The translations under genes were made by a program, and so were the position numbers. DNA of 64,000 bases from Amedibacillus dolichus DSM 3991 (GTDB lineage: Bacteria; Bacillota_I; Bacilli_A; Erysipelotrichales; Erysipelotrichaceae). This document shows positions 1-64,000 of this stretch, in pieces (the first letter of the stretch is position 1; each line of letters opens with the position of its first letter). The stretch is taken from positions 248,001 through 312,000 of the forward strand of contig NZ_DS483477.1 in NCBI RefSeq assembly GCF_000154285.1. The letters are read 5' to 3'. The notes under the pieces are model-generated. The model was not told the DNA's origin. It searched no databases and worked only from the letters and a program-made list of their open reading frames with translations.

Positions 1-32
1 AAGAAGAAGTTATTATTGCGGAGTTAGCGTAG
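1..32 (+). CDS. atpB: V-type ATP synthase subunit B, C-terminal end (partial)
   Basis: Only the last nine codons are present, reading EEVIIAELA and ending with TAG at 30-32; the frame starts at base 3. The assignment rests mainly on position: subunit D follows after 14 bases, and B-D is the usual order in V/A-type ATPase operons. The acidic helical tail is compatible with subunit B but far too short to prove it. Confidence 0.55.
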   Translation, partial: EEVIIAELA

Positions 33-46
33 GATAGGTAGCTGCT

Positions 47-682
47 ATGGCGAATAAACAGGTCTTTCCGACAAAAGGAAATTTAATCGCAACCAAAAAA
101 TCCAATGCTTTGGCTCACATGGGATACGAATTGATGGATCGCAAGCGTAATATTTTAATTCGTGAAATGATGGGACTATTAGATGATGTTAAGCTGCTGC
201 GCGATGAAATCACACAAACCTATGCAGAAGCGTATCGAGCCTTACAGCTTGCCAATATGTCCTTGGGAGTAATTTCCGCAATGGCAGAAGCAGTACCGAT
301 CGATACTGGACTGCATGTAAGCTATCGTAGTGTGATGGGAGTGGAGATTCCTAAGCTTAGCTATGATAAGCAGGAAATTAAGCCGACGTATGGTCTTGAG
401 CGAGCTAATTCAAAGCTAGACTATGCATATACTTGTTTTCAAAGAGTAAAAGAAATGAGCGTTGTGTTAGCGGAGGTTGAAAACAACGTCTATCGTTTAG
501 CAAATGCAATTCGTAAATCACAAAAACGTGCCAATGCTTTGAAAAATATCGTTATTCCGGAATTTGAACATAATATCAAATTTATTACCGATGCTTTGGA
601 AGAAAAAGAACGTGAGGAATTTTCGCGTCAGAAGGTTATTAAAAGAAATAAAGATTCACAAATGCAAATGGAGCGTAAATAG
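47..682 (+). CDS. atpD: V-type ATP synthase subunit D
   Basis: The 211-residue protein is the central-stalk rotor subunit D of a V/A-type ATPase, which couples ATP turnover in the A3B3 head to ion translocation through the membrane ring. It begins with the conserved N-terminal FPTKGNL block, followed by the long amphipathic helices typical of the family (residues about 15-75 and 125-205). The length matches other bacterial AtpD proteins (about 205-215). It sits 14 bases after the upstream subunit and is the last gene of the operon; a hairpin overlaps its stop codon. In anaerobic Firmicutes such enzymes often pump H+ or Na+; which ion cannot be read here. Confidence 0.95.
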   Translation: MANKQVFPTKGNLIATKKSNALAHMGYELMDRKRNILIREMMGLLDDVKLLRDEITQTYAEAYRALQLANMSLGVISAMAEAVPIDTGLHVSYRSVMGVEIPKLSYDKQEIKPTYGLERANSKLDYAYTCFQRVKEMSVVLAEVENNVYRLANAIRKSQKRANALKNIVIPEFEHNIKFITDALEEKEREEFSRQKVIKRNKDSQMQMERK

Positions 683-701
683 CGTTCCATTTCTTATTTT
701 A
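667..701 (+). terminator. Terminator of the V-ATPase operon
   Basis: A 9-bp stem (AATGGAGCG with CGTTCCATT, one G-U pair) encloses a 7-base loop that contains the subunit D stop codon and is followed by a T-rich run. Confidence 0.6.
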
Positions 702-775
702 TAGAGGATATTTTAAAAGGAAATAGCATTTTCTTGAATTTTCTATAAATTTTAATAAAAAAATTAAAAAAAGAC

Positions 776-804
776 TTGCATAACTTCAAGTTATTTGTTA
801 TTAT
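776..804 (+). promoter_or_regulatory. SigA-type promoter of the tRNA operon
   Basis: TTGCAT at 776-781 and TATTAT at 799-804 are separated by exactly 17 bases, 32 bases before the first tRNA. This is a good housekeeping promoter match. Confidence 0.7.
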
Positions 805-835
805 ATTAAGGCACTGATGAAGTGCTGAAAATAGT

Positions 836-912
836 GCGCCCATAGCTCAACTGGATAGAGCGTTTGACTACGGATCAAAAGGTTGCGGGTTCGATTCCTA
901 CTGGGCGCGCCA
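836..912 (+). tRNA. tRNA-Arg (anticodon ACG)
   Basis: Full cloverleaf with a paired 7-bp acceptor (GCGCCCA with TGGGCGC), anticodon loop CTACGGA, TTCGATT T-loop and encoded CCA. First of seven tRNAs in one operon. ACG implies A34-to-inosine editing to read CGN codons. Confidence 0.95.
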
Positions 913-933
913 TTCTTATTAAAAAATGAATAT

Positions 934-1010
934 CGGGATGTAGCACAGCTTGGTAGTGCACTTGATTTGGGATCAAGGGGTCGCAGGTTCGAATCCTGTC
1001 ATCCCGACCA
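934..1010 (+). tRNA. tRNA-Pro (anticodon TGG)
   Basis: Acceptor CGGGATG pairs with CATCCCG; anticodon loop TTTGGGA gives TGG; T-loop TTCGAAT; CCA is encoded. Confidence 0.95.
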
Positions 1011-1022
1011 TTAAATTTAATT

Positions 1023-1099
1023 GGCTGGGTAGCTTAGTTGGCTAGAGCATCCGGTTCATACCCGGAAGGTCGCGAGTTCGAGTCTCGCCCCCGCCACCA
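1023..1099 (+). tRNA. tRNA-Met (anticodon CAT), elongator type
   Basis: Cloverleaf with anticodon loop TTCATAC and encoded CCA. The loop and surrounding stem resemble Bacillus elongator tRNA-Met. The acceptor (GGCTGGG with CCCCGCC) has one T-C mismatch at pair 4-69 (bases 1026 and 1092). Three CAT tRNAs occur in this operon; this one and the next are told apart only by loop resemblance. Confidence 0.85.
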
Positions 1100-1113
1100 A
1101 TTTTGCTAAACTT

Positions 1114-1190
1114 GGACCCTTAGCTCAGTTGGTCAGAGCATCCGGCTCATAACCGGTGGGTCGTAGGTTCGAGTCCTACAGGGTCCACCA
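1114..1190 (+). tRNA. tRNA with anticodon CAT, probably tRNA-Ile2 (lysidine type)
   Basis: Perfect acceptor (GGACCCT with AGGGTCC), anticodon loop CTCATAA, CCA encoded. The CTCATAA loop and body resemble bacterial tRNA-Ile(CAU), whose C34 is converted to lysidine by TilS to read AUA. tRNA-Met is the alternative; identity needs a classifier. Confidence 0.85.
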
Positions 1191-1202
1191 ATTCATACAG
1201 TT

Positions 1203-1293
1203 GGAGGAATACCCAAGTGGTTGAAGGGTCCGGTCTTGAAAACCGGTAGGTCGGGAAACTGGCGCCTGGGTTCGAATCCCAGTTCCTCCGCCA
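1203..1293 (+). tRNA. tRNA-Ser (anticodon TGA)
   Basis: The 91-base class II tRNA has acceptor GGAGGAA with TTCCTCC, anticodon loop TCTTGAA giving TGA, a long variable arm between about 1247 and 1265, and encoded CCA. Confidence 0.95.
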
Positions 1294-1315
1294 TTCAAAA
1301 TTAAATCTTATACAT

Positions 1316-1392
<77 letters not shown>

Positions 1393-1395
1393 AAT

Positions 1396-1471
1396 GGTTC
1401 CATAGCTCAGTTGGTAGAGCAAAGGACTGAAAATCCTTGTGTCCCTGGTTCAATTCCTGGTGGAACCACCA
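1396..1471 (+). tRNA. tRNA-Phe (anticodon GAA)
   Basis: Acceptor GGTTCCA pairs with TGGAACC; anticodon loop CTGAAAA gives GAA; CCA encoded. Last tRNA of the operon, only three bases after tRNA-fMet. Confidence 0.95.
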
Positions 1472-1481
1472 TTTAAAAAAT

Positions 1482-1519
1482 AAACGCTTAAGCTATATAT
1501 GAGTTTAAGTGTTTTTTTA
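1482..1519 (+). terminator. Terminator of the tRNA operon
   Basis: A stem of about 13 bp (AAACGCTTAAGCT with AGTTTAAGTGTTT, wobble pairs included) with a short AT loop is followed by a run of seven T. Confidence 0.8.
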
Positions 1520-1566
1520 TATTTATCAAGATTACTTAGTAGAATAGTTTTTATACAATGAATAAA

Positions 1567-2028
1567 CTATCGTAATGCCATGACATAAACTTGACATGGA
1601 TTATGTGTATCCCATAATGTAGGAAATACTTCAAATTCATGAAATCCCTGAGCAAGATAAAACCTATTGGTTTGATCATATAGTTCATAGCACCCCATTT
1701 TCACTGTTTTTACTTGTAGAAATAAATATTTTTGTTTATAAGCATATTCTTTGGCTACAGCTATCAGATCCGTTCCTACTCCTTGATGATGGTATTTTCT
1801 TAATACTCCCATTGCGGCAAGCTCTATTGTTGATGTTCCTGTTTGTTTAAGATATACAAAGCCGATAGGAATATCTTCATCAAATGCACTGAAAAAAGGA
1901 TATTTTATACTTTCGTTTATATATTCTTCACGTGCTTCGGCAATTCCAAACCATTCCGGTAATGCTTCAAGTATCTGCCGGGTAATTGCTTGCTTCCGCA
2001 TCGTATCGGTAATTTCGATAATTTTCAT
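1567..2028 (-). CDS. GNAT family N-acetyltransferase
   Basis: The 153-residue protein has the GNAT fold: the acetyl-CoA-binding motif A is visible as YHHQGVGTDL (about residue 80), preceded by a beta-strand ending AAMGV, and a C-terminal FYLAQGFHEFE segment typical of motif B. Start chosen at 2028 (protein starting MKIIEITD) because an AAGGGGG ribosome-binding site lies 9 bases upstream; the longer reading to 2079 lacks one. It is a single gene facing the tRNA operon. Substrate cannot be predicted. Confidence 0.85.
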   Translation of the reverse strand: MKIIEITDTMRKQAITRQILEALPEWFGIAEAREEYINESIKYPFFSAFDEDIPIGFVYLKQTGTSTIELAAMGVLRKYHHQGVGTDLIAVAKEYAYKQKYLFLQVKTVKMGCYELYDQTNRFYLAQGFHEFEVFPTLWDTHNPCQVYVMALR

Positions 2029-2202
2029 ATTGCATGACCCCCTTATTACATAAATATACCATTGTTTTTTTTGCTTCAATTAGATAGACTGATTTTAGAT
2101 AGTAAGTAGCTAAATATTTTTGATGTGTAATCTATGAACCTATTATACTTTTTTATTATTTGTATGTATATGATTTTTTATGGGTATGGAATACAATAAA
2201 TC

Positions 2203-2243
2203 ATAAAAAAAAAGTACGGCTATGCTAATTTCATAACCGTACC
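2203..2243 (-). terminator. Terminator of glnN
   Basis: On the minus strand GTACGG and CCGTAC plus flanking TATG/CATA pairs form a hairpin followed by nine T residues, just after the glutamine synthetase stop. Confidence 0.85.
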
Positions 2244-2257
2244 TTATGTAAATATAA

Positions 2258-4351
2258 TTATTGCATGGCTAGAAACATATCATCGTAAGTAGGGAAAGGG
2301 TAATTCTCTCGGGAAATAGCTTCTTCTACTTTATCAATGATATCGCCTAAAGAATTGATCATCGGTACTACGACTTCATCAAGATAATATGCCTTCTCAC
2401 GACTGTTCTTTGTTTTATTGCGTTCCTCCATGGCTTTTTTTAAGGTGTGGTAGGCATTGTCGAGTTTGTCTAGTAAAGATAGCAGGTAGTCTAGTTTTCT
2501 TGTAAAATAAGCATTTGTTTTACCCAATGCATTTTGAGCATCGGCATAAAATTGAATTTCTTTAACTAGTGCTGGCAAAATATCTTTTTTACTTACATCT
2601 AATAGTGTCAGCACCTCTACCTTAACGGATTTTCGATACTCTTCGATTAGAATATCAACACGTGCTTCAAGCTCTGTTTTATTATATACACCATTGCGTT
2701 CAAACATTTTTACGCTTTCTTCTGCAATAAGGGAATCAATAGAATGCAAGTAATGAGGAATGTTAGGAAGTCCACGTTTTTTTGCTTCATGCAGCCATTC
2801 CTCGGAATAACCGTCCTTGGAAAATAAGACACGGGAGTGCTTTTGCAAGATAGCACGGCAAATATCCAATGATTTTTTACGAATATCATCAATATATTTA
2901 TAGTTGGATAATTCATCGGCGATTCGACATAAGGAATCGGCAACAATGGAATTTAAAATAATGTTGGTCGTAGAAGCACTGCGGCTGCTTCCAACCATGC
3001 GAAATTCAAATTTATTTCCGGTAAAAGCAAAAGGAGAAGTACGATTGCGATCGCTGGTATCTTTTGGAACATAGGAAAGATTAGCAATTTCATAGGGCTG
3101 TGTTTCGACCTTATTTTTCAGTTCGCTATCGCCGCGGCGAAGTTTATCCAATACAATCTCCAATTCATCTCCCATACAGATAGAAACAATAGCGGGAGGA
3201 GCTTCATGTGCTCCTAAACGATAATCGTTGCCATAGCAGCTTGCTGCCATTCTCAGCATTTCCGCATGCTTATCGACAGCTTCAATGATGGCACAAACAA
3301 ATAATAAGAAACGAATATTTTCATGAGGTCGATCACCCGGTTCTAAAAGGTTTTGACCATCGTCAGTAACAAGCGACCAGTTGTTGTGCTTACCGCTACC
3401 ATTTACTCCGCGAAAAGGTTTTTCGTGAAGCAGACAAGCAAAGCCATGCTTTTCCGCTTGCTTTTTTAATACGTCCATAATAATCAGGTTTTGATCAACG
3501 GCAATATTGACTTCATTAAACAAAGGAGCTAATTCAAATTGACAAGGAGCAGCTTCATTATGCTCGGTTTTAGCATAAATACCTAATCGCCATAGTTCCT
3601 TATCGACATCTTCCATAAATGCTTGGACACGTGTAGGAATACTGCCGAAGTAATGTCCTCTCAGATCCATGCTTTTCGGTGGCATGGTGCCAAATAAAGT
3701 ACGTCCGGTGTGAATGAGATCTTTACGTTCATGATACATTTGATTATCAATAAGGAAGTATTCCTGTTCTAAGCCTACCATGGCGTGAACACGTTTAATA
3801 TCCTTATCCTTAAAAAGATTGACAATACGGGTAGCTTGCCTGCTAATGGCCTCTACCGATTTTAAAAGAGGGGCCTTTTTATCAAGTGTTTCTCCATTAT
3901 AGGAAACAAAGATAGTAGGAATGCAGAGTACATGATCTCGTATAAAGGCAGGAGAGGTGCAATCCCAATAGGTGTAGCCACGAGCTTCAAAGGTTGCACG
4001 AAGTCCACCGCTAGGAAAGCTAGAGGCATCTCCTTCTCCTTTGATTAGGGATTTTCCACTGAAGCGTGAGATGGGTTGGTTGTATTCTCCCGGTTCGATA
4101 AAACTATCATGTTTCTCGGCAGTGGAGCCGGTTAGCGGTTGGAACCAATGGGTAAAATGCGTTGCGCCTTTTTCCATTGCCCAGGTTTTCATAGCATGTG
4201 CGATAGCATCTGCGGTAGGACGATCCAAAGCATCTTCTTTGTTCGTTGCTGTTTTCCATTTTGTATAAATAGGGTGGGGCAGGCATTCCTTCATTACCTG
4301 CTCACTAAATAGATTTATTCCGAATTCATCGAAAGGGTGTGTAGTATTCAT
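2258..4351 (-). CDS. glnN: Glutamine synthetase type III
   Basis: The 697-residue enzyme condenses ammonium with glutamate using ATP in the cytoplasm. Its length is diagnostic for the GSIII family (about 700 residues), much longer than GSI or GSII. Visible blocks are the N-terminal THWFQPLTG region, GLEQEYFLID carrying the glutamate-site Glu, the GVNGSGKHNNWS loop near the middle, and GAHEAPPAIVSI. The C-terminal third is a long helical segment found in GSIII. An AGGAGG box precedes the ATG. It stands alone with its own terminator; no GlnR-like operator was recognised. With GdhA (56.5 kb) it supplies ammonium assimilation. Confidence 0.96.
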   Translation of the reverse strand: MNTTHPFDEFGINLFSEQVMKECLPHPIYTKWKTATNKEDALDRPTADAIAHAMKTWAMEKGATHFTHWFQPLTGSTAEKHDSFIEPGEYNQPISRFSGKSLIKGEGDASSFPSGGLRATFEARGYTYWDCTSPAFIRDHVLCIPTIFVSYNGETLDKKAPLLKSVEAISRQATRIVNLFKDKDIKRVHAMVGLEQEYFLIDNQMYHERKDLIHTGRTLFGTMPPKSMDLRGHYFGSIPTRVQAFMEDVDKELWRLGIYAKTEHNEAAPCQFELAPLFNEVNIAVDQNLIIMDVLKKQAEKHGFACLLHEKPFRGVNGSGKHNNWSLVTDDGQNLLEPGDRPHENIRFLLFVCAIIEAVDKHAEMLRMAASCYGNDYRLGAHEAPPAIVSICMGDELEIVLDKLRRGDSELKNKVETQPYEIANLSYVPKDTSDRNRTSPFAFTGNKFEFRMVGSSRSASTTNIILNSIVADSLCRIADELSNYKYIDDIRKKSLDICRAILQKHSRVLFSKDGYSEEWLHEAKKRGLPNIPHYLHSIDSLIAEESVKMFERNGVYNKTELEARVDILIEEYRKSVKVEVLTLLDVSKKDILPALVKEIQFYADAQNALGKTNAYFTRKLDYLLSLLDKLDNAYHTLKKAMEERNKTKNSREKAYYLDEVVVPMINSLGDIIDKVEEAISRENYPFPTYDDMFLAMQ

Positions 4352-4662
4352 AAAACAATCCTCCTTTATTGAAATTTTACCTTAAATTATAAAAAAAGTA
4401 TAGAAAATCTCTAATAAAAATACAATTATTTCATTTACTTTAAAAAATATAAGTAAAAAATGCTTTTAAAAATGAAAAACATATATATAAATACAAATTT
4501 AAAAAAGATTAGAGTATGTGAAATTATCGGATTATTTAAAAAGTGTATGCAAATTTTTTGGAAATGTTGTAAAATGAAGATAACGAAAGCAACGTATCTT
4601 TTTTTAGAAAAAAGAATATACTAAGAAAGAGCGTTTGCTGAGGACAAAAGGAGGAAATTTTG
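4352..4662. other. Divergent intergenic region between glnN and rubrerythrin
   Basis: About 310 very AT-rich bases hold the two outward promoters. A TAAAAT at 4570-4575 could be the -10 for rubrerythrin, but no convincing -35 or operator (for example a PerR box) was recognised. No gene is seen. Confidence 0.5.
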
Positions 4663-5199
4663 ATGAATTTAAAAGGTACCAAGACAGAGAAGAATTTGAA
4701 TGAAGCATTTGCAGGCGAATCTATGGCGAGAAACAAATATTCTTACTATGCAAGTAAGGCGAAAAAAGAAGGCTATGTGCAGATTGCCAATATCTTTGAA
4801 GCGACTGCCGCTAATGAGAAGGAACATGCGAAATTGTGGTTTAAGCTGTTGCATGACGGTATGCCTGATACACTAACCAATCTTAAGGACGCCGCAGCCG
4901 GTGAAAACTTTGAATGGACAGATATGTATGCACGTATGGCAAAGGAAGCACGTGAGGAAGGCTTTGATGATATTGCGGATACTATGGAAGGCGTATTGGC
5001 AATCGAAAAAGCACACGAACAGCGTTATCTTGCTTTATTGAATAATATTGAGGAAGGACGTGTCTTTGATAAGAGCGAAGAAACAATTTGGGAATGTTTG
5101 AACTGCGGACATATCCATGTCGGTACAAGTGCTCCTGAAGTATGTCCGGTATGTGATCACCCACAGGCTTATTTTGAAGTGCGTAAAGAAAACTATTAG
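4663..5199 (+). CDS. rbr: Rubrerythrin
   Basis: The 178-residue protein reduces hydrogen peroxide in anaerobes with electrons from rubredoxin or NADH-linked reductases. The N-terminal four-helix ferritin-like domain carries Glu ligands for a di-iron site (NEAFAGESMARNKY, NEKEHAK, EKAHEQRY). The C-terminal rubredoxin-like knuckles are WECLNCGHIHVG and CPVCDHP, giving two CxxC pairs for one Fe. The ATG at 4663 is preferred over the TTG immediately before it, with an AAAGGAGG site 7-8 bases upstream. Single-gene unit with a terminator. Confidence 0.96.
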   Translation: MNLKGTKTEKNLNEAFAGESMARNKYSYYASKAKKEGYVQIANIFEATAANEKEHAKLWFKLLHDGMPDTLTNLKDAAAGENFEWTDMYARMAKEAREEGFDDIADTMEGVLAIEKAHEQRYLALLNNIEEGRVFDKSEETIWECLNCGHIHVGTSAPEVCPVCDHPQAYFEVRKENY

Positions 5200-5209
5200 T
5201 AAGTATGGA

Positions 5210-5233
5210 AAGGGCTCAAAGGAGCTCTTTTTT
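5210..5233 (+). terminator. Terminator of rubrerythrin
   Basis: An 8-bp stem (AAGGGCTC with GAGCTCTT) with an AAAG loop runs into six T. Confidence 0.85.
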
Positions 5234-5334
5234 GTGTAAGCAACAGCTTTTTATAAGGAATTGCATAAACTTTGGATTTGGTATGGTAGAATTTTAAATT
5301 GGTGCTATAATAGATGCAGAAAGTTTGGTGAGCT

Positions 5335-6726
5335 ATGGTTGAGTTTATACATTCCATGTTAAATTTTAAAAAGATGAGTCCCGCTCAAAAGATTGCCGCA
5401 AGCTTTTTGTTGGTAATCCTATGCGGAACCTTGCTTTTGATGCTTCCGATTTCCAATGTTGATGGAAATTTTATGAATCCAATTGATGCTTTGTTTAGTG
5501 CAACAAGTGCTACCTGTGTTACCGGACTTAGTACGATCAATGTTTCTGAACAATTAAATTTATTCGGTCAAATTGTGTTGATGCTGTTGATTCAAATCGG
5601 TGGTTTAGGCTTGATGACTTTCATGGCAGTCTTTCTTTTGATCATCAAAAGTCGGCTTTCCTTGAATGAGAAAATTGTTATGAAGGAAATGCTGAATCAA
5701 GAGCATGTATTTAACATGAAAAAGTTTATTGTAGATATTTTGTATTATACACTTTTCTTCGAAACAATCGGTGCAATTTTATTATCAATTCCGATGATTG
5801 AACAATATGGTCTGTTTGATGGAAGCTTCAAGGCGATTTTCTTAGCTGTTTCTGCTTTCTGTAATGCCGGCTTTGATACCTTGGGAAGCACTAGCTTGCA
5901 GGCATACGCCGATCAGCCTTTGATTTGTTTTACGATCATGGCGCTTATTGTTTTGGGTGGTTTAGGATTTGCGGTATGGTTTGATGTTCGTGATAAGCTG
6001 GTTTCCTTGGTAAAAGGAAAGCTGGCATGGAAGAAATTTCGCCGTTCCTTATCATTACACACGAAATTGGTATTATTTGTAACCTTTTTATTGATTGTCA
6101 GCGGTGCGCTATTCATTGTGGTATTTGAATACAACAATTCGGCAACATTAGGAAATATGCCCTTTCCGCAGAAAATTATGTGTGGGTTGTTTGAATCCAT
6201 TTCCTTAAGAACTGCCGGCTTTACATCTATCAATTATGGTGCTTTGCAATCGCAGACAAGTTTGATCATGATGGTTTTGATGTTTATTGGTGGTTGCCCC
6301 GGAGGAACTGCGGGAGGTATTAAAACAACAACATTTATTATTTTGGTTATTTATATCATCGGAATGTTGAAGGGGAGTAAGCAAACGGTAGTATTTCGCC
6401 GTGCGATTGAGGAAAGTATCGTCATTCGGGCGATGGGCATTTTCTTCTTAAATTTAGTTGTTTTGTTCGTCGGAGTTTTATTGTTGTGCATTATTCAAAG
6501 TCAGGATTTTTTATCTATCGCATTTGAATGTGTCAGTGCGTTGGCAACCGTTGGCTCATCGCTTGGGCTAACCGGAGATTTAGAAGCTTTAGGTAAACTT
6601 GTGATTATTTGTATGATGTATATTGGACGCATCGGTATTTCAACCTTGGTATTATCTATGATGCGCCAACGCAGCTTCGATGAGAATAAGATTTCACTTC
6701 CGAAAGGGAATATCATTGTGGGATAG
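5335..6726 (+). CDS. ktrB: KtrB/TrkH-family potassium transporter membrane subunit
   Basis: The 463-residue membrane protein belongs to the SKT superfamily. It has four M1-P-M2 repeats, each with a selectivity-filter loop: SATCVTGLST (about 63), FCNAGFDTLG, LRTAGFTSI and ALATVGSSLG, the last being weaker as is usual. The WFDVRDKL and HTKLVL segments lie in cytoplasmic loops. The protein takes up K+ (often Na+-coupled) together with the following RCK-domain gene, 11 bases downstream. The ATG at 5335 has a weak GGTGA site. Ktr-type naming is favoured over Trk because the partner is a single-RCK KtrA of 222 residues. Confidence 0.93.
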   Translation: MVEFIHSMLNFKKMSPAQKIAASFLLVILCGTLLLMLPISNVDGNFMNPIDALFSATSATCVTGLSTINVSEQLNLFGQIVLMLLIQIGGLGLMTFMAVFLLIIKSRLSLNEKIVMKEMLNQEHVFNMKKFIVDILYYTLFFETIGAILLSIPMIEQYGLFDGSFKAIFLAVSAFCNAGFDTLGSTSLQAYADQPLICFTIMALIVLGGLGFAVWFDVRDKLVSLVKGKLAWKKFRRSLSLHTKLVLFVTFLLIVSGALFIVVFEYNNSATLGNMPFPQKIMCGLFESISLRTAGFTSINYGALQSQTSLIMMVLMFIGGCPGGTAGGIKTTTFIILVIYIIGMLKGSKQTVVFRRAIEESIVIRAMGIFFLNLVVLFVGVLLLCIIQSQDFLSIAFECVSALATVGSSLGLTGDLEALGKLVIICMMYIGRIGISTLVLSMMRQRSFDENKISLPKGNIIVG

Positions 6727-6737
6727 AGAGGTAGTAT

Positions 6738-7406
6738 ATGAAAAAAGCGAATGAGAGATTATATGGTGTAGTAGGTTTAGGGATTTTCGGTTCAACGGTT
6801 GCGAAAACATTAAGTCAGAACAATTGTGAAGTAATTGCGGTAGATGGTGATATGAAATGTGTGAATCGTATGGCAGATATCGTAACAGAGGCGATGCAGT
6901 GTGATGTAACTGATGTTTCTCAGCTGCGTGTTGCCGGTCTTGCGGATTGTGATATTGTTTTTGTATGTATGGGATCGCATCTGGAGGAAAGTGCTTTAGC
7001 GATTATTAACCTAAAGGAGCTAGGAGTTCCCTATATTATTGCGAAAGCAAAAAATAAACGATTTATGCAGGTGTTCAGTGAATTAGGCGCGGATAAGGTC
7101 GTACGTCCCGAAAAAGAAATGGGAGAACAGGTCGCAAAAAGTGTCTTAGGAAATAACATTATTGAAATTATTGATTTTGATAAAAATTACAGTATTGTTG
7201 AAATTCCGACACCGGAAAAGTGGATTGGCAAAACATTGATGGAATTGGAACTGAGAAAGCGTTATGAAATCAATGTTATCGCAATTCGCAGTGTCGGACA
7301 AGAGCAGCTTAATATTTCGCCGGAACCGGATTATGCGTTGCGTCGCAATGATCATTTGTTCGTTGTTGCGAATGCTAATAAGCTTGATCGTTTTGATTCG
7401 CTTTAA
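6738..7406 (+). CDS. ktrA: KtrA/TrkA-family potassium transporter regulatory subunit
   Basis: The 222-residue cytoplasmic gating ring subunit has an N-terminal Rossmann RCK_N domain with GLGIFG at residues 13-18 and an acidic residue after the second strand (AVDGD), so it should bind adenine nucleotides. The C-terminal RCK_C domain (about 140-222) has the SIVEIPTPEKWIGKTL and VANANKLDRFDSL segments; in relatives this domain binds c-di-AMP. It is co-transcribed with ktrB. Confidence 0.94.
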   Translation: MKKANERLYGVVGLGIFGSTVAKTLSQNNCEVIAVDGDMKCVNRMADIVTEAMQCDVTDVSQLRVAGLADCDIVFVCMGSHLEESALAIINLKELGVPYIIAKAKNKRFMQVFSELGADKVVRPEKEMGEQVAKSVLGNNIIEIIDFDKNYSIVEIPTPEKWIGKTLMELELRKRYEINVIAIRSVGQEQLNISPEPDYALRRNDHLFVVANANKLDRFDSL

Positions 7407-7557
7407 TATAAATACATAAGGCTCCATGCTAAAGAAGTAATTTATTTATGAAAGATATTGAGAAATTACTTTCAGGATTTTTTAGTAGAAGCAAATAGTA
7501 AAGGATTATAACAAACAGAAAAGTCAGAGGAGGCAGTTAAGGCAGTATGCTTGGCTG

Positions 7558-8220
7558 ATGGATATGAAGGAAAAAGAAAATTTAGAAATAGCAGAGGATT
7601 TTGATGTTGAGGAAAGACAGCAGGTAATATTTGAAAAGGGTATTCATGAGTTGTTTATTGGCTTTGAAAAGCAAAAGGATTTATTAAGTGAGCATGCTTA
7701 TAGTCAGCTAAAGGAATTGTTGTTAAAGGCACCTAGCAGCATACATTCCAACACTTATATAGAGGTCATGTATATGCTTGGAAAATATTATGATTTAAAA
7801 GAAAATCGCAATGGTGCACGTTATTGTGCAATGCGTATGCTACAAATGAAAGAGCAACAAGAAAAAACGCATAAAAAGGGAATGCGAAATATAGAAGCTG
7901 TGGCTTTTGAATTTTCTTTATCCATGAATGGCTTTCTGCATAAATATACGGATTTTTTAGAACAGGTTTATCATTCAATTCGTATGAAATTGTTAATAGT
8001 TTCAGGCTTGTTACTGTTTGTTGCTTTTATGATTTTAAGAATATTCGCAAAGGTAGATCCGATAATTGCTTTTTTGGAAGCTTTTTTGCTAAGTGGACTG
8101 AATTATTATATTCAAGGACGTAAGATGCCTAGTATGTTTCGGAAAAATCAATTACGAGCAATCGAACAGTATGTTGATTCAGAATTACAGGATTTTGATG
8201 CTCGATATGTTAAGCTTTAG
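7558..8220 (+). CDS. Uncharacterised two-helix membrane protein
   Basis: No family was recognised. The 220-residue protein has a charged, helical N-terminal cytoplasmic-looking part (1-140; one segment, SIHSNTYIEVMYMLGKYYDLKENRNGA in outline, resembles a helical-repeat unit), two membrane helices at about 143-163 and 167-187, and a short charged tail. The start is uncertain: an AGAGGAGG site lies 24 bases before ATG 7558 and better serves a three-codon ORF (ATG 7547, stop sharing its last A with ATG 7558), so coupled initiation is possible. It may belong with ktrAB but is separated by 150 bases. Confidence 0.6.
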   Translation: MDMKEKENLEIAEDFDVEERQQVIFEKGIHELFIGFEKQKDLLSEHAYSQLKELLLKAPSSIHSNTYIEVMYMLGKYYDLKENRNGARYCAMRMLQMKEQQEKTHKKGMRNIEAVAFEFSLSMNGFLHKYTDFLEQVYHSIRMKLLIVSGLLLFVAFMILRIFAKVDPIIAFLEAFLLSGLNYYIQGRKMPSMFRKNQLRAIEQYVDSELQDFDARYVKL

Positions 8221-8294
8221 ATTATTTAACCAAGTGAAATGCAGCATTCAATGTGCAGATCAGAAGTTGATTGATGGATTTTTTGATAATTGAT

Positions 8295-8346
8295 AAAAAA
8301 GAATCAGTAGAGCGAGAAAAATCTTAAGCTATACTGATTCTTTTTA
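8295..8346 (+). terminator. Terminator between convergent genes
   Basis: AAAAAGAATCAGTA pairs with TACTGATTCTTTTT (one bulge near the loop); the T-run makes it usable rightward and the A-run may serve the opposing gene. Confidence 0.75.
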
Positions 8347-8477
8347 TCGTTTATATTATCGTATGGCAAATGCTTTTGTTATCGTAAGAATCTATGGATA
8401 TCTGTTTTACATGTTTGTATATAATCAACAATATTGAAGGATATAAAAAACACAAGGATATACCTTGCGTCTTGTAA

Positions 8478-9086
8478 TCATTGATGCAAAAGGGGAGATA
8501 CTTTTTTATATAATAGAAATACGATGGTACCTGATAACAAACCTTTGATTAGGTTAAATGGAACAACACATAGAACAATGAGTGGAAATAAGCTGTCAAT
8601 AGAAGGATAAATAGCACTTCCGGCACTGAGAATAGCATCTAATGGATAGTTGGCAAAAGCGATGAATGCGGGAATAAGCATATAATAATTAACCAAAGCA
8701 CCTACAACTGCCATACAGAGCGTACCGATCATCAATCCTATCATGGCATTTTTCTTTGATTTTTTCTTTTGATAAATAAATACTGCCGGTAAAATAAAGC
8801 TACACCCGACTAAAAAATTCCCCAATTCACCTACGCCGGCGGTTATCGTACCATTAAGAATAAGATTTAGTAAGACCTTTAAGCCTTCGATACATACCGC
8901 TGCCCAAGGACCCATTGCAAAGCCGCCAATCAAAACGACAACCTCACTGAAATCCATTTCGTAGAATGGGGGAGCAATTGGGAGTGGAAATTCAAAAAGC
9001 ATTAGAATTGTTGCCAAAGCTGATAAAATACTTATCTTGGCAATGGTATGAATATTCATACGTTTTTTTGTTGAACCGTTAGACAT
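8478..9086 (-). CDS. ribU: ECF transporter S component, riboflavin-specific
   Basis: The 202-residue, about six-helix membrane protein is the substrate-binding subunit of an energy-coupling-factor transporter; the EcfAA'T module must be encoded elsewhere. The N-terminal ISILSALATILMLFEFPLP and EMDFSEVVVLIGGFAMGP blocks are typical of RibU, and the C-terminal PFNLIKGLL matches the family. Riboflavin specificity is strongly supported by the FMN riboswitch directly upstream. ATG 9086 follows an AAGGAGG box by 7 bases. Confidence 0.94.
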   Translation of the reverse strand: MSNGSTKKRMNIHTIAKISILSALATILMLFEFPLPIAPPFYEMDFSEVVVLIGGFAMGPWAAVCIEGLKVLLNLILNGTITAGVGELGNFLVGCSFILPAVFIYQKKKSKKNAMIGLMIGTLCMAVVGALVNYYMLIPAFIAFANYPLDAILSAGSAIYPSIDSLFPLIVLCVVPFNLIKGLLSGTIVFLLYKKVSPLLHQ

Positions 9087-9127
9087 GACATTTCCTCCTT
9101 ATATGTCCGATATAAGCCTTTTTAAAA

Positions 9128-9151
9128 GAAAAAAGGTTCAACAAACCTTTA
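9128..9151 (-). terminator. Riboswitch-controlled intrinsic terminator before ribU
   Basis: On the minus strand AAAGGTT, loop TGTTG and AACCTTT form a hairpin followed by six T, between the FMN aptamer and ribU. This is the expression platform expected for transcription attenuation. Confidence 0.8.
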
Positions 9152-9167
9152 GGGAACACAAAAAAAG

Positions 9168-9276
9168 ATACTTCTTCCGTCCAGACTATACTGTCGCCAC
9201 CGGAGTTGCACACGGTTCTGCCATTTTGGCTTGCGGGGTTTACCGCCGATTGGGAATTTCACCCGACCCTGAAGTT
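9168..9276 (-). promoter_or_regulatory. FMN riboswitch (RFN element)
   Basis: Read on the minus strand, the conserved RFN blocks appear in order: AGGGTCGGGTGAAATTCCC, GGCGGTAAACCCCGC, AGAACCGTGTG-like junction, GGTGGCGACAGTATAGTC and TGGACGGAAGAAG. FMN binding should favour the downstream terminator and switch off riboflavin uptake. Confidence 0.95.
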
Positions 9277-9423
9277 TTGTCATCATTATTATAGCAATTC
9301 CTTCCGTATATGTCAATGTATATGCAACAATATGTGAAAGTGTCAAAAATGGCATAGATACATGGCAAAAGCATACGAACAGTGATATAATGAATCACAA
9401 TGACGGAAGGTAGGTTTTAATCA

Positions 9424-9816
9424 ATGAGATGGCTTCAAAACTTTATGCGAGGAAGATATGGAGTAGATCAGCTTTCTATCTTTTTGCTTGTTATTTATAT
9501 CGTTGTAACACTTTTAACAGGCTTCTTTCAGTTACCGCTTCTTAGCTATGCACCGTTGGCAATCTTGATTTGGTGCTGGTTTCGTATTTTAAGCAGAAAA
9601 ACCTATAAGCGTTCTAAGGAAAATACAACCTTTTTACGTATGGTATTTCCGATTACCAGTCGTTATCGCAGCTTGAAGAAGCGTTTTCGTGATCGTAAGA
9701 CGCATAAATATTATCGCTGCCCGAATTGTAAACAGGAATTACGAGTGCCAAAGGGAAAAGGTGAGATAACGATTACTTGTCCAAAGTGTAAAACAAAGTT
9801 TGATAAACGAACGTAA
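9424..9816 (+). CDS. Small membrane protein with C-terminal zinc ribbon
   Basis: The 130-residue protein has two hydrophobic helices (about 19-38 and 40-57), a basic linker (RSLKKRFRDRKTHK) and a C-terminal zinc-ribbon with CPNCKQ and CPKCKT. It resembles unnamed Firmicutes proteins of the same layout; role unknown. It is a single-gene unit: a TATAAT at 9386-9391 precedes it and a strong hairpin follows. Confidence 0.75.
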   Translation: MRWLQNFMRGRYGVDQLSIFLLVIYIVVTLLTGFFQLPLLSYAPLAILIWCWFRILSRKTYKRSKENTTFLRMVFPITSRYRSLKKRFRDRKTHKYYRCPNCKQELRVPKGKGEITITCPKCKTKFDKRT

Positions 9817-9817
9817 C

Positions 9818-9849
9818 AAGGGTGTGTCCTAGCGACATATCCTTATTTT
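9818..9849 (+). terminator. Terminator of the zinc-ribbon gene
   Basis: An 11-bp stem (AAGGGTGTGTC with GACATATCCTT, wobbles included) with loop CTAGC is followed by a T-run. Confidence 0.8.
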
Positions 9850-9924
9850 TTTATTTAAAAGAAATTAGCGCATTTCTTAAGCTTTCATGTTTTACATGAT
9901 CGTAACTAAAACTATTGATTGATA

Positions 9925-9952
9925 AAAGAAAAAGCCGCTGTTGCGACTTTTT
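9925..9952 (-). terminator. Terminator of typA
   Basis: On the minus strand AAAAAGTCGC and GCGGCTTTTT pair around a 4-base loop; the stem overlaps the typA stop codon and ends in a T-run. Confidence 0.8.
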
Positions 9953-11795
9953 ACATTTGTTTGTTTTCTTCTGCAGACATTTTATCACGATAGAATTGAC
10001 GGCGTTCCTGAGGAGTCAGACCTTTTTTACGTAAACGAATCGTATCCGGTGTGATTTCTACCAATTCATCATCGTTGATCCATTCCAAAGCTTCTTCCAA
10101 GGACATGATTCGCGGCGGAGTTAGACGCATTGCTTCATCATTTCCAGAGGAACGAATAGCCGTTAGCTTCTTGTTCTTTAAAGGATTGACATCTAAATCA
10201 ATGTTACGAGCAGATTCACCGATGATCATACCTTGATAAACCTCGGTTTGCGGAGAGATAAATAAAGTTCCGCGTTCCTGCAAGTTCCATAGGGCATAGG
10301 TCATTGCGCTTCCGGTTTCTGTTGAAATCATCGCTCCGTTGCTACGCTGCTGAATATCTCCCTTATATGGAGTATAGCCATTGATGCGACGAACCAAAGT
10401 ACCTTCTCCGCGAGTATCGTTGATGAACTCACTGCGATAGCCTAATAGACCTCGAGTAGGTGCTTCATAAGTGATACGGCAATAACCGTTTTCCTCTACC
10501 ATATCAATCATTGTACCCTTGCGCAGATTGAGCTTGTTGATAATCGTTCCTGAATATTCTTCCGGAGCAAGTGCAACAACCTCTTCCATCGGTTCAACGA
10601 TTTTTCCGTTTTCATCTTTATGTAAGATAACCTCCGGTTTCGATACGGCAACTTCATAACCTTCACGACGCATCGTTTCCAATAAAACAGAAATATGCAA
10701 CTCGCCACGTCCGCTAACTTTGAAGCAATCACCGCTTTCAGTAGGCTCTACACGTAAGCCGACATTGACTTCTAGTTCCTTTTCCAAGCGCTCCTTTAAG
10801 TTTCGACTTGTAACAAACTTACCGCTTTGTCCGGCGAAAGGCGACTTATTGACGATAAAGTTCATACTTAAGGTCGGTTCTTCGATTTTAATGCTTGGAA
10901 GTGGGATCTCATGATCTTTTAGACATAAGGTTTCTCCGATTGAAATATCACTGATACCGGCTACAACTACAATATCGCCACTATGAGCCTCTTTTACCGA
11001 GCTGCGGCTAAGTCCGCGATATACGAAAATGGAGGAGGTGTTGGCATTTCGGCTGTTTCCAAAGGAATCACATACAACAACATTTTCCTGAGCGTGTAAA
11101 ACACCTTGATAAACACGTCCGATACCTAAGCGCCCGATATATTCATCGTAAGCAAGAGCGGAGATTTGAACCTGTAAAGGTTCTTCGTCCTTGTTTGGAT
11201 ATGCCTCACAATGCTTCAAAATGGTTTTGAATAACGGTTCGATAGAATCACTTGGAGTATCTAAGTCATATTGAACAATTCCCTGTTTAGCGATTCCATA
11301 TAGGATAGGAAAATCCAACTGTTCATCATTTGCATCTAAATCAAGGAATAATTCGTAAACCTCATCAACGACCTCTTGTGGTCGAGCGTCCTTCTTGTCA
11401 ATCTTATTGATTAAAAGGATCGGACGTAATCCAAGTTCTAAGGATTTACTTAAGACAAAGCGGGTTTGTGGCATCGGTCCCTCACTGGAATCGACAAGCA
11501 GGATTACCGTATCAACGGTTTTGATGATACGCTCTACCTCACTGGAAAAATCGGCATGTCCGGGCGTATCCACAATGTTGATTTTTACGCCATCATGAAT
11601 GACACTGCAATTTTTTGAATAAATTGTAATACCACGTTCTCTTTCCAAATCGTTACTGTCCATTACGCAGTCAACAACCTCTTCGTTGTCGCGGAAAACA
11701 TCGCTTTGACGCAGGAAAGCATCTACCAATGTCGATTTACCGGCATCAACGTGTGCAATGACCGCTATATTGATAATTTTTTCTTTTTCACTCAT
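9951..11795 (-). CDS. typA: Ribosome-associated GTPase TypA/BipA
   Basis: The 614-residue translational GTPase helps late 50S assembly and stress adaptation. It has G1 AHVDAGKST (14-22), the RERGITI switch I motif, G3 DTPGHADF, G4 NKIDK, followed by EF-G-like domains II, III and V and the family-specific C-terminal domain ([27 protein letters not shown]). ATG 11795 has an AAAGGTGG site; the ATG seven codons upstream lies too far. Single gene, minus strand. Confidence 0.97.
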
Positions 11796-11906
11796 ATAAA
11801 TTCCACCTTTAAACATGTATTATCATATACCGAATTACAGCTAATTACAAACTTTTTTCATATATTTTATATGCTTTTTCATAGAATGAAGTGAGTAGGT
11901 GAGAAG

Positions 11907-13217
11907 ATGAAAAAAAGAATGTGGCTTGTATGCCCTTTCGTGATAATCTTACTGTTAGCCGGCTGTCGAGAAAAAGAGTTTATCCTGTCCGAAAACCCTA
12001 AAAAAGAAATCGGTCAGAATGTGATGGAGCTTAGCTTCGATGATCTATTTGTCCAAAGTATTCAATATCCGAAAACCGATATTAAAAAATTAGATCAACA
12101 GCTTCATAAGCTTATTAAGAGCTATCGAGATGCATTTTTGCGAAAGGCAAAGAATTATCAAGGCAAGCAGCGTGCAGAACAAAATATCAGTTATGAGGCA
12201 TATCGGAAGGACGATCGTTATATTTCAATCAAACTTACTATTTACGAACGGCTGCAGACGGCAAAGGAATATGTGGAATGTATCGTTTATGACACAAAAG
12301 AAAATACAGAGGTAATGCTGTTTGATATCTTAGCCAAGGATCAGCTTTATCGCTTGGCAGAATTGAGTGAAAAAGCGGTTAAGCAAAATTATCCACAGCT
12401 ATGGGATAGGGAAGCGATGCAACCGCATTTATCTTTGGCATTGGAAAACTATGAAAAGTTTCTATTAACGAAGGATTGTTTTGTTGTTGTTTTTCCGCAA
12501 GGCAGTTTATTTGATTTTCCTTTTTGTGTTGAGATAGATTATGAACAGCTGGGTGATGCTATCCGCTTGAAAGCGGAAACTACTCCAACATATGTACCCT
12601 ATCCGGATATTTTAAATGAACCGATTAGCAATATTGATCCGCAAAAGCCAATGGTTGCTTTAACATTTGATGACGGACCAACACGTAAATACACCACGCG
12701 TATTTTAGATGCTTTAAAAAAGTACAATGCTTCCGCAACCTTTTTCATCTTAGGGGATCGGGCAATGAATGCACCGGATTTGTTACAGCGTATGGTATTG
12801 GAAGGAAGTGAGATTGGTAATCACAGCTTTTCACATAAGCAGCTGACAACTCTTTCAAAGGAGAAAATTGAAGAAGAAATCAATCATACGCAGGAAACGA
12901 TTTATACGATTACCAAAAAATACCCAAAGCTTCTTCGACCTCCTTATGGTAGTCGCAATGAAACGGTGTTGCAATGCGCGCAAGATAAAAAAATCGTTAC
13001 ATGGACGATTGACAGCAGAGATTGGGAGCTGAAAAACAGTGATAAGATCGTAGAGCGTGTTATGCGTGAGGTCAAGGACGGAGATATTATCCTGATGCAT
13101 GATTTGTATGAAACAAGTGCTGAAGCTGCTGAAATTTTAATTGAGGAACTGATTCATCAGGGGTATCAACTGGTAAGTGTTTCGCAGCTATATTTGTATC
13201 GGCCACAAGCAAATTAA
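11907..13217 (+). CDS. Lipoprotein polysaccharide (peptidoglycan) deacetylase
   Basis: The 436-residue exported lipoprotein begins with a signal peptide and lipobox LLAGC (Cys about 20). Residues 30-235 form a DUF3298/DUF4163-like extracytoplasmic region, as in Bacillus PdaC. The catalytic NodB domain runs from about 247 to 430: TFDDG (motif 1, about 253), GNHSFSHKQL (metal His pair, about 303), RPPYGSR (about 344), DSRDWE and ILMHDLYE. It should remove N-acetyl groups from peptidoglycan sugars (lysozyme resistance), with GlcNAc or MurNAc preference unknown. Confidence 0.9.
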   Translation: MKKRMWLVCPFVIILLLAGCREKEFILSENPKKEIGQNVMELSFDDLFVQSIQYPKTDIKKLDQQLHKLIKSYRDAFLRKAKNYQGKQRAEQNISYEAYRKDDRYISIKLTIYERLQTAKEYVECIVYDTKENTEVMLFDILAKDQLYRLAELSEKAVKQNYPQLWDREAMQPHLSLALENYEKFLLTKDCFVVVFPQGSLFDFPFCVEIDYEQLGDAIRLKAETTPTYVPYPDILNEPISNIDPQKPMVALTFDDGPTRKYTTRILDALKKYNASATFFILGDRAMNAPDLLQRMVLEGSEIGNHSFSHKQLTTLSKEKIEEEINHTQETIYTITKKYPKLLRPPYGSRNETVLQCAQDKKIVTWTIDSRDWELKNSDKIVERVMREVKDGDIILMHDLYETSAEAAEILIEELIHQGYQLVSVSQLYLYRPQAN

Positions 13218-13310
13218 AGATGGTGATTTTCATTTTTGAGTAGTAGATATGATATAATAGTAAACACAGACAAACACAAGAACAATCGTTGTGTGCAAGG
13301 AGGAAAAAGC

Positions 13311-14051
13311 ATGAAGGTGGAGTACTATAAGACATTCAGTCATGAATTGAATCGTGATATGGAATTTAAAGTATATGGGCACATGGGAATACCTTGCTTA
13401 GTGTTTCCGGCACAAGATGGAAGATTTTATGATTTTGAAAATTTTGGTATGATTGATGCTGCGAAAGAGTATATCGAGGCAGGGAGGATTCAGTTTTTTT
13501 GCTGCGACAGTATTGATAAGGAAACGTGGTCAAACGAATGCGGCGATCCAAGAGAGCGCATAGAACAGCATGAGCGTTGGTATAACTACATTGTTTATGA
13601 ACTGGTGGCCATGATTTATCAAATAAATACCAATGCACAGCAAGGTATCATGACAAGTGGTTGTAGTATGGGGGCTTTTCATGCCTTAAATGTTTTTTTG
13701 CGACGTCCCGACATATTTACGAAGGTATTGGGAATGAGCGGATTGTATCATGCAGCTTATTTTTTTCATGATTATCATGATGAGCTGACCTATCGAAATT
13801 CCCCGATGGATTATCTTGTGAATATGTCTTTAACAAATCCCAATATGGAGCTATATCGCAGAGCAGATATTATTCTTTGCTGTGGAAAAGGAGCTTGGGA
13901 GCAGGAAATGGAATATTGCTTGCAAGCCATGCAGGATATTTTAGCACAAAAGAAAATTGATGCATGGATTGATTTTTGGGGATATGATGTTTCTCATGAT
14001 TGGTATTGGTGGAAACGTCAAATCGATTATTTTTTACAGTTTATGGTATGA
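13311..14051 (+). CDS. Putative esterase (alpha/beta hydrolase, esterase D-like)
   Basis: The 246-residue protein fits the PF00756 putative-esterase family. The nucleophile elbow is GCSMGAF (Ser about 119) and the C-terminal His is in VSHDWYWWKRQIDYFL (about 228), a pattern common in this family's small stand-alone members. No signal peptide, so cytoplasmic. ATG 13311 is preceded by AAGGAGG; the reading from 13236 starts in the promoter region (TATAAT near 13254). Substrate unknown. Confidence 0.85.
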   Translation: MKVEYYKTFSHELNRDMEFKVYGHMGIPCLVFPAQDGRFYDFENFGMIDAAKEYIEAGRIQFFCCDSIDKETWSNECGDPRERIEQHERWYNYIVYELVAMIYQINTNAQQGIMTSGCSMGAFHALNVFLRRPDIFTKVLGMSGLYHAAYFFHDYHDELTYRNSPMDYLVNMSLTNPNMELYRRADIILCCGKGAWEQEMEYCLQAMQDILAQKKIDAWIDFWGYDVSHDWYWWKRQIDYFLQFMV

Positions 14052-14065
14052 TAAATAAGGATAGA

Positions 14066-14108
14066 ATATCAGCTGCTCGTTATCCAATGGATAAGGAGCA
14101 GTTGATAT
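14066..14108. other. Long near-perfect hairpin
   Basis: A 20-bp stem with a 3-base AAT loop; only one G-U and one G-G position break it. No T-run follows, so it is not a classic terminator; it could still end the esterase transcript, protect an RNA end or act as an operator for the AraC gene 52 bases downstream. Confidence 0.6.
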
Positions 14109-14160
14109 AATGAATGAAAGATATGTCAATTCTTAAATATAATTTAATTGAGGTAATAGT

Positions 14161-15354
14161 ATGTGGTATCAGAAGGATTGGTTTACAGGTGGCAATTATT
14201 ATAATTTAAAAGAAAAACAAGTACATGTAGAAGAATTGGTGATTATGCAACCGGTTGAACAAGAATTTCATGAAACGACGCATATGTATTATGTACGAAG
14301 TGGGAAGGCTTCTTTGTGGATAAACGGATCTAAGCATCGAATTCAAGAAGGAAGCTTCTTTTGTTTATATATGCATCATTTTTATAAAATTGATGAAATC
14401 GAAAAACCGATTTCATGCATTCGTGTTTCTTTTCATATTGGCTTATTTATGTTTTTATGTTTTGAACAGCATGAACAAGATGAGAATGAGAAATTGATGT
14501 ACGGTGTACCTACGGTTTTCGTTTTAAAGGAACAGGAAAAAAAGCGTGTGCTTAAGGTCTTAGAGGACTTACTTATGGAAAAGCAAGAAGATTTATTTTT
14601 GCATTATAATATGAATATTTACTTGGCTATGCAGCTGCATGCTTTATATTGTCGTTATGCAATGCATCGAAATAGAAAAGAAATGATTAAAAAAGGTGAT
14701 GTATGGGAAGTTATTCAAAGAGTTATATTGGATACCAGTAAAACGGTGCCATTAAAAGAGTATGCGAAAGCGGTGCATCTGACACCTGTTACTTTAAATA
14801 GGCAGATTGCAAAAGCAAGTGGTTATACTTTTTTTCAATTGCAGAAGATGGGAAAGGTGTTTAATGCTTGTGCCTTACTTCATTTTCCGGACTTAAGTAT
14901 TCAATATATCAGCGATTGTTTAGGATTTAATACGGTTGAGGATTTTCATCGTGTTTTTAAACGATATATGCAAGTAAGTGTTCGTGAATATCAGACAGCA
15001 AATATCGGTTCCGGAATTCAGATGCAAATACAGGAAGAATCTTTACAAATTTTAATTTATTTATTCTTGAATTTTAATCATTCCATAACTCTGCAAGATA
15101 TGGAAAGAGATTTGTTGAAAAAAACGTATGTGATCGAGCGAAGAGTCAAGGAGTCGTTTGGGAAGAGTGTACAAGAATTGTTAGAGGAAATTCGCATACA
15201 TATCGCATGTAGTTATTTGGTGGCTACGACAAAATCAATTACAGAGATATCGACAGCAGTTGGGTTTGGCAGTAATTCATCTTTTCAGCGTAGCTTTTAT
15301 AAGTATATGAATCAAACGCCAAAAGATTTTCGTGAATCAATTCGTACAAAATAA
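14161..15354 (+). CDS. AraC-family regulator with two tandem DNA-binding domains
   Basis: The 397-residue protein has an N-terminal cupin-like sensor (about 15-90; HETTHMYYVRSGKASLW, IQEGSFFCL) and a helical linker. Then come two complete AraC/XylS DNA-binding domains: the first about 183-284 (ending FNTVEDFHRVFKRYM) and the second about 295-395 (ITEISTAVGFGSNSSFQRSF, TPKDFRES). Most family members carry one such domain. It is followed by two flavin reductase genes in the same direction with a 102-base gap, and likely activates them in response to a small ligand; ligand unknown. A GAGGT site precedes ATG 14161. Confidence 0.9.
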   Translation: MWYQKDWFTGGNYYNLKEKQVHVEELVIMQPVEQEFHETTHMYYVRSGKASLWINGSKHRIQEGSFFCLYMHHFYKIDEIEKPISCIRVSFHIGLFMFLCFEQHEQDENEKLMYGVPTVFVLKEQEKKRVLKVLEDLLMEKQEDLFLHYNMNIYLAMQLHALYCRYAMHRNRKEMIKKGDVWEVIQRVILDTSKTVPLKEYAKAVHLTPVTLNRQIAKASGYTFFQLQKMGKVFNACALLHFPDLSIQYISDCLGFNTVEDFHRVFKRYMQVSVREYQTANIGSGIQMQIQEESLQILIYLFLNFNHSITLQDMERDLLKKTYVIERRVKESFGKSVQELLEEIRIHIACSYLVATTKSITEISTAVGFGSNSSFQRSFYKYMNQTPKDFRESIRTK

Positions 15355-15456
15355 ATTTTTCACAAAAGTAATTATCTGGTAATCATTTTATTGAATCTGA
15401 ATATCAATTTGTATTTTTTTAACATATAATCAAATTGAGAAACGGAGGGTATAAAG

Positions 15457-17376
15457 ATGTTTGAACATTTATTTGCTCCTATTCAGATTCGTGATATGGA
15501 GTTGAAAAATCGTATTATTATGCCTGCCATGGGAACAAGAATGGCAGATGAAAAAGGATTTGTAACCGATAAGCTAATTGCTTATCATGCAGCAAGAGCA
15601 AAAGGCGGCTGCGGTTTGAATATTGTGGAAGTTGCGGCAGTTCATACGCCAAGTGCACCGGCACATTTTGTTTCAATCAGTGAAGATTGCTATATTGCCG
15701 GACATAAAAAATTAACCGATGCAATTCATGCAAACGGAGGAAAGGCTTCCATTCAATTGTGGCAAGGTTCGATTGCTGCTTGCATGGATCCAAAAGCGCA
15801 GATGTTGGTGGTATCCGAAATGAATTTTGGAGGTCATACCATTCCGGCTATTACCAAAGAGCAAATTCAAGAAGTTATCGCTTGTTATGGAAAAGCAGCA
15901 GCTCGTGCCGTAGAAGCGGGATATGATTGTTTAGAATTTCATTTAGCACATAATTATTTACCGCATTCATTCTTAAGCGGAGGATTGAATCACCGTAGTG
16001 ATGAATATGGAGGAAACTTTGAAAATCGTTCTCGTTTTCCATTAGAAGTTATTGATGAAATTCGTAAGAATATGCCAGAGGGAATGCCTTTATTCATTCG
16101 TATTGATGCACAAGATGACATGTTAGAAGGCGGAATGACAATTGATGATACGATTCGCTTTTGTAAGCTTGCTAAAGAACATGGTGTTGATGTATTAGAT
16201 GTTTCCAGAGGAAATATCATTACAGCAGCAAGCATGTATGAAGTACCGCCAATTGATGTACCGAATGGATTTAATATTGAAAATGCAGCTAAGATTCGTA
16301 AAGAAACAGGTATGCTGACGATTGGTGTCGGTCGAATTAATACAGCTAAATTGGCTAATGAATTGATTGAAAATGATCGAGTGGATATGGTCGTTATGGG
16401 GAGAGCGCAGTTAGCTGATCCGGAATTTGCGAATAAAGCTTGTGAAGGACGTGTTGATGAAATCGTTCATTGTGTGGGTTGTAATCAAGGCTGTTATGAT
16501 GGATTTACCGATGTGATGCACCGTCCGCATATTACTTGTATGCGTAATCCGATGATTGGTCATGAAAGTGAATATTTAATGGAAACAACACAGGCACCGA
16601 AAAATGTATGGGTCATCGGCGGCGGTGTCGGTGGTATGGAAGCAGCACAGGTTTTACAAGCACGTGGGCACAAGGTTACTTTATTTGAAGCAAGTAATGA
16701 ATTAGGTGGAGAATTCTTATTGGCAGGTGAGGCACCTGGAAAAGCAGAAATGAAACAAGCAGCGATGGAAATGGCTCAACAGACAGAAAGGTTAGTTACT
16801 GTACATAAGAATACCAAAGTAGATGCTCAAATGATCCAAAATGCGAATGTCGATGCCGTGATTGTTGCAGTTGGTTCCAGTCCGATTATGATTCAGTTAG
16901 AGGGTATGGATATGTTGCCACATGCATCAGCTACAGAAATCTTACGTCATGAAGTGTGTCCGAAAGGACATGTAGCTGTTATTGGCGGAGGACTTGTTGG
17001 CTTAGAAACGGCTGATACTTTAGCAAGTGATGGCTGTAAAGTTACGATTTTAGAAATGAAAGATGCTATCGGTAGTGATTTAGGAAGTTTGCGTAAGATT
17101 TCAGTCATGATGAAAATGCATCAATTGCATGTAGATATGCGTCCAAATAGTCAGGTATGTAAATTTACAAGTGAAGGTATCGTATTAAAAGATGGAAGTT
17201 TTGTTGCTTGTGATTCTGCTGTCTTTGCAGTTGGATTTAAAGCCAATGATAGTCAAGAGCTTGTTGAAGCTTGCGAAGAAAAAAATATTCCATGCCATAT
17301 CATTGGAGATGCAAAAAAGGCTAGACGAGCAATTGATGCGATTGCGGAAGGATTTGAAGTCGCAAGAACACTTTAG
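15457..17376 (+). CDS. NADH:flavin oxidoreductase, 2,4-dienoyl-CoA reductase/BaiCD type (paralog 1)
   Basis: The 639-residue enzyme has the FadH/BaiCD/BaiH layout: an N-terminal FMN-binding old-yellow-enzyme TIM barrel (1-330) with the HRSDEYGG-NFENRSRF signature, a 4Fe-4S cysteine cluster CVGCNQGC plus a later Cys (from about 338), and C-terminal FAD and NAD(P) Rossmann parts (GGGVGGMEAA about 389; GGGLVGLETA about 509). Such enzymes reduce activated C=C bonds of dienoyl-CoA, bile acid, bilin or plant compounds. The barrel motif reads FHLAHNYLPHSF, different from its neighbour. A GGAGGG site precedes the ATG. Co-directional with the AraC-type gene; substrate unknown. Confidence 0.88.
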   Translation: MFEHLFAPIQIRDMELKNRIIMPAMGTRMADEKGFVTDKLIAYHAARAKGGCGLNIVEVAAVHTPSAPAHFVSISEDCYIAGHKKLTDAIHANGGKASIQLWQGSIAACMDPKAQMLVVSEMNFGGHTIPAITKEQIQEVIACYGKAAARAVEAGYDCLEFHLAHNYLPHSFLSGGLNHRSDEYGGNFENRSRFPLEVIDEIRKNMPEGMPLFIRIDAQDDMLEGGMTIDDTIRFCKLAKEHGVDVLDVSRGNIITAASMYEVPPIDVPNGFNIENAAKIRKETGMLTIGVGRINTAKLANELIENDRVDMVVMGRAQLADPEFANKACEGRVDEIVHCVGCNQGCYDGFTDVMHRPHITCMRNPMIGHESEYLMETTQAPKNVWVIGGGVGGMEAAQVLQARGHKVTLFEASNELGGEFLLAGEAPGKAEMKQAAMEMAQQTERLVTVHKNTKVDAQMIQNANVDAVIVAVGSSPIMIQLEGMDMLPHASATEILRHEVCPKGHVAVIGGGLVGLETADTLASDGCKVTILEMKDAIGSDLGSLRKISVMMKMHQLHVDMRPNSQVCKFTSEGIVLKDGSFVACDSAVFAVGFKANDSQELVEACEEKNIPCHIIGDAKKARRAIDAIAEGFEVARTL

Positions 17377-17387
17377 GAGGAAAGACT

Positions 17388-19313
17388 ATGAAAACAATGT
17401 TTACTCCGCTTCAGATTGCGGGAATGGAAGTTAAGAACCGAACATTTATGGCTCCTATGTCATTAGGTTATGAAAGTCAAGACGGAACGGTAAATGAAAA
17501 GATGGAAGCTTATTGGCTAAGAAGAGCCGAAGGTGGTGTAGGCTGTATCATTGTAGATGCGACAAGTGTGGATCCAAGTGTTCCATATCTTGGAAATACA
17601 CTTTGTTTCCGTAGCGAAGAAAGTATTCAAAAATATAAGCATTTTACCGATAAGGTTCATCAATATGATTGTAAGATCATTCCACAGATTACGCACCCAG
17701 GACCAGAAAGCGTGAGCGCGTTTTATGGTGTAGCGCCAGTAGCAAGCAGTGTGTATCCAAACTCCATGGGACAAATGACTCGTGAATTGGCGATTGAGGA
17801 ATTACCTGGTATTGTCGATCTATATGTAAAGGCAAGTTTAGATGCACAAAGAGCAGGGTTTGATGGTATTGAATTGCATTGTGCACATGCTTATATGTTG
17901 TTAGGATCTTTTCTATCCCCTTTGCGTAATAAGAGAACAGATGCCTATGGAGGCAGCTTATTAAATCGGGCGCGTTTATTATTTGAAGTAATTGATGGTA
18001 TTAAAGAAGCTTGCGGAAAAGATTTCCCAATTATATTGCGTATGTCCGGTAGTGAAAAGGATCCACAAGGGAATACGCTAGAAGATATGAAACGCTTGAT
18101 TCCTTATTTAGAAAAGCATGGGGTGGATTGTTTTGAAATCAGCGGTGGTACGCAATATGAACGTTGTAACAAAATCATTCCATGTCATGGAGAGGCAGAA
18201 TTCACAAACTTGGAAGAAGCCAAAGCGATTAAATCTGTGGCGACAAAACCTGTCATTACAGTTGGCAAAATTTTAGATGCTCGCTTAGCAGAAGATGTAT
18301 TAGATGCCGGCGAAGTTGATGGTGTTGTAATCGGACGTGCTTTGTTAGCTGAGCCGGACTTTGTTAAGAAAGCTGAAGAAGCTCGCTATGATGAGATAGC
18401 ACCTTGTGCCGCTTGTGGGGTTGGTTGTGTTGGAGAACAGACAAAACGTCGCCCGGCTACTTGTGTAATTAATCCTATTGCCGGACGTGAACTAGAGTTT
18501 GAATTTACGCAAGCTGAAGATATCAAGAATATTGTCGTAGTAGGGGCTGGAATCGGAGGTTTGGCTGCTGCTCGAATCTTGGCGAAACGCGGTCATCATG
18601 TTCTTGTATTAGAAAAGGAGAAAAAAGCAGGAGGTCAGTTGAATTTAGCATGCCGTCCTCCATTTAAACAAGAGATTTCCAAATGGGTCGTTTATTTATT
18701 GAATGAATGTGCCCGTTATGGAGTTGAGATTCGTTATGAAACCGAAGCAACATCAGCTATGATTGAAGAACTGCGTCCACAGATTGTCATTCTTGCCACA
18801 GGTGCTAAGCCTTTTCTACTTCCGATAGAAGGGAAAGAAACAATGGTTCTAGCAAACGATGTATTAAATGGCGATGTGAATATTCCAAGCGGAAATGTTG
18901 CTATTATCGGTGGAGGTATGGTAGGTATGGAAACGGCCGAGTATATTCTTCATCATGCTCGTGGAAATGCAAGCGTTACTTTAATTGAGATGATGGATAC
19001 GATTGGTCAAGGCATGGTACCGAATAATTTAGTTCCAACCATGAAGCGCTTTAAGCAAGAAGGTGTACAGATGATTACAAGTGCTAAAGTAAAGAGCATT
19101 CAAGAAGGAACGATTACTGTCGAAACAAAACAAGGAGAAATACAGTATTCAGGCTTTACACATGTTATCTGTGCTGTCGGATCTACATCATGGAATCCAT
19201 TATATGAAGAAGTAAAAGATAAACAAGAAACATACGTCATCGGTGATGCCAATGGTGTGGCACAAGCTTTGGAAGCGGTTCGTGCAGCGTATGAATTAGG
19301 ATATAAATTATAA
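17388..19313 (+). CDS. NADH:flavin oxidoreductase, 2,4-dienoyl-CoA reductase/BaiCD type (paralog 2)
   Basis: A 641-residue paralog of the preceding gene, 11 bases downstream and surely co-transcribed. It has the same three parts: FMN barrel with RTDAYGGSLLNRARL, Fe-S cysteines CAACGVGC followed by a Cys 12 residues later, then GAGIGGLAAA (about 386) and GGGMVGMETA (about 508). The barrel motif is LHCAHAYMLLGSFLSP. Paired, diverged copies under one regulator suggest sequential reductions or two related substrates. Terminator-like hairpin follows at 19386. Confidence 0.88.
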   Translation: MKTMFTPLQIAGMEVKNRTFMAPMSLGYESQDGTVNEKMEAYWLRRAEGGVGCIIVDATSVDPSVPYLGNTLCFRSEESIQKYKHFTDKVHQYDCKIIPQITHPGPESVSAFYGVAPVASSVYPNSMGQMTRELAIEELPGIVDLYVKASLDAQRAGFDGIELHCAHAYMLLGSFLSPLRNKRTDAYGGSLLNRARLLFEVIDGIKEACGKDFPIILRMSGSEKDPQGNTLEDMKRLIPYLEKHGVDCFEISGGTQYERCNKIIPCHGEAEFTNLEEAKAIKSVATKPVITVGKILDARLAEDVLDAGEVDGVVIGRALLAEPDFVKKAEEARYDEIAPCAACGVGCVGEQTKRRPATCVINPIAGRELEFEFTQAEDIKNIVVVGAGIGGLAAARILAKRGHHVLVLEKEKKAGGQLNLACRPPFKQEISKWVVYLLNECARYGVEIRYETEATSAMIEELRPQIVILATGAKPFLLPIEGKETMVLANDVLNGDVNIPSGNVAIIGGGMVGMETAEYILHHARGNASVTLIEMMDTIGQGMVPNNLVPTMKRFKQEGVQMITSAKVKSIQEGTITVETKQGEIQYSGFTHVICAVGSTSWNPLYEEVKDKQETYVIGDANGVAQALEAVRAAYELGYKL

Positions 19314-19385
19314 ATAGAAACGCTTTAATAGCTTTTAAAAGACAGGTTGCTTAAACTAAAAAAGGCATGAATAGCCTCAAAACTG

Positions 19386-19413
19386 GGATTCTGAATTACA
19401 GAGTCCTTTTCTT
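19386..19413 (+). terminator. Terminator after the reductase pair
   Basis: GGATTCTG pairs with CAGAGTCC around AATTA and is followed by TTTTCTT. Confidence 0.65.
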
Positions 19414-19896
19414 ATGGTAAAAACATTTCATAGCAGAAAAAATTCTTTTATATCTTTTAGCATTAAATTTTCTTAAAGCCATCGCAAATCGTAGACGAAT
19501 TTAGAATGTATTTGCTTATATTCATTTTTATTATAATGATTTATTCTACGATTTTATAAAAGAAATATGAAATGAAGTGTAGAAATTATCAAAATCAGTT
19601 TGTTTATAAAATCGAAATATAAATAGAAAAAAAGCGCTAGGGATACGCTTTTTTTCTTGAAACTAATATTATTAAGGGGATAGAATGTTTAGAAAATAAT
19701 TAGGGGATTATTTTCTAATTAGGCGAAGAATATCTTTGCCTATGCTAATTATAATACAAAAGAAAGTAGAATTGAATACAAAAATAAAAAAATTAAGAAT
19801 TTCTTTAGTTCTTTACATGTGCGATAGGTAAAAAATATACTATAATAATGATATATATTTTATTATTTACATTGCCTAGGAGATGGAGGAAATATT
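19414..19896. other. Gene-free region with three hairpins
   Basis: No gene is seen. It contains a perfect 10-bp hairpin of seven A plus GCG with its complement (19627-19655, terminator-like in both directions), a perfect 11-bp hairpin TAGAAAATAAT/ATTATTTTCTA with loop TAGGGG (19690-19717) and, right after it, TAGGCGAAG/CTTTGCCTA (about 19718-19742). The last two could be part of a small RNA or leader for the DUF4230 gene. Confidence 0.5.
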
Positions 19897-20544
19897 GTGA
19901 GTGAGAAAAAAGAAAAAGTTATGGTGGTAAAGAAAAAAGGAATTGGTGATGCAATTGGGAAATATATGACAATGAAATTTTTGATTGTCGTTTTAATTAT
20001 CATTGCATTGCCGATTTGTGTGTTCAGTATAAAGAATATTGTTGCGCAGGACGAAAAGACAACAAAGCTTGGCTTTGAGGATATTGGGGAGTTGGCGACT
20101 CAAGAAGCCTATTGTACGCAAGTAAGTGTTACGGAGGCATCAAGAGAGCTGTTTGGAATGCAAATTCCTTTTACGCAAAGTAAATATATTTACAGTTATG
20201 ATGTATTGATCAAGGCCGGATTTGATTTTCAGGAGATTGAATGGTCTGAGCGTGAGCATACGATTTTAGTTAAAATGCCAAAGGTAAAGCTGTTGAGCAG
20301 TGAGATTGATGTAGAATCCTTTAAGGTATATCATGATGAGGAAAGTATTTTTCGTCCGATTACTTTGAAAGAAAATAATCAAGCGATGAAGAAGTTAAGA
20401 AAACAAGCAGAAAAAGATGCGATTGCCAATGGTTTATTGGACAATGCAAAGAGTAATGCGGAAGTAATGTTGAAAGGCTTTTTCGCACAAGAGTATGATT
20501 TAAAGGATTACAAGCTCGTATTTGAACATAAAGAGGAGAAGTAA
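19897..20544 (+). CDS. DUF4230 domain protein
   Basis: The 215-residue protein has a charged N-terminus, one membrane helix (about 28-46) and an extracytoplasmic DUF4230-like domain with a long C-terminal helix (AMKKLRKQAEKDAIANGLLDNA in outline). The function of this family is unknown. GTG 19897 is preferred, with a GATGGAGGA site 6-7 bases upstream. The next, 26-residue membrane ORF begins 5 bases after its stop and is probably co-transcribed. Confidence 0.8.
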   Translation: MSEKKEKVMVVKKKGIGDAIGKYMTMKFLIVVLIIIALPICVFSIKNIVAQDEKTTKLGFEDIGELATQEAYCTQVSVTEASRELFGMQIPFTQSKYIYSYDVLIKAGFDFQEIEWSEREHTILVKMPKVKLLSSEIDVESFKVYHDEESIFRPITLKENNQAMKKLRKQAEKDAIANGLLDNAKSNAEVMLKGFFAQEYDLKDYKLVFEHKEEK

Positions 20545-20549
20545 GCTTT

Positions 20550-20630
20550 ATGAAGCTGTTGAAAAAGATATTAGCTGTTGGAATAAGTGCAATTGCTTTG
20601 TTTTATTTGTATTTGCTGCTTACAGCATAA
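20550..20630 (+). CDS. Small single-helix membrane protein (26 aa)
   Basis: ATG 20550 to TAA 20630 encodes MKLLKKIL followed by an almost wholly hydrophobic stretch to LLLTA. A GAGGAG box lies about 12 bases upstream and a terminator hairpin about 40 bases downstream. It is similar in style to the 28-residue ORF at 21252. Too short for homology; supported by position, codons and topology only. Confidence 0.5.
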   Translation: MKLLKKILAVGISAIALFYLYLLLTA

Positions 20631-20668
20631 AGGTACATACACTTTATGAATAGATAAACAATCAATAA

Positions 20669-20697
20669 AAGCTGTCGTTTTATATTACGGCAGCTTA
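20669..20697 (+). terminator. Terminator after the DUF4230 unit
   Basis: AAGCTGTCG pairs with CGGCAGCTT (one G-U) around a 10-base AT loop. The T-run is weak. Confidence 0.55.
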
Positions 20698-20729
20698 AGT
20701 GTTTGTTTCGTATAATTTAAAAAGATAGT

Positions 20730-21059
20730 TTATTTCAGCATATCCATAAGCGTAAGGATACTTTGCATGAAATGAGCTTTTTTATGATCGGGAAGACTGC
20801 GGTACATGGTAAGAAACATGCACTCGTTTTTATCACGAATAAACAATGCTTCATTATCATATTGTTTGGTCCCTAAAATCGTATAGATATCAATTTCCAA
20901 GATATTACAGATCTTCGCCAAAGTTTCTAAATCAGGCAACGACTTGTTGTTGACATAATTTGAAATCGAACGTTGTCCGATATTGATTTTCTTTGCTAAA
21001 TCTGTTTGTGTCATGTTTTTCATTGTAAGCTGTGCTTGTATGATATCTCCCAATTGCAT
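20730..21059 (-). CDS. XRE-family transcriptional regulator
   Basis: The 109-residue protein has an N-terminal Cro/C1-type helix-turn-helix (about 8-62: TQTDLAKKINIGQRSISNY, then LETLAKICNILEIDIYTILG) and a short helical C-terminal part that may dimerise or sense. A GGAGAG box precedes ATG 21059. It is divergent from a small membrane-protein ORF (21252) 190 bases away, which may be a target. No phage or toxin genes are adjacent. Confidence 0.88.
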   Translation of the reverse strand: MQLGDIIQAQLTMKNMTQTDLAKKINIGQRSISNYVNNKSLPDLETLAKICNILEIDIYTILGTKQYDNEALFIRDKNECMFLTMYRSLPDHKKAHFMQSILTLMDMLK

Positions 21060-21251
21060 AATTCCACTCTCCTAAGAAATAGTATAAATTAGATTTTCCA
21101 AATATTAACAAGTTACCATGATATATTCTATAAAATATTTTTAGAATAAATACTTCTAAAAATGAGCGTGATTTTTGTTTTCGTTGATAGCAGTCAATGT
21201 ACTTTTTCTTGAATTGTGATAAAATGAGAAACACGAGATTAGAGGTGCTTT

Positions 21252-21338
21252 ATGAAAAAGATAAAATTATGGATTTATCGTATCGTTATTCTATTGGTTG
21301 TGAGCGTTTTGGTAATCTTAAGTGTATTAAGTATGTAG
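21252..21338 (+). CDS. Small single-helix membrane protein (28 aa)
   Basis: ATG 21252 to TAG 21338 encodes MKKIKLWIYRI followed by a hydrophobic helix ending LSVLSM. AGAGGTG lies 6 bases upstream, a well-placed site. It is divergent from the XRE gene. No family recognised; a holin-, toxin- or modulator-like role is possible but not supported by other evidence. Confidence 0.5.
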   Translation: MKKIKLWIYRIVILLVVSVLVILSVLSM

Positions 21339-21415
21339 ATTCTTTTATTTAGTGTATTTCTTTCGAGTAGTAAGACTGCAAATATGCTAAAATAAAGCTA
21401 TCGGAGGTGGAAGAT

Positions 21416-22846
21416 ATGAAAACTGTTTTAGATCATACAAAAGCACATCAAAAATATTTTGAGGAGCTGACGCGAATCCCTCATGGCTCTTATCATGAGG
21501 ATCAGGTGGCGGATTTTTTAGTTCATTTTGCACAAGAGCATCATCTTGCCTATAAACGTGATGCGATGCACAATGTATTGATTTATAAGCCGGCGAGTGT
21601 CGGCTATGAACAGCATGAGCCTGTGCTTTTGCAGGCACATACGGATATGGTTTGTGAGAAGAATCAAGCAACTGATTTTGATTTTGAAAAGGAGCCTTTG
21701 CAGATATATATCGAAGAAGGAATGCTGAAAGCAAAGGGTACGACATTAGGTGCAGATGACGGTGTCGGGGTTGCTTATATGCTTGCTTTGTTGGCTGATG
21801 ATACCTTATCACACCCACCCTTGGAATGTGTTTTTACAGTTCAAGAAGAGGTTGGCTTATTTGGCGCAATGGCGATCAAAAAAGAAGATATCCATGCCAA
21901 GCGCATGATCAATCTTGATGATGGCGGTGAAAACCTTACCTGTATGGCAAGTGCCGGAGGTGTAAATGTCATTCTTAGTAAAGAGGCGTTGTATGCTCCG
22001 GTGCATGGAAGCGGGTATCGTTTAAATGTAACCGGCTTAAGTGGTGGACATAGCGGCGGAGAAATTCATAAGGAAAAGGGAAATGCCAATAAGCTATTGG
22101 CGCGTGTACTTTATGAAATTATGCAGCACCATGGCTTACAGCTGCAAAAAATCGAAGGTGGGTTGAAGGATAACGCTATTCCACGTGAAGCGTATGCTCT
22201 TTTTGTGAGTGAAGCGGATAAGGGAAGCCTGCAAAAAAGTGTAGAAAGGCTTTCTGCTGCTATTTGTGAGGAATATGCGTTCAGTGATGAGGGCTTGTGC
22301 ATTACGCTTGAAGAAGCGCAGGTAGAAAAAGCTCTAGCAAGTGATGATACCCAAGCTTTGCTTCAACTGCTGCGAGTGCTTCCTGATGGAATGCGTCATC
22401 ACAGTGTTCATTTAGAGGATCTGACAACTGCCAGCAGCAACCTTGGTGTTGTGCGTATGGAAGATACGATTTATCTGAATTGTTCAATTCGTGGTGCGCA
22501 GGAATCCTTTGTTGATGATCTTGCACAAGAGGTTGAAATTTTAGCTAGTGCGTTTGGCTTTGATGCAAAGCAGGAGGCACGCTATCCGGCATGGAATTTT
22601 ACAAAGGATTCTAAGCTGCGACAGACTATGGAGCAGGTATGTCAAGAGGTGCTTGGTAAGGAGCTACAAAAGATTTCTGTGCATGGTGGTTTAGAGTGCG
22701 GGGTATTCAAAGCCTTAGAACCGGAAATGGATATTGTTACTATGGGACCGAAAATGGAAGATATTCATACACCGCAAGAACGCTTGGATTTGGAAAGCTT
22801 TGATCGCACCTATAGCTTTTTACGTGCATTCATCACAAAGCTATAA
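21416..22846 (+). CDS. pepD: Aminoacyl-histidine dipeptidase (beta-Ala-His/Xaa-His dipeptidase, M20)
   Basis: The 476-residue metallopeptidase hydrolyses dipeptides such as carnosine-type or Xaa-His substrates in the cytoplasm. M20C features are HTDMV (metal His, about 77), GTTLGADDGVGVAY (bridging Asp), QEEVGLFGA (catalytic and metal Glu), the lid domain with GLSGGHSGGEIH, and HGGLECG plus the final IHTPQERLDLES with its metal His. ATG 21416 is placed 6 bases after GGAGGTGG; an in-frame GTG at 21407 lies inside that site. Stand-alone gene with terminator. Confidence 0.95.
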   Translation: MKTVLDHTKAHQKYFEELTRIPHGSYHEDQVADFLVHFAQEHHLAYKRDAMHNVLIYKPASVGYEQHEPVLLQAHTDMVCEKNQATDFDFEKEPLQIYIEEGMLKAKGTTLGADDGVGVAYMLALLADDTLSHPPLECVFTVQEEVGLFGAMAIKKEDIHAKRMINLDDGGENLTCMASAGGVNVILSKEALYAPVHGSGYRLNVTGLSGGHSGGEIHKEKGNANKLLARVLYEIMQHHGLQLQKIEGGLKDNAIPREAYALFVSEADKGSLQKSVERLSAAICEEYAFSDEGLCITLEEAQVEKALASDDTQALLQLLRVLPDGMRHHSVHLEDLTTASSNLGVVRMEDTIYLNCSIRGAQESFVDDLAQEVEILASAFGFDAKQEARYPAWNFTKDSKLRQTMEQVCQEVLGKELQKISVHGGLECGVFKALEPEMDIVTMGPKMEDIHTPQERLDLESFDRTYSFLRAFITKL

Positions 22847-22850
22847 TGCA

Positions 22851-22880
22851 AAGAGGAGAGGAAAAGCCTCTTCTTTTTAT
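22851..22880 (+). terminator. Terminator of pepD
   Basis: AAGAGG pairs with CCTCTT around a 10-base purine loop and is followed by CTTTTT. Confidence 0.65.
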
Positions 22881-22945
22881 ATATTTTTATTTCAGAGCAT
22901 GAAAGAATTGCTTTGAAAGGAAAAAAGAGATAGGAGAAAAAGCTT

Positions 22946-23491
22946 ATGCTTATACTGTTATGGGGAGTGGCTGCATGTAGTGGCTATAGTATGTTGAAGT
23001 TGCTCTATACGAAGCAATATCGTAAAAGCCTAGGAAGTTTACTTGGCTTTGCCTATACCTTTATTTGCTATGCGGCGATGCTAGCAATGTATTATTATTT
23101 GCCTTTTGGCATGTTGCTGATATTTTTGGTTTTGCCGCTTTGGCTTGGGGGCTTATGTATTGGTGTGGGAGGCTATCATATTGCGCTTTATTTTCTGTGC
23201 AATGAGCAGTTAGAAGCGACTTATATAGGAGAGCAGTCGTCCTATGGTGGAAATGGAATTTCGGTTCAATATGCCATCTTTGAATATACGTATGCACAAA
23301 AGACTTATCATGAAAAGAGTATGAACAGTGAACGGTATCGCTATTTAAAGACATTGGAAAAAGGAAGATGTTATCCGATTTATATCAATCCTAAAAAGCC
23401 TTCTTGTTTTTTGGTTACCAAACGGATTCAGCTATCCGACGTTCTAATGATTGCGTTTGGTGTACTTTGCTGCTTTCTTCCGTTTTTATAA
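22946..23491 (+). CDS. Uncharacterised membrane protein, DUF3592-like
   Basis: The 181-residue protein has N-terminal hydrophobic segments (about 1-18, 28-48 and 52-78), a soluble central part and a C-terminal helix (163-181). The middle, with FEYTYAQKTYHEKS and YPIYINPKKPSCFLV, resembles DUF3592 proteins (Y-x-IYINPK-x-P pattern). AGGAGAAAA precedes ATG 22946. Function unknown. Confidence 0.65.
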   Translation: MLILLWGVAACSGYSMLKLLYTKQYRKSLGSLLGFAYTFICYAAMLAMYYYLPFGMLLIFLVLPLWLGGLCIGVGGYHIALYFLCNEQLEATYIGEQSSYGGNGISVQYAIFEYTYAQKTYHEKSMNSERYRYLKTLEKGRCYPIYINPKKPSCFLVTKRIQLSDVLMIAFGVLCCFLPFL

Positions 23492-23614
23492 GAAGTGTTT
23501 ATGAGTGCTTGGAAATGTGAATGTGATATGCTTTGCTTTAGGATAAGCAGTGGTTATCTTAAAGCAATCTTACAAAAAAGTTAGAAAGTGAGAGTGGAAA
23601 CGTATGAAAAAATC

Positions 23615-23644
23615 TTAACGTACACATTGGGGATATGGTATAAT
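23615..23644 (+). promoter_or_regulatory. Candidate promoter of the murF-ligase-racemase operon
   Basis: TTAACG (23615-23620) and a consensus TATAAT (23639-23644) are 18 bases apart, about 46 bases before murF. Confidence 0.5.
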
Positions 23645-23689
23645 ATATAAACGAAATTAGTTTATAGGTAGAAAAGAGGCAGGATTGCT

Positions 23690-25066
23690 ATGATGATTCG
23701 ATCAATTGATTCCGTTATTCGTATGTTAGATGCGGATTACATAGAAAACAGTGATATTGAAGAAATGCTCATGGGAGTGTGCATTGATTCGCGTAAGGTT
23801 GTTGAAGGAAATTTGTATATTCCTATTCGCGGCGTAAATAACAACGGACATGCTTTTGTAAAACAGGCGATTGATAATGGTGCCAAGGCAGTCCTGTGGG
23901 AACGCAGAGAGCCCAATCCACCCAAAGAGGTTACGGTAATTCTGGTTGAGGATACGACCAAGGCTTTGCAGGATTTAGCAAGAGCTTATCGTAATCAGCT
24001 GGATATGAAGGTGATCGGTATTACCGGCTCAAATGGGAAAACTAGCACGAAGGATATCGTTGCATCGTTTATGGCACAGCACTACATTACACAGAAAACG
24101 ATGGGAAATTTTAATAATGAAATCGGTGTTCCGCTTACGTTATTATCCTTTTCGCAAAATGTGGAAGTCGGAGTTGTGGAAATGGGAATGGAAAATCTCG
24201 GTGAATTATCCTTTTTAACAAATTTGGTACGCCCGGATATAGCTATTATCACCAATGTCGGTACTGCACATTTGGAAAATCTCGGCTCAATGGAAAATAT
24301 TGCTCGTGCTAAGGTAGAGATTGCGGAGGGCTTGCGTGATGGCGGCATGCTTATTTACAATGGAGATCAGCCGCTTTTGAAAGATGCTTTACGAGCTGCA
24401 CAGCTTTCGGGAGGAATCGCATTACGCAGTTTCGGTACACAGCAGGGAAATGATTATATCGTTCATGAGGTATGCCAACAAAAAGAAGGTTTAAGCTTTT
24501 ATATCAATGATGTCGCATGCCATTTGGATATGATCGGTAAGCATCAGGCAATGAATGCAACGGCAGCATGGATTGCCGCAAAAGCCTTACAGGTTTGTGA
24601 AGCAGAGGCTTTAAAAGGATTTGAAAGCATTGAAAAGACCGGACTTCGTAATGAACTGGTTTCCTTTGATCAAGCCTTGATTTTAAATGATTCCTATAAG
24701 TCCAATCCACAAAGTGCGTTGGCTGCATTAGATACATTGGAGGAATTTGATATTCCTTATAAGCTTGCGGTGTTGGGTGATATGTTGGAGCTTGGAGAAA
24801 CCAGTGATCAGATTCATTATCAGCTTGGAAAGGATTTAAAAAATTATCATCTTCAAGAGGTTTTGACAATCGGAGATATGGCGCGTTATACAGCACAGGC
24901 GGCTTTTAATGAATTGCATGATGTATATATTCGTCATTTTGTAAACAAAGAGGAGTTATATTCCTATTTGAAGCCTTATGGCAAAAAAGAATGTATGATT
25001 TTAATAAAGGGCTCACGTGGCATGAAGCTAGATGAGCTGGTTGATTGGCTAGTAAAAGGAGAATAA
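23690..25066 (+). CDS. murF: UDP-N-acetylmuramoyl-tripeptide--D-alanyl-D-alanine ligase
   Basis: The 458-residue cytoplasmic Mur ligase adds the terminal dipeptide to UDP-MurNAc-tripeptide with ATP. It has the N-terminal substrate domain with DSRKV-x-GNLYIPIRG, the P-loop GITGSNGKTSTKD (about 112), NFNNEIGVPLTLL, EMGMENLGE, ITNVGTAHLENLGS and the C-terminal NDSYKSNPQSALAAL and LGDMLELGE motifs. It lies 2 bases upstream of the D-Ala-D-X ligase, so it handles that ligase's product; given the VanG-like partner this may be D-Ala-D-Ser as well as D-Ala-D-Ala. ATG 23690 or 23693 can serve. Confidence 0.96.
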   Translation: MMIRSIDSVIRMLDADYIENSDIEEMLMGVCIDSRKVVEGNLYIPIRGVNNNGHAFVKQAIDNGAKAVLWERREPNPPKEVTVILVEDTTKALQDLARAYRNQLDMKVIGITGSNGKTSTKDIVASFMAQHYITQKTMGNFNNEIGVPLTLLSFSQNVEVGVVEMGMENLGELSFLTNLVRPDIAIITNVGTAHLENLGSMENIARAKVEIAEGLRDGGMLIYNGDQPLLKDALRAAQLSGGIALRSFGTQQGNDYIVHEVCQQKEGLSFYINDVACHLDMIGKHQAMNATAAWIAAKALQVCEAEALKGFESIEKTGLRNELVSFDQALILNDSYKSNPQSALAALDTLEEFDIPYKLAVLGDMLELGETSDQIHYQLGKDLKNYHLQEVLTIGDMARYTAQAAFNELHDVYIRHFVNKEELYSYLKPYGKKECMILIKGSRGMKLDELVDWLVKGE

Positions 25067-25068
25067 GC

Positions 25069-26133
25069 ATGAAAAAAATTCGTTTAGCAGTTATCTTCGG
25101 CGGACAGTCCAGTGAATATGCGGTTTCACTGCATTCCGCAGGCAGTTTGATTCGTAAGCTTCATAAGGAGCGTTATGATCTGTTGTTAGTTGGAATTACG
25201 AAGGACGGAAAATGGTATATATATGATGGAGATGTAGAAAGCATTGAACATGATACGTGGCTGCAAGATGCTTCGACATGTCCATGTGTATTGTCTTGTT
25301 CAACTGCAAATCATGGTTTTTTGAAATTATGCAGCGATGGCAGTTATGAGGAAATTCCGGTGGATTGTATTTTCCCTGTACTGCATGGAAAAAATGGGGA
25401 AGATGGAACGATTCAAGGATTGTTTGAGCTTAGCGGTATTCCTTATGTAGGCTGCGGACACATGAGTTCAAGTATTTGTATGGATAAGGAAATGACGCAT
25501 ATCGTATTGGAAAATGCGAAGGTTCCTTGTGCTCCGTATCTTTGTGTTTACGAAGAGAAGGATATGGATTATGAGGCTGTTTATCAAGAAGCAAAAGCAA
25601 AGCTCGGACTTCCGATTTTTATAAAGCCTGCCAATGCCGGCAGCAGCTATGGAATCAGTAAATTGGATTCCTTCGAAGGCTTTGAAGCTGCTTTAAAAGA
25701 TGCCTTTTATCATGATGGTAAAGGAAAGGTCATCTTGGAAACAACGATCGAAGGCTTTGAAATCGGTTGTGCGGTTATGGGAAATCGTGAATTATTTGCA
25801 GGAAATGTTGATGAAATCGAAACGAGTCTGCCATTTTTTGATTATGAAGGAAAGTATCAAATGGTGGATTCACACATTTACTGTCCGGCACGCATTTCAA
25901 AGGAATTGATAGAGGAAGCACGTACGTTGGCTTTACGTGCCTATAAGGCATTAAATTGTAAGGGAATGACGCGTGTGGATATGTTTAAGACACCTGATGA
26001 TCAAATTCTAATCAATGAAGTAAATACGATTCCGGGCTTTACCGATACCTCTCGTTATCCGACGATGATGAAAGAGGCGGGGATTGCATTCAGTGATTTG
26101 ATTGATCGCTTAGTTGATTTGGCAATGGAATAA
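25069..26133 (+). CDS. D-alanine--D-X ligase, VanG-like (likely D-Ala-D-Ser/D-Ala-D-Ala)
   Basis: The 354-residue ATP-grasp ligase has FGGQSSEYAVS (9-19), PVLHGKNGEDGTIQG, MDKEMTH, FIKPANAGSSYGISK (about 185-200), the omega-loop region FFDYEGKYQMVDSHIYCPARI and the metal/ATP motif NEVNTIPGFT (about 317). Compared with recalled sequences it follows VanG rather than DdlA/DdlB in several places: GITKDGKWYIY, LFELSGIPYVGC, GFEIGCAVMGN and S-x-IY-x-PARI. VanG ligases make D-Ala-D-Ser. The start at 25069 follows murF directly. The call of D-Ser use is an inference supported by the next gene. Confidence 0.85.
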   Translation: MKKIRLAVIFGGQSSEYAVSLHSAGSLIRKLHKERYDLLLVGITKDGKWYIYDGDVESIEHDTWLQDASTCPCVLSCSTANHGFLKLCSDGSYEEIPVDCIFPVLHGKNGEDGTIQGLFELSGIPYVGCGHMSSSICMDKEMTHIVLENAKVPCAPYLCVYEEKDMDYEAVYQEAKAKLGLPIFIKPANAGSSYGISKLDSFEGFEAALKDAFYHDGKGKVILETTIEGFEIGCAVMGNRELFAGNVDEIETSLPFFDYEGKYQMVDSHIYCPARISKELIEEARTLALRAYKALNCKGMTRVDMFKTPDDQILINEVNTIPGFTDTSRYPTMMKEAGIAFSDLIDRLVDLAME

Positions 26134-26160
26134 AGCTTTAAAATATAAAGGAGGAATGGC

Positions 26161-27309
26161 ATGCTTACCAGCAATACAAGATCATGGCTCGAGATTCATG
26201 TTTCACGCATTGAACATAATGTTGCGGAAATTCAAAAGCTGCTTTTGGGCACAAATAAAATCATGGGAATTGTCAAGGCCAATGCGTATGGTCATGGTGA
26301 TGTCGTATGTGCGAAGGAATTGGAGCGTATCGGAATTGATTTTTTCGGTGTATCCAGTGTTGATGAAGCGCTGTCCTTACGTGAGGGTGGAATTTCCTCT
26401 CCGATTTTGATTTTGGGCTATACACCTCCGGTGCATTTTCCTTTGTTGAAGAAGTATAGATTAACGCAAACGATTTTATCATTGGAGTATGCGAAGAAGC
26501 TAAATGCGTATGCTTTGGCACATGATGAATGTATTGATGTGCATGTGAAGCTGGATACCGGTATGTCGAGAATCGGTATTGTTACACAATCGCATGCTTA
26601 CCATATTGAGGAAGTAAAGGCTGTATATGCATTGAAGGGTTTGCATGCCTGCGGGATTTTCTCACATTTTCCGGTGAGTGATGATTTAGGTGAAGATGCA
26701 CAGGCTTTTACCAAGCATCAAATAGAGCTGTTTGAGCAGGTGCTTGCGGATTTAAAGCAAGCGGGAATTGAGGTTGGTTTGCGCCATATTCAAAACAGCT
26801 ATGGAATTTTAAATTATCCGGATTTGGATTATGATTATGCTCGTCCCGGCTTGTTGTGGATGGGAATTACCAGTGATGATGAAATTGCAATTAAAACCAA
26901 TCCCGATTTTTTGCCGGTTATGGAATGGAAGGCAAATGTATCGCTTGTAAAAACAATTGAAAAGGGTGTTACGGTCAGCTATGGGAGACATTATAAGGCA
27001 AGTGAGACGCGTCGTATTGCGACCTTATCGGTCGGTTATGCAGACGGGTATCCAAGAAGTTTATCAAATACGCATGCCTATGTTTTGATTCATGGCAAAA
27101 GAGCTGAAATTATCGGTAATATTTGTATGGATCAAATGATGGTTGATGTCAGTGATATCGAAGATGTAAAAGAAGGCGATGTTGCAACATTGTTCGGGTG
27201 CGATGGAGAAGAATGCTTATCCATTGATACCTTATCAAGAAATGCTCATACGATCAACAATGAAACCTTATGCAGAATTTCTGCACGTGTACCTAGAATT
27301 TACAAATAG
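26161..27309 (+). CDS. PLP-dependent alanine racemase family; predicted serine/alanine racemase (VanT-like catalytic domain)
   Basis: The 382-residue fold type III racemase has the PLP lysine in KANAYGHG (Lys39), the second catalytic Tyr in VGYADGYPR, and the C-terminal CRISARVPRIY. Where alanine racemases have Tyr in the (S/N)YE motif (Tyr354 of the Geobacillus enzyme), this protein has Asn367 (TINNETLC; codon 27259-27261). VanT serine racemases carry Asn at that place. The stretch ILILGYTPPVHFPLLKKYRLTQTIL also matches recalled VanT better than Alr. Unlike VanT it lacks the fused N-terminal membrane domain; an acyltransferase-3 protein follows. It may be the cell's only alanine racemase too. 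Confidence 0.85.
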   Translation: MLTSNTRSWLEIHVSRIEHNVAEIQKLLLGTNKIMGIVKANAYGHGDVVCAKELERIGIDFFGVSSVDEALSLREGGISSPILILGYTPPVHFPLLKKYRLTQTILSLEYAKKLNAYALAHDECIDVHVKLDTGMSRIGIVTQSHAYHIEEVKAVYALKGLHACGIFSHFPVSDDLGEDAQAFTKHQIELFEQVLADLKQAGIEVGLRHIQNSYGILNYPDLDYDYARPGLLWMGITSDDEIAIKTNPDFLPVMEWKANVSLVKTIEKGVTVSYGRHYKASETRRIATLSVGYADGYPRSLSNTHAYVLIHGKRAEIIGNICMDQMMVDVSDIEDVKEGDVATLFGCDGEECLSIDTLSRNAHTINNETLCRISARVPRIYK

Positions 27310-27326
27310 CCAAATGGCTATTTTTC
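27304..27326 (+). terminator. Intrinsic terminator/attenuator inside the operon
   Basis: AAATAGCC pairs with GGCTATTT around AAAT; the stem overlaps the racemase stop codon and ends in TTTTT. It should lower transcription into the acyltransferase gene 20 bases further on. Confidence 0.7.
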
Positions 27327-27344
27327 ACTTAAGGGAGGAAAGCT

Positions 27345-28379
27345 ATGGAAAGGAAAAACTATTATGCGCTTGATGTCGCGAAATTGATTTGTGCCTTATT
27401 GGTAATTTGTATTCATACCGGCCCACTGCTAGACGTTAATATCGATGCGAATTTTGTACTTGTTCAGGTGCTTGCACGACTAGCTGTTCCTTTGTTTTTT
27501 GTTATTTCCGGTTTTTTGTTTTTTCAGAAAATCGATTTGCAAAGAGAGTGGAATGATTATGAAAATATGAAGGCATTGAAGCACTATGTATGGCGTTTAT
27601 GCAAGGTATATTTCATTTGGACTATTTTGTATCTGCCTTTTGTATATATTTTGATGATGAAAGGTGATGGAATTACCTTTGTTTCCATTATACGCTTTTT
27701 GCGCGATGTAGTATTTAATGGCAGCTATTATCATTTATGGTTTTTACCGGCATTGATATTTGCAAGTGTATTGGCTTATTTCTTAGTTTTCAAGCTGCGA
27801 ATCAAGGGCTTGCTTGCTTTGGGAGGAGCTCTGTATATATTGGGCATGATTGGGAATATCTATCCCTTTCTTTATGAACAGATACCTTTAATAAACAAGC
27901 TGTGGGAAGGGTATGTACGTATCTTTTCAACGACACGAAACGGCTTATTTTTTGGTTTGGTATATGTAAGCATCGGTGCTTATTTTGCGAATAAAAAGTG
28001 GTATCCAAGTAGGAGCTATGCATGTTGGGGCTTTGTTATTTCCTTTATCCTGTATGTTGTCGAATGTTGTCTTATCCGTTATTTTGGCTTCATGGAGGAT
28101 CTTGTCAGTATGTATTTTATGCTGTTGCCTTGTGTTTCATTTCTCTTTTTATGTTTGATCCAGATTACGTTAGCTCAGCATAAGATATATCGAACGATGC
28201 GGGCAATGTCTTTGTTGGTATATGTCTCTCACATCATTTTTATTACTTTTATATTGTGGCTTGCGCCACAGATGAATTCCCTACTGGCATATAGTTTATG
28301 TGCTGCTTCTAGTCTATTATTTGCTTATTTGGTTGTATGGCTATCTCGTAGGATTTCGATTTTGAAAGGACTGTATTAG
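27345..28379 (+). CDS. Acyltransferase 3 family membrane protein, VanT N-terminal-domain-like
   Basis: The 344-residue protein has about ten membrane helices and the acyltransferase-3 start: LDVAKLICALLVICIHTGPLL, ARLAVPLFFVISGFLFF, and SYYHLWFLPALIF. This same domain forms the N-terminal half of VanT serine racemases, where it is thought to take part in L-Ser supply. Here it is a separate gene just after the racemase, so a split VanT is a plausible reading; an unrelated cell-surface O-acyltransferase is the alternative. GGGAGGAAAG precedes the ATG. Confidence 0.8.
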   Translation: MERKNYYALDVAKLICALLVICIHTGPLLDVNIDANFVLVQVLARLAVPLFFVISGFLFFQKIDLQREWNDYENMKALKHYVWRLCKVYFIWTILYLPFVYILMMKGDGITFVSIIRFLRDVVFNGSYYHLWFLPALIFASVLAYFLVFKLRIKGLLALGGALYILGMIGNIYPFLYEQIPLINKLWEGYVRIFSTTRNGLFFGLVYVSIGAYFANKKWYPSRSYACWGFVISFILYVVECCLIRYFGFMEDLVSMYFMLLPCVSFLFLCLIQITLAQHKIYRTMRAMSLLVYVSHIIFITFILWLAPQMNSLLAYSLCAASSLLFAYLVVWLSRRISILKGLY

Positions 28380-28380
28380 T

Positions 28381-29994
28381 ATGTTGCGGATATCACAGCT
28401 GCGTCTAAGCCTAGATGAAGAACTGGATTGTTTAAAGGAAAAGCTTGCACAAAAACTACATATTGCGCTAGAAGATATTGTATCCTATGAGATTGTTAAG
28501 GAAAGTATTGATGCACGTAAGAAAGATGATATTTTTATAACGTATAGTGTAGATGCTTGTATTGCACAAGAGGAGCGTGTGCTAAAGCGACATTATCGTG
28601 ATGTTGTAAAAGCTAAAAAGGAAATTTATCCTATGCCGAAAAAAGGTGTTGTCGGTTTGATGCATCGCCCGATTGTAGTTGGCTTTGGTCCGGCAGGAAT
28701 GTTTGCGGCACTTTTATTAGCTCAAATGGGGTATCGTCCACTTGTTTTGGAACGAGGAGAATGTGTCGAAAAACGAGTAGAAAGTGTAAATGCTTTCTGG
28801 AAAACGGGAATGTTAAATGAAGAAAGCAATGTTCAATTTGGTGAAGGAGGAGCGGGAACTTTTTCCGATGGTAAGCTGACAACACGTGTTAAGGATTTGC
28901 GTGTACGCAAGGTTTTGGAAGAATTTGTACGTTTCGGAGCGGAAAAGGAAATCGTATATCAGGCTCACCCACATATCGGCACGGATGTTTTGCGCGGCAT
29001 TGTTAAAAATATTCGTAAAGAAATTATCCGCTTAGGCGGAGAAATCCGTTTTGAGACCAAGCTAGAGGATATCTCGTATGAAAAGGGTATGCTTCGAGGA
29101 ATTGTTGCTAACGGAGAATATATTCCTTGTGAGCAAATGATTTTAGCACTTGGACATAGTGCCCGCGATACCTTTGCTATGTTAATGGAGCGTGGCTTTC
29201 CGATTCGTGCCAAAGCTTTTGCGATAGGTGCCAGAATCGAACACCCACAGGCACTGATCAATCAAGCGCAGTATGGAACGTTTGCTGATCATAAGCGCTT
29301 AAAAGCAGCAGAATATCGTTTGGTACATACTGCTAGCAACGGACGTGGTGTTTATACGTTCTGCATGTGTCCGGGTGGGGTAGTTGTACCATCTACATCG
29401 CAGAAAGGACATATTGTGGTAAACGGAATGAGCGAACATGCACGTGATCGGGAAAATGCCAATAGTGCCGTTTTGGTACAAGTACATACCGATGATTTTG
29501 GTAATGATCCTCGTTTGGGGATTCAACTGCAAGAAAAGATTGAGAAAAAAGCGTTTGAAGCTGCCCATCATACGTATTTGGCACCGGCACAGCGTGTCGA
29601 GGATTTTCTGCAAAAGAAAACGAGTATGGCGCTTGGAAATGTAAGACCTTCCTACGCTTTAGGAGTAACACTTGCGAATTTGCATGATATTTTACCGGAT
29701 TATGTTTGTGAAGCAATGGTTGAAGGCATTCAAGCTTTCGATCATAAGCTTAAGGGTTTTGCGATGGCAGATGCACTTCTTACCGGAGTGGAAACCAGAA
29801 GCAGCTCTCCTATCCGTATTGAACGTAAGAAGGAAAATTGTATGTGCTTGGATATTGAGGGAGTATATCCTTGTGGGGAAGGTGCAGGCTACGCCGGTGG
29901 GATCGTATCTGCAGCGATTGACGGCTTGCGTTGCGCGGAAAAGCTGATTGAAGTTTATACCTATGATGCACAAAAAGAAGAATGCGGCTTATAG
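28381..29994 (+). CDS. NAD(P)/FAD-dependent oxidoreductase, COG2509 family
   Basis: The 537-residue flavoprotein starts one base after the acyltransferase stop. It has an N-terminal ferredoxin-like extension (1-95), the FAD dinucleotide motif VVGFGPAGMFAALLLA (about 98), the family block FGEGGAGTFSDGKLTTR, and a C-terminal FAD-closing stretch GVYPCGEGAGYAGGIVSAA. COG2509 proteins are widespread in Firmicutes and uncharacterised. It is probably part of the murF-to-acyltransferase transcript, but nothing shows a role in wall synthesis. Confidence 0.88.
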   Translation: MLRISQLRLSLDEELDCLKEKLAQKLHIALEDIVSYEIVKESIDARKKDDIFITYSVDACIAQEERVLKRHYRDVVKAKKEIYPMPKKGVVGLMHRPIVVGFGPAGMFAALLLAQMGYRPLVLERGECVEKRVESVNAFWKTGMLNEESNVQFGEGGAGTFSDGKLTTRVKDLRVRKVLEEFVRFGAEKEIVYQAHPHIGTDVLRGIVKNIRKEIIRLGGEIRFETKLEDISYEKGMLRGIVANGEYIPCEQMILALGHSARDTFAMLMERGFPIRAKAFAIGARIEHPQALINQAQYGTFADHKRLKAAEYRLVHTASNGRGVYTFCMCPGGVVVPSTSQKGHIVVNGMSEHARDRENANSAVLVQVHTDDFGNDPRLGIQLQEKIEKKAFEAAHHTYLAPAQRVEDFLQKKTSMALGNVRPSYALGVTLANLHDILPDYVCEAMVEGIQAFDHKLKGFAMADALLTGVETRSSSPIRIERKKENCMCLDIEGVYPCGEGAGYAGGIVSAAIDGLRCAEKLIEVYTYDAQKEECGL

Positions 29995-30138
29995 TCAGTA
30001 TCAATTTGAATGTTTCTTGTTAAACTGTAAAATAAATTTACTGTATGAAATGTTTATCAGTGGCTATAACAGCTGAAATTGCTCTAGAATAAAAAAGATA
30101 AAATCGTCTGAAGGTTCTTACTCGATAATGGAAAAATC

Positions 30139-30190
30139 GGAGATTTCAAACATGGCTGAATGAAACTACCATATAAGAAATCTCTTTTTT
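30139..30190 (+). terminator. Terminator of the murF operon
   Basis: GAGATTTC pairs with GAAATCTC at a distance of about 29 bases and is followed by six or more T, 145 bases after the flavoprotein stop. Confidence 0.55.
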
Positions 30191-30279
30191 TCATCTGCCC
30201 TAAAGTAAGAAAGGACTATATCTTATATATCCATCTTCTTAAGTTAATGACATTGTAAGAAATACTATCTTCCTTATAA

Positions 30280-30537
30280 ATGTTTCTAATTAGTTTTTTA
30301 AATCTTTTTAGAGGACTTGGTTCTTTGGGCTGTCCTCAAATAACTACACATGCAGAATTGATATTTTTAATGGTTGTTGCGTGGATTAATGATGCAGTAG
30401 CAGATAATATTTTTTTCTTCATATTGTTGTTCATAATAACAGTACCCTTCTTCTATTATCATTCTATCATAATGATAACAGAAGAAAATAACCTGTTAAT
30501 ATCATATTTAAATAATCAAAATTATCGGAGCGAATGA
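30280..30537 (+). other. Doubtful 85-codon hydrophobic ORF
   Basis: This open frame has two hydrophobic stretches (VVAWINDAVADNIFFFILLF and a following segment) but no ribosome-binding site before its ATG and no recognised family. It lies in AT-rich DNA next to a conjugation-gene relic and may itself be relic or chance sequence. Confidence 0.2.
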
Positions 30538-30636
30538 AGAGGATTTGTAATTACTTTTGAGAGAGGAATACTGTCATTACTTATTGAAAATTTATACAAC
30601 ACATCAGAAACAAAATCTAATACAAATAGTTATTGA

Positions 30637-30885
30637 CTCAATTATCAAAAAATAGGTAAGAGTTTGATGAGCCAAGATGAAATCACTGTTATGAATGGCA
30701 GTAAATGTTTCTTTCAACTTAGAGATGTTAGACTATTCTTATCTGATAAATTTGATATTACAAAGCACAAGAATTGTAAATTACTTGAAGATTACAATAT
30801 GAAAAATACTTTTGATATTGTAAGCTATATTAATCAAAGAGGCAAGGTTAAGCTAAATAAAACTAGTGTGATTTCAAGAATGTAA
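30637..30885 (+). pseudogene. C-terminal relic of a VirD4/TraG-type conjugative coupling protein
   Basis: The frame after an in-frame stop at 30634 reads IGKSLMSQDEITVMNGSKC, then FQLRDVRLFLSDKFDITKHKN and FDIVSYINQRGKVKLNK. This matches the recalled C-terminal end of VirD4/TcpA-like coupling ATPases of Tn1549-type integrative conjugative elements (QLRGVRPFLSDKYDITKH pattern). The ATPase core is missing, so it cannot work. It marks the remains of a conjugative element beside the recombinase. Confidence 0.7.
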
Positions 30886-31004
30886 ACGGATATGTATATC
30901 ATTGTAATAAGGATATTTACGCTTTCATAATTTGGTTGTTTGAAGTTTTATAGTCCATAAAATTTATAATTTCTTTTATAACTTAACTTTTAGGAGGAAT
31001 TATA

Positions 31005-31607
31005 ATGAAAAAATATGCTTATATTCGTGTTTCAAGTAAAGATCAAAATATTGCAAGGCAAGTAGAGGCAATGAAAAGTATTGGAATTTCAGAAAAAGAT
31101 ATGTTTATAGATAAACAATCCGGTAAAGATTTTTTTCGTGAACAGTATCAATTACTATTAAAAAAACTAGAATCAGGCGATGAGTTATATATTAAATCAA
31201 TCGATCGTTTGGGGCGAGATTATGACGAGATTCAGGAGCAATGGCGTTATCTTACGAAAAAGATTAACATTGATATGATTGTGTTAGATTTTCCACTTTT
31301 AGATACCAGAAACCAAGTAAATGGGATTACCGGAAAGTTTATCGCTGATTTAGTTTTACAGATACTCTCTTATGTGGCACAAGTAGAACGAGAAAATACT
31401 AAACAAAGACAGGCTGAGGGTATACGGATTGCTAAAGAAAAAGGAATACAATTTGGAAGACCGCCTATACCTATTCCAAATGAATTTGAAGAAATTTATC
31501 AATTATGGAAAGAAAATAAAATCAGTAAACGTAAAGGAGCAAGATTGTTAAATACAAATCATAATACTTTTACTAATTGGATAAAAAGATATGAAAATGA
31601 TCGTTGA
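31005..31607 (+). CDS. Serine recombinase (resolvase/DNA invertase family)
   Basis: The 200-residue small serine recombinase has the catalytic N-terminal domain (YIRVSSKDQN with Ser10 and Arg8; SIDRLGRDY; VERENTKQRQAEG with the E-helix) and a C-terminal helix-turn-helix (about 148-195: GRPPIP, ISKRKGARLLNTNHNTFTNWIKR). Size and layout match Hin/Gin/Pin invertases and TnpR resolvases. TAGGAGG lies 7 bases before ATG 31005. A pair of perfect 27-bp inverted repeats begins only 30 bases after its stop, in front of a surface-protein gene, which favours an invertase role. Resolvase of a lost transposon is the alternative. Confidence 0.9.
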   Translation: MKKYAYIRVSSKDQNIARQVEAMKSIGISEKDMFIDKQSGKDFFREQYQLLLKKLESGDELYIKSIDRLGRDYDEIQEQWRYLTKKINIDMIVLDFPLLDTRNQVNGITGKFIADLVLQILSYVAQVERENTKQRQAEGIRIAKEKGIQFGRPPIPIPNEFEEIYQLWKENKISKRKGARLLNTNHNTFTNWIKRYENDR

Positions 31608-31636
31608 AAGTACTAGATTCTCATGTAATAAAATGT

Positions 31637-31663
31637 AGACATATATTGCCATAGAAAGTAGAC
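31637..31663 (+). repeat. Left 27-bp inverted repeat of the candidate invertible segment
   Basis: The repeat reads AGACATATATTGCC followed directly by ATAGAAAGTAGAC. It is perfectly repeated in inverse orientation at 31803-31829. Confidence 0.95.
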
Positions 31664-31802
31664 TTTTGTTGCCAGTGTTGTTAAAATTATTAGTAGAGAT
31701 AATATGAAATGTATTTAAGCTTTTACAAATATAAATATAGAGAAAAACAGATATTTATCTGTTTTTCTCTAAAATTAGTCTTGTTATCCAATGGGATAAA
31801 AT
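31664..31802. promoter_or_regulatory. Candidate invertible promoter segment (139 bp)
   Basis: Between the two inverted repeats lie overlapping divergent promoter-like sites: plus strand TTGTTA (31678-31683) with TAATAT (31700-31705), spacer 16; minus strand TTGTAA (31728-31723) with TATTAT (31704-31699), spacer 18. A 15-bp palindromic hairpin (31739-31770) stands between these promoters and the surface-protein gene in the present orientation. Inversion would remove the hairpin from that path and point the better minus-strand promoter at the gene. The segment as sequenced is thus probably OFF; this is inference. Confidence 0.6.
31739..31770. terminator. Strong bidirectional hairpin inside the invertible segment
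   Basis: AGAGAAAAACAGATA faces its exact complement across two T. The five-A/five-T tracts give terminator-like features in both directions. Confidence 0.7.
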
Positions 31803-31829
31803 GTCTACTTTCTATGGCAATATATGTCT
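31803..31829 (-). repeat. Right 27-bp inverted repeat of the candidate invertible segment
   Basis: Exact reverse complement of 31637-31663. It lies 73 bases before the start of the surface-protein gene. Confidence 0.95.
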
Positions 31830-31901
31830 GCTTTACTTACCATTTCACTTATCTCTTAAGATATATTTTGGTTCAAAAATATAGATAAGGAGGGAATGAG
31901 A

Positions 31902-34900
31902 ATGAACCTGACTAAGCGGATAACTGCATGGTTTCTTACACTAGTTATGGTATTGGGCTTGATACCTCAAACTATGTTCGCTCAAGAAATAGCTACTTCT
32001 CCACTTCAATATGAAGCTACACAAGAAATGAATGAAGATAAAACAGAAGCAACGATTTCTATAAAGTTTACAGAAACAGAAACTATTCAGTTAGAAAAAG
32101 TAACATTATCAGATGGTACAGAGAAAGTAGAAGACTTATCAGAGGTTACTTATACTGTATCTGAAAATGGAAAGTATGATTTTAAAGTAAATTATGTAAT
32201 GGAAGGAACACCACAGGAAGAAACAATTTCTGTCGAGGTATCAGGATTAGAAGAAAAGATAAAAGAATTGGTTACAAATCAAAATATTGAATTGGATGTT
32301 GATATTCAGCTAAAAGGTGCGACTTATTTTGATGGACATCCAAATCCTTTTTTTGGAGGAACGAAGCAATATATGATTTCGGATCGTTCCATTATTCCTT
32401 ATAATGGTATGCAATTAATGGAATTAATCGTTGAGATTCCATATCAAGAAGGATTAGAGATACAAGGAATCACGCCTAGTGCCGCAAGCCAATATCCAGA
32501 TCTTTCTAAAGTTGAAAAGGACGATAAAAATAAAAAATGGACATATAGCTTTTATTTTTATAAAAACGGAACATACGAATTTACTATCGATTACATTTTG
32601 AATGGTGAAAACAAAATAACTTCAACCTCTTTTACAGTAGATGGTTTAGTATCGATTAAAGATATTGCAATGCGCAGACATTTAATCAATGAATATGGTG
32701 AGTTTTCAGGATTCCGTTATCAAGACGGTCAATATGTAACTCAAGACATTTTAGCGAAGGAACCGTCTGTGGGTTTTTTTACATTTGGATTGGATGGTGA
32801 TAATGGAACGACAGCTGAATATACGACATCACTTGATGGATTGCAATATCTGAAAAATGCGACAGGGTTATATTTGTATGATTGCAAAAAGCTTGCAGAA
32901 GGAGAAACCATTGAACCTGTTACAGAAGGTTATTATCCTAACATGAAATTATTTAGGGTGAGCAATTTAAACGAAAGACCTAATATGCCTAAATCAGCTT
33001 ACAATGCGGAGTTAGTTACTAAGAGTATTGCTAATATGCCTGCCCTAACAGAACTTGTGATTAATGGTACTGGTTTTTCTGATTGTACAGTGTTTAGAAA
33101 GATTACAGCTGGAAGTTTAGATTACTTGCAAGCAATGGCAAATAATATTGTTTCTTTAGATGGAATAGAAAGCCAACAGAATCTTTCTTCTATCAATATT
33201 GGTCAAAACAAAATTAAATCCATCGATCCATTATCTAAGTTAAATCAAATAAACTTTTTGAATTTAATGAGAAATGAAGTTTTTGATTTAAGACCAATAA
33301 ATGAAAGTTTAAACCAAAAAGCTGTTGCAGGTAACACCGTTTATGGCTTTGCGGCAAGAGAACAAAACATTACTTACGATCGAACCGTCATCACTCCATT
33401 GCAAAATGGTATGTATACAGTTGAATTGCCTATGCCAATCGATATTGATGGATCTTTAACGAACACTTCAAGTGTTAGCTTAAAATTCGCAAACGGAACG
33501 ACAAAGACATACAGCACATCTCAATCTGAGGGTAAAACTTATATTTCTATTCCTGAAGGAGATGTAGACAGTAGCCAAGAAAACCCATTTGAAGGCGCAG
33601 AATTTAAATTTTCGTTCAATAACAATAATGGAGCGGACCCAAGAACCAAAGCATGGTTTACAGGAACCGTAACATTTAAAGCAAGCCCAATTGCGACTAA
33701 CTATCATGTAATTTACGACTTTATTAGTGGAACAAGAGGCAAAAGTCTTCCGCCTGAAATAACTAATTTGTTACCTATAGATTCTACAAAATATTATGAA
33801 GGAGATACAATTACCGCAAAGAACCCAACTCAATTAGAGCTTGAAGTATCTGATGGAGTATGGACATTTGAAGGGTATGACGCTGATAGTAAGACAGCAA
33901 ATGCTAATAGTGCAAATGAAGATGGTAACATTCAATTTACAGGAACATGGATATTTGAAACGAAAAAATACGATGTTAGTTACAAATTCGAATCTATAAA
34001 TACAGATAAAGAAGTCCCAAAAGAAATCTTAGATATGTTACCTACAGTAGGAAGTGTTGAGCATGGGAAAACAGTAAATGCCCCAGAAACTGAATATAAA
34101 GATGTAAAAGTTACAGACGGTGTATGGAGCTTCAAAGGTTGGACACCTGTTAAATATGAGAATGTAACAGGTAATGTAGAGTTTGTTGGTAAATGGGAAT
34201 TTAAGAAAAATGCAAGTATAATCAATCATATTCCAACAATTAGTGCAAGTGATAAGACATTAACGGTAGGAGATACATTTGACCCGTTGAAAGATGTAAC
34301 AGCTAGAGATAAAGAAGATGGAGATCTAACAAAGGAAATCGAGATCTTGAAGAATGAAGTTAATACAAGTAAAGCAAGAGTATATGAAGTTACTTATAAA
34401 GTAACGGATAGCAAAGGTGCTTCAAGTATTAAAACAATCTATGTAACAGTTAATCCGAAGATGGAAGAATTGAATCGTATTCCAACAATTAGTGCAAGTG
34501 ATAAGACATTAACGGTAGGAGATACATTTGATCCATTGAAAGATGTAACAGCAACAGATAAAGAAGATGGAGATCTAACAAAAGAAATCGAGATCTTGAA
34601 GAATGAAGTTAATACAAGTGAAGCAGGAGTATATGAAGTTACTTATAAAGTAACGGATAGCAAAGGTGCTTCAAGTATTAAGACAATTTATGTAACAGTT
34701 AATCCGAAGATGGAAGAATTGAATCGTATTCCAACAATTAGTGCAAGTGATAAGACATTAACGGTAGGAGATACATTTGATTCGTTGAAAGATGTAACAG
34801 CAACAGATAAAGAAGATGGAGATCTAACAAAAGAAATCGAAATCTTGAAGAATGAAGTTAATACAAGTAAAGCAGGAGTATATGAAGTTACTTATAAAGT

Positions 34901-35141
34901 AACGGATAGCAAGGGTGCTTCAAGTATTAAGACGATTAAAGTTACTGTTATAGAAAAGAATATACCGATAATACCAAATGAACCAGATAAACCAAGTAAG
35001 CCGGATACGAACAAACCGGAAGATAATGGAAGCGTTGGAACAGGCGATAAAACAAATGGAGTCTTTTGGACAATGCTATCCATCATTTGTGGTATTAGTG
35101 TTATTGGTGTGTATCGTAAAAAGCGTGAAATAAATCAATAG
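31902..35141 (+). CDS. Large cell-surface protein with LRR, SHIRT-like and tandem Ig-like domains
   Basis: The 1079-residue protein has a signal peptide (KRITAWFLTLVMVLGLIPQ, cut near residue 28), an N-terminal beta-rich region, a leucine-rich-repeat segment (about 310-470; LTELVINGTGF, NLSSINIGQNKIKSID), and two SHIRT-like domains (about 600-690 and 689-768, each with VSDGVWTFEGYD or VTDGVWSFKGWT). Three 83-residue Ig-like DUF5011 repeats follow (776-1018), then a Pro-rich wall spacer, a TGD sorting-like motif, a membrane helix and a KKR tail, so it should be wall-anchored, probably an adhesin. ATG 31902 is 7 bases from AGGAGGG; ATG 31896 is too close. Confidence 0.9.
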   Translation: MNLTKRITAWFLTLVMVLGLIPQTMFAQEIATSPLQYEATQEMNEDKTEATISIKFTETETIQLEKVTLSDGTEKVEDLSEVTYTVSENGKYDFKVNYVMEGTPQEETISVEVSGLEEKIKELVTNQNIELDVDIQLKGATYFDGHPNPFFGGTKQYMISDRSIIPYNGMQLMELIVEIPYQEGLEIQGITPSAASQYPDLSKVEKDDKNKKWTYSFYFYKNGTYEFTIDYILNGENKITSTSFTVDGLVSIKDIAMRRHLINEYGEFSGFRYQDGQYVTQDILAKEPSVGFFTFGLDGDNGTTAEYTTSLDGLQYLKNATGLYLYDCKKLAEGETIEPVTEGYYPNMKLFRVSNLNERPNMPKSAYNAELVTKSIANMPALTELVINGTGFSDCTVFRKITAGSLDYLQAMANNIVSLDGIESQQNLSSINIGQNKIKSIDPLSKLNQINFLNLMRNEVFDLRPINESLNQKAVAGNTVYGFAAREQNITYDRTVITPLQNGMYTVELPMPIDIDGSLTNTSSVSLKFANGTTKTYSTSQSEGKTYISIPEGDVDSSQENPFEGAEFKFSFNNNNGADPRTKAWFTGTVTFKASPIATNYHVIYDFISGTRGKSLPPEITNLLPIDSTKYYEGDTITAKNPTQLELEVSDGVWTFEGYDADSKTANANSANEDGNIQFTGTWIFETKKYDVSYKFESINTDKEVPKEILDMLPTVGSVEHGKTVNAPETEYKDVKVTDGVWSFKGWTPVKYENVTGNVEFVGKWEFKKNASIINHIPTISASDKTLTVGDTFDPLKDVTARDKEDGDLTKEIEILKNEVNTSKARVYEVTYKVTDSKGASSIKTIYVTVNPKMEELNRIPTISASDKTLTVGDTFDPLKDVTATDKEDGDLTKEIEILKNEVNTSEAGVYEVTYKVTDSKGASSIKTIYVTVNPKMEELNRIPTISASDKTLTVGDTFDSLKDVTATDKEDGDLTKEIEILKNEVNTSKAGVYEVTYKVTDSKGASSIKTIKVTVIEKNIPIIPNEPDKPSKPDTNKPEDNGSVGTGDKTNGVFWTMLSIICGISVIGVYRKKREINQ
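34230..34957 (+). repeat. Three near-identical 249-bp tandem repeats in the surface-protein gene
   Basis: Copies start at 34230, 34479 and 34728 (period exactly 249 bases, 83 codons); the third diverges near 34945. They differ at only a handful of bases (for example GACCCG, GATCCA and GATTCG at the same place), including synonymous sites, which shows recent duplication or homogenisation. Confidence 0.95.
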
Positions 35142-35210
35142 CGACATTAGCGATATAGTAAGTATTGTTTTTTCGCAAAAATAACATAACATAGATAAGG
35201 TATACATATC

Positions 35211-35250
35211 AAAAAGGTCATCCAATCCATGAGGAAATGATGACTTTTTT
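35211..35250 (+). terminator. Terminator of the surface-protein gene
   Basis: AAAAAGGTCATC pairs with GATGACTTTTTT (one G-U) across a 16-base loop, ending in a T-run. Confidence 0.8.
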
Positions 35251-35451
35251 AATGCTCCCTACTAAAGTTAAAGGGAAATTAAAGCCCCCCTTTTACTGTT
35301 ATAGGTGGGAATCATACCCCTAAAAAAGTTAAAGAGCCAGAAAATCTTGAGTATTTCTTATTTTTTATGTCGTTTTCTGCTTTGTGAAGAAGGAACAGAG
35401 AGAGCGCGTATAAAGTTTTGAGTGTAGGCATACCATGAACTAGGTGATATA
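35251..35451. other. Gene-free stretch at the right end of the island
   Basis: No gene is seen. It holds two AAAGTTAAAG blocks (35273 and 35325 areas), a C6 run and a G-rich stretch unlike the flanking DNA. It may be a remnant of the mobile DNA to the left. Confidence 0.35.
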
Positions 35452-36762
35452 ATGAGTAAACGCTGTAAAATAATCGTTAATTCCATAATTGTTTTTGTAC
35501 TTTTATTGATAGTTGGGATTATCGTTAAATTTGTGTTTTTTAGTGGTAGCTTTACACCGCTGTTAAAGCTGAATGGAGATAAGCAGATGGTAATTGATGT
35601 GCATCAGGAATTTGAAGATCCGTTTGTCAAAGCCCGTTATCATTTAAAGGATATATCTGATGAGGTGGAGGTTCTTGGCCAAGTAGATTGTGAAAAGATC
35701 GGAACGTATCAACTTGTTTATCGTTTAAAGGAGCATGATAAGGAGGTTGTACGAGAGGTAAAGGTGGTAGATCGCACAGCACCTAAACTCATGTTAAAGG
35801 GAGCAAGTCATGTGCGTGTTTTTCTTGGTGGAAAATATCAAGAATCCGGCTATGCGGCTAGCGATGATGTCGATGGGGATTTAAGTGATGAGGTACGGGT
35901 GGAAAGCCATGTGAATATGAATAAAAAGGGAATTTATAAGATTCATTATTATGTCAAGGATCACAGTGGGAATGGAAGTAAGCGAACGCGAAGTGTAGAA
36001 GTGTGCGAGGATCCGACCTCATTGAAGCTGCATTATAATTATGACACCTATGACAATACGATGGAGGAATGGTGGTTTCATAAAAGTGAGAAGCATGAAC
36101 GAAACAAAGGCGCGAAGTCGGCTGCATATTTGAAAAAGTTCGATACCTATTATCAGGGACCTGATGAAAAAGTGATTTATCTAACCTTTGATGAGGGTGG
36201 AAATGAGGTTACCTATAGTAAGGAAATTGCGGAAATTTTGAAAAAGCACGATGTTCAAGCTACTTATTTTTTCACCTTGAATTATCTTCGTGATGAGGCA
36301 GAATTTGTGAGGGAATTGGTTGCTAATGGCAATTTGATTGGGAATCATACATGGCATCACTATGATATGACTACATTGGCTAATGCACATAGTGTGGATA
36401 AGTTTGTGAAGGAGATTACCGAAACCGAAAAGATGTATATGGAGATTACCGGAGAAGAAATGCCTAAGATCTTCCGTTTTCCGCGTGGTGGGGGCAGTGA
36501 ACGTGCCATGAAGATGGTACAGGATTTAGGATACCGCAATTATTATTGGAGTCATGCTTTTTATGATTATGGCGATGATGTAAGTAAGGAAGAAGCTTTG
36601 CGGACGATGATGGAGCATTATCATAATGGAGCTATTTATTTGCTTCACCCAAGCAATCGAGGAAATTATGAGGCAATCGAAAGCTTTATTGTTGCTATGA
36701 AGGATCTAGGATATCGCTTTGAAACCTTAGATGCGATTGGAAAGGATTCGCAAGAGCCTTAA
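35452..36762 (+). CDS. Membrane-anchored PdaA-like polysaccharide deacetylase with Ig-like domains
   Basis: The 436-residue protein has one N-terminal membrane anchor (about 6-30), two DUF5011/Ig-like repeats (about 38-195; TAPKLMLKGA, DDVDGDLSDEV) and a C-terminal NodB deacetylase (about 235-430). The catalytic motifs are TFDEGG (about 243) in place of TFDDG, GNHTWHH (about 296), RFPRGGGSE (about 341) and YYWSHAFYDY. That variant set follows PdaA, the enzyme acting on denuded muramic acid for muramic-delta-lactam formation. Whether this organism makes spores is not shown here; a vegetative wall role is possible. Confidence 0.87.
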   Translation: MSKRCKIIVNSIIVFVLLLIVGIIVKFVFFSGSFTPLLKLNGDKQMVIDVHQEFEDPFVKARYHLKDISDEVEVLGQVDCEKIGTYQLVYRLKEHDKEVVREVKVVDRTAPKLMLKGASHVRVFLGGKYQESGYAASDDVDGDLSDEVRVESHVNMNKKGIYKIHYYVKDHSGNGSKRTRSVEVCEDPTSLKLHYNYDTYDNTMEEWWFHKSEKHERNKGAKSAAYLKKFDTYYQGPDEKVIYLTFDEGGNEVTYSKEIAEILKKHDVQATYFFTLNYLRDEAEFVRELVANGNLIGNHTWHHYDMTTLANAHSVDKFVKEITETEKMYMEITGEEMPKIFRFPRGGGSERAMKMVQDLGYRNYYWSHAFYDYGDDVSKEEALRTMMEHYHNGAIYLLHPSNRGNYEAIESFIVAMKDLGYRFETLDAIGKDSQEP

Positions 36763-36793
36763 AAGCTGTTATAATAATCTATGGTGATTGAAT

Positions 36794-37267
36794 TTGAAGA
36801 AGTATGGGTATTTGAGCTTGTGTATTGTCTGTATGACAGCTATTTTCTTATTTTCTGCGCAAAATGGTGATACTTCGAACAATACGAGCAATTTTGTTAT
36901 TACACTACTGGAACAGCTGTTTCATTTGGATATTGAGAAGTTGTCTCCATCGTTGTTGGAAATGCTTAGCTTTGTTGTGCGTAAGTGCGCACATATGAGT
37001 GAATATGCACTGCTTTGTATTTTATGGGTTTTGTATATGAAGGAAGCGCACTTTACGAAGGCGTATATGCTTGCTTATGGACTTACGGTCATCTATGCTG
37101 TCAGTGATGAAATGCATCAACTGTTTGTGCCGGGAAGAAGTGCACAGCTAAGTGATGTTTGTATTGATGCCTGTGGTGCGGCAATCGGTTTACTGATGAT
37201 ATGTTTGTGGTGTCGATGGAGGCAGCGTAAATATCAAACAAGAGCAGAAAACAGCGATCATTTCTAG
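36794..37267 (+). CDS. VanZ-family membrane protein
   Basis: The 157-residue protein has four membrane helices and the VanZ pattern: IFLFSAQNGDTS near the N-terminus, RKCAHMSEYALL in the middle, and DEMHQLFVPGRSAQLSDVCIDACGAAIG near the end. VanZ lends low-level teicoplanin resistance in the VanA cluster, but most chromosomal homologs have no proven role. TTG 36794 is chosen because GGTGA lies 6 bases upstream; TTG 36788 is too close. A TATAAT lies at about 36770. Confidence 0.85.
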   Translation: MKKYGYLSLCIVCMTAIFLFSAQNGDTSNNTSNFVITLLEQLFHLDIEKLSPSLLEMLSFVVRKCAHMSEYALLCILWVLYMKEAHFTKAYMLAYGLTVIYAVSDEMHQLFVPGRSAQLSDVCIDACGAAIGLLMICLWCRWRQRKYQTRAENSDHF

Positions 37268-37330
37268 TGTTCTAACGTGTGAAACGGACGTTTTTCATAT
37301 TTGATAAAAGCGTCGATTCCGTAAGAAAAA

Positions 37331-37359
37331 TTGACTTTCCTAAGGATCTTGCATATAAT
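37331..37359 (+). promoter_or_regulatory. SigA-type promoter of the solute-binding lipoprotein gene
   Basis: TTGACT (37331-37336) and TATAAT (37354-37359) with a 17-base spacer, 35 bases before the gene. Confidence 0.8.
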
Positions 37360-37393
37360 AAAGCCGATCCGATAGGATAGAAAAGAGGGTATT

Positions 37394-38227
37394 ATGAAAA
37401 AACTGGTTATGGTTTTTATGGTTGGTGCAATGCTTTTGACAGCATGCGGCAAGGAAGAACCTAAGGTAGATCAAAATACAGGAAAGCAGCAGCTTGTTGT
37501 TGCCATGGATATGAACAGCGCACCGTATAGCTATGAGTCTGCTACACAAAGCGATGATACCGTAGCCTATGGAAAATCCGGCTATGCGAAGGGATATGAT
37601 GTGTGGCTTGCTAGAGATTTAGCTGCCGATTTGAAGCGTGAACTGGTGATTAAAAAAATGGATACTAAGGAATTCGCAACGGCTTTAGATGAGGATCGTG
37701 TGGATTTGGTAATGGGCGCTTTGTTTGACAACAGCGAGGAAGACGACCTTGTGTATTCTGATGTATATTTTGAAAGTGGTATTTGCTTGCTTACACGTAA
37801 GGACGATAAAAGCAGCAGCTATAGTAAGCTTTCACAATTTAAGAAGGCAAAGGTTGCTTCTTTAGGTGGAACTTTTTTCGATAGTGCAATCGAACAAATC
37901 AAAGGCGTAAAACATGAAGATGCTCGTGATAGCTATGCACAATTGATTGCCGATCTGAAGGCAAAGAAGCTAGATGCGTTTGTGGCAGAGAGCAAGATTG
38001 CCGAACAAATCGTAAAACAGAATTCGGATCTTGCGATCGTTTCTTTTGCCCCTAAGCAAGGCTTTCAAAGTGGCAAGGGTGTCGTGATTGGTAGCGATGA
38101 TGAAGAATTGATGGAAAAGGTCAATCGTTTTATCAAGAAACAAAAGGCAGAGGTACGTAGTGAAAATATGCAAAAAGCAAGTGCTGTGGTACCGTCATTT
38201 GTGCCAGAAGAAACAAACGGAAAATAA
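37394..38227 (+). CDS. Solute-binding lipoprotein (family 3, amino-acid type)
   Basis: The 277-residue lipoprotein has a signal peptide with lipobox LLTACG (Cys about 19) and the SBP_bac_3 fold: LVVAMDMNSAPYSY, AKGYDVWLARDLAADL, RVDLVMGALFDNSEED and KKLDAFVAESKIAE. It should capture a polar amino acid or similar ligand for an ABC importer, but no permease or ATPase gene is next to it, so the partner must lie elsewhere or the protein works as a receptor. Confidence 0.88.
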   Translation: MKKLVMVFMVGAMLLTACGKEEPKVDQNTGKQQLVVAMDMNSAPYSYESATQSDDTVAYGKSGYAKGYDVWLARDLAADLKRELVIKKMDTKEFATALDEDRVDLVMGALFDNSEEDDLVYSDVYFESGICLLTRKDDKSSSYSKLSQFKKAKVASLGGTFFDSAIEQIKGVKHEDARDSYAQLIADLKAKKLDAFVAESKIAEQIVKQNSDLAIVSFAPKQGFQSGKGVVIGSDDEELMEKVNRFIKKQKAEVRSENMQKASAVVPSFVPEETNGK

Positions 38228-38238
38228 GAAGGAGTAGG

Positions 38239-38263
38239 AAAGCAGGCGTAAGTCTGCTTTTTA
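38239..38263 (+). terminator. Terminator of the solute-binding protein gene
   Basis: AAAGCAG and CTGCTTT pair around an 8-base loop followed by T residues; it lies just before the phosphatase gene. Confidence 0.75.
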
Positions 38264-38272
38264 TAGAAGAAT

Positions 38273-39121
38273 ATGATTGATTATAAGGAATTGTATGATT
38301 GTCTGTTTCATGTTAGTAAACAGGCAGGAGAGCTGGCATTAAAGCTACAAAATGGGATTGTGAATGAGGGAAAGCAGGTAGAGGCAATCATCGGTGAGGA
38401 TTTGCGTCATAAAGCGATGCGTGAGGCGAAAACAAAGGCAGATGAAATGGTACAGGAGCTTTTTTTAGCAGCCTTGAAAGAAAAATACGGAACCCTTTTA
38501 TCCTTAGATGTCGAGGAAGAAACAGAGCTGGTAAAGGCCTTTTCCAATACCTCGTACGATATAAGCTTTATCTTAGATCCAATTGATGGAACTTTGGAAT
38601 ACTTGGAGCAAAAGGACAGCTATTCTATATGCAGTGCTATTATTTCACAAGGTGATGTAAAGCTGGCAATCGTTTATTTTCCTGCTAAAGACGTACTTTA
38701 TGGGTATTGTGAGGGAATGCCTCCTAAAGAATATCACAGGGTAATGGATATGCAGCCGTGTATGGGGGAAGAATTGTGTGGAAAACGTCAGGAGCATGCA
38801 CCATTTACGGTGTATAAGAATGCAAGATTGTCCGAGCAATATATCGAAAAGCTTCATGAAAAGGGATATATAGTGCTTGATGATCAAGAGGAGGAGCGAA
38901 ATTGTCCACAGGTATTGCTGGAATGCTTGTATGGAAGGGCGCTTGCGTGTTTTTGTGATACAAGAAATATACGGGATATATTATTAGGGGCGATCCTATC
39001 CAAGACGATGCATGGGGGAGCATATGATTATAGTGGGAATAGGCTTATATGGCAGTCCTTTGGCCGCCAAAAAGAGGCGGTTTTCAGTATTTACCCCAAG
39101 GAATTGCTGTTTCCGCTGTGA
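38273..39121 (+). CDS. Inositol monophosphatase superfamily phosphatase
   Basis: The 282-residue protein keeps the first Mg-binding motifs of the family: TKADEMVQ (about 57), the acidic DVEEET (about 84) and DPIDGTLEYL (about 103). The usual C-terminal WD-x-AAG motif is replaced by RDILLGAIL and GGAYDYSGN, so the second metal site may differ. Candidate activities include inositol-phosphatase and 3'-phosphoadenosine nucleotidase (CysQ-like) types; the sequence does not decide. Confidence 0.8.
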   Translation: MIDYKELYDCLFHVSKQAGELALKLQNGIVNEGKQVEAIIGEDLRHKAMREAKTKADEMVQELFLAALKEKYGTLLSLDVEEETELVKAFSNTSYDISFILDPIDGTLEYLEQKDSYSICSAIISQGDVKLAIVYFPAKDVLYGYCEGMPPKEYHRVMDMQPCMGEELCGKRQEHAPFTVYKNARLSEQYIEKLHEKGYIVLDDQEEERNCPQVLLECLYGRALACFCDTRNIRDILLGAILSKTMHGGAYDYSGNRLIWQSFGRQKEAVFSIYPKELLFPL

Positions 39122-39230
39122 TGTGTACGTATATACATATTAGAAAAGTTTACTATGTTTTGTAGTAATTACAAAGCTGGATATTGTTACCTTCGTATTA
39201 GTAATAGTAAAAGCATGAGGAGGTAAGAAT

Positions 39231-39707
39231 ATGCATACGTATGAATCAGATGAAGAAAAGATGCTTCAAACATTGAAACAGGAAATGGAGTTTTTGCGTT
39301 ATTATTGCGCAAATATGCGCTTAAAGAGCTTACTGCGAGAGAAGGGTGAAGCATTGCAGGTAGAAGATGATATCATGGATTATTTACATTATTCCAAAAG
39401 TGTTATTTCTTTGAAAAGGCATCAGGGAAAGGAAGAGAATTACGTTTTATCGGCAATGGATAAAATGCAGAAACATAAGGAGTATTTACAAAGCCGCGAT
39501 GAACGAGCATATATACTTTTGGGAGGAATTGCACAGCTTAAGGAACAAGAAGCACAGCTACTGCTTGACGTGTATGTGCGTCAGTACGATAAGAAAAAAA
39601 TATTGCAGCGCTTAGGCGGTGTTGTGGAAAGTACATATCATCGTCGCTTAAAGAAAGCTCTGTTGCATCTTGCTTTGGTTTTGAAGGAATGCCTTACAAA
39701 TGCGTAA
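39231..39707 (+). CDS. Uncharacterised helical protein with sigma-region-4-like C-terminus
   Basis: No family was recognised with confidence. The 158-residue protein is helical and charged. The C-terminal part (about 102-150: QLKEQEAQLLLDVYVRQYDKKKILQRLGG, STYHRRLKKALLHLA in outline) resembles helix-turn-helix proteins of the ArpU/RinA or sigma-70 region 4 type. AGGAGG lies 7 bases before ATG 39231. Stand-alone gene. Confidence 0.6.
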   Translation: MHTYESDEEKMLQTLKQEMEFLRYYCANMRLKSLLREKGEALQVEDDIMDYLHYSKSVISLKRHQGKEENYVLSAMDKMQKHKEYLQSRDERAYILLGGIAQLKEQEAQLLLDVYVRQYDKKKILQRLGGVVESTYHRRLKKALLHLALVLKECLTNA

Positions 39708-39746
39708 GGTAGGACAGAAAGACTTATAAAGCAAAGGGAAGTATGC

Positions 39747-39752
39747 TATAAT
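39747..39752 (+). promoter_or_regulatory. Extended -10 promoter of the glycosyltransferase gene
   Basis: TATAAT preceded by TGC (extended -10) in the context AAAGGGAAGTATGC. A nearly identical block precedes the flippase-like gene at 40879. Confidence 0.55.
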
Positions 39753-39778
39753 GGAAAAAATAAGAGGAGGCTGTTAAT

Positions 39779-40816
39779 GTGAAAAAGATATCAATCAATA
39801 TGCTGTCAAGTGCGGATAAGGTAGCTGGCCAGGGGGTAGGAAGCGCCTATCTGGAACAGGTGAAGTTGGTACGTGAGGGTGGTGCCGATCTTTTTGATGT
39901 TTATATCAATTCGAGAAAAAAATGTGATATCGTTCATTGTCATACGATTGATCCTATCAATTTTATACGTATGAAAAAGGGCAAACATGTAAATGTGTGC
40001 TATGTGCATTTTTTACCGGATACGTTAAATGGCAGTATTCAGCTTCCAAAATTGGCTTTTTCGCTTTTTAAGCGTTATGTTGTGCGCTTTTATAAAACAG
40101 CAGATTACTTGGTGGTAGTAAATCCGATGTTTATGAATGAGCTTGAGGTTTATGGGATACCACGTGAAAAGATGGTATATATTCCCAACTATGTATCCAA
40201 ACAGGATTTTTATAAGAAGTCGCAATCCGAGCGGGCAGCTTTACGTAAAAAATATGAAATTGACGAAGCTGCTTTTGTCGTAATCGGAGTCGGACAGGTA
40301 CAGATGCGTAAGGGTGTGCTTGATTTTATTGAGGTCGCTAAACAGCTTCCCGATATTCAATTTGTTTGGTGCGGAGGTTTTTCCTTCGGAAAAATTACCG
40401 ATGGTTATGAAGAATTGAAAAAGGTGGTAGAAAATCCACCTGCTAATGTAAAGTTTTTAGGGATCATACCACGAGAAGAAATGAATGATCTATACAATGT
40501 TTCCGATGTATTGTTTATGCCCTCTTATAATGAGCTGTTTCCGATGGCAATTTTAGAGGCGGTCAATCTCCATGTTCCTCTTGTACTGCGAGATTTAGAT
40601 TTGTATCGGGATATCTTGTTTGAAAAATATGAACGGGCAAATGACAATGCAGGCTTTGTCCAAGCGATAAAACGTTTGTATGAGGAGCCGCAGGCTTATG
40701 AAGCCAAAGCTTTGCGAAGTAAGGAAATCAGTGAATATTATTGTAAGGAAAATGTCTTAAAGATTTGGCGTGAATTTTATAGTGGGATTTATAAGCACTT
40801 TGTGAATAAGGGGTAG
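39779..40816 (+). CDS. Glycosyltransferase family 4, probable glycolipid synthesis
   Basis: The 345-residue GT-B enzyme starts with GTG 39779 after AGGAGG. The N-terminal acceptor domain includes CDIVHCHTIDPINF and VCYVHFLPD; the donor domain has GVGQVQMRKGVLDFIEVAKQLP, NVKFLGIIPREEM and the E-x7-E motif (ELFPMAILEA). It fits GT4 enzymes that glycosylate diacylglycerol or its mono-glycosyl form for lipoteichoic acid anchors, which matches the flippase-like and glucosyl-DAG-synthase-like genes downstream. Exact sugar is not known. Confidence 0.87.
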   Translation: MKKISINMLSSADKVAGQGVGSAYLEQVKLVREGGADLFDVYINSRKKCDIVHCHTIDPINFIRMKKGKHVNVCYVHFLPDTLNGSIQLPKLAFSLFKRYVVRFYKTADYLVVVNPMFMNELEVYGIPREKMVYIPNYVSKQDFYKKSQSERAALRKKYEIDEAAFVVIGVGQVQMRKGVLDFIEVAKQLPDIQFVWCGGFSFGKITDGYEELKKVVENPPANVKFLGIIPREEMNDLYNVSDVLFMPSYNELFPMAILEAVNLHVPLVLRDLDLYRDILFEKYERANDNAGFVQAIKRLYEEPQAYEAKALRSKEISEYYCKENVLKIWREFYSGIYKHFVNKG

Positions 40817-40828
40817 CAACCCTTTTTT
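40808..40828 (+). terminator. Short terminator after the glycosyltransferase gene
   Basis: AAGGG pairs with CCCTT around a 7-base loop and runs into six T; the stem overlaps the stop codon. Confidence 0.55.
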
Positions 40829-40878
40829 ACTTTTGAAAAGGTTACACTATTGTCATGTAAATCATAAAGGGAGTATGC

Positions 40879-40884
40879 TATAAT
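40879..40884 (+). promoter_or_regulatory. Extended -10 promoter of the flippase/GT-RecX/yhaM unit
   Basis: TATAAT preceded by TGC in the context ATAAAGGGAGTATGC, closely matching the site at 39747. Confidence 0.55.
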
Positions 40885-40929
40885 AGACATGTTCGAATGT
40901 GCGGCTTTGGCACATACAGGTGGTATTCT

Positions 40930-41997
40930 ATGAAACAATCAATACGTAGCTATATTTTAAATTTTATAATTATCTTAGGGTTCACAGCTGCAGTTCTTTG
41001 GTTTGCGTTAAAAGACAACTTTCATTCCATAATGGAGCTGATTGGAAACATTCCTTTTTTGTGGCTTTTTGTCATTCTTGGTTGGGGTATAGTTTATGCC
41101 GGTGTCATCGGGCTTATCTTAACGGTATTGACACGGCGTTATCACAAGCAATATACCTTTTTAAAGGGATTCCAAAATGCACTTGTGGGATATTTCTTTT
41201 CCGGTATTACACCAAGTGCAACCGGAGGACAATTTGCACAGGCATATATTTTAAAAAAACAAGGGATCAAGCTGGCAGAGGGTGCTTCTATTCTATGGGC
41301 GGATTTTATTATTTATCAAACCGTAATGATGGTTTACGTAACGGTGCTGTTTTTGATGCGCAGTGCTTATTATATGGAAATCGTCGGTACATGGTTTTGG
41401 GCGATTATCGTCGGTTATCTTGTCAATGTAGGGGTTATCGCTTTGTTATGGACGATGGCTTTATTTCCTAAGCTTTATGTGTGGCTTTCTCAGCGTATGG
41501 TTTCTTTATTAGCAAAATTGCATCTTGTAAAGGATAAGGAAAAAACTTTGTCAAGCTGGAAGCTGCAGGTCGAGGGGTTTACCAATGAAATTAAGCAGAT
41601 ACGCCACGAGCATCGCTTAATTGTGAAAGCTGTTTTGTTAAATGTTTTACGTATGACGATTCAGCTCACGTTGCCTTTTGTGATTGCCCGCTCCTTGGGA
41701 TTGCCACTTGGTTGGGATAAGCTGATCGATTCTATGGCACTAGCAAGTTTTGTTTTGATGGTCAATGCTTTTTTTCCTGTTCCGGGAGCAAGCGGAGGAA
41801 CGGAATTTGCCTTTACCCAGCTATATATCTTTTTGGTGGGACCGGGAGCCGCAGCGAGCAGCATCATGATTTTGTGGCGTTTTTCAACCTATCATATTGT
41901 ATTGATTGCCGGAGCCTTCGTATTTTTGTATTTGAAGCACCGCTATGATAATGAAAAGTATAAAAAGCAAGCAATAATAAAGGAGGTTACTTCATGA
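40930..41997 (+). CDS. Lysylphosphatidylglycerol synthase TM-region/UPF0104 family membrane protein
   Basis: The 355-residue protein has about eight membrane helices and the family signatures FSGITPSATGGQFAQAYIL and VPGASGGTEFAFTQLY. The domain equals the membrane (flippase) half of MprF, without its aminoacyltransferase part. Stand-alone forms often sit beside glycosyltransferases and are thought to move lipid-linked material. ATG 40930 follows AGGTGG by 6 bases. Its stop overlaps the next start (ATGA), so translation is coupled to the GT-RecX fusion. Confidence 0.87.
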   Translation: MKQSIRSYILNFIIILGFTAAVLWFALKDNFHSIMELIGNIPFLWLFVILGWGIVYAGVIGLILTVLTRRYHKQYTFLKGFQNALVGYFFSGITPSATGGQFAQAYILKKQGIKLAEGASILWADFIIYQTVMMVYVTVLFLMRSAYYMEIVGTWFWAIIVGYLVNVGVIALLWTMALFPKLYVWLSQRMVSLLAKLHLVKDKEKTLSSWKLQVEGFTNEIKQIRHEHRLIVKAVLLNVLRMTIQLTLPFVIARSLGLPLGWDKLIDSMALASFVLMVNAFFPVPGASGGTEFAFTQLYIFLVGPGAAASSIMILWRFSTYHIVLIAGAFVFLYLKHRYDNEKYKKQAIIKEVTS

Positions 41998-43979
41998 GGA
42001 TTGGATTATTTACAGATACGTATCTACCGGATATCAACGGTGTGGTATCCTCTGTGGTTACATTGCAAACGGAATTGGAAAAGCATGGACATGAGGTGTT
42101 TGTGATTGCCAATCATAAAGCACTTACTAGCAAATGGGATGGAAATGTTTTGCGTCTGCCCGGTTTGGAATTGAAATGGTTATATGGCTATAAACTCTCT
42201 ACCCCTTTTCATCAAAGTGCCAAAGAAGAAATTCGAAAACTGAAATTGGATATTATTCATGTGCATACGGAATTCGGTGTTGGAATGTTCGGACGTATTG
42301 TTGCCAAATATTTGAATATTCCGGTTGTATCTACTTATCATACGATGTATGAGGATTACACTCATTATTTGATTCCTTTTGAGAATGAAGAGGTTGATCG
42401 TGTAGGCCGCAGAATTGTGGGGAGTGTTTCACGTGTGTTTGCGGAAAATGTGCAGGCAATGATTGCTCCGAGCGAAAAGACGAAGGAAACTTTGTTAAAA
42501 TACGGAGTAACAACTCCGATCTATATTATTCCAACCGGTTTAAGCTTTGAAAAATTTAATGTTGAGAATATTGATGTTGAAAGGGTTTGTCAGATTCGTC
42601 AAAGCTATGGTATCAAGGAAGATGAAAAGCTCGTTGTTTATGTTGGACGAATTGCACAGGAAAAAAGTATTGAAATACCTATCGAAGGGTTTCGCTATGT
42701 AAAAAATCCTAAGATTAAGATGATGATTGTCGGTGGCGGACCGCAGCTTGAGGAGCTGAAAGAGCTGGCAAGAAGCTATCGGCTGCAAGAGCGTATTATT
42801 TTTACGGACAAAGTGGAAAACGATGAGGTTCCATATTACTATGCTTGTGCGGATTGCTTTGTATCTGCCAGTTTGACAGAAACACAGGGCATGACCTTTA
42901 TCGAAGCATTGGCTTGCGGCTTACCGGTGTTCGCTCGTCCCGATGAGGTGCTTGAGGATTTGGTCTTTGAAAACGAAAGTGGCTTTCTTTTTGATACTGG
43001 AAAAGAATTTGCACAAAAGCTGGAGGATTATATGGGACGCGCTAAAGAGGAACAAGAGCGCTTGCATATACGTGCCAAAGAATGCGTGAAGAAATATGAT
43101 GCCGATGTTTTTTATTCTAAGGTGCTTTCAGTCTATTTCCAGGTGTTGGACGATTTTCAAGATGCCTATGAAGTAACAAAGGTCAAAATGCTTGATGATT
43201 ATGTACGCATTTATGTTATGAATGATAAAGAGGACGAGCCGAAGAAGCTGATGATTGATTTAGAGGATTATTTCTTGTATAAGATTCGTTTGCATACGAT
43301 GTTAGATCGTCATACGGTACAGGAATTTGAACAAAAGGAAGCTTATCTCAATGCCTATCGCAATGCCATTCGACGTTTGCGTATGCGTGATTATACACGT
43401 AAGGAAATGGAACAGGTGCTTGCAAAGCTTCCTGGTATGAGTGATGCATCGGTACAGAAGATGCTAAATGAATTGGAACAAAAGGGATATATCAATGATG
43501 CCTTGTATATGGCGAATAAGATTGAAAAAATGCAGTATTCTTTAAGTGGAAAAGGAAGAATTCGTAAAACGCTGATCAATAAAGGGATTTCTAAGGAAGC
43601 GGTTGATGAGGCATTAGCAGACTTCAAAGATGAGGAGGAACGTGAAAAGGCCTTGAAAATGGCAGAAAAGCTGCGAGAAGGCTTAAAGGGAAAATCTGCC
43701 GCAATGAAGACACAAGCGATGATTCGAAAGTTGATTTCGTATGGTTTTGATAACGATATTGCCAAAGCAACGGCTGGTATTCTTAATTTCGAAGCGGAAG
43801 ATGATCGCGAAGCGCTTGAAAAAACGATTCAAAAAGCAATTCGTGGCAATCAGCGGAAATATCAGGGTAAGGAATTAAAAGAACGGGTATATGCATATTG
43901 TATGCGAAAGGGCTTCGCATCAAGTGAAATACGAGCGATATTAGAGGAAATGGAGTGGGAAGAGCTACATGAAAATTAA
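41994..43979 (+). CDS. Fusion: GT4 glycosyltransferase (1,2-diacylglycerol glucosyltransferase-like) + RecX
   Basis: A single 661-residue frame joins two families. Residues 1-385 form a GT-B enzyme like monoglucosyl-diacylglycerol synthases: GLFTDTYLPDINGVVSS, HVHTEFGVGMFGR, STYHTMYEDYTHY, VGRIAQEKSIEIP, and the ETQGMTFIEALACGLP donor motif. Residues about 393-661 form a complete RecX: a beta-rich start, EQKEAYLNAYRNAIRRL, RDYTRKEMEQVLAKL, QKGYINDALYMANKIE, GKGRIRKTLINKGIS and two more three-helix repeats. RecX normally modulates RecA. No internal stop, start with a good ribosome site or frame jump marks a border. AAGGAGG precedes the ATG; yhaM overlaps its end by 11 bases. Confidence 0.9.
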   Translation: MRIGLFTDTYLPDINGVVSSVVTLQTELEKHGHEVFVIANHKALTSKWDGNVLRLPGLELKWLYGYKLSTPFHQSAKEEIRKLKLDIIHVHTEFGVGMFGRIVAKYLNIPVVSTYHTMYEDYTHYLIPFENEEVDRVGRRIVGSVSRVFAENVQAMIAPSEKTKETLLKYGVTTPIYIIPTGLSFEKFNVENIDVERVCQIRQSYGIKEDEKLVVYVGRIAQEKSIEIPIEGFRYVKNPKIKMMIVGGGPQLEELKELARSYRLQERIIFTDKVENDEVPYYYACADCFVSASLTETQGMTFIEALACGLPVFARPDEVLEDLVFENESGFLFDTGKEFAQKLEDYMGRAKEEQERLHIRAKECVKKYDADVFYSKVLSVYFQVLDDFQDAYEVTKVKMLDDYVRIYVMNDKEDEPKKLMIDLEDYFLYKIRLHTMLDRHTVQEFEQKEAYLNAYRNAIRRLRMRDYTRKEMEQVLAKLPGMSDASVQKMLNELEQKGYINDALYMANKIEKMQYSLSGKGRIRKTLINKGISKEAVDEALADFKDEEEREKALKMAEKLREGLKGKSAAMKTQAMIRKLISYGFDNDIAKATAGILNFEAEDDREALEKTIQKAIRGNQRKYQGKELKERVYAYCMRKGFASSEIRAILEEMEWEELHEN

Positions 43980-44907
43980 GGAATTACAAGATGGATTCAA
44001 AGGAACTGTTCGTGTTCTTTTAACCAATGTAAATCGAGGAGTAACGAATAAAGGAGCACCGTATTTGTCTTTTACGCTTCAAGACGACAGCGGGGTGCTG
44101 GACGCAAAGTATTGGAATGTTAGTGAGGAGGCATTGCATAGTTTTGAAGCAGGACAGATCGTTGATGTTTACGGAGATGTAATCACACATCAAAAGCAGC
44201 TGCAATTTCGGGTGAATAAAGCGACCTTGGTAGAGGGCGAAGAAAGCATGATATTGGACTATGTTCCGGCCGGCCCTTATACACAGGAAGAATTAAAGGA
44301 AGGTATTTACGGCTATATCGAAAGCTTTGAAAATTCGATCTTAAAGGCTATTGTGCAAGCGGTCATGAAGCGACATCAGCAGGATTTCTTTGTGTACCCG
44401 GCAGCTATGCGCAATCATCATGATTTTGTCGGTGGTTTAGCTACGCATGTGTTAGGTATGCTGCAAATGGGAGAGAGCGTATGCAGGCAATATGAGAATT
44501 TGCACAGAGATTTGTTGTTGGCAGGAATTTTATTACATGATGTAGGAAAGCTTGTTGAATTGAGCGGAGCGATTGTTACGGAATATACGATGCAAGGTAA
44601 ACTTTTGGGGCATATTTCCATTATGCAAGCAGAAATCGATCAAATTGCCACAGAAATAGGTGTTGCGGAAAGTGAGGAGGCTATTTTACTTCGTCATATG
44701 GTCTTATCTCATCATGGTGTGTACGAATATGGCTCACCGGTACTGCCGATGATTCCGGAGGCGGAGGTACTCTATCTATTGGATAATTTAGATGCACGTA
44801 TGCATACGATGAAAAAAGCGTTGGCTAATATCGCAGATGGTGAATTTTCACAGCGTGTATTTGCTTTGGAAAACCGTATGCTATATAAAAGTAAGTTAGG
44901 GAAGTAG
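43969..44907 (+). CDS. yhaM: 3'-5' exoribonuclease YhaM family (OB fold + HD domain)
   Basis: The 312-residue protein has an N-terminal OB-fold nucleic-acid-binding domain (about 12-90; YLSFTLQDDSGVLDAKYW) and an HD hydrolase domain with RNHHDFVGGLATHVLGM, LLAGILLHDVGKL and LSHHGVYEYGSP metal-binding motifs. YhaM trims RNA (and ssDNA) 3' ends. Its ATG lies inside the end of the GT-RecX gene, so the two are translationally coupled. Confidence 0.93.
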   Translation: MKIKELQDGFKGTVRVLLTNVNRGVTNKGAPYLSFTLQDDSGVLDAKYWNVSEEALHSFEAGQIVDVYGDVITHQKQLQFRVNKATLVEGEESMILDYVPAGPYTQEELKEGIYGYIESFENSILKAIVQAVMKRHQQDFFVYPAAMRNHHDFVGGLATHVLGMLQMGESVCRQYENLHRDLLLAGILLHDVGKLVELSGAIVTEYTMQGKLLGHISIMQAEIDQIATEIGVAESEEAILLRHMVLSHHGVYEYGSPVLPMIPEAEVLYLLDNLDARMHTMKKALANIADGEFSQRVFALENRMLYKSKLGK

Positions 44908-44930
44908 CGAAAATGCACTTCCTTTCTTTA
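44899..44930 (+). terminator. Terminator of yhaM
   Basis: GGAAGT pairs with ACTTCC across an 11-base loop; the stem overlaps the stop codon and a T-rich run follows. Confidence 0.5.
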
Positions 44931-45013
44931 TGACAAAGTGAAAATAAGATGATAAAAGAATACATTTTAGAGATTTCGTGATATAGTAATATACGAAAAA
45001 ATGAGGTGATATT

Positions 45014-46315
45014 GTGAAGGTAGGATTTGTATCGTTAGGTTGTAGTAAAAACTTGGTAGATAGTGAAAAAATGATGGGTATGCTTGTAAGCGGACAGCAT
45101 GAGCTGGTAAGCGATCCTGCGCAGGCAGAAGCGATCATTATCAATACTTGCGGTTTTATCAATTCCGCGAAAGAAGAAGCGATTGCCACTATTTTCAAAA
45201 TGGCAGAGTATAAGAAGGATAAATGCAAACGTTTGATCGTAGTTGGGTGCTTAGCTCAGCGTTATAAGGAAACTTTAGAGGAGGAAATTCCGGAAATTGA
45301 TGCTGTTATCAGTATTCGTGAGTATCCGCATCTGCATGAAATTTTGAAGGAATTGTTAGATGAACACGATCTTGTCAGTTATGATAAATGTGAACGAAAG
45401 GTTTCCAGTCGTCCTTGGACCGCATATTTAAAAATTGCCGAGGGCTGTAGCAATCGCTGTACGTATTGTGCGATTCCGCTGATTCGTGGAGATAATGTTT
45501 CTTTTCCAATGGAGGATTTGGTAAAAGAAGCTAAGCAGCTTGCTCAGCGTGGGGTAAAGGAATTAGTGTTGATTGCACAGGATACAACAAAGTATGGTTT
45601 GGATCGCTATGGAAAGCTATCCCTTTTGGAATTGCTGAAGCAGCTGCATGAAATCGAAGGCTTTCATTGGATTCGTATTTTATATATGTACCCCGATGAA
45701 ATCGAAGATGAATTGATTGAAGGAATGGCACGTTTACCGAAGGTATTGCCATATTTCGATATACCGATGCAGCATGCGAACAATCGAATGCTGAAAGCGA
45801 TGAATCGCAGAGGGACCAAAGAAGAAGTTTTACGCTTGTGTGAAAAAATACGAAATACATTTGAAAATCCTACCCTGCGAACAACCTTTATTGTCGGTTT
45901 TCCTAGTGAAACGCATGATCATTTTAATGAGCTGATGGAGTTTGTTAATGATGTTCATTGGGATCGCATGGGAGCTTTCCCATATTCTCCGGAAGAGGAT
46001 ACACCGGCCTTCGATATGGAGCAAGACGTTAGTGAGGAAGAAAAACAGCGCCGTTTGGAACAGCTGATGCTGCGTCAAGAGGAAATATCATTACAAAATC
46101 AACAAAAGATGATTGGCCAGGTAATTGAAGTATTGGTTGAAGATCAGGAAGGACTCAGCGGCTTGTATCGCGGACGTGGAAAGTCCAGCGCACCTGATGA
46201 GGTCGATGGTATCGTAATTTTCAAAAGTGATCGCTTTATTCCTTATGGAAGCTTTGTAAAGGTACGTGTTACAGAAGCTTTTCCACATGATTTAAAGGGA
46301 GTGGAAGTGTGCTAG
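45014..46315 (+). CDS. rimO: Ribosomal protein S12 methylthiotransferase
   Basis: The 433-residue radical-SAM enzyme methylthiolates an aspartate of S12. The N-terminal MTTase domain starts VGFVSLGCSKNLVDSE and has TCGFI and GCLAQRY cysteines for the auxiliary 4Fe-4S cluster; the radical SAM motif is CSNRCTYC (about 143); a TRAM domain closes the protein (about 370-433). GTG 45014 follows GAGGTGA. The gene overlaps the DNA glycosylase gene by 7 bases. Confidence 0.96.
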   Translation: MKVGFVSLGCSKNLVDSEKMMGMLVSGQHELVSDPAQAEAIIINTCGFINSAKEEAIATIFKMAEYKKDKCKRLIVVGCLAQRYKETLEEEIPEIDAVISIREYPHLHEILKELLDEHDLVSYDKCERKVSSRPWTAYLKIAEGCSNRCTYCAIPLIRGDNVSFPMEDLVKEAKQLAQRGVKELVLIAQDTTKYGLDRYGKLSLLELLKQLHEIEGFHWIRILYMYPDEIEDELIEGMARLPKVLPYFDIPMQHANNRMLKAMNRRGTKEEVLRLCEKIRNTFENPTLRTTFIVGFPSETHDHFNELMEFVNDVHWDRMGAFPYSPEEDTPAFDMEQDVSEEEKQRRLEQLMLRQEEISLQNQQKMIGQVIEVLVEDQEGLSGLYRGRGKSSAPDEVDGIVIFKSDRFIPYGSFVKVRVTEAFPHDLKGVEVC

Positions 46316-46809
46316 TCGGCTTTGATCCAATTACCTCGAAAGAACCCTATGTTTTGATACTCGGCTCGATGCCGAGTATCACTTCTTTGGAAAAGCAAGA
46401 GTATTATGGCTTTGCACACAATCACTTTTGGAAGTTCATGGCAAATATATTTGCTATGCCAACGGATACCTATGAACAAAAAAAGGCAATCATTAGAAAG
46501 CGGCATTTGGCATTATGGGACGTGATTCATAGCTGTGAGAGAGAAGGAAGTTTGGATAGTGCGATTCGCAAGGAGCGTGTTAATGATATTGCGGGTTTTA
46601 TACAAAAACATACCACTATACGTCTTGTGATTTGTAATGGCAAAAAAAGTTATGAGCTTTATCAAAAGCATTTTCAAAATCTCGGTGTATCTTGTGTGTA
46701 TCTAGGCAGTACCAGCAATGCCAATCGTTCCATTAAAGAAAATATTTTATATGAGCAGTGGAAACAGACCTTATGGGAGGCTTTAGGCTATGGAAATAAG
46801 ACAATGTGA
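46309..46809 (+). CDS. DNA-deoxyinosine (hypoxanthine) glycosylase, UDG superfamily
   Basis: The 166-residue protein matches the small family of G/T-mismatch- or hypoxanthine-type DNA glycosylases: LILGSMPSITSL (motif I region), YYGFAHNHFWKFMANIF, LALWDVIHSCEREGSLDSAI and LGSTSNANRSI near the C-terminus. It should remove deaminated bases. GTG 46309 overlaps the end of rimO; the following GNAT overlaps by 20 bases, so the three are one coupled unit. Confidence 0.87.
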   Translation: MLVGFDPITSKEPYVLILGSMPSITSLEKQEYYGFAHNHFWKFMANIFAMPTDTYEQKKAIIRKRHLALWDVIHSCEREGSLDSAIRKERVNDIAGFIQKHTTIRLVICNGKKSYELYQKHFQNLGVSCVYLGSTSNANRSIKENILYEQWKQTLWEALGYGNKTM

Positions 46810-47281
46810 GAATCAAGAACAGCTAAAGCAGCTGGCGGATCTTGCTGATGTGATATGGCATGAATATTTCGTTTCTTTACTAAGTAAGGAACAGATTGAT
46901 TATATGGTAGAAAAATTTCAAAGCTATGATGCTATTGATAGAGCTATAAAAGAAGAAGGCTATACATATTTTCTTGCTTATGAGGAACAAACTTTAATTG
47001 GCTATATGGGAGTAAAATTAGAAGAAAAGCGATTATTCCTAAGTAAATTGTATTTGCGTAAAGATAAGCGAGGACAAGGTCTGGCTTCTATTTTATTGCA
47101 AAAGGCTGTTGATTATGCAATTGTGAATGGTAAGCAAAGCATCTATCTAACTTGTAATAAGTACAATCAGCATAGCTTAGATGTGTATCATCGAAAGGGA
47201 TTTTATGATATAGATGCCGTTGTCAGCGATATCGGACATGGCTTTGTTATGGACGATTATATTTTGCAAAAGGATTTATGA
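46790..47281 (+). CDS. GNAT family N-acetyltransferase
   Basis: The 163-residue protein has GNAT motif A KLYLRKDKRGQGLASILLQ (R-x-x-G-x-G/A in RGQGLA) and the late strand-helix SLDVYHRKGFYDI. ATG 46790 lies inside the preceding gene. Substrate unknown; a strong bidirectional hairpin follows. Confidence 0.87.
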   Translation: MEIRQCENQEQLKQLADLADVIWHEYFVSLLSKEQIDYMVEKFQSYDAIDRAIKEEGYTYFLAYEEQTLIGYMGVKLEEKRLFLSKLYLRKDKRGQGLASILLQKAVDYAIVNGKQSIYLTCNKYNQHSLDVYHRKGFYDIDAVVSDIGHGFVMDDYILQKDL

Positions 47282-47300
47282 TAAAATATACAAATATACA

Positions 47301-47334
47301 AAAAAGCTTTCCTCGTATTGAAGAAAGCTTTTTA
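47301..47334. terminator. Bidirectional terminator between the GNAT gene and tRNA-Lys
   Basis: AAAAAGCTTTC pairs with GAAAGCTTTTT around an 11-base loop. The GNAT (plus) and tRNA-Lys (minus) transcripts converge here. Confidence 0.85.
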
Positions 47335-47342
47335 TATTTAAC

Positions 47343-47418
47343 TGGTGACCCCTCAGGGAATCGAACCCTGGACCCACTGATTAAGAGTCAGTTGCTCTGC
47401 CAGCTGAGCTAAGGAGTC
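47343..47418 (-). tRNA. tRNA-Lys (anticodon CTT)
   Basis: On the minus strand the acceptor GACTCCT pairs with AGGGGTC, the anticodon loop CTCTTAA gives CTT, the T-arm is CAGGG-TTCGATT-CCCTG, and A plus CCA close the molecule. Confidence 0.95.
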
Positions 47419-47625
47419 ATTTTTTGATTGCTTAATTATTATAGCAGATATTAAGAATAATTCAAGAGGAAATTTCAAAAAATGAAAAGACTTCTTCTTG
47501 GATATAGCTGCGAACTGCTACAAATGATTTGAAACATAAAGACAGGCGTAACAAATGGCAGTTAAGATAAGTGTAGTATTAAACAATAAAGGTATAGCTA
47601 GGGGATTAGCCTACTCAAAATTCTG

Positions 47626-47654
47626 TTGTTGAGCGAATTATATATCGGTATAAT
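47626..47654 (+). promoter_or_regulatory. SigA-type promoter of the response-regulator gene
   Basis: TTGTTG (47626-47631) and TATAAT (47649-47654) with a 17-base spacer. Confidence 0.65.
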
Positions 47655-47681
47655 AGTAGTACGACAGATGGGGTGATGAAG

Positions 47682-48344
47682 ATGAAGCATATTTTAATTG
47701 TTGATGATGACATTCATATAAATGAAATGTTGGAAGAAGTTTTGAAGCATGAAAGACATACGGTTTCTCATGCGTACTCCGGAACCGAAGCATTATTGTT
47801 TTTAACAGACAGAAACCCTGATCTGATTTTGCTTGACTTAATGCTACCGGGATTATCAGGAGAAGAATTGTTGCCGCATATAGCAGGGATTCCGGTGATT
47901 GTTATGAGTGCAAAAGTAGATGTAGAAGATAAGGTATCGCTTTTACTTGGTGGAGCCGTTGATTATGTTACAAAGCCGTTTGATACAAAAGAATTACTGG
48001 CTCGAATCACTGTCGCACTACGAACTCCAACACCCTCATTAAGCAGAATATTGAAATTTCAGGACATAGTGTTGGATACATACACGCATGAGGTATTCGT
48101 TGCAGATAAAAAAGTAAAATTAACAAGAACGGAATATGCTATTTTAAAATTGTTACTGCAAAACCCGAAACAAGTAGTTGTAAAATCGATTCTTTTAGAC
48201 AAAATCAGCGAGAATACACCGGATTGTACCGAAGGCTCATTGAAAATGCACATCAGCAATTTAAGAAAAAAGCTTCGTGATATAAGCGGAAAAGATTATA
48301 TTGAAGCTGTTTGGGGGATTGGTTTTAAAATGAGGACAGAATAA
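47682..48344 (+). CDS. OmpR/PhoB-family response regulator
   Basis: The 220-residue regulator has a receiver domain (DDD near residue 8, phospho-acceptor Asp in LILLDLMLPG, Lys in VTKPF) and a winged-helix DNA-binding domain (KVKLTRTEYAILKLLL, CTEGSLKMHISNLRKKL). It begins a four-gene set with an ABC exporter and a kinase, like bacitracin/lantibiotic-sensing modules. ATG 47682 sits 8 bases after GGGG; earlier in-frame GTG and ATG codons are too close. Direct repeats before the exporter genes are its probable sites. Confidence 0.92.
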   Translation: MKHILIVDDDIHINEMLEEVLKHERHTVSHAYSGTEALLFLTDRNPDLILLDLMLPGLSGEELLPHIAGIPVIVMSAKVDVEDKVSLLLGGAVDYVTKPFDTKELLARITVALRTPTPSLSRILKFQDIVLDTYTHEVFVADKKVKLTRTEYAILKLLLQNPKQVVVKSILLDKISENTPDCTEGSLKMHISNLRKKLRDISGKDYIEAVWGIGFKMRTE

Positions 48345-48347
48345 ATA

Positions 48348-48389
48348 TTTACTGTTTCTTTACTGTTTTCTTTACCGTTTGTTTTACTC
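48348..48389 (+). promoter_or_regulatory. Direct-repeat operator for the response regulator and promoter of the ABC genes
   Basis: TTTACTGTTTC (48348), TTTACTGTTTTC (48359), TTTACCGTTTG (48371) and a partial TTTTACTC (48382) repeat with periods of 11-12 bases, as OmpR-type regulators prefer. A -10-like TATAAGAT follows at 48391. Confidence 0.65.
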
Positions 48390-48433
48390 TTATAAGATAG
48401 AATGATTGCATCGGAAAACAGGAGGTAACTATC

Positions 48434-49273
48434 ATGGAATATGTTCTTAAAACAAATTCTTTATGCAAAAGCTATGGAGGTTTCCGGGCGCTTAATGGTG
48501 TATCGATGAGTGTTCCGAAAGGAGCGATTTATGGATTTATAGGGAAAAACGGAGCCGGAAAGACAACGTTCATTCGAATCATTTGCGGTTTACAAGAACC
48601 TACATCGGGGGATTATGTCCTATATGGTAAAAATAACACCGATAAGGATATTGTGAAATCACGGCGCAGAATGGGAGCGATTGTTGAAACACCGTCAATT
48701 TATCTTGATATGACTGCCGAAGATAATTTGAAAACCCAATATCGTATTTTGGGGCTGCCGTCTTTTGATGGACTGAATGATATACTAAAGCTTGTTGGTC
48801 TTGAAAATACAGCTAAGAAAAAAGCAAAGCATTTTTCTTTGGGTATGCGCCAAAGACTGGGGATTGCTATTGCTTTGGTAGGAGATCCGGATTTTTTGAT
48901 TTTAGATGAACCGGTTAATGGACTTGATCCTCAGGGAATCGTTGAGATAAGAGAGTTGATTTTAAAACTGAATCATGAAAAACAAATTACAGTTTTGATT
49001 TCCAGTCATATCCTAGATGAATTATCGAGATTAGCAACGCATTACGGCTTTATTGATAAGGGACGTATCATAAAAGAAATAACAGCGAATGAATTGGAAA
49101 TAAAATATAATATCATATCTGATAAAACAGTTGACATCTTTAAGAAAATCAATGTATCGAAGCTGGTAATGCTGCTGTCAAAACGAAGCTGTGAAGTGAT
49201 TTCTATGACAGAACGTGATGAAAATTTGGAAAGCTATTTTATCAATTTGATAGGAGGAGTAACCTATGAATAG
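48434..49273 (+). CDS. ABC transporter ATP-binding protein (BcrA-like exporter)
   Basis: The 279-residue ATPase has Walker A GKNGAGKTTF (about 40), signature FSLGMRQRLGIA, Walker B FLILDEPVNGLDPQG and the H-loop ISSHILDEL. It resembles the BcrA/lantibiotic-immunity ATPases that pair with ABC-2 permeases to expel or inactivate antimicrobial peptides. AGGAGG precedes the ATG; the permease overlaps by 8 bases. Confidence 0.93.
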   Translation: MEYVLKTNSLCKSYGGFRALNGVSMSVPKGAIYGFIGKNGAGKTTFIRIICGLQEPTSGDYVLYGKNNTDKDIVKSRRRMGAIVETPSIYLDMTAEDNLKTQYRILGLPSFDGLNDILKLVGLENTAKKKAKHFSLGMRQRLGIAIALVGDPDFLILDEPVNGLDPQGIVEIRELILKLNHEKQITVLISSHILDELSRLATHYGFIDKGRIIKEITANELEIKYNIISDKTVDIFKKINVSKLVMLLSKRSCEVISMTERDENLESYFINLIGGVTYE

Positions 49274-50099
49274 ATTATGGATAGCGAACATTATGCGAAT
49301 GGTCAAGAATAAGCTTTTTTGGTTAGCGGTTGTTTTTATGTCATTGGTCGGTATAGGATTTCCTATCATGAATTATATGGTTATGATAAAAAATGATTTT
49401 CCGTTATTTATTGATAATAGCTTTTTTATGGGGACAATGTTTATCGGGATTCTCTTATCGATATTTTGTAGTTTATTTATAGGTACAGAGTATAATGACG
49501 GGGTGATTCGTAATAAAATCATTGTAGGGAAGAATAGGATAGCAATTTATTTTTCAAATTTATTAACTTGTATTTTAGCGGGAATTTTAATGTGCTTTGT
49601 ATCTTTGATAAGCTGTTTTATCGTAGGGATACCGCTACTGGGGGCATTTCAAAGTGAGATAAGCGTTATCATTCGATTGGCAATATGTATGTTGTTGTTA
49701 TCTGTTTCCTTTGCTTCAATCTATACTTTTATTACGATGATAATTCCTAACAAAGCTACATCAGCAGTGATATGTTTATTAACTGCATTTCTCTTTCTTG
49801 GCGTATCAACCTATATATCTGCACGCTTAAATGAGCCTAAGGTGTATGATGAGTATGTCTACATGAATGAATCAGGGCAGATGAAAACCGAAAAAGCAGA
49901 ACCGAATCCGAATTATGTCAGCGGAACAAAAAGAGAATTATACGAGTTTATAAATGAGTTTTTGCCAGGAGGGCAATCGTTTAAAATCGCCCAAATGTCT
50001 TCTGAAAGTCCGGAGAGATTGATGATATATTCGATAGTAATCATTGTGCTTACAACCGGAGCAGGAGTTTGGATCTTCAAGAAAAAAGATTTGAAATAA
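49266..50099 (+). CDS. ABC-2 type transporter permease
   Basis: The 277-residue protein has six hydrophobic helices and an ABC-2 membrane layout: a helix after the short basic N-terminus, a long extracytoplasmic loop near 195-245 (ARLNEPKVYDEYVYMNESGQ in outline) and a KKKDLK tail. It pairs with the preceding ATPase. Substrate is probably a peptide antibiotic, judging from the operon layout, not from sequence. Confidence 0.88.
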   Translation: MNRLWIANIMRMVKNKLFWLAVVFMSLVGIGFPIMNYMVMIKNDFPLFIDNSFFMGTMFIGILLSIFCSLFIGTEYNDGVIRNKIIVGKNRIAIYFSNLLTCILAGILMCFVSLISCFIVGIPLLGAFQSEISVIIRLAICMLLLSVSFASIYTFITMIIPNKATSAVICLLTAFLFLGVSTYISARLNEPKVYDEYVYMNESGQMKTEKAEPNPNYVSGTKRELYEFINEFLPGGQSFKIAQMSSESPERLMIYSIVIIVLTTGAGVWIFKKKDLK

Positions 50100-50112
50100 A
50101 GGAGTGAGAAGT

Positions 50113-51000
50113 ATGCTATGGTTATGGCTTTTCATAAGCGGACTGATTTTGGTAATTATCTCGTTATTTATCAAGATACATTTATTACGAAAATCTGCAA
50201 AAGAGATAGAATGTTCGTTTTCCGAAAGGCTTTTAACCGACAGCAATACTTTGATCGATATTTCAAGCAATGATAAACGTATGCGTCATTTAGCAAATGA
50301 AATAAATATTCAATTACGAAAGCTCCGAGATGAACGAAGAAAATTTCAGCTTGGTGATTTAGAAGTAAAAGCTGCAATGACAAATATTTCTCATGATTTA
50401 CGTACACCGCTAACTGCTATATGCGGCTATTTGGATTTACTTGAACAAGAGGAAAAAAGCGAAACGGTTAATAGATATACAGCTGTTATAAGAAATCGTA
50501 CGGAAATGCTTAAACAGCTAACGGAAGAATTGTTCCGATATTCTGTGATTTTGGCTTCAGCAGAAGCTTTAAAAATCGAACCTGTCGTTATTAACAATAT
50601 ATTAGAGGAAAGTATCGCCTCGTTTTACACGGCCTTAAAGGAAAAGCAGATCGTTCCTAAAGTCAGCATTCCACAGAAGAAGGTCATTCGTGATCTTGAC
50701 CGTTTTGCATTATCAAGGATATTTGCAAATTTATTGAATAATGCGATCAAGTACAGCAACGGTGATTTAGAAGTTACGTTATCTGAAAATGGAGAAATCC
50801 GCTTTATAAACCATGCTTCGGATTTGAGTGAAATAGAGGTAGGAAAGCTGTTTGATCGATTTTATACTGTTAATAATGCCGGGAATTCGACCGGGCTTGG
50901 ATTATCTATATCAAAAGCATTGGTTGAAAAGATGAATGGGACAATTTCAGCGGAGTATCATGACGGAATGCTTACTATTTGCATTCTATTTGGTTTATGA
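50113..51000 (+). CDS. Sensor histidine kinase
   Basis: The 295-residue kinase has one clear N-terminal membrane helix (about 3-22) and no sizeable sensor domain, so it is of the type that senses through its transporter. The H-box is NISHDLRTPLTAICGYLDLLE, followed by the N-box FANLLNNAIKYSNGD, and G-box GNSTGLGLSISKALVE. ATG 50113 follows AAAGGAG; it is the last gene of the regulator-exporter-kinase set. Confidence 0.92.
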   Translation: MLWLWLFISGLILVIISLFIKIHLLRKSAKEIECSFSERLLTDSNTLIDISSNDKRMRHLANEINIQLRKLRDERRKFQLGDLEVKAAMTNISHDLRTPLTAICGYLDLLEQEEKSETVNRYTAVIRNRTEMLKQLTEELFRYSVILASAEALKIEPVVINNILEESIASFYTALKEKQIVPKVSIPQKKVIRDLDRFALSRIFANLLNNAIKYSNGDLEVTLSENGEIRFINHASDLSEIEVGKLFDRFYTVNNAGNSTGLGLSISKALVEKMNGTISAEYHDGMLTICILFGL

Positions 51001-51115
51001 GTTTTTCATACAGAGATAATCGCAGGACTTGCAGATTTGTTTAAATATAAAGCAGGCAAGCGGATTGGTAAGTAATATATACGAAGCAAATATTTACACA
51101 AATACCAAATAAGGC

Positions 51116-51144
51116 TTGCATTCCCATTTGGGATATGGTATTAT
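51116..51144 (+). promoter_or_regulatory. SigA-type promoter of infC-rpmI-rplT
   Basis: TTGCAT (51116-51121) and TATTAT (51139-51144) with a 17-base spacer, upstream of the leader. Confidence 0.75.
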
Positions 51145-51159
51145 CATAAAGCAGAAAAG

Positions 51160-51284
51160 TTAGTGGAAAGTTAGAAGCGCCCCTTCTCACCTGATGTCCG
51201 AAGGCATAGGTTAATGCTACATCATTGTAAATAGCAATTTATGTAGATATTTATAGCGGGTGCTTAATGGTACCCGCTTTTCTT
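51160..51284 (+). promoter_or_regulatory. L20-type autoregulatory leader with terminator
   Basis: The leader before infC ends in a strong intrinsic terminator (AGCGGGTGC with GTACCCGCT, loop TTAATG, then TTTTC; 51255-51284). Upstream sequence can pair in alternative ways. Position and form match the ribosomal protein L20 leader of Firmicutes, in which L20 binding favours termination. The call is by context; a covariance-model search would settle it. Confidence 0.7.
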
Positions 51285-51305
51285 ATGGCAACAATGGAGG
51301 TGTCT

Positions 51306-51845
51306 ATTATAAATAAGAGAGTTATTCCAAACAACGTGAACGATGATTTGGTAAATGAGAAAATCAAGTTCAAAGAAGTCATGGTGATTGATGCTAATGG
51401 TGAAAAGCTAGGCATTAAAATGCGTCGTGAAGCTTTAGAAATCGCGTATGATCAAGACTTGGATTTATTGTGTGTTGCGCCAAAAGCAACTCCACCTGTT
51501 TGTAAGGTGCTGAATTATGGAAAGCATCGCTTCGAACAACAGAAAAAAGCGAAAGAAGCAAAACGCAATCAGCAGGTTACGGAAGTAAAGCCAATTCGTT
51601 TATCACCGGTTATTGATAAGCACGACTTTGATACAAAAATGCGTCATGCACGCAAGTGGGTAGAGGACGGCATGAAGGTAAAGGTAGATATGCGTTTCCG
51701 CGGTCGTTTGATTACCAGACTTGAAGTTGGAAAGAAAATAATGAATAGCTTTATTGAGGAAATATCTGATATTGCGAATGTTGAAAAGAAGCCGATTCTG
51801 GAAGGCAACACAATGTCATGTGTTTTGGCACCAAAGAAAAAATAG
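51306..51845 (+). CDS. infC: Translation initiation factor IF-3 (ATT start)
   Basis: The 179-residue factor reads INKRVIPNNVND at its start and has both IF-3 domains (RREALEIAYDQDLDLLCVAP; VKVDMRFRGR). GGAGGTG at 51297-51302 is followed 4-5 bases later by ATT ATA; no AUG, GUG or UUG is suitably placed (GTG 51300 lies inside the site). An AUU (or AUA) start is therefore inferred. Rare starts at infC are conserved because IF-3 rejects them, giving autoregulation. Confidence 0.93.
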   Translation: MINKRVIPNNVNDDLVNEKIKFKEVMVIDANGEKLGIKMRREALEIAYDQDLDLLCVAPKATPPVCKVLNYGKHRFEQQKKAKEAKRNQQVTEVKPIRLSPVIDKHDFDTKMRHARKWVEDGMKVKVDMRFRGRLITRLEVGKKIMNSFIEEISDIANVEKKPILEGNTMSCVLAPKKK

Positions 51846-51869
51846 TAAAGTTACGAGGAGGTACTACTT

Positions 51870-52064
51870 ATGCCAAAGATGAAATCACATAGAGGTTTAG
51901 CAAAACGTGTTAAAAAGACAGGTTCAGGGAAATTAAAAAGAAGTCATGCATATACTTCTCACCGTTTCCATGGAAAAACACAGAAACAGAAGCGTCATTT
52001 AAGAAAAGCATCTACTGTTCATAGTACAGATATGAAACGTATCAAACAGATGCTAGTGAAATAA
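51870..52064 (+). CDS. rpmI: 50S ribosomal protein L35
   Basis: The 64-residue basic protein begins [19 protein letters not shown] and ends [12 protein letters not shown], as in L35. It lies between infC and rplT with AGGAGG before the ATG. Confidence 0.97.
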
Positions 52065-52090
52065 TCGATAAATCGTAAGGAGGAAATAAC

Positions 52091-52606
52091 ATGGCAAGAG
52101 TTAAAGGTGGATATGTAACACGTCAGAGAAGAAAAAAAGTATTAAAGTTAGCAAAAGGATACTTCGGTTCCAAGCACATTCTATATAAGACTGCTCACGA
52201 GCAGGTAATGCATTCATTCAAATATGCTTACAATGACCGTAAAGATTTGAAACGCAACATGCGTAAATTGTGGATTGCACGTATCAATGCAGCTGCAAGA
52301 ATGAATGATATTTCTTATTCAAGATTGATGCACGGTTTAAAGCTTGCAAATGTAACAATTAACCGTAAAATGCTTTCTGAAATCGCAATTCATGATGCTG
52401 CAGGTTTTACAGCTATCGTTGAAACTGCGAAAAATGCACTTGCTAACCCAAGTGTAGCTGCAAAAGAAGAAGCTGCACCTGCAGTAGAAGCAAATGCTGA
52501 TTTGGCATCTATGAAGGTTGCTGAACTTCGTGAATTGGCGAAGGCTAAAGGAGTAGAAGGCTACTCAACAATGAAAAAAGCAGAATTGCTTGCTGCTTTG
52601 GCTTAA
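52091..52606 (+). CDS. rplT: 50S ribosomal protein L20 with Rho-N/SAP-like C-terminal extension
   Basis: Residues 1 to about 118 are a normal L20 ([44 protein letters not shown]), needed early in 50S assembly and for control of this operon. The protein goes on to 171 residues: an Ala/Glu-rich linker and a compact module (about 138-171) with [32 protein letters not shown]. This has the spacing of a Rho N-terminal/SAP-type helix-extended-helix domain. L20 is usually about 115-120 residues. Confidence 0.95.
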
Positions 52607-52618
52607 TTGATGATAGAA

Positions 52619-52646
52619 GAAGGACACCGTAAGGTGTTCTTTTTTT
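52619..52646 (+). terminator. Terminator of infC-rpmI-rplT
   Basis: AGGACACC pairs with GGTGTTCT around GTAA and runs into six T. Confidence 0.9.
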
Positions 52647-53066
52647 AGAATGATTGATCCTTTATGTATGCCAAACGTAGGAAGTGCATCAGTATACGAT
52701 GTTTTTATCGGACTATAAAAATAATAATAAAAGTCTTTGAAATTGTTATAGTAAAGAAAAGCAGCTTGTTTTCTTTTGTATAAGATACAGCCATTCAGAT
52801 TGTTTTTATCTATGATTGTTAAGTTAGTGGGTAAAACGATAGATTTATAGTATTTTCTAAAGAAATAACGGTAATAGTCTATAGGATAAAATTATACTAA
52901 ACTTTTATCTTTAACAATAATGTCAAATGTAAAGCGGCTGTACTCTTATATGATGGGTAAAATAATAAAATGCTTAAATATACGGTATTTATGTGGATAA
53001 TCGAAAAATAGATATAAAATTCATGTAACATCGTGTATAATATTTACTAAGAAAAGGAGGGGCAGT
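52647..53066. other. Gene-free AT-rich region before asnA
   Basis: About 420 bases without a gene. A TATAAT at 53036-53041 is the likely asnA -10. No T-box, riboswitch or strong hairpin was recognised although asnA genes often have such control. Confidence 0.5.
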
Positions 53067-54083
53067 ATGGCAGTTGAACAATTGATATTACCAAAGCATT
53101 ATGAAAATAAGCTTGATATTATATCAACAGAGGTCGCAATTAAGTATGTAAAGGATTTATTTGAAAGAAGATTGGCACATCATTTGAATCTTATGCGTAT
53201 TTCAGCTCCTTTGTATGTGCGTAAAAGTAGCGGTTTAAATGATGATTTGAATGGAGTAGAGAGACCGGTAAGCTTTGATATTAAGGAAATTGAGAATGAT
53301 GATATGGAAATTGTTCATTCTCTTGCAAAATGGAAACGTATGGCACTTTCTCGTTACCATATCGGCTATGGTAAGGGGATTTATACGGATATGAATGCTA
53401 TACGTCGTGATGAGGTTTTAGATAATCTGCATTCTACATACGTAGACCAATGGGATTGGGAGAAAATTATCGAAGAAAAGGATCGTACTCTTGATTTTTT
53501 AAAGCTGACGGTTACACATATCATGAAAGCTTTAAAGGAAACGGAGAAAGAGGTGAATATCGTTTTTGAAAATTTAGAGCCCTTTATTCACGAAGATGTA
53601 TATTTTATAACAACGCAGGAATTGGAAAATAAATACCCTGATTTATCGCCAAAGCAAAGAGAATATGAGGTTACTAAGCAATATAAAACAGTTTTTTTGA
53701 TGCAAATCGGAGATGTCTTGGAAAGCGGGGAAAAGCATGATGGACGTGCACCGGATTATGATGATTGGAAGCTGAATGGAGATTTGTTGCTGTATTATCC
53801 GCTGTTGGATTGTGCTGTGGAAATCAGCAGCATGGGAATCCGTGTCAACGCGCAAAGTCTAAAAGAGCAGTTAGTAAAGGCGAAGTGTGAGGAACGCTTG
53901 CAACTGCCATTTCATCAGCTGTTATTGCGTGATGAACTGCCACTGACCATTGGGGGAGGAATCGGGCAATCTCGCATTTGCTTGATCTTATTAAACAAGG
54001 CACATATCGGAGAGGTACAAGTATCGCAATGGAGCGATGCAATGATAGAAGAATGTGAAAAGCATCATATTACATTGTTGTAG
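53067..54083 (+). CDS. asnA: Aspartate--ammonia ligase (asparagine synthetase A)
   Basis: The 338-residue enzyme makes asparagine from aspartate, ammonium and ATP. Family blocks are visible throughout: SAPLYVRKSSGLNDDLNGVERPVSF in outline, EIVHSLAKWKR, HSTYVDQWDWEK, and the ATP-site TIGGGIGQSRICLILL. It is related to class II tRNA synthetases. AAGGAGG lies before the ATG. It ends at a terminator shared with the convergent rqcH. Confidence 0.96.
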   Translation: MAVEQLILPKHYENKLDIISTEVAIKYVKDLFERRLAHHLNLMRISAPLYVRKSSGLNDDLNGVERPVSFDIKEIENDDMEIVHSLAKWKRMALSRYHIGYGKGIYTDMNAIRRDEVLDNLHSTYVDQWDWEKIIEEKDRTLDFLKLTVTHIMKALKETEKEVNIVFENLEPFIHEDVYFITTQELENKYPDLSPKQREYEVTKQYKTVFLMQIGDVLESGEKHDGRAPDYDDWKLNGDLLLYYPLLDCAVEISSMGIRVNAQSLKEQLVKAKCEERLQLPFHQLLLRDELPLTIGGGIGQSRICLILLNKAHIGEVQVSQWSDAMIEECEKHHITLL

Positions 54084-54090
54084 GTTAATA

Positions 54091-54117
54091 AAAAATCGCT
54101 GAAAAGCGATCTTTTTA
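54091..54117. terminator. Bidirectional terminator between asnA and rqcH
   Basis: AAAAAATCGCT, loop GAAA, AGCGATCTTTTT; A- and T-runs serve both strands. Confidence 0.85.
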
Positions 54118-55767
54118 TTTTGCTAAATGTTCATCATGTAGCTTTTGAATATAGTTTGCATCAGGATCGATGTAAATGGTTTTGTAATTGGATAAGGATA
54201 CAAGGCTTCCTTTGTTACCGGGAATTTTTTTTAATTGTCGGACAAGGCAATAATTTACCGGAACACTTGAAGAATACCGCCCTTGCGAGTACCATGCGGC
54301 AAGCATAGCGGCATTGCGTAAGGTAGCTTCATCGGGGTGATCTGTTGTAATGATGACATGACTGCCATGCAAATCCTTTACATGCAGCCAGGTGTCTTGC
54401 TTTCTAGCTAACTTCCAGGTTACATAATCGTTTTGAAGATTGTTTTTGCCGACATAGATGGTGATATCATCAAACTGAAAGGTTTCAAAATGTGGAAGCT
54501 CCTGTTTTTTCTTTTTACGGATTCGAGTCTTTAATGGCTTGATGTAATTTTGCTTGGATAGCTCCTCTCGTATTTCCATTGCATCTTGCATAGAGGCCTG
54601 TTCAAGCTGAATTTCCAATGTTTCAAAATATTCGATTTCCTGCTTGCATAGACATATTTGTTCGCTAAGAATATTTTGGGCACGCTTGAACTTATGATAT
54701 TTTTGATAATAACGATTGGCGTTTTGCTTAAGATCGTAGCGCATATCAATGGGAATGGTAACCATAGCTTCATTTTCAAAAGAGGGAAGCGTAATTTGAG
54801 CAGTTTTTTCAATGGTATGCATATAGGCAAACAGTAAATCACCGTATTCCCGATATTTTTCACAATCCATGGCTTCCTCTAGGCTTGCTTCTAACTTAGG
54901 CAGCTTTGAGGTATTTTTATGAAGCTCTTTGCGAACAGCCTTAAATAAATCCCCGCTTTGCTGTTTGATGCGCACCTTTTCTTCCTTATGATAAAAAAGA
55001 ATATCCATGCCCTTCATCAGCGGATAGGTGCGATAAGTACCTTCTAAATGGGTTAAGGGAATGCAATGAAAATACATCTGATCTTTGATATCGCTAATAT
55101 ATAACGTATCGGAAGCGGCTATTTTTTGCATGATATCGTCAAATTCTTCCCCTTGGTGCATACGATATTGAACTTCCTTCGATAATAATGGAGAGAAGCC
55201 ATGAAATTGTTTGGTTAATGATTCTTCTTTTAAAAAGGGACCATGTTGATAGGGATCTTGCTTATCCTTATGGGGAGCGGGAAGGGTAAATTGAGCACCC
55301 GGTAAAATGGTACGGCGATTATTTTCAAAAGGAGGAATACGCTTTAAGGCATCAATGATCCGGTTATCCTCACCGACTAAAACCAGATTAGCATATTTTC
55401 CCATCAGTTCAATATAAAAATGATAGCTGTGGATATCTCCCATTTCATTGCAAGCTTCCACGATCATGTGTAAAATACGATCAAGACCAAGCTGCTTGCA
55501 GGAGCGAATAATTCCTCCGTCAATCAGCTTACGCAAAAGCATAGTAAAATTTCCCGGTGTTTCCATGGTGGTGTAGCTTTGTTGTGTGAAATGAATACGA
55601 TTATAAACACTATGTAAGGAAATCATCAATTTTTGATTACCTTTTTGCGTACGCAGTGTAAATAATAATTCCGCATCGGATATTTGTTGTATCTTTAATA
55701 GCTTTGCGGGAAGATAGGTATTGATTTCCTTTTGCAGCTGATGAAGCAGCAAGCCATCTAATGCCAT
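54115..55767 (-). CDS. rqcH: Ribosome quality control factor RqcH (NFACT/Rqc2 family)
   Basis: The 550-residue protein binds stalled 50S-peptidyl-tRNA complexes and directs C-terminal alanine tailing. The N-terminal NFACT-N domain carries the DR motif (GLDRILHMIVEA, about 95-105) needed for tailing in relatives; then a helical coiled-coil middle and the NFACT-R domain with ITIYVGKNNLQNDYVTWKLAR and DTWLHVKDLHGSHVII. Older annotation calls such proteins fibronectin-binding. ATG 55767 has GGAGGTG upstream. Confidence 0.94.
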   Translation of the reverse strand: MALDGLLLHQLQKEINTYLPAKLLKIQQISDAELLFTLRTQKGNQKLMISLHSVYNRIHFTQQSYTTMETPGNFTMLLRKLIDGGIIRSCKQLGLDRILHMIVEACNEMGDIHSYHFYIELMGKYANLVLVGEDNRIIDALKRIPPFENNRRTILPGAQFTLPAPHKDKQDPYQHGPFLKEESLTKQFHGFSPLLSKEVQYRMHQGEEFDDIMQKIAASDTLYISDIKDQMYFHCIPLTHLEGTYRTYPLMKGMDILFYHKEEKVRIKQQSGDLFKAVRKELHKNTSKLPKLEASLEEAMDCEKYREYGDLLFAYMHTIEKTAQITLPSFENEAMVTIPIDMRYDLKQNANRYYQKYHKFKRAQNILSEQICLCKQEIEYFETLEIQLEQASMQDAMEIREELSKQNYIKPLKTRIRKKKKQELPHFETFQFDDITIYVGKNNLQNDYVTWKLARKQDTWLHVKDLHGSHVIITTDHPDEATLRNAAMLAAWYSQGRYSSSVPVNYCLVRQLKKIPGNKGSLVSLSNYKTIYIDPDANYIQKLHDEHLAK

Positions 55768-55868
55768 ATATATGCACCTCCAATGTTAATCATTATAGCA
55801 TGCTTTTCAATAACAGACCAGCAGAACCATATTGTGATAAAAAAGCTTCATAAACTTAAAAAAGTTAT

Positions 55869-55897
55869 TTGACAAGCACCATATTCATTAGTAAAAT
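55869..55897 (+). promoter_or_regulatory. SigA-type promoter of gmk
   Basis: Consensus TTGACA (55869-55874) and TAAAAT (55892-55897) with a 17-base spacer. It overlaps the longer possible gmk frame and so supports the later start. Confidence 0.85.
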
Positions 55898-55925
55898 GGT
55901 AGTAATAACAAGAGAGGTACGCTTT

Positions 55926-56498
55926 ATGAAAAAAGGATTGTTAATCATTATCAGTGGGCCAAGTGGCGTTGGAAAAGGAACGATACGCAGCTATTTTATG
56001 AATGATCCAGAGCTGAAGCTGGCGTATTCTATTTCCATGACGACTAGATCTCCTCGTGTTGGAGAAAAAGATGGTATTGATTACATATTTACGACCAAAG
56101 CAAAATTTGAAGAGGCGATTGCCAATGATGAGCTTTTAGAATGGGCAGAGTTTGTCGGTAATTACTATGGAACACCGATTTCGCAAATTGAGAAGCTGCG
56201 CAATGAAGGAAAAAATGTCATTTTGGAAATTGAGGTTCAAGGAGCTACACAGGTACGTGAGAAATGCCCAGATGCTCTATCTATCTTTATTATACCGCCA
56301 AGCATGGAAGAACTGGAAAAGCGGATTCGCGGTCGGCGCAGCGAGCCGGAAGAGGTCGTACAGCAGCGTTTGGCAAAGGCTGATAAGGAAATGAAGATGA
56401 TGAACAATTATAAGTATATTGTTTGTAACGATGATCCTAAGCTTGCGGCGGATTTGATTTCTTCGATTATAAAGCGTAATATGGAAACAGCGGAATAA
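55926..56498 (+). CDS. gmk: Guanylate kinase
   Basis: The 190-residue kinase converts GMP to GDP. P-loop SGPSGVGKGT (residues about 10-19), the GMP-binding block SMTTRSPRVGEKDGIDY, and IEVQGATQVREK are present; the lid has RIRGRRSEPEE. ATG 55926 follows GAGAGGT; the in-frame region upstream is the promoter. Single gene with its own terminator. Confidence 0.97.
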   Translation: MKKGLLIIISGPSGVGKGTIRSYFMNDPELKLAYSISMTTRSPRVGEKDGIDYIFTTKAKFEEAIANDELLEWAEFVGNYYGTPISQIEKLRNEGKNVILEIEVQGATQVREKCPDALSIFIIPPSMEELEKRIRGRRSEPEEVVQQRLAKADKEMKMMNNYKYIVCNDDPKLAADLISSIIKRNMETAE

Positions 56499-56517
56499 AT
56501 CTTATTCTGCTTTTTTT
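56489..56517 (+). terminator. Terminator of gmk
   Basis: AGCGGAATAA pairs with TTATTCTGCT around a 3-base loop; the stem contains the stop codon and a seven-T run follows. Confidence 0.85.
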
Positions 56518-56523
56518 ATGGCA

Positions 56524-56549
56524 AAGAAAAAAGCTCGCTGTGAACGAGC

Positions 56550-56551
<2 letters not shown>
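56524..56551 (-). terminator. Terminator of gdhA
   Basis: On the minus strand AAGCTCG and CGAGCTT pair around a 7-base loop followed by six T. Confidence 0.85.
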
Positions 56552-57908
<1,357 letters not shown>

Positions 57909-58099
57909 TTATAAACATAAAATTCCTATTTGGAAACAAAGAATCTTCATTTTTTCATATAAAAGAAAAATATTTTCATCATATATGTAATGTTTTACAT
58001 ATAAGTGATGTCGAATGCTTTTCGTTTAGAACCACAAATTATCGCATAATCCTGACGCTTTTTTCCTCTTTGTTGCGCTAGAGTAAGGAGGGTGATGAT

Positions 58100-58327
58100 A
58101 TGATGCTACATGAAATAAAAAAGAAACAATGGGGAAAAATTATAGCTATTCACTTGCCTCCATCGGAGATACAACGATTGTTTTCTTATGGGATTTATAT
58201 AGGCAGCTATATTCAAAAGTGCTATGTAGCGCCCTTAGGTGATCCGATTGCTTTTTATGCAAACGGTGCACAATTGTTTTTGCGTAAACAGGATTGTGAA
58301 CATATCTTGGTGGAGGAAATGCAATGA
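58100..58327 (+). CDS. feoA: FeoA family protein
   Basis: The 75-residue cytoplasmic protein has the SH3-like FeoA fold: IIAIHLPPSEIQRLFSYGI, GSYIQKCYVAPLGDPIAFYANGA in outline, and RKQDCEHILVE. It supports the FeoB ferrous iron transporter encoded next, whose start overlaps its stop (ATGA). AAGGAGGGTG lies 6-8 bases before ATG 58100. Confidence 0.92.
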   Translation: MMLHEIKKKQWGKIIAIHLPPSEIQRLFSYGIYIGSYIQKCYVAPLGDPIAFYANGAQLFLRKQDCEHILVEEMQ

Positions 58328-60402
58328 CTTATACAATAGCATTTGTAGGAAATCCGAATGTCGGAAAAAGTGCATGGATCAATGCCTTGGCGAAGGCGGA
58401 TTTTAAGGTAGGAAATTGGGCGGGAGTAACGGTGGAAAAAAAGGAAGCCCACGTAGTTTGGGGGAATGAAACGTATCATTTGATTGATTTACCGGGAACG
58501 CATAGCTTGGAGGAAGGAGTCAATGAGGAAGGTATCACAGGCTCCTATTTGCGACAAAACAAGGTAGATTTACTAGTTAATGTCCTTGACGCAACCAATC
58601 TGGCTGCTAATTTATATTTAACCTTATGCTTGCGAGAACTACAAATACCGATGCTGGTACTGTTTAGCTTTATTGATGAAGTAGAAAATATGAATATGCA
58701 TATAGATACCTTGGCGATATCACGCAGACTTGCATTGGATTGCTTGGAGGTTAGTGTACTGCATAAACAAGATTATAAGCGTGTACGTAAAGCTATTTGT
58801 CAAATGGTGCAAAAACCGGTTGTATATGAACCTTTGTTACAAGGTGAAACAGAGAAGTGCTATGTTTCAATGTTTAATTATTTACAAGCAGTTTTACCAC
58901 AGTTTTCTCTTGCGGCTTTGCATCGAATCCTATGTGGATATATGGAAAACGATCGACTGGCCTATAAGCAGTTGGAAAGCTTTTCGATAAATATGGAACA
59001 GTTGCAAAGTATGCGTAAAGGAATTGATAAGCTGGTATGGCTGAAGGAACGCTATCAAGCGATTCATGGGTTGATGTATTATGTTTCAGGCGATGAGCAG
59101 GGGCATTATGCGAAAACACGCAAGCTTGATCGTATCTTTCTTCACCCGATATGGGGATTAGTGCTATTTTTGTTGTTCTTTACAACGCTTCTGTTTTTAA
59201 TTTTTCAGCTGGCAACTCCATGGAATGATTTTATAGCTTATCTTGTTGAAGTTATCAGTCGTTATGCTTATGTAGGGCTTTCTTTTCTGCCAAACTTTTG
59301 GCGTGATGCTTTATTGAAGGGCGTAGTTGCAGGAGTTGGTGGGGTACTTAGCTTTCTGCCTTTGATGCTGTGCTTATATTTTTTTCTTGCTTTTTTAGAG
59401 GAAAGCGGCTATATGGCACGCATCAGCTTTTTGATGGATCGTATCATGCGCTGTTTTTATTTAAGCGGAAAAAGTTTTGTAGCCTTAATGCTTGGCTTTG
59501 GCTGTAATGTGCCGGCTATTTATGCAACCAAGGCAATGGATAGTGAACAGCAAAAGAAGCTTACTGCTCTGTTGGTACCATTTATGTCTTGTGGGGCACG
59601 TTTACCGCTCTATGCTTTGTTTGCCAGTGCTTTTTTTACCAATAAGGGTGGTATCATGATTGTTACAATGTATGCCTTAGGTATTTGTATGGCGTTGCTG
59701 TTGGCACTGCTGTTTTCTAAAAGTAAAGTGTTTGCTTCAAGGGCGATGGTGATAGGAGAGCTTCCTTTGTATCGTATACCGCGTTTTTCGGTTGTATGGC
59801 AAAAGGTAAAAAAAGAGGTAATGGAGTACATAAAAAAGGCAGTCGGTATTGTGAGCTTGGCAATGCTTGTGATGTGGGGACTTGCTTATTTTCCAAATGG
59901 AAATATGGCAAGTGGATATATTGCACAAGGTGCCAAAGCCATGCAGCCGTTCTTTGAGCCATTGGGATTTGGAAATCGTTGGGAAAGCATTGCGGCATTA
60001 CCGGGTGGAATCATTGCCAAGGAAACGATTGTCGGCTGGTATGAACAGCTTTTACAGGCACAAAAGCCGCAAACGTATGAGCTTTCGTTTCAAGAGGATA
60101 TCAAAGGAATTGTGAAAGAGGCAAAAAAAGCATTTTATAAGAGCTTTTTGTTTTTTTTACCGCAAGAGGAGGAAAGGGAAAATACCATTTCGGTTTCAAT
60201 GCTTTGGCAGGATCGCTACGCAAAGCTTCGAGCCTTTTGTTTTATGGTGTATGTCCTATTTAGTATGCCTTGTATCATGAGCTTGCAGGCAATGTGGCAT
60301 GTATATGGCTGGCGGTTGACACTTTTTTCGATTGGCTTGATGCTGCTTGTGCCCTATGTGAGTACTTTGTTCATCTTTCAGTTGTTCCGCTTGCTTTTGT
60401 AA
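58324..60402 (+). CDS. feoB: Ferrous iron transporter FeoB
   Basis: The 692-residue protein has an N-terminal G domain (G1 GNPNVGKSA, G2 Thr in NWAGVTVEK, G3 DLPGTHSLEE), a GDI-like helical part, and a membrane region with the paired gate motifs (GCNVPAIYATKAMD, PFMSCGARLPLYALFASAFF). The G4 site reads FSFIDE where NMxD is usual, so the Asn that selects guanine is absent, and G5 is also weak. The transporter body looks intact. Translationally coupled to feoA. Confidence 0.93.
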   Translation: MTYTIAFVGNPNVGKSAWINALAKADFKVGNWAGVTVEKKEAHVVWGNETYHLIDLPGTHSLEEGVNEEGITGSYLRQNKVDLLVNVLDATNLAANLYLTLCLRELQIPMLVLFSFIDEVENMNMHIDTLAISRRLALDCLEVSVLHKQDYKRVRKAICQMVQKPVVYEPLLQGETEKCYVSMFNYLQAVLPQFSLAALHRILCGYMENDRLAYKQLESFSINMEQLQSMRKGIDKLVWLKERYQAIHGLMYYVSGDEQGHYAKTRKLDRIFLHPIWGLVLFLLFFTTLLFLIFQLATPWNDFIAYLVEVISRYAYVGLSFLPNFWRDALLKGVVAGVGGVLSFLPLMLCLYFFLAFLEESGYMARISFLMDRIMRCFYLSGKSFVALMLGFGCNVPAIYATKAMDSEQQKKLTALLVPFMSCGARLPLYALFASAFFTNKGGIMIVTMYALGICMALLLALLFSKSKVFASRAMVIGELPLYRIPRFSVVWQKVKKEVMEYIKKAVGIVSLAMLVMWGLAYFPNGNMASGYIAQGAKAMQPFFEPLGFGNRWESIAALPGGIIAKETIVGWYEQLLQAQKPQTYELSFQEDIKGIVKEAKKAFYKSFLFFLPQEEERENTISVSMLWQDRYAKLRAFCFMVYVLFSMPCIMSLQAMWHVYGWRLTLFSIGLMLLVPYVSTLFIFQLFRLLL

Positions 60403-60428
60403 TGGAGAAGAGCTCTTTGTAAGAAATA

Positions 60429-60454
60429 GAGCAATCAATAAAATACCGATTGCT
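60429..60454 (+). terminator. Weak hairpin after feoB
   Basis: AGCAATC pairs with GATTGCT around an 11-base loop; no good T-run follows. Confidence 0.35.
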
Positions 60455-60528
60455 TCCTAATAAAAAAGATTTCAAAATCAAAAAAAAAGGGCTATAATAA
60501 TAGCATTAAAGAAAAAGGAGTATATGTG

Positions 60529-61149
60529 ATGGCAAGAGTACACAAGGATTTTGCGCATAGCTATCCGACACTTTCCGTGTCCGAGCTGCAAAAGCCGATT
60601 TTATTTGTGATAGATATGGTCAATGGATTTGTTAAGGAGGGAGCCTTGCATGATGAGGATATCAATGCTATTAGTGAAAATATCATTGCCCTTGTGAAAA
60701 ATAACGAGCATCGCTCGGTGTTTGTTTGTGATCGACATGTAGAAGGTACGCGTGAGTTTTTATCTTATCCAGCGCACTGTGTTATAGGCAGTACGGAAAC
60801 AGAGGTGATTGAGGAATTACAGCCGTATGTTTATGAGGTAATGTATAAAAACAGTACGAATACCTTTACCTGCTTGGAGTTTCAAGAGTTTTTGGAAACA
60901 CGTATCTTTGATCATCAGGATATTGTGATTACCGGCTGTTGTAGCGATATTTGTATTTTGCAGTTTGCACTTAGCCTAAATGCCTGGCTGAATGAGCACA
61001 ATGAAGAGGATAAGCGCGTGATCGTACCGATCAACTGTATCGACACGTATCACATTGATGGTGTTCATGATGCTGTGGAAATAAATGAGTTCAGCATTCG
61101 CAATATGGCAGCGAACGGCATTTATGTGGTTGAGCAAATTACGGAATAG
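60529..61149 (+). CDS. pncA: Isochorismatase-family nicotinamidase
   Basis: The 206-residue hydrolase has the catalytic Asp in FVIDMVNGFV (about 28), a Lys in VMYKNSTNTF, and the nucleophile Cys in VITGCCSDICILQFAL, typical of nicotinamidases. It would convert nicotinamide to nicotinate, which the next gene (pncB, 15 bases later) uses. ATG 60529 is favoured over GTG 60526 by spacing from AAAAAGGAG. TATAAT at about 60493 is the likely -10. Confidence 0.85.
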   Translation: MARVHKDFAHSYPTLSVSELQKPILFVIDMVNGFVKEGALHDEDINAISENIIALVKNNEHRSVFVCDRHVEGTREFLSYPAHCVIGSTETEVIEELQPYVYEVMYKNSTNTFTCLEFQEFLETRIFDHQDIVITGCCSDICILQFALSLNAWLNEHNEEDKRVIVPINCIDTYHIDGVHDAVEINEFSIRNMAANGIYVVEQITE

Positions 61150-61164
61150 AAAGAAGGGAATCTA

Positions 61165-62646
61165 ATGGAGCTATATGATCAAAAATTTGATTTTCGTGAT
61201 GAAAGAAATTTAAGCTTGGTGATGGATTTTTATGAATTAACAATGAGTCAATGCTACTTTAATTCAAAGACGAAGGATAAAATAGTAACCTTTGATTTGT
61301 TTTATCGTAAAAACCCCGATCAAGGAGGGTATGCGGTATTTGCCGGCTTGGAAGAGGTTATCGGTTATATTCAAAAACTGCATTTTACGAAAGAGGATAT
61401 TTCCTATCTTCGTTCATTGAAGCGCTTTAGCGAAACATTTTTACAATACTTAAGCGAGTTTCGATTTACCGGTGATATTTATGCGGTAAAGGAAGGAACA
61501 CCGGTTTTTCCTAATGAGCCGCTGATTCGTGTTAAGGCGAAGCTGATTGATGCACAATTAATTGAAACTGCCTTATTGCTGTGTGTGAATCATCAAACGA
61601 TGATTGCGACAAAGGCAAGACGTATTGTACGTGCTGCCGGTGGCAGAGCAATCATGGAATTTGGTGCACGTCGTGCACATAATTTTGATGCTGCTAATTT
61701 TGGGGCAAGAGCTGCCTATATCGGCGGAGTAGCGGGAACGGCGACTACCTATGCCGGTCAAAAATTCAAAATGCCGGTTTTAGGAACCATGGCGCATTCC
61801 TTTGTGCAGTCGTTTGATAGTGAATACGAAGCCTTTTTAACCTATGCACAATCCTATCCGGAAAGCTGTACGGTGTTGTTGGATACGTATGATACACTGC
61901 ATAGCGGATTACCGAATGCGATAAAGGTCGCAAAGCAATATCTAGAGCCAAATGGGTATCGGTTAGCCGGTGTGCGCATTGACAGTGGTGATATTGCCTA
62001 TTTATCAAAGAAGATTCGCAAGGCACTTGATGGAGCAGGTATGCAGGATTGCTCGATTGTCGTATCAAATTCCTTAGATGAGTATTTAATTACCTCCTTG
62101 ATTTCCCAAGGTGCACAGATCAATAGCATGGGAGTCGGAGAAAATCTGGTTTGCAGTAAATCCACTCCTGTTTTCGGTGGTGTCTATAAGCTTTCATCTG
62201 TGTTTGAAGGTGAAAAGAATATTCCGAAAATCAAGGTTAGTGAAAATGTTGAAAAGGTAACCAATCCCGGTTATAAGGATTTGTATCGTATTTATGATAA
62301 GGAAAGCGGTATGGCACTTGGTGATCTTATGACATTGCATGGGGAAAAAATAGACATTGATCAGGATCTGACGATTTATCATCAAATGAACAGTTGGAAA
62401 AATAAGACGATTCTAGGCGGTACCTATGTAATTGAGGACTTATTGCAGCCGATTTTTATAAATGGAAAGCTGGTATATGATGCCCCAAGCTTAGAGGAAA
62501 TTCGTGAGCATAGCAAGGAGGCCTTTACGCATATTTGGGACGAAATTCAACGTTTTGAATATCCACAGACCTATTACGTTGATTTAAGTAAAAACTTATT
62601 GGATTTGAAGTTATCTATGTTGGAAGAGGTTAAGCATGTCAAATAG
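61165..62646 (+). CDS. pncB: Nicotinate phosphoribosyltransferase
   Basis: The 493-residue enzyme makes nicotinate mononucleotide from nicotinate and PRPP, feeding NAD salvage. Signature blocks are LVMDFYELTMSQCYF, YFVFAGLEE-like YAVFAGLEEVIGYI, FGARRAHNFDAANFGARAAYIGG in outline, GTMAHSFVQSF (phosphorylated His region) and VRIDSGDIAYLSKKIR. It overlaps the next gene by 11 bases. Partner of pncA. Confidence 0.95.
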   Translation: MELYDQKFDFRDERNLSLVMDFYELTMSQCYFNSKTKDKIVTFDLFYRKNPDQGGYAVFAGLEEVIGYIQKLHFTKEDISYLRSLKRFSETFLQYLSEFRFTGDIYAVKEGTPVFPNEPLIRVKAKLIDAQLIETALLLCVNHQTMIATKARRIVRAAGGRAIMEFGARRAHNFDAANFGARAAYIGGVAGTATTYAGQKFKMPVLGTMAHSFVQSFDSEYEAFLTYAQSYPESCTVLLDTYDTLHSGLPNAIKVAKQYLEPNGYRLAGVRIDSGDIAYLSKKIRKALDGAGMQDCSIVVSNSLDEYLITSLISQGAQINSMGVGENLVCSKSTPVFGGVYKLSSVFEGEKNIPKIKVSENVEKVTNPGYKDLYRIYDKESGMALGDLMTLHGEKIDIDQDLTIYHQMNSWKNKTILGGTYVIEDLLQPIFINGKLVYDAPSLEEIREHSKEAFTHIWDEIQRFEYPQTYYVDLSKNLLDLKLSMLEEVKHVK

Positions 62647-63298
62647 TAAGTATGAACATCGATTAAAAAGAATATTGGCAGTTTGTGCCGCTATTTATGT
62701 GATTACATTGGCTTATGCGCTGTATCACAACTTCAGTATTAAAGATTATGGAACTTTAGGCATGAGCTGTGTTGCGATTTTTACGCCATTGATCGTTCCG
62801 GTCATTTTTAAATTGTTTCGCTTTCAGCCGGTATATGAAATCTATTTGTTATCTACCGTTTTTATGTACTTTGCGTCCTTGGTAGGAAGCAGCTATCATT
62901 GGTATTCCTATGTCGGTTTTGATAAGGTACTTCATTTTTGCAGTGGAATTTTCGGTTTGATGATTGCGGTGATTTTATTTTTTGCGATACGCCATAGCAA
63001 TCAAGTACGAACCAAGGAAGATAAGACCTTATTTTTAATCTTTATCAATGCGGTAAATATGGGGATTGCACTGATCTGGGAGTTTTATGAATATATCTTG
63101 TTGGTATTCTTCAATAATGATGCTATCAATCATTATACCCAGGGAGTGCATGATTCGATAACCGATATGCTGTGTGCTACGGTGGCTGGACTTTTATTAA
63201 CCGTATTGATTGTACGCTATTTAAGAAATGGCAAAGCTAATTTCTTTATCAATGTATATGAAAAGTTTTATACACGAAATATTGAACATAAGCAATAA
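62636..63298 (+). CDS. Membrane protein, DUF2238/YjdF-like
   Basis: The 220-residue protein has six membrane helices. The FDKVLHFCSGIFGLM block and IALIWEFYEYI with a following DSITDMLCATVAGLL match DUF2238 (YjdF/YoaI-like) proteins of unknown role. The start overlaps the end of pncB, so it is co-translated with NAD-salvage genes; no functional link is proven. Confidence 0.75.
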   Translation: MSNSKYEHRLKRILAVCAAIYVITLAYALYHNFSIKDYGTLGMSCVAIFTPLIVPVIFKLFRFQPVYEIYLLSTVFMYFASLVGSSYHWYSYVGFDKVLHFCSGIFGLMIAVILFFAIRHSNQVRTKEDKTLFLIFINAVNMGIALIWEFYEYILLVFFNNDAINHYTQGVHDSITDMLCATVAGLLLTVLIVRYLRNGKANFFINVYEKFYTRNIEHKQ

Positions 63299-63306
63299 TT
63301 CATAGG

Positions 63307-63340
63307 AGCAGTCTGTTGAAGAACAGGCTGTTTTCTTTTT
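63307..63340 (+). terminator. Terminator of the pncA-pncB operon
   Basis: AGCAGTCTGTT pairs with AACAGGCTGTT around GAAG and is followed by TTTTCTTTTT. Confidence 0.85.
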
Positions 63341-63410
63341 GAAATATAATAATTTATATAGAAGTGCGAAGATGTTACAATCGTATTTTTAAAGGAAGTT
63401 AAAAGTATAA

Positions 63411-63451
63411 AGAAAACAGGTTTCAACCTTTGGAAAGGTTTATCCCTGTTC
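63411..63451 (-). terminator. Hairpin at the end of the hydrolase gene
   Basis: On the minus strand AACAGG, AACCTTT, AAAGGTT and CCTGTTT form a two-part stem overlapping the stop codon, followed by TTCTTT. Confidence 0.6.
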
Positions 63452-64000
63452 GGTTTTCAATGCCTGATATTTTTTTAAAAGTTCGTCCATGATATCTTTT
63501 GATTGTTCGATTGGTTCAGCCTGTAAAATGTGATCATCAAAGAAAAGCTTCATAATTTGATAGCATTCCCAATTTATCGTCTCGTCCATTAACAAGCGAT
63601 GGTGTCCGCCATGTAACAAAATAAGCTTCTTTTGAGAGTGCTTGATTTTGTCAAAAGCATTGATGGAGCTGCGATAGGAAATGACCTCATCTTCATCGCC
63701 ATGCAGCATGAGGATAGGACATGGAACATCTTCGATGAAATGCTTATGATTTTTAACGATTTCCGTAAAGGCGGTATAAAAGCTTTTCGGCATCGGAATT
63801 TCATCTTTTTTTTCATTACCGACGAGCGAAGCATAAGATTTCATGATTGCATCGGTTACGGTGTCTAAGTTAATATATTGAAATGCGGGTGCTAGTAGGA
63901 TCAATTTTTTTATTCTACATACCGTTGCCAAATAACTGGCAATGACACCGCCCATGGAAAAGCCGACCAAATAAATATCACGATTGCTGTTAGCAAAAGC
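63440..64000 (-). CDS. Alpha/beta hydrolase (partial, N-terminus beyond window)
   Basis: The frame is open to the window edge; 186 residues are visible. The nucleophile elbow GFSMGG, an acidic residue in LHGDEDEVIS and the final His in LHGGHHRLL form a catalytic triad. The size and lid region resemble monoacylglycerol-lipase/Est30-like carboxylesterases. Substrate unknown. The apparent start at 63970 is only an internal TTG; coding continues upstream. Confidence 0.85.
   Translation of the reverse strand, partial: AFANSNRDIYLVGFSMGGVIASYLATVCRIKKLILLAPAFQYINLDTVTDAIMKSYASLVGNEKKDEIPMPKSFYTAFTEIVKNHKHFIEDVPCPILMLHGDEDEVISYRSSINAFDKIKHSQKKLILLHGGHHRLLMDETINWECYQIMKLFFDDHILQAEPIEQSKDIMDELLKKYQALKTEQG

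Follow-up and report, generated by a model that had tools for sequence, protein, structure and literature searches.

A probable serine-recombinase promoter switch, likely in its ON state, upstream of a surface protein gene in Amedibacillus dolichus

The 64-kb window analysed here (64,000 nucleotides of Amedibacillus dolichus DSM 3991) very probably contains an invertible promoter switch, in which inverted recombination sites beside a small serine recombinase gene enclose a promoter-bearing segment in front of a surface protein gene. On the sequence evidence we favour, with a probability of about 0.78, a local phase-variation module that would invert the segment between two AG cores, use a promoter overlapping the recombination site and stand in the ON state in the window. 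The layout is common to Bacillota homologues, which carry a recombinase, a site, a segment of about 90-145 bp, the inverted site and usually a secreted surface protein. The original prediction had also proposed a serine-recombinase switch before a surface protein, and that proposal is supported by the conserved layout, by orientation differences between homologues and by an inverted segment shared by two of them (L111 and L030). Features are collected in Table 1, and loci compared with the window carry L numbers.

Table 1 Features of the locus, in window positions
Feature	Position	Strand	Description
Small serine recombinase	31005..31607	+	Intact open frame, 200 aa; Resolvase domain and C-terminal HTH-like part
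Outer left site	31624..31651	+	Core AG 31637-31638; TGCCA overlap with inner site; exactly 23 bp outside
27-bp inverted repeat, left arm	31637..31663	+	Perfect repeat, from sequence
Inner left recombination site	31647..31674	+	28-bp dyad, AG core 31660-31661; from family site alignment
Predicted promoter	31659..31687	+	-35 TAGACT 31659-31664 across crossover core; 17-nt spacer; extended -10 TGTTAAAAT 31679-31687; toward surface gene
Putative invertible segment, between inner cores	31660..31806	.	Homologous segment inverted in L014, same way in L023
Hairpin	31738..31771	.	Terminator-like on minus strand only; not conserved
Inner right recombination site	31792..31819	-	Core 31805-31806 (CT on +); from family site alignment
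27-bp inverted repeat, right arm	31803..31829	-	Perfect repeat, from sequence
Outer right site	31815..31842	-	Core 31828-31829 (CT on +)
Shine-Dalgarno-like AAGGAGG	31887..31893	+	From sequence
Surface protein	31902..35141	+	1079 aa; LRR-like, SHIRT x2, Ig-like x3, anchor-like C terminus

The recombinase gene is intact, as had been predicted. Its product matches the Resolvase domain in a Pfam domain search (PF00239, E=1.4e-24), and the nucleophile serine and arginines of the small serine recombinase (resolvase/invertase) family can be read by eye from the sequence as S10, R8, R68 and R71; the HTH_23 match in the C-terminal part is weak and under the cut-off. The best solved relatives are Sin/Bin3 (4.8e-30), with Tn3/gamma-delta resolvases, whereas the DNA-invertase structures 3uj3 and 4m6f match at only about 1e-10, so that the protein stands nearer to Sin/Bin3 and the gamma-delta resolvases than to Hin/Gin. 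A broken recombinase copy in three pieces, about 58-65% identical, was observed elsewhere (L002, G000:C5:97802-98325, minus strand), and no site pair was found around it within L112.

Past the right repeat lies the gene for the 1079-residue protein that the original prediction described as wall-anchored with adhesin-type domains, and its product has a signal-peptide-like start and ends in TGD, a hydrophobic stretch and a basic tail. An alternative start at 31896 would give 1081 aa; the ATG at 31902 is better placed behind AAGGAGG. The LRR-like, SHIRT and surface Ig-like domains, from which its function is read, suggest an adhesin. Three tandem 249-bp Ig-like repeats (window 34224-34970), 88-96% identical, occur in the gene, and their copy number could differ between strains. 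In addition, contig C3 (L009, G000:C3:1-343) starts partway through a further copy of the gene's 3' portion, 98% identical, beyond which the sequence differs; the assembly probably contains only part of this paralogue.

The perfect 27-bp inverted repeat, with arms 139 bp apart, is present as predicted. It is the longest perfect inverted repeat in the window for arms within 600 bp, the next being the 16-bp hairpin of Table 1, and has no further copies in the 2.19-Mb genome with up to three mismatches allowed. Its proposed role as the recombination site was rejected: relatives retain a 28-bp AG-core dyad and not the repeat. Alignment of 40 sites gave the dyad consensus TGGCAAAAAAAGT-AG-ACTTTTTTTCCCA. 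At each end of the window segment, a second site lies 23 bp farther out and shares TGCCA with the first, and the perfect repeat, which starts at the outer AG and ends with the inner AGAC, is a consequence of these two overlapping sites. The 23-bp offset also occurs in L014 and L016 (left) and in L015/L029 (right), and was not found in L023. The recombinase may itself have moved or copied the 23-bp unit.

Strand exchange by serine recombinases takes place at a 2-bp core that has to be the same in both partner sites. When 30 site pairs were picked by their half-sites alone, blind to the core, the central dinucleotide (AG, GT, TC, CT or AT) was the same in both partners in 25 of them, with agreement in 8/12 of the pairs other than AG/AG or AG/AA. 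This agreement, taken with the matching rule, indicates that the 2-bp core marks the crossover point. A search of the A. dolichus genome with up to three mismatches found nothing beyond the window sites, a decayed AC-core module and two poor matches, a yield close to that of the backwards control.

The promoter is placed by its position relative to the core. An extended -10 (at least six of eight matches to TGNTATAAT) lies exactly 17 nt from the motif [T/C]AGAC[T/A], at one end only, in 16/20 AG-core loci, a count that disregards shared ancestry (L039 and L040 are close relatives); 11 of these 16 reach at least seven of eight matches, and every other spacing is found in 0-3 AG-core loci. Because the spacing to this motif, which straddles the crossover core, is fixed, the -35 of the promoter appears to be common to the recombination site. 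A clear -10 at 17 nt is missing in L021, L024 and L041, the relatives with GT, AT or CT cores have no such site-embedded promoter and no common spacing, and the 17-nt spacing test likewise gave none in the L030/L111 pair. Every one of the 20 left sites has T as the first base of the -35, and 16 of the 20 right sites have C, so a flip would presumably alter promoter strength as well. In the window, where TAGACT matches the consensus at only 4/6 positions, both ends have T because of the duplicated 23-bp unit.

The promoter end is on the left, facing the gene, in the window, L020 and L023, and by reading in the plasmid locus L107; it is on the right in 13 loci. Like the other family statistics given here, these counts take no account of shared ancestry. 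The only promoter conserved across the family, TAGACT-N17-TGTTAAAAT, aims at the surface gene in the window, so the sequenced state is probably ON. The predicted ON-state transcript would start near 31694 with a 5' UTR of about 208 nt, which folds strongly (z -3.9) and could influence expression.

In the original prediction the sequenced state was probably OFF, with a leftward TTGTAA-N18-TATTAT promoter (31728-31699) driving the gene after a flip and a hairpin inside the segment acting as terminator. We consider this improbable. The hexamers and the hairpin are indeed present in the window, and TATTAT is kept in L023, but promoter matches are no more frequent than chance would give: eight promoter-like matches were observed around the locus against 7.9 expected, which deprives promoter calls made from the consensus only, including this one, of weight, and a consensus scan by itself was set aside as uninformative. 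Moreover, L023 has GTGTAA at the -35 and a broken hairpin, neither element is visible in L014, and a different promoter is conserved across the family. What stands of the hairpin is its presence; as a conserved working part of the switch it was rejected.

Both orientations of the segment are found, in comparisons between homologous loci. The window, L023 and L014 have collinear outer flanks. Between these flanks, the L023 inner segment matches that of the window without inversion (z 14.8), while that of L014 matches only when inverted (z 3.9, 0/300 shuffles; z 0.7 in the same orientation). The Mediterraneibacter massiliensis segment is inverted relative to the window. The second case involves a decayed module in the A. 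dolichus genome itself (L111, C5 at about 117.86 kb; G000:C5:115000-121000, minus strand), in which AC-core sites accompany what is left of a recombinase gene and an Rrf2-like frame interrupted by stops. When inverted, the inner segment of this module equals that of L030 at 106/107 positions, and the flanks, 68-75% alike, are collinear. The comparison of orientation in relatives that was suggested with the original prediction yields both states as differences from locus to locus, L014 against the window and L023, and L111 against L030.

Inversion in place is the simplest reading of the L111/L030 pattern, and exchange of cassettes is possible there. Extended to the whole family, such an exchange would have the recombinase swap inner segments between modules, with orientation differences arising on insertion. 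This would suit both the 99% identity of the L111 and L030 inner segments against their more divergent flanks and the presence of the module on a conjugative plasmid. We regard it as distinctly unlikely, since inversion is the simplest reaction of inverted sites and the segments of the window, L023 and L014 diverge together with their flanks. Less probable still, and in our view very improbable, is that the locus is a frozen remnant, either with sites derived from a transposon resolvase or as a switch that is defunct in this genome. Two decayed recombinase copies in the same genome could be taken that way, as could a relative at about 52% identity that adjoins a Mu-type transposase on a cfr plasmid and shows the wider family to be mixed in function. 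Several features speak against a remnant: the recombinase of the window has an intact frame, both of its sites stand inverted and undamaged, relatives keep the promoter and the surface gene in the same setting, and the open frames of the window include no transposase next to the recombinase.

In the favoured inversion reading, the recombinase would act on two inverted 28-bp dyad sites through the 2-bp AG core, and the segment would bring an extended -10 of the TGnTATAAT type to 17 nt from one site. The -35, [T/C]AGAC[T/A], would then be composite: its first base would be supplied by the fixed outer half-site, the AG by the core and the remaining bases by the movable inner half-site. In the arrangement of the window, where the -10 end adjoins the left site, the promoter would read rightward through the segment into the surface gene with TAGACT as its -35 (ON). 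Inversion would turn it leftward, so that it ran into the recombinase gene from its 3' end; the surface gene would then be OFF and, in most relatives, the -35 would be a poorer one with C as its first base. An antisense effect on the recombinase gene is possible in this state. We infer that the recombinase flips the segment in this strain and that the promoter is active.

A broader proposal, which we hold tentatively, is that a widespread Bacillota module fuses promoter and site. Recombinase binding would block the promoter that it moves, flips would rebuild the -35 (T in ON and C in OFF in most relatives), and in the closest relatives tandem overlapping sites would allow crossovers to shift a 23-bp unit from one end to the other and give more than two states, which would explain the 27-bp repeat.

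Scanning genome contigs yielded 15 loci whose recombinases are 54-92% identical to that of the window, and whole-genome searches added more; the relatives come from Erysipelotrichaceae, Lachnospiraceae, Selenomonas and others. Most close relatives have an inverted site pair soon after the recombinase gene, with the left site usually 10-120 nt downstream, and many relatives at 50-58% identity were found without a recognisable site pair downstream. The gene that follows usually encodes a secreted protein; SHIRT, Ig-like or Cna-B domains together with a TGD-type anchor occur in several of these proteins. By reading, L028 has a signal-peptidase-like gene in this position. An Rrf2-type regulator comes next after the switch in L030 and the plasmid locus L107, a similar frame was read in L019, and the decayed L111 also has an Rrf2-like frame there. 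In this subgroup (L030, L107, L111 and perhaps L019), phase variation may affect a regulator in addition to a surface protein.

The window falls in a supported clade of 22 rows with 15 AG loci and one AC locus; the idea that each core type forms a single clade was rejected, as the AC locus lies inside this AG-rich clade. L107 is located on the Enterococcus faecalis conjugative plasmid pGTC3 (NZ_KY303941.1), where a recombinase 72.6% identical to that of the window accompanies an AG-core switch with its promoter toward the Rrf2 regulator, followed by an LRR protein. This copy suggests that the module travels. A phage origin was considered and rejected: one IMG/VR relative was found, at 51%, and the site-plus-promoter pattern had no match. 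The recombinase of L023 is frameshifted, so that this copy is probably locked. Site polarity is opposite in L057, L063 and L067 (GTCTAC left, GTAGAC right), around a 144-bp segment.

Because site, core and promoter of the serine-recombinase module are now readable, assembled sequence is enough to predict whether a locus is ON or OFF, and such predictions could be tested in named species, for example Extibacter muris, Mediterraneibacter massiliensis and Beduini massiliensis. The -35 and the crossover site overlap, which would tie transcription directly, and in a testable manner, to occupancy by the recombinase.

Among the closest parallels is Hin/hix of Salmonella flagella, to which the Gin and Cin types are akin, where a small serine recombinase flips a promoter between inverted dyad sites. 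The window shares the recombinase gene beside two inverted sites of roughly 26-28 bp with a 2-bp core and, by prediction, the flipped promoter of a surface protein. Unlike in Hin/hix, however, the recombinase lies outside the segment, the segment measures only about 145 bp and the -35 is inside the site; unlike Gin, the recombinase is by sequence nearer to the resolvases named above. Mpi of Bacteroides fragilis is likewise a serine recombinase that inverts short promoter segments of surface genes. Here, in contrast, the hosts are Bacillota, the site is a different one and every recombinase has its own segment next to it, and the window protein scores 38.4 bits against an equivalog cut-off of 272 for the NCBIfam family NF009949, and so falls outside the Mpi family. 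In promoter architecture, the switch resembles the junctions of IS minicircles, in which a -10 comes to lie about 17 bp from a -35 contributed by a recombination end; those promoters are made by transposase circles and drive the transposase, with no reversible switching of a surface gene.

Within Bacillota, the RecV switches of Clostridioides difficile (cwpV, flg, cmr) are comparable as invertible elements before genes. RecV is a tyrosine recombinase, unlike the enzyme described here, and the flg and cwpV switches act after the start of transcription. The elements upstream of cwpV, flg, cmr and pdcB include some with internal promoters, and the recombinase of the pdcB switch was not identified in that study (PMC9286219). 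A literature search of openly licensed papers, main texts without supplements, returned no description of a serine-linked group of Bacillota switches. Published surveys under open licence, in the parts of their text available, deal mostly with invertible promoters of Bacteroidota and, in Clostridia, with tyrosine-recombinase elements. In one such source (PMC11892184), inverton group 139 of Clostridia is linked to a tyrosine-type recombinase; it resembles the present module as a gut Bacillota inverton with a linked invertase, and differs from it in that the linked enzyme here is a serine recombinase.
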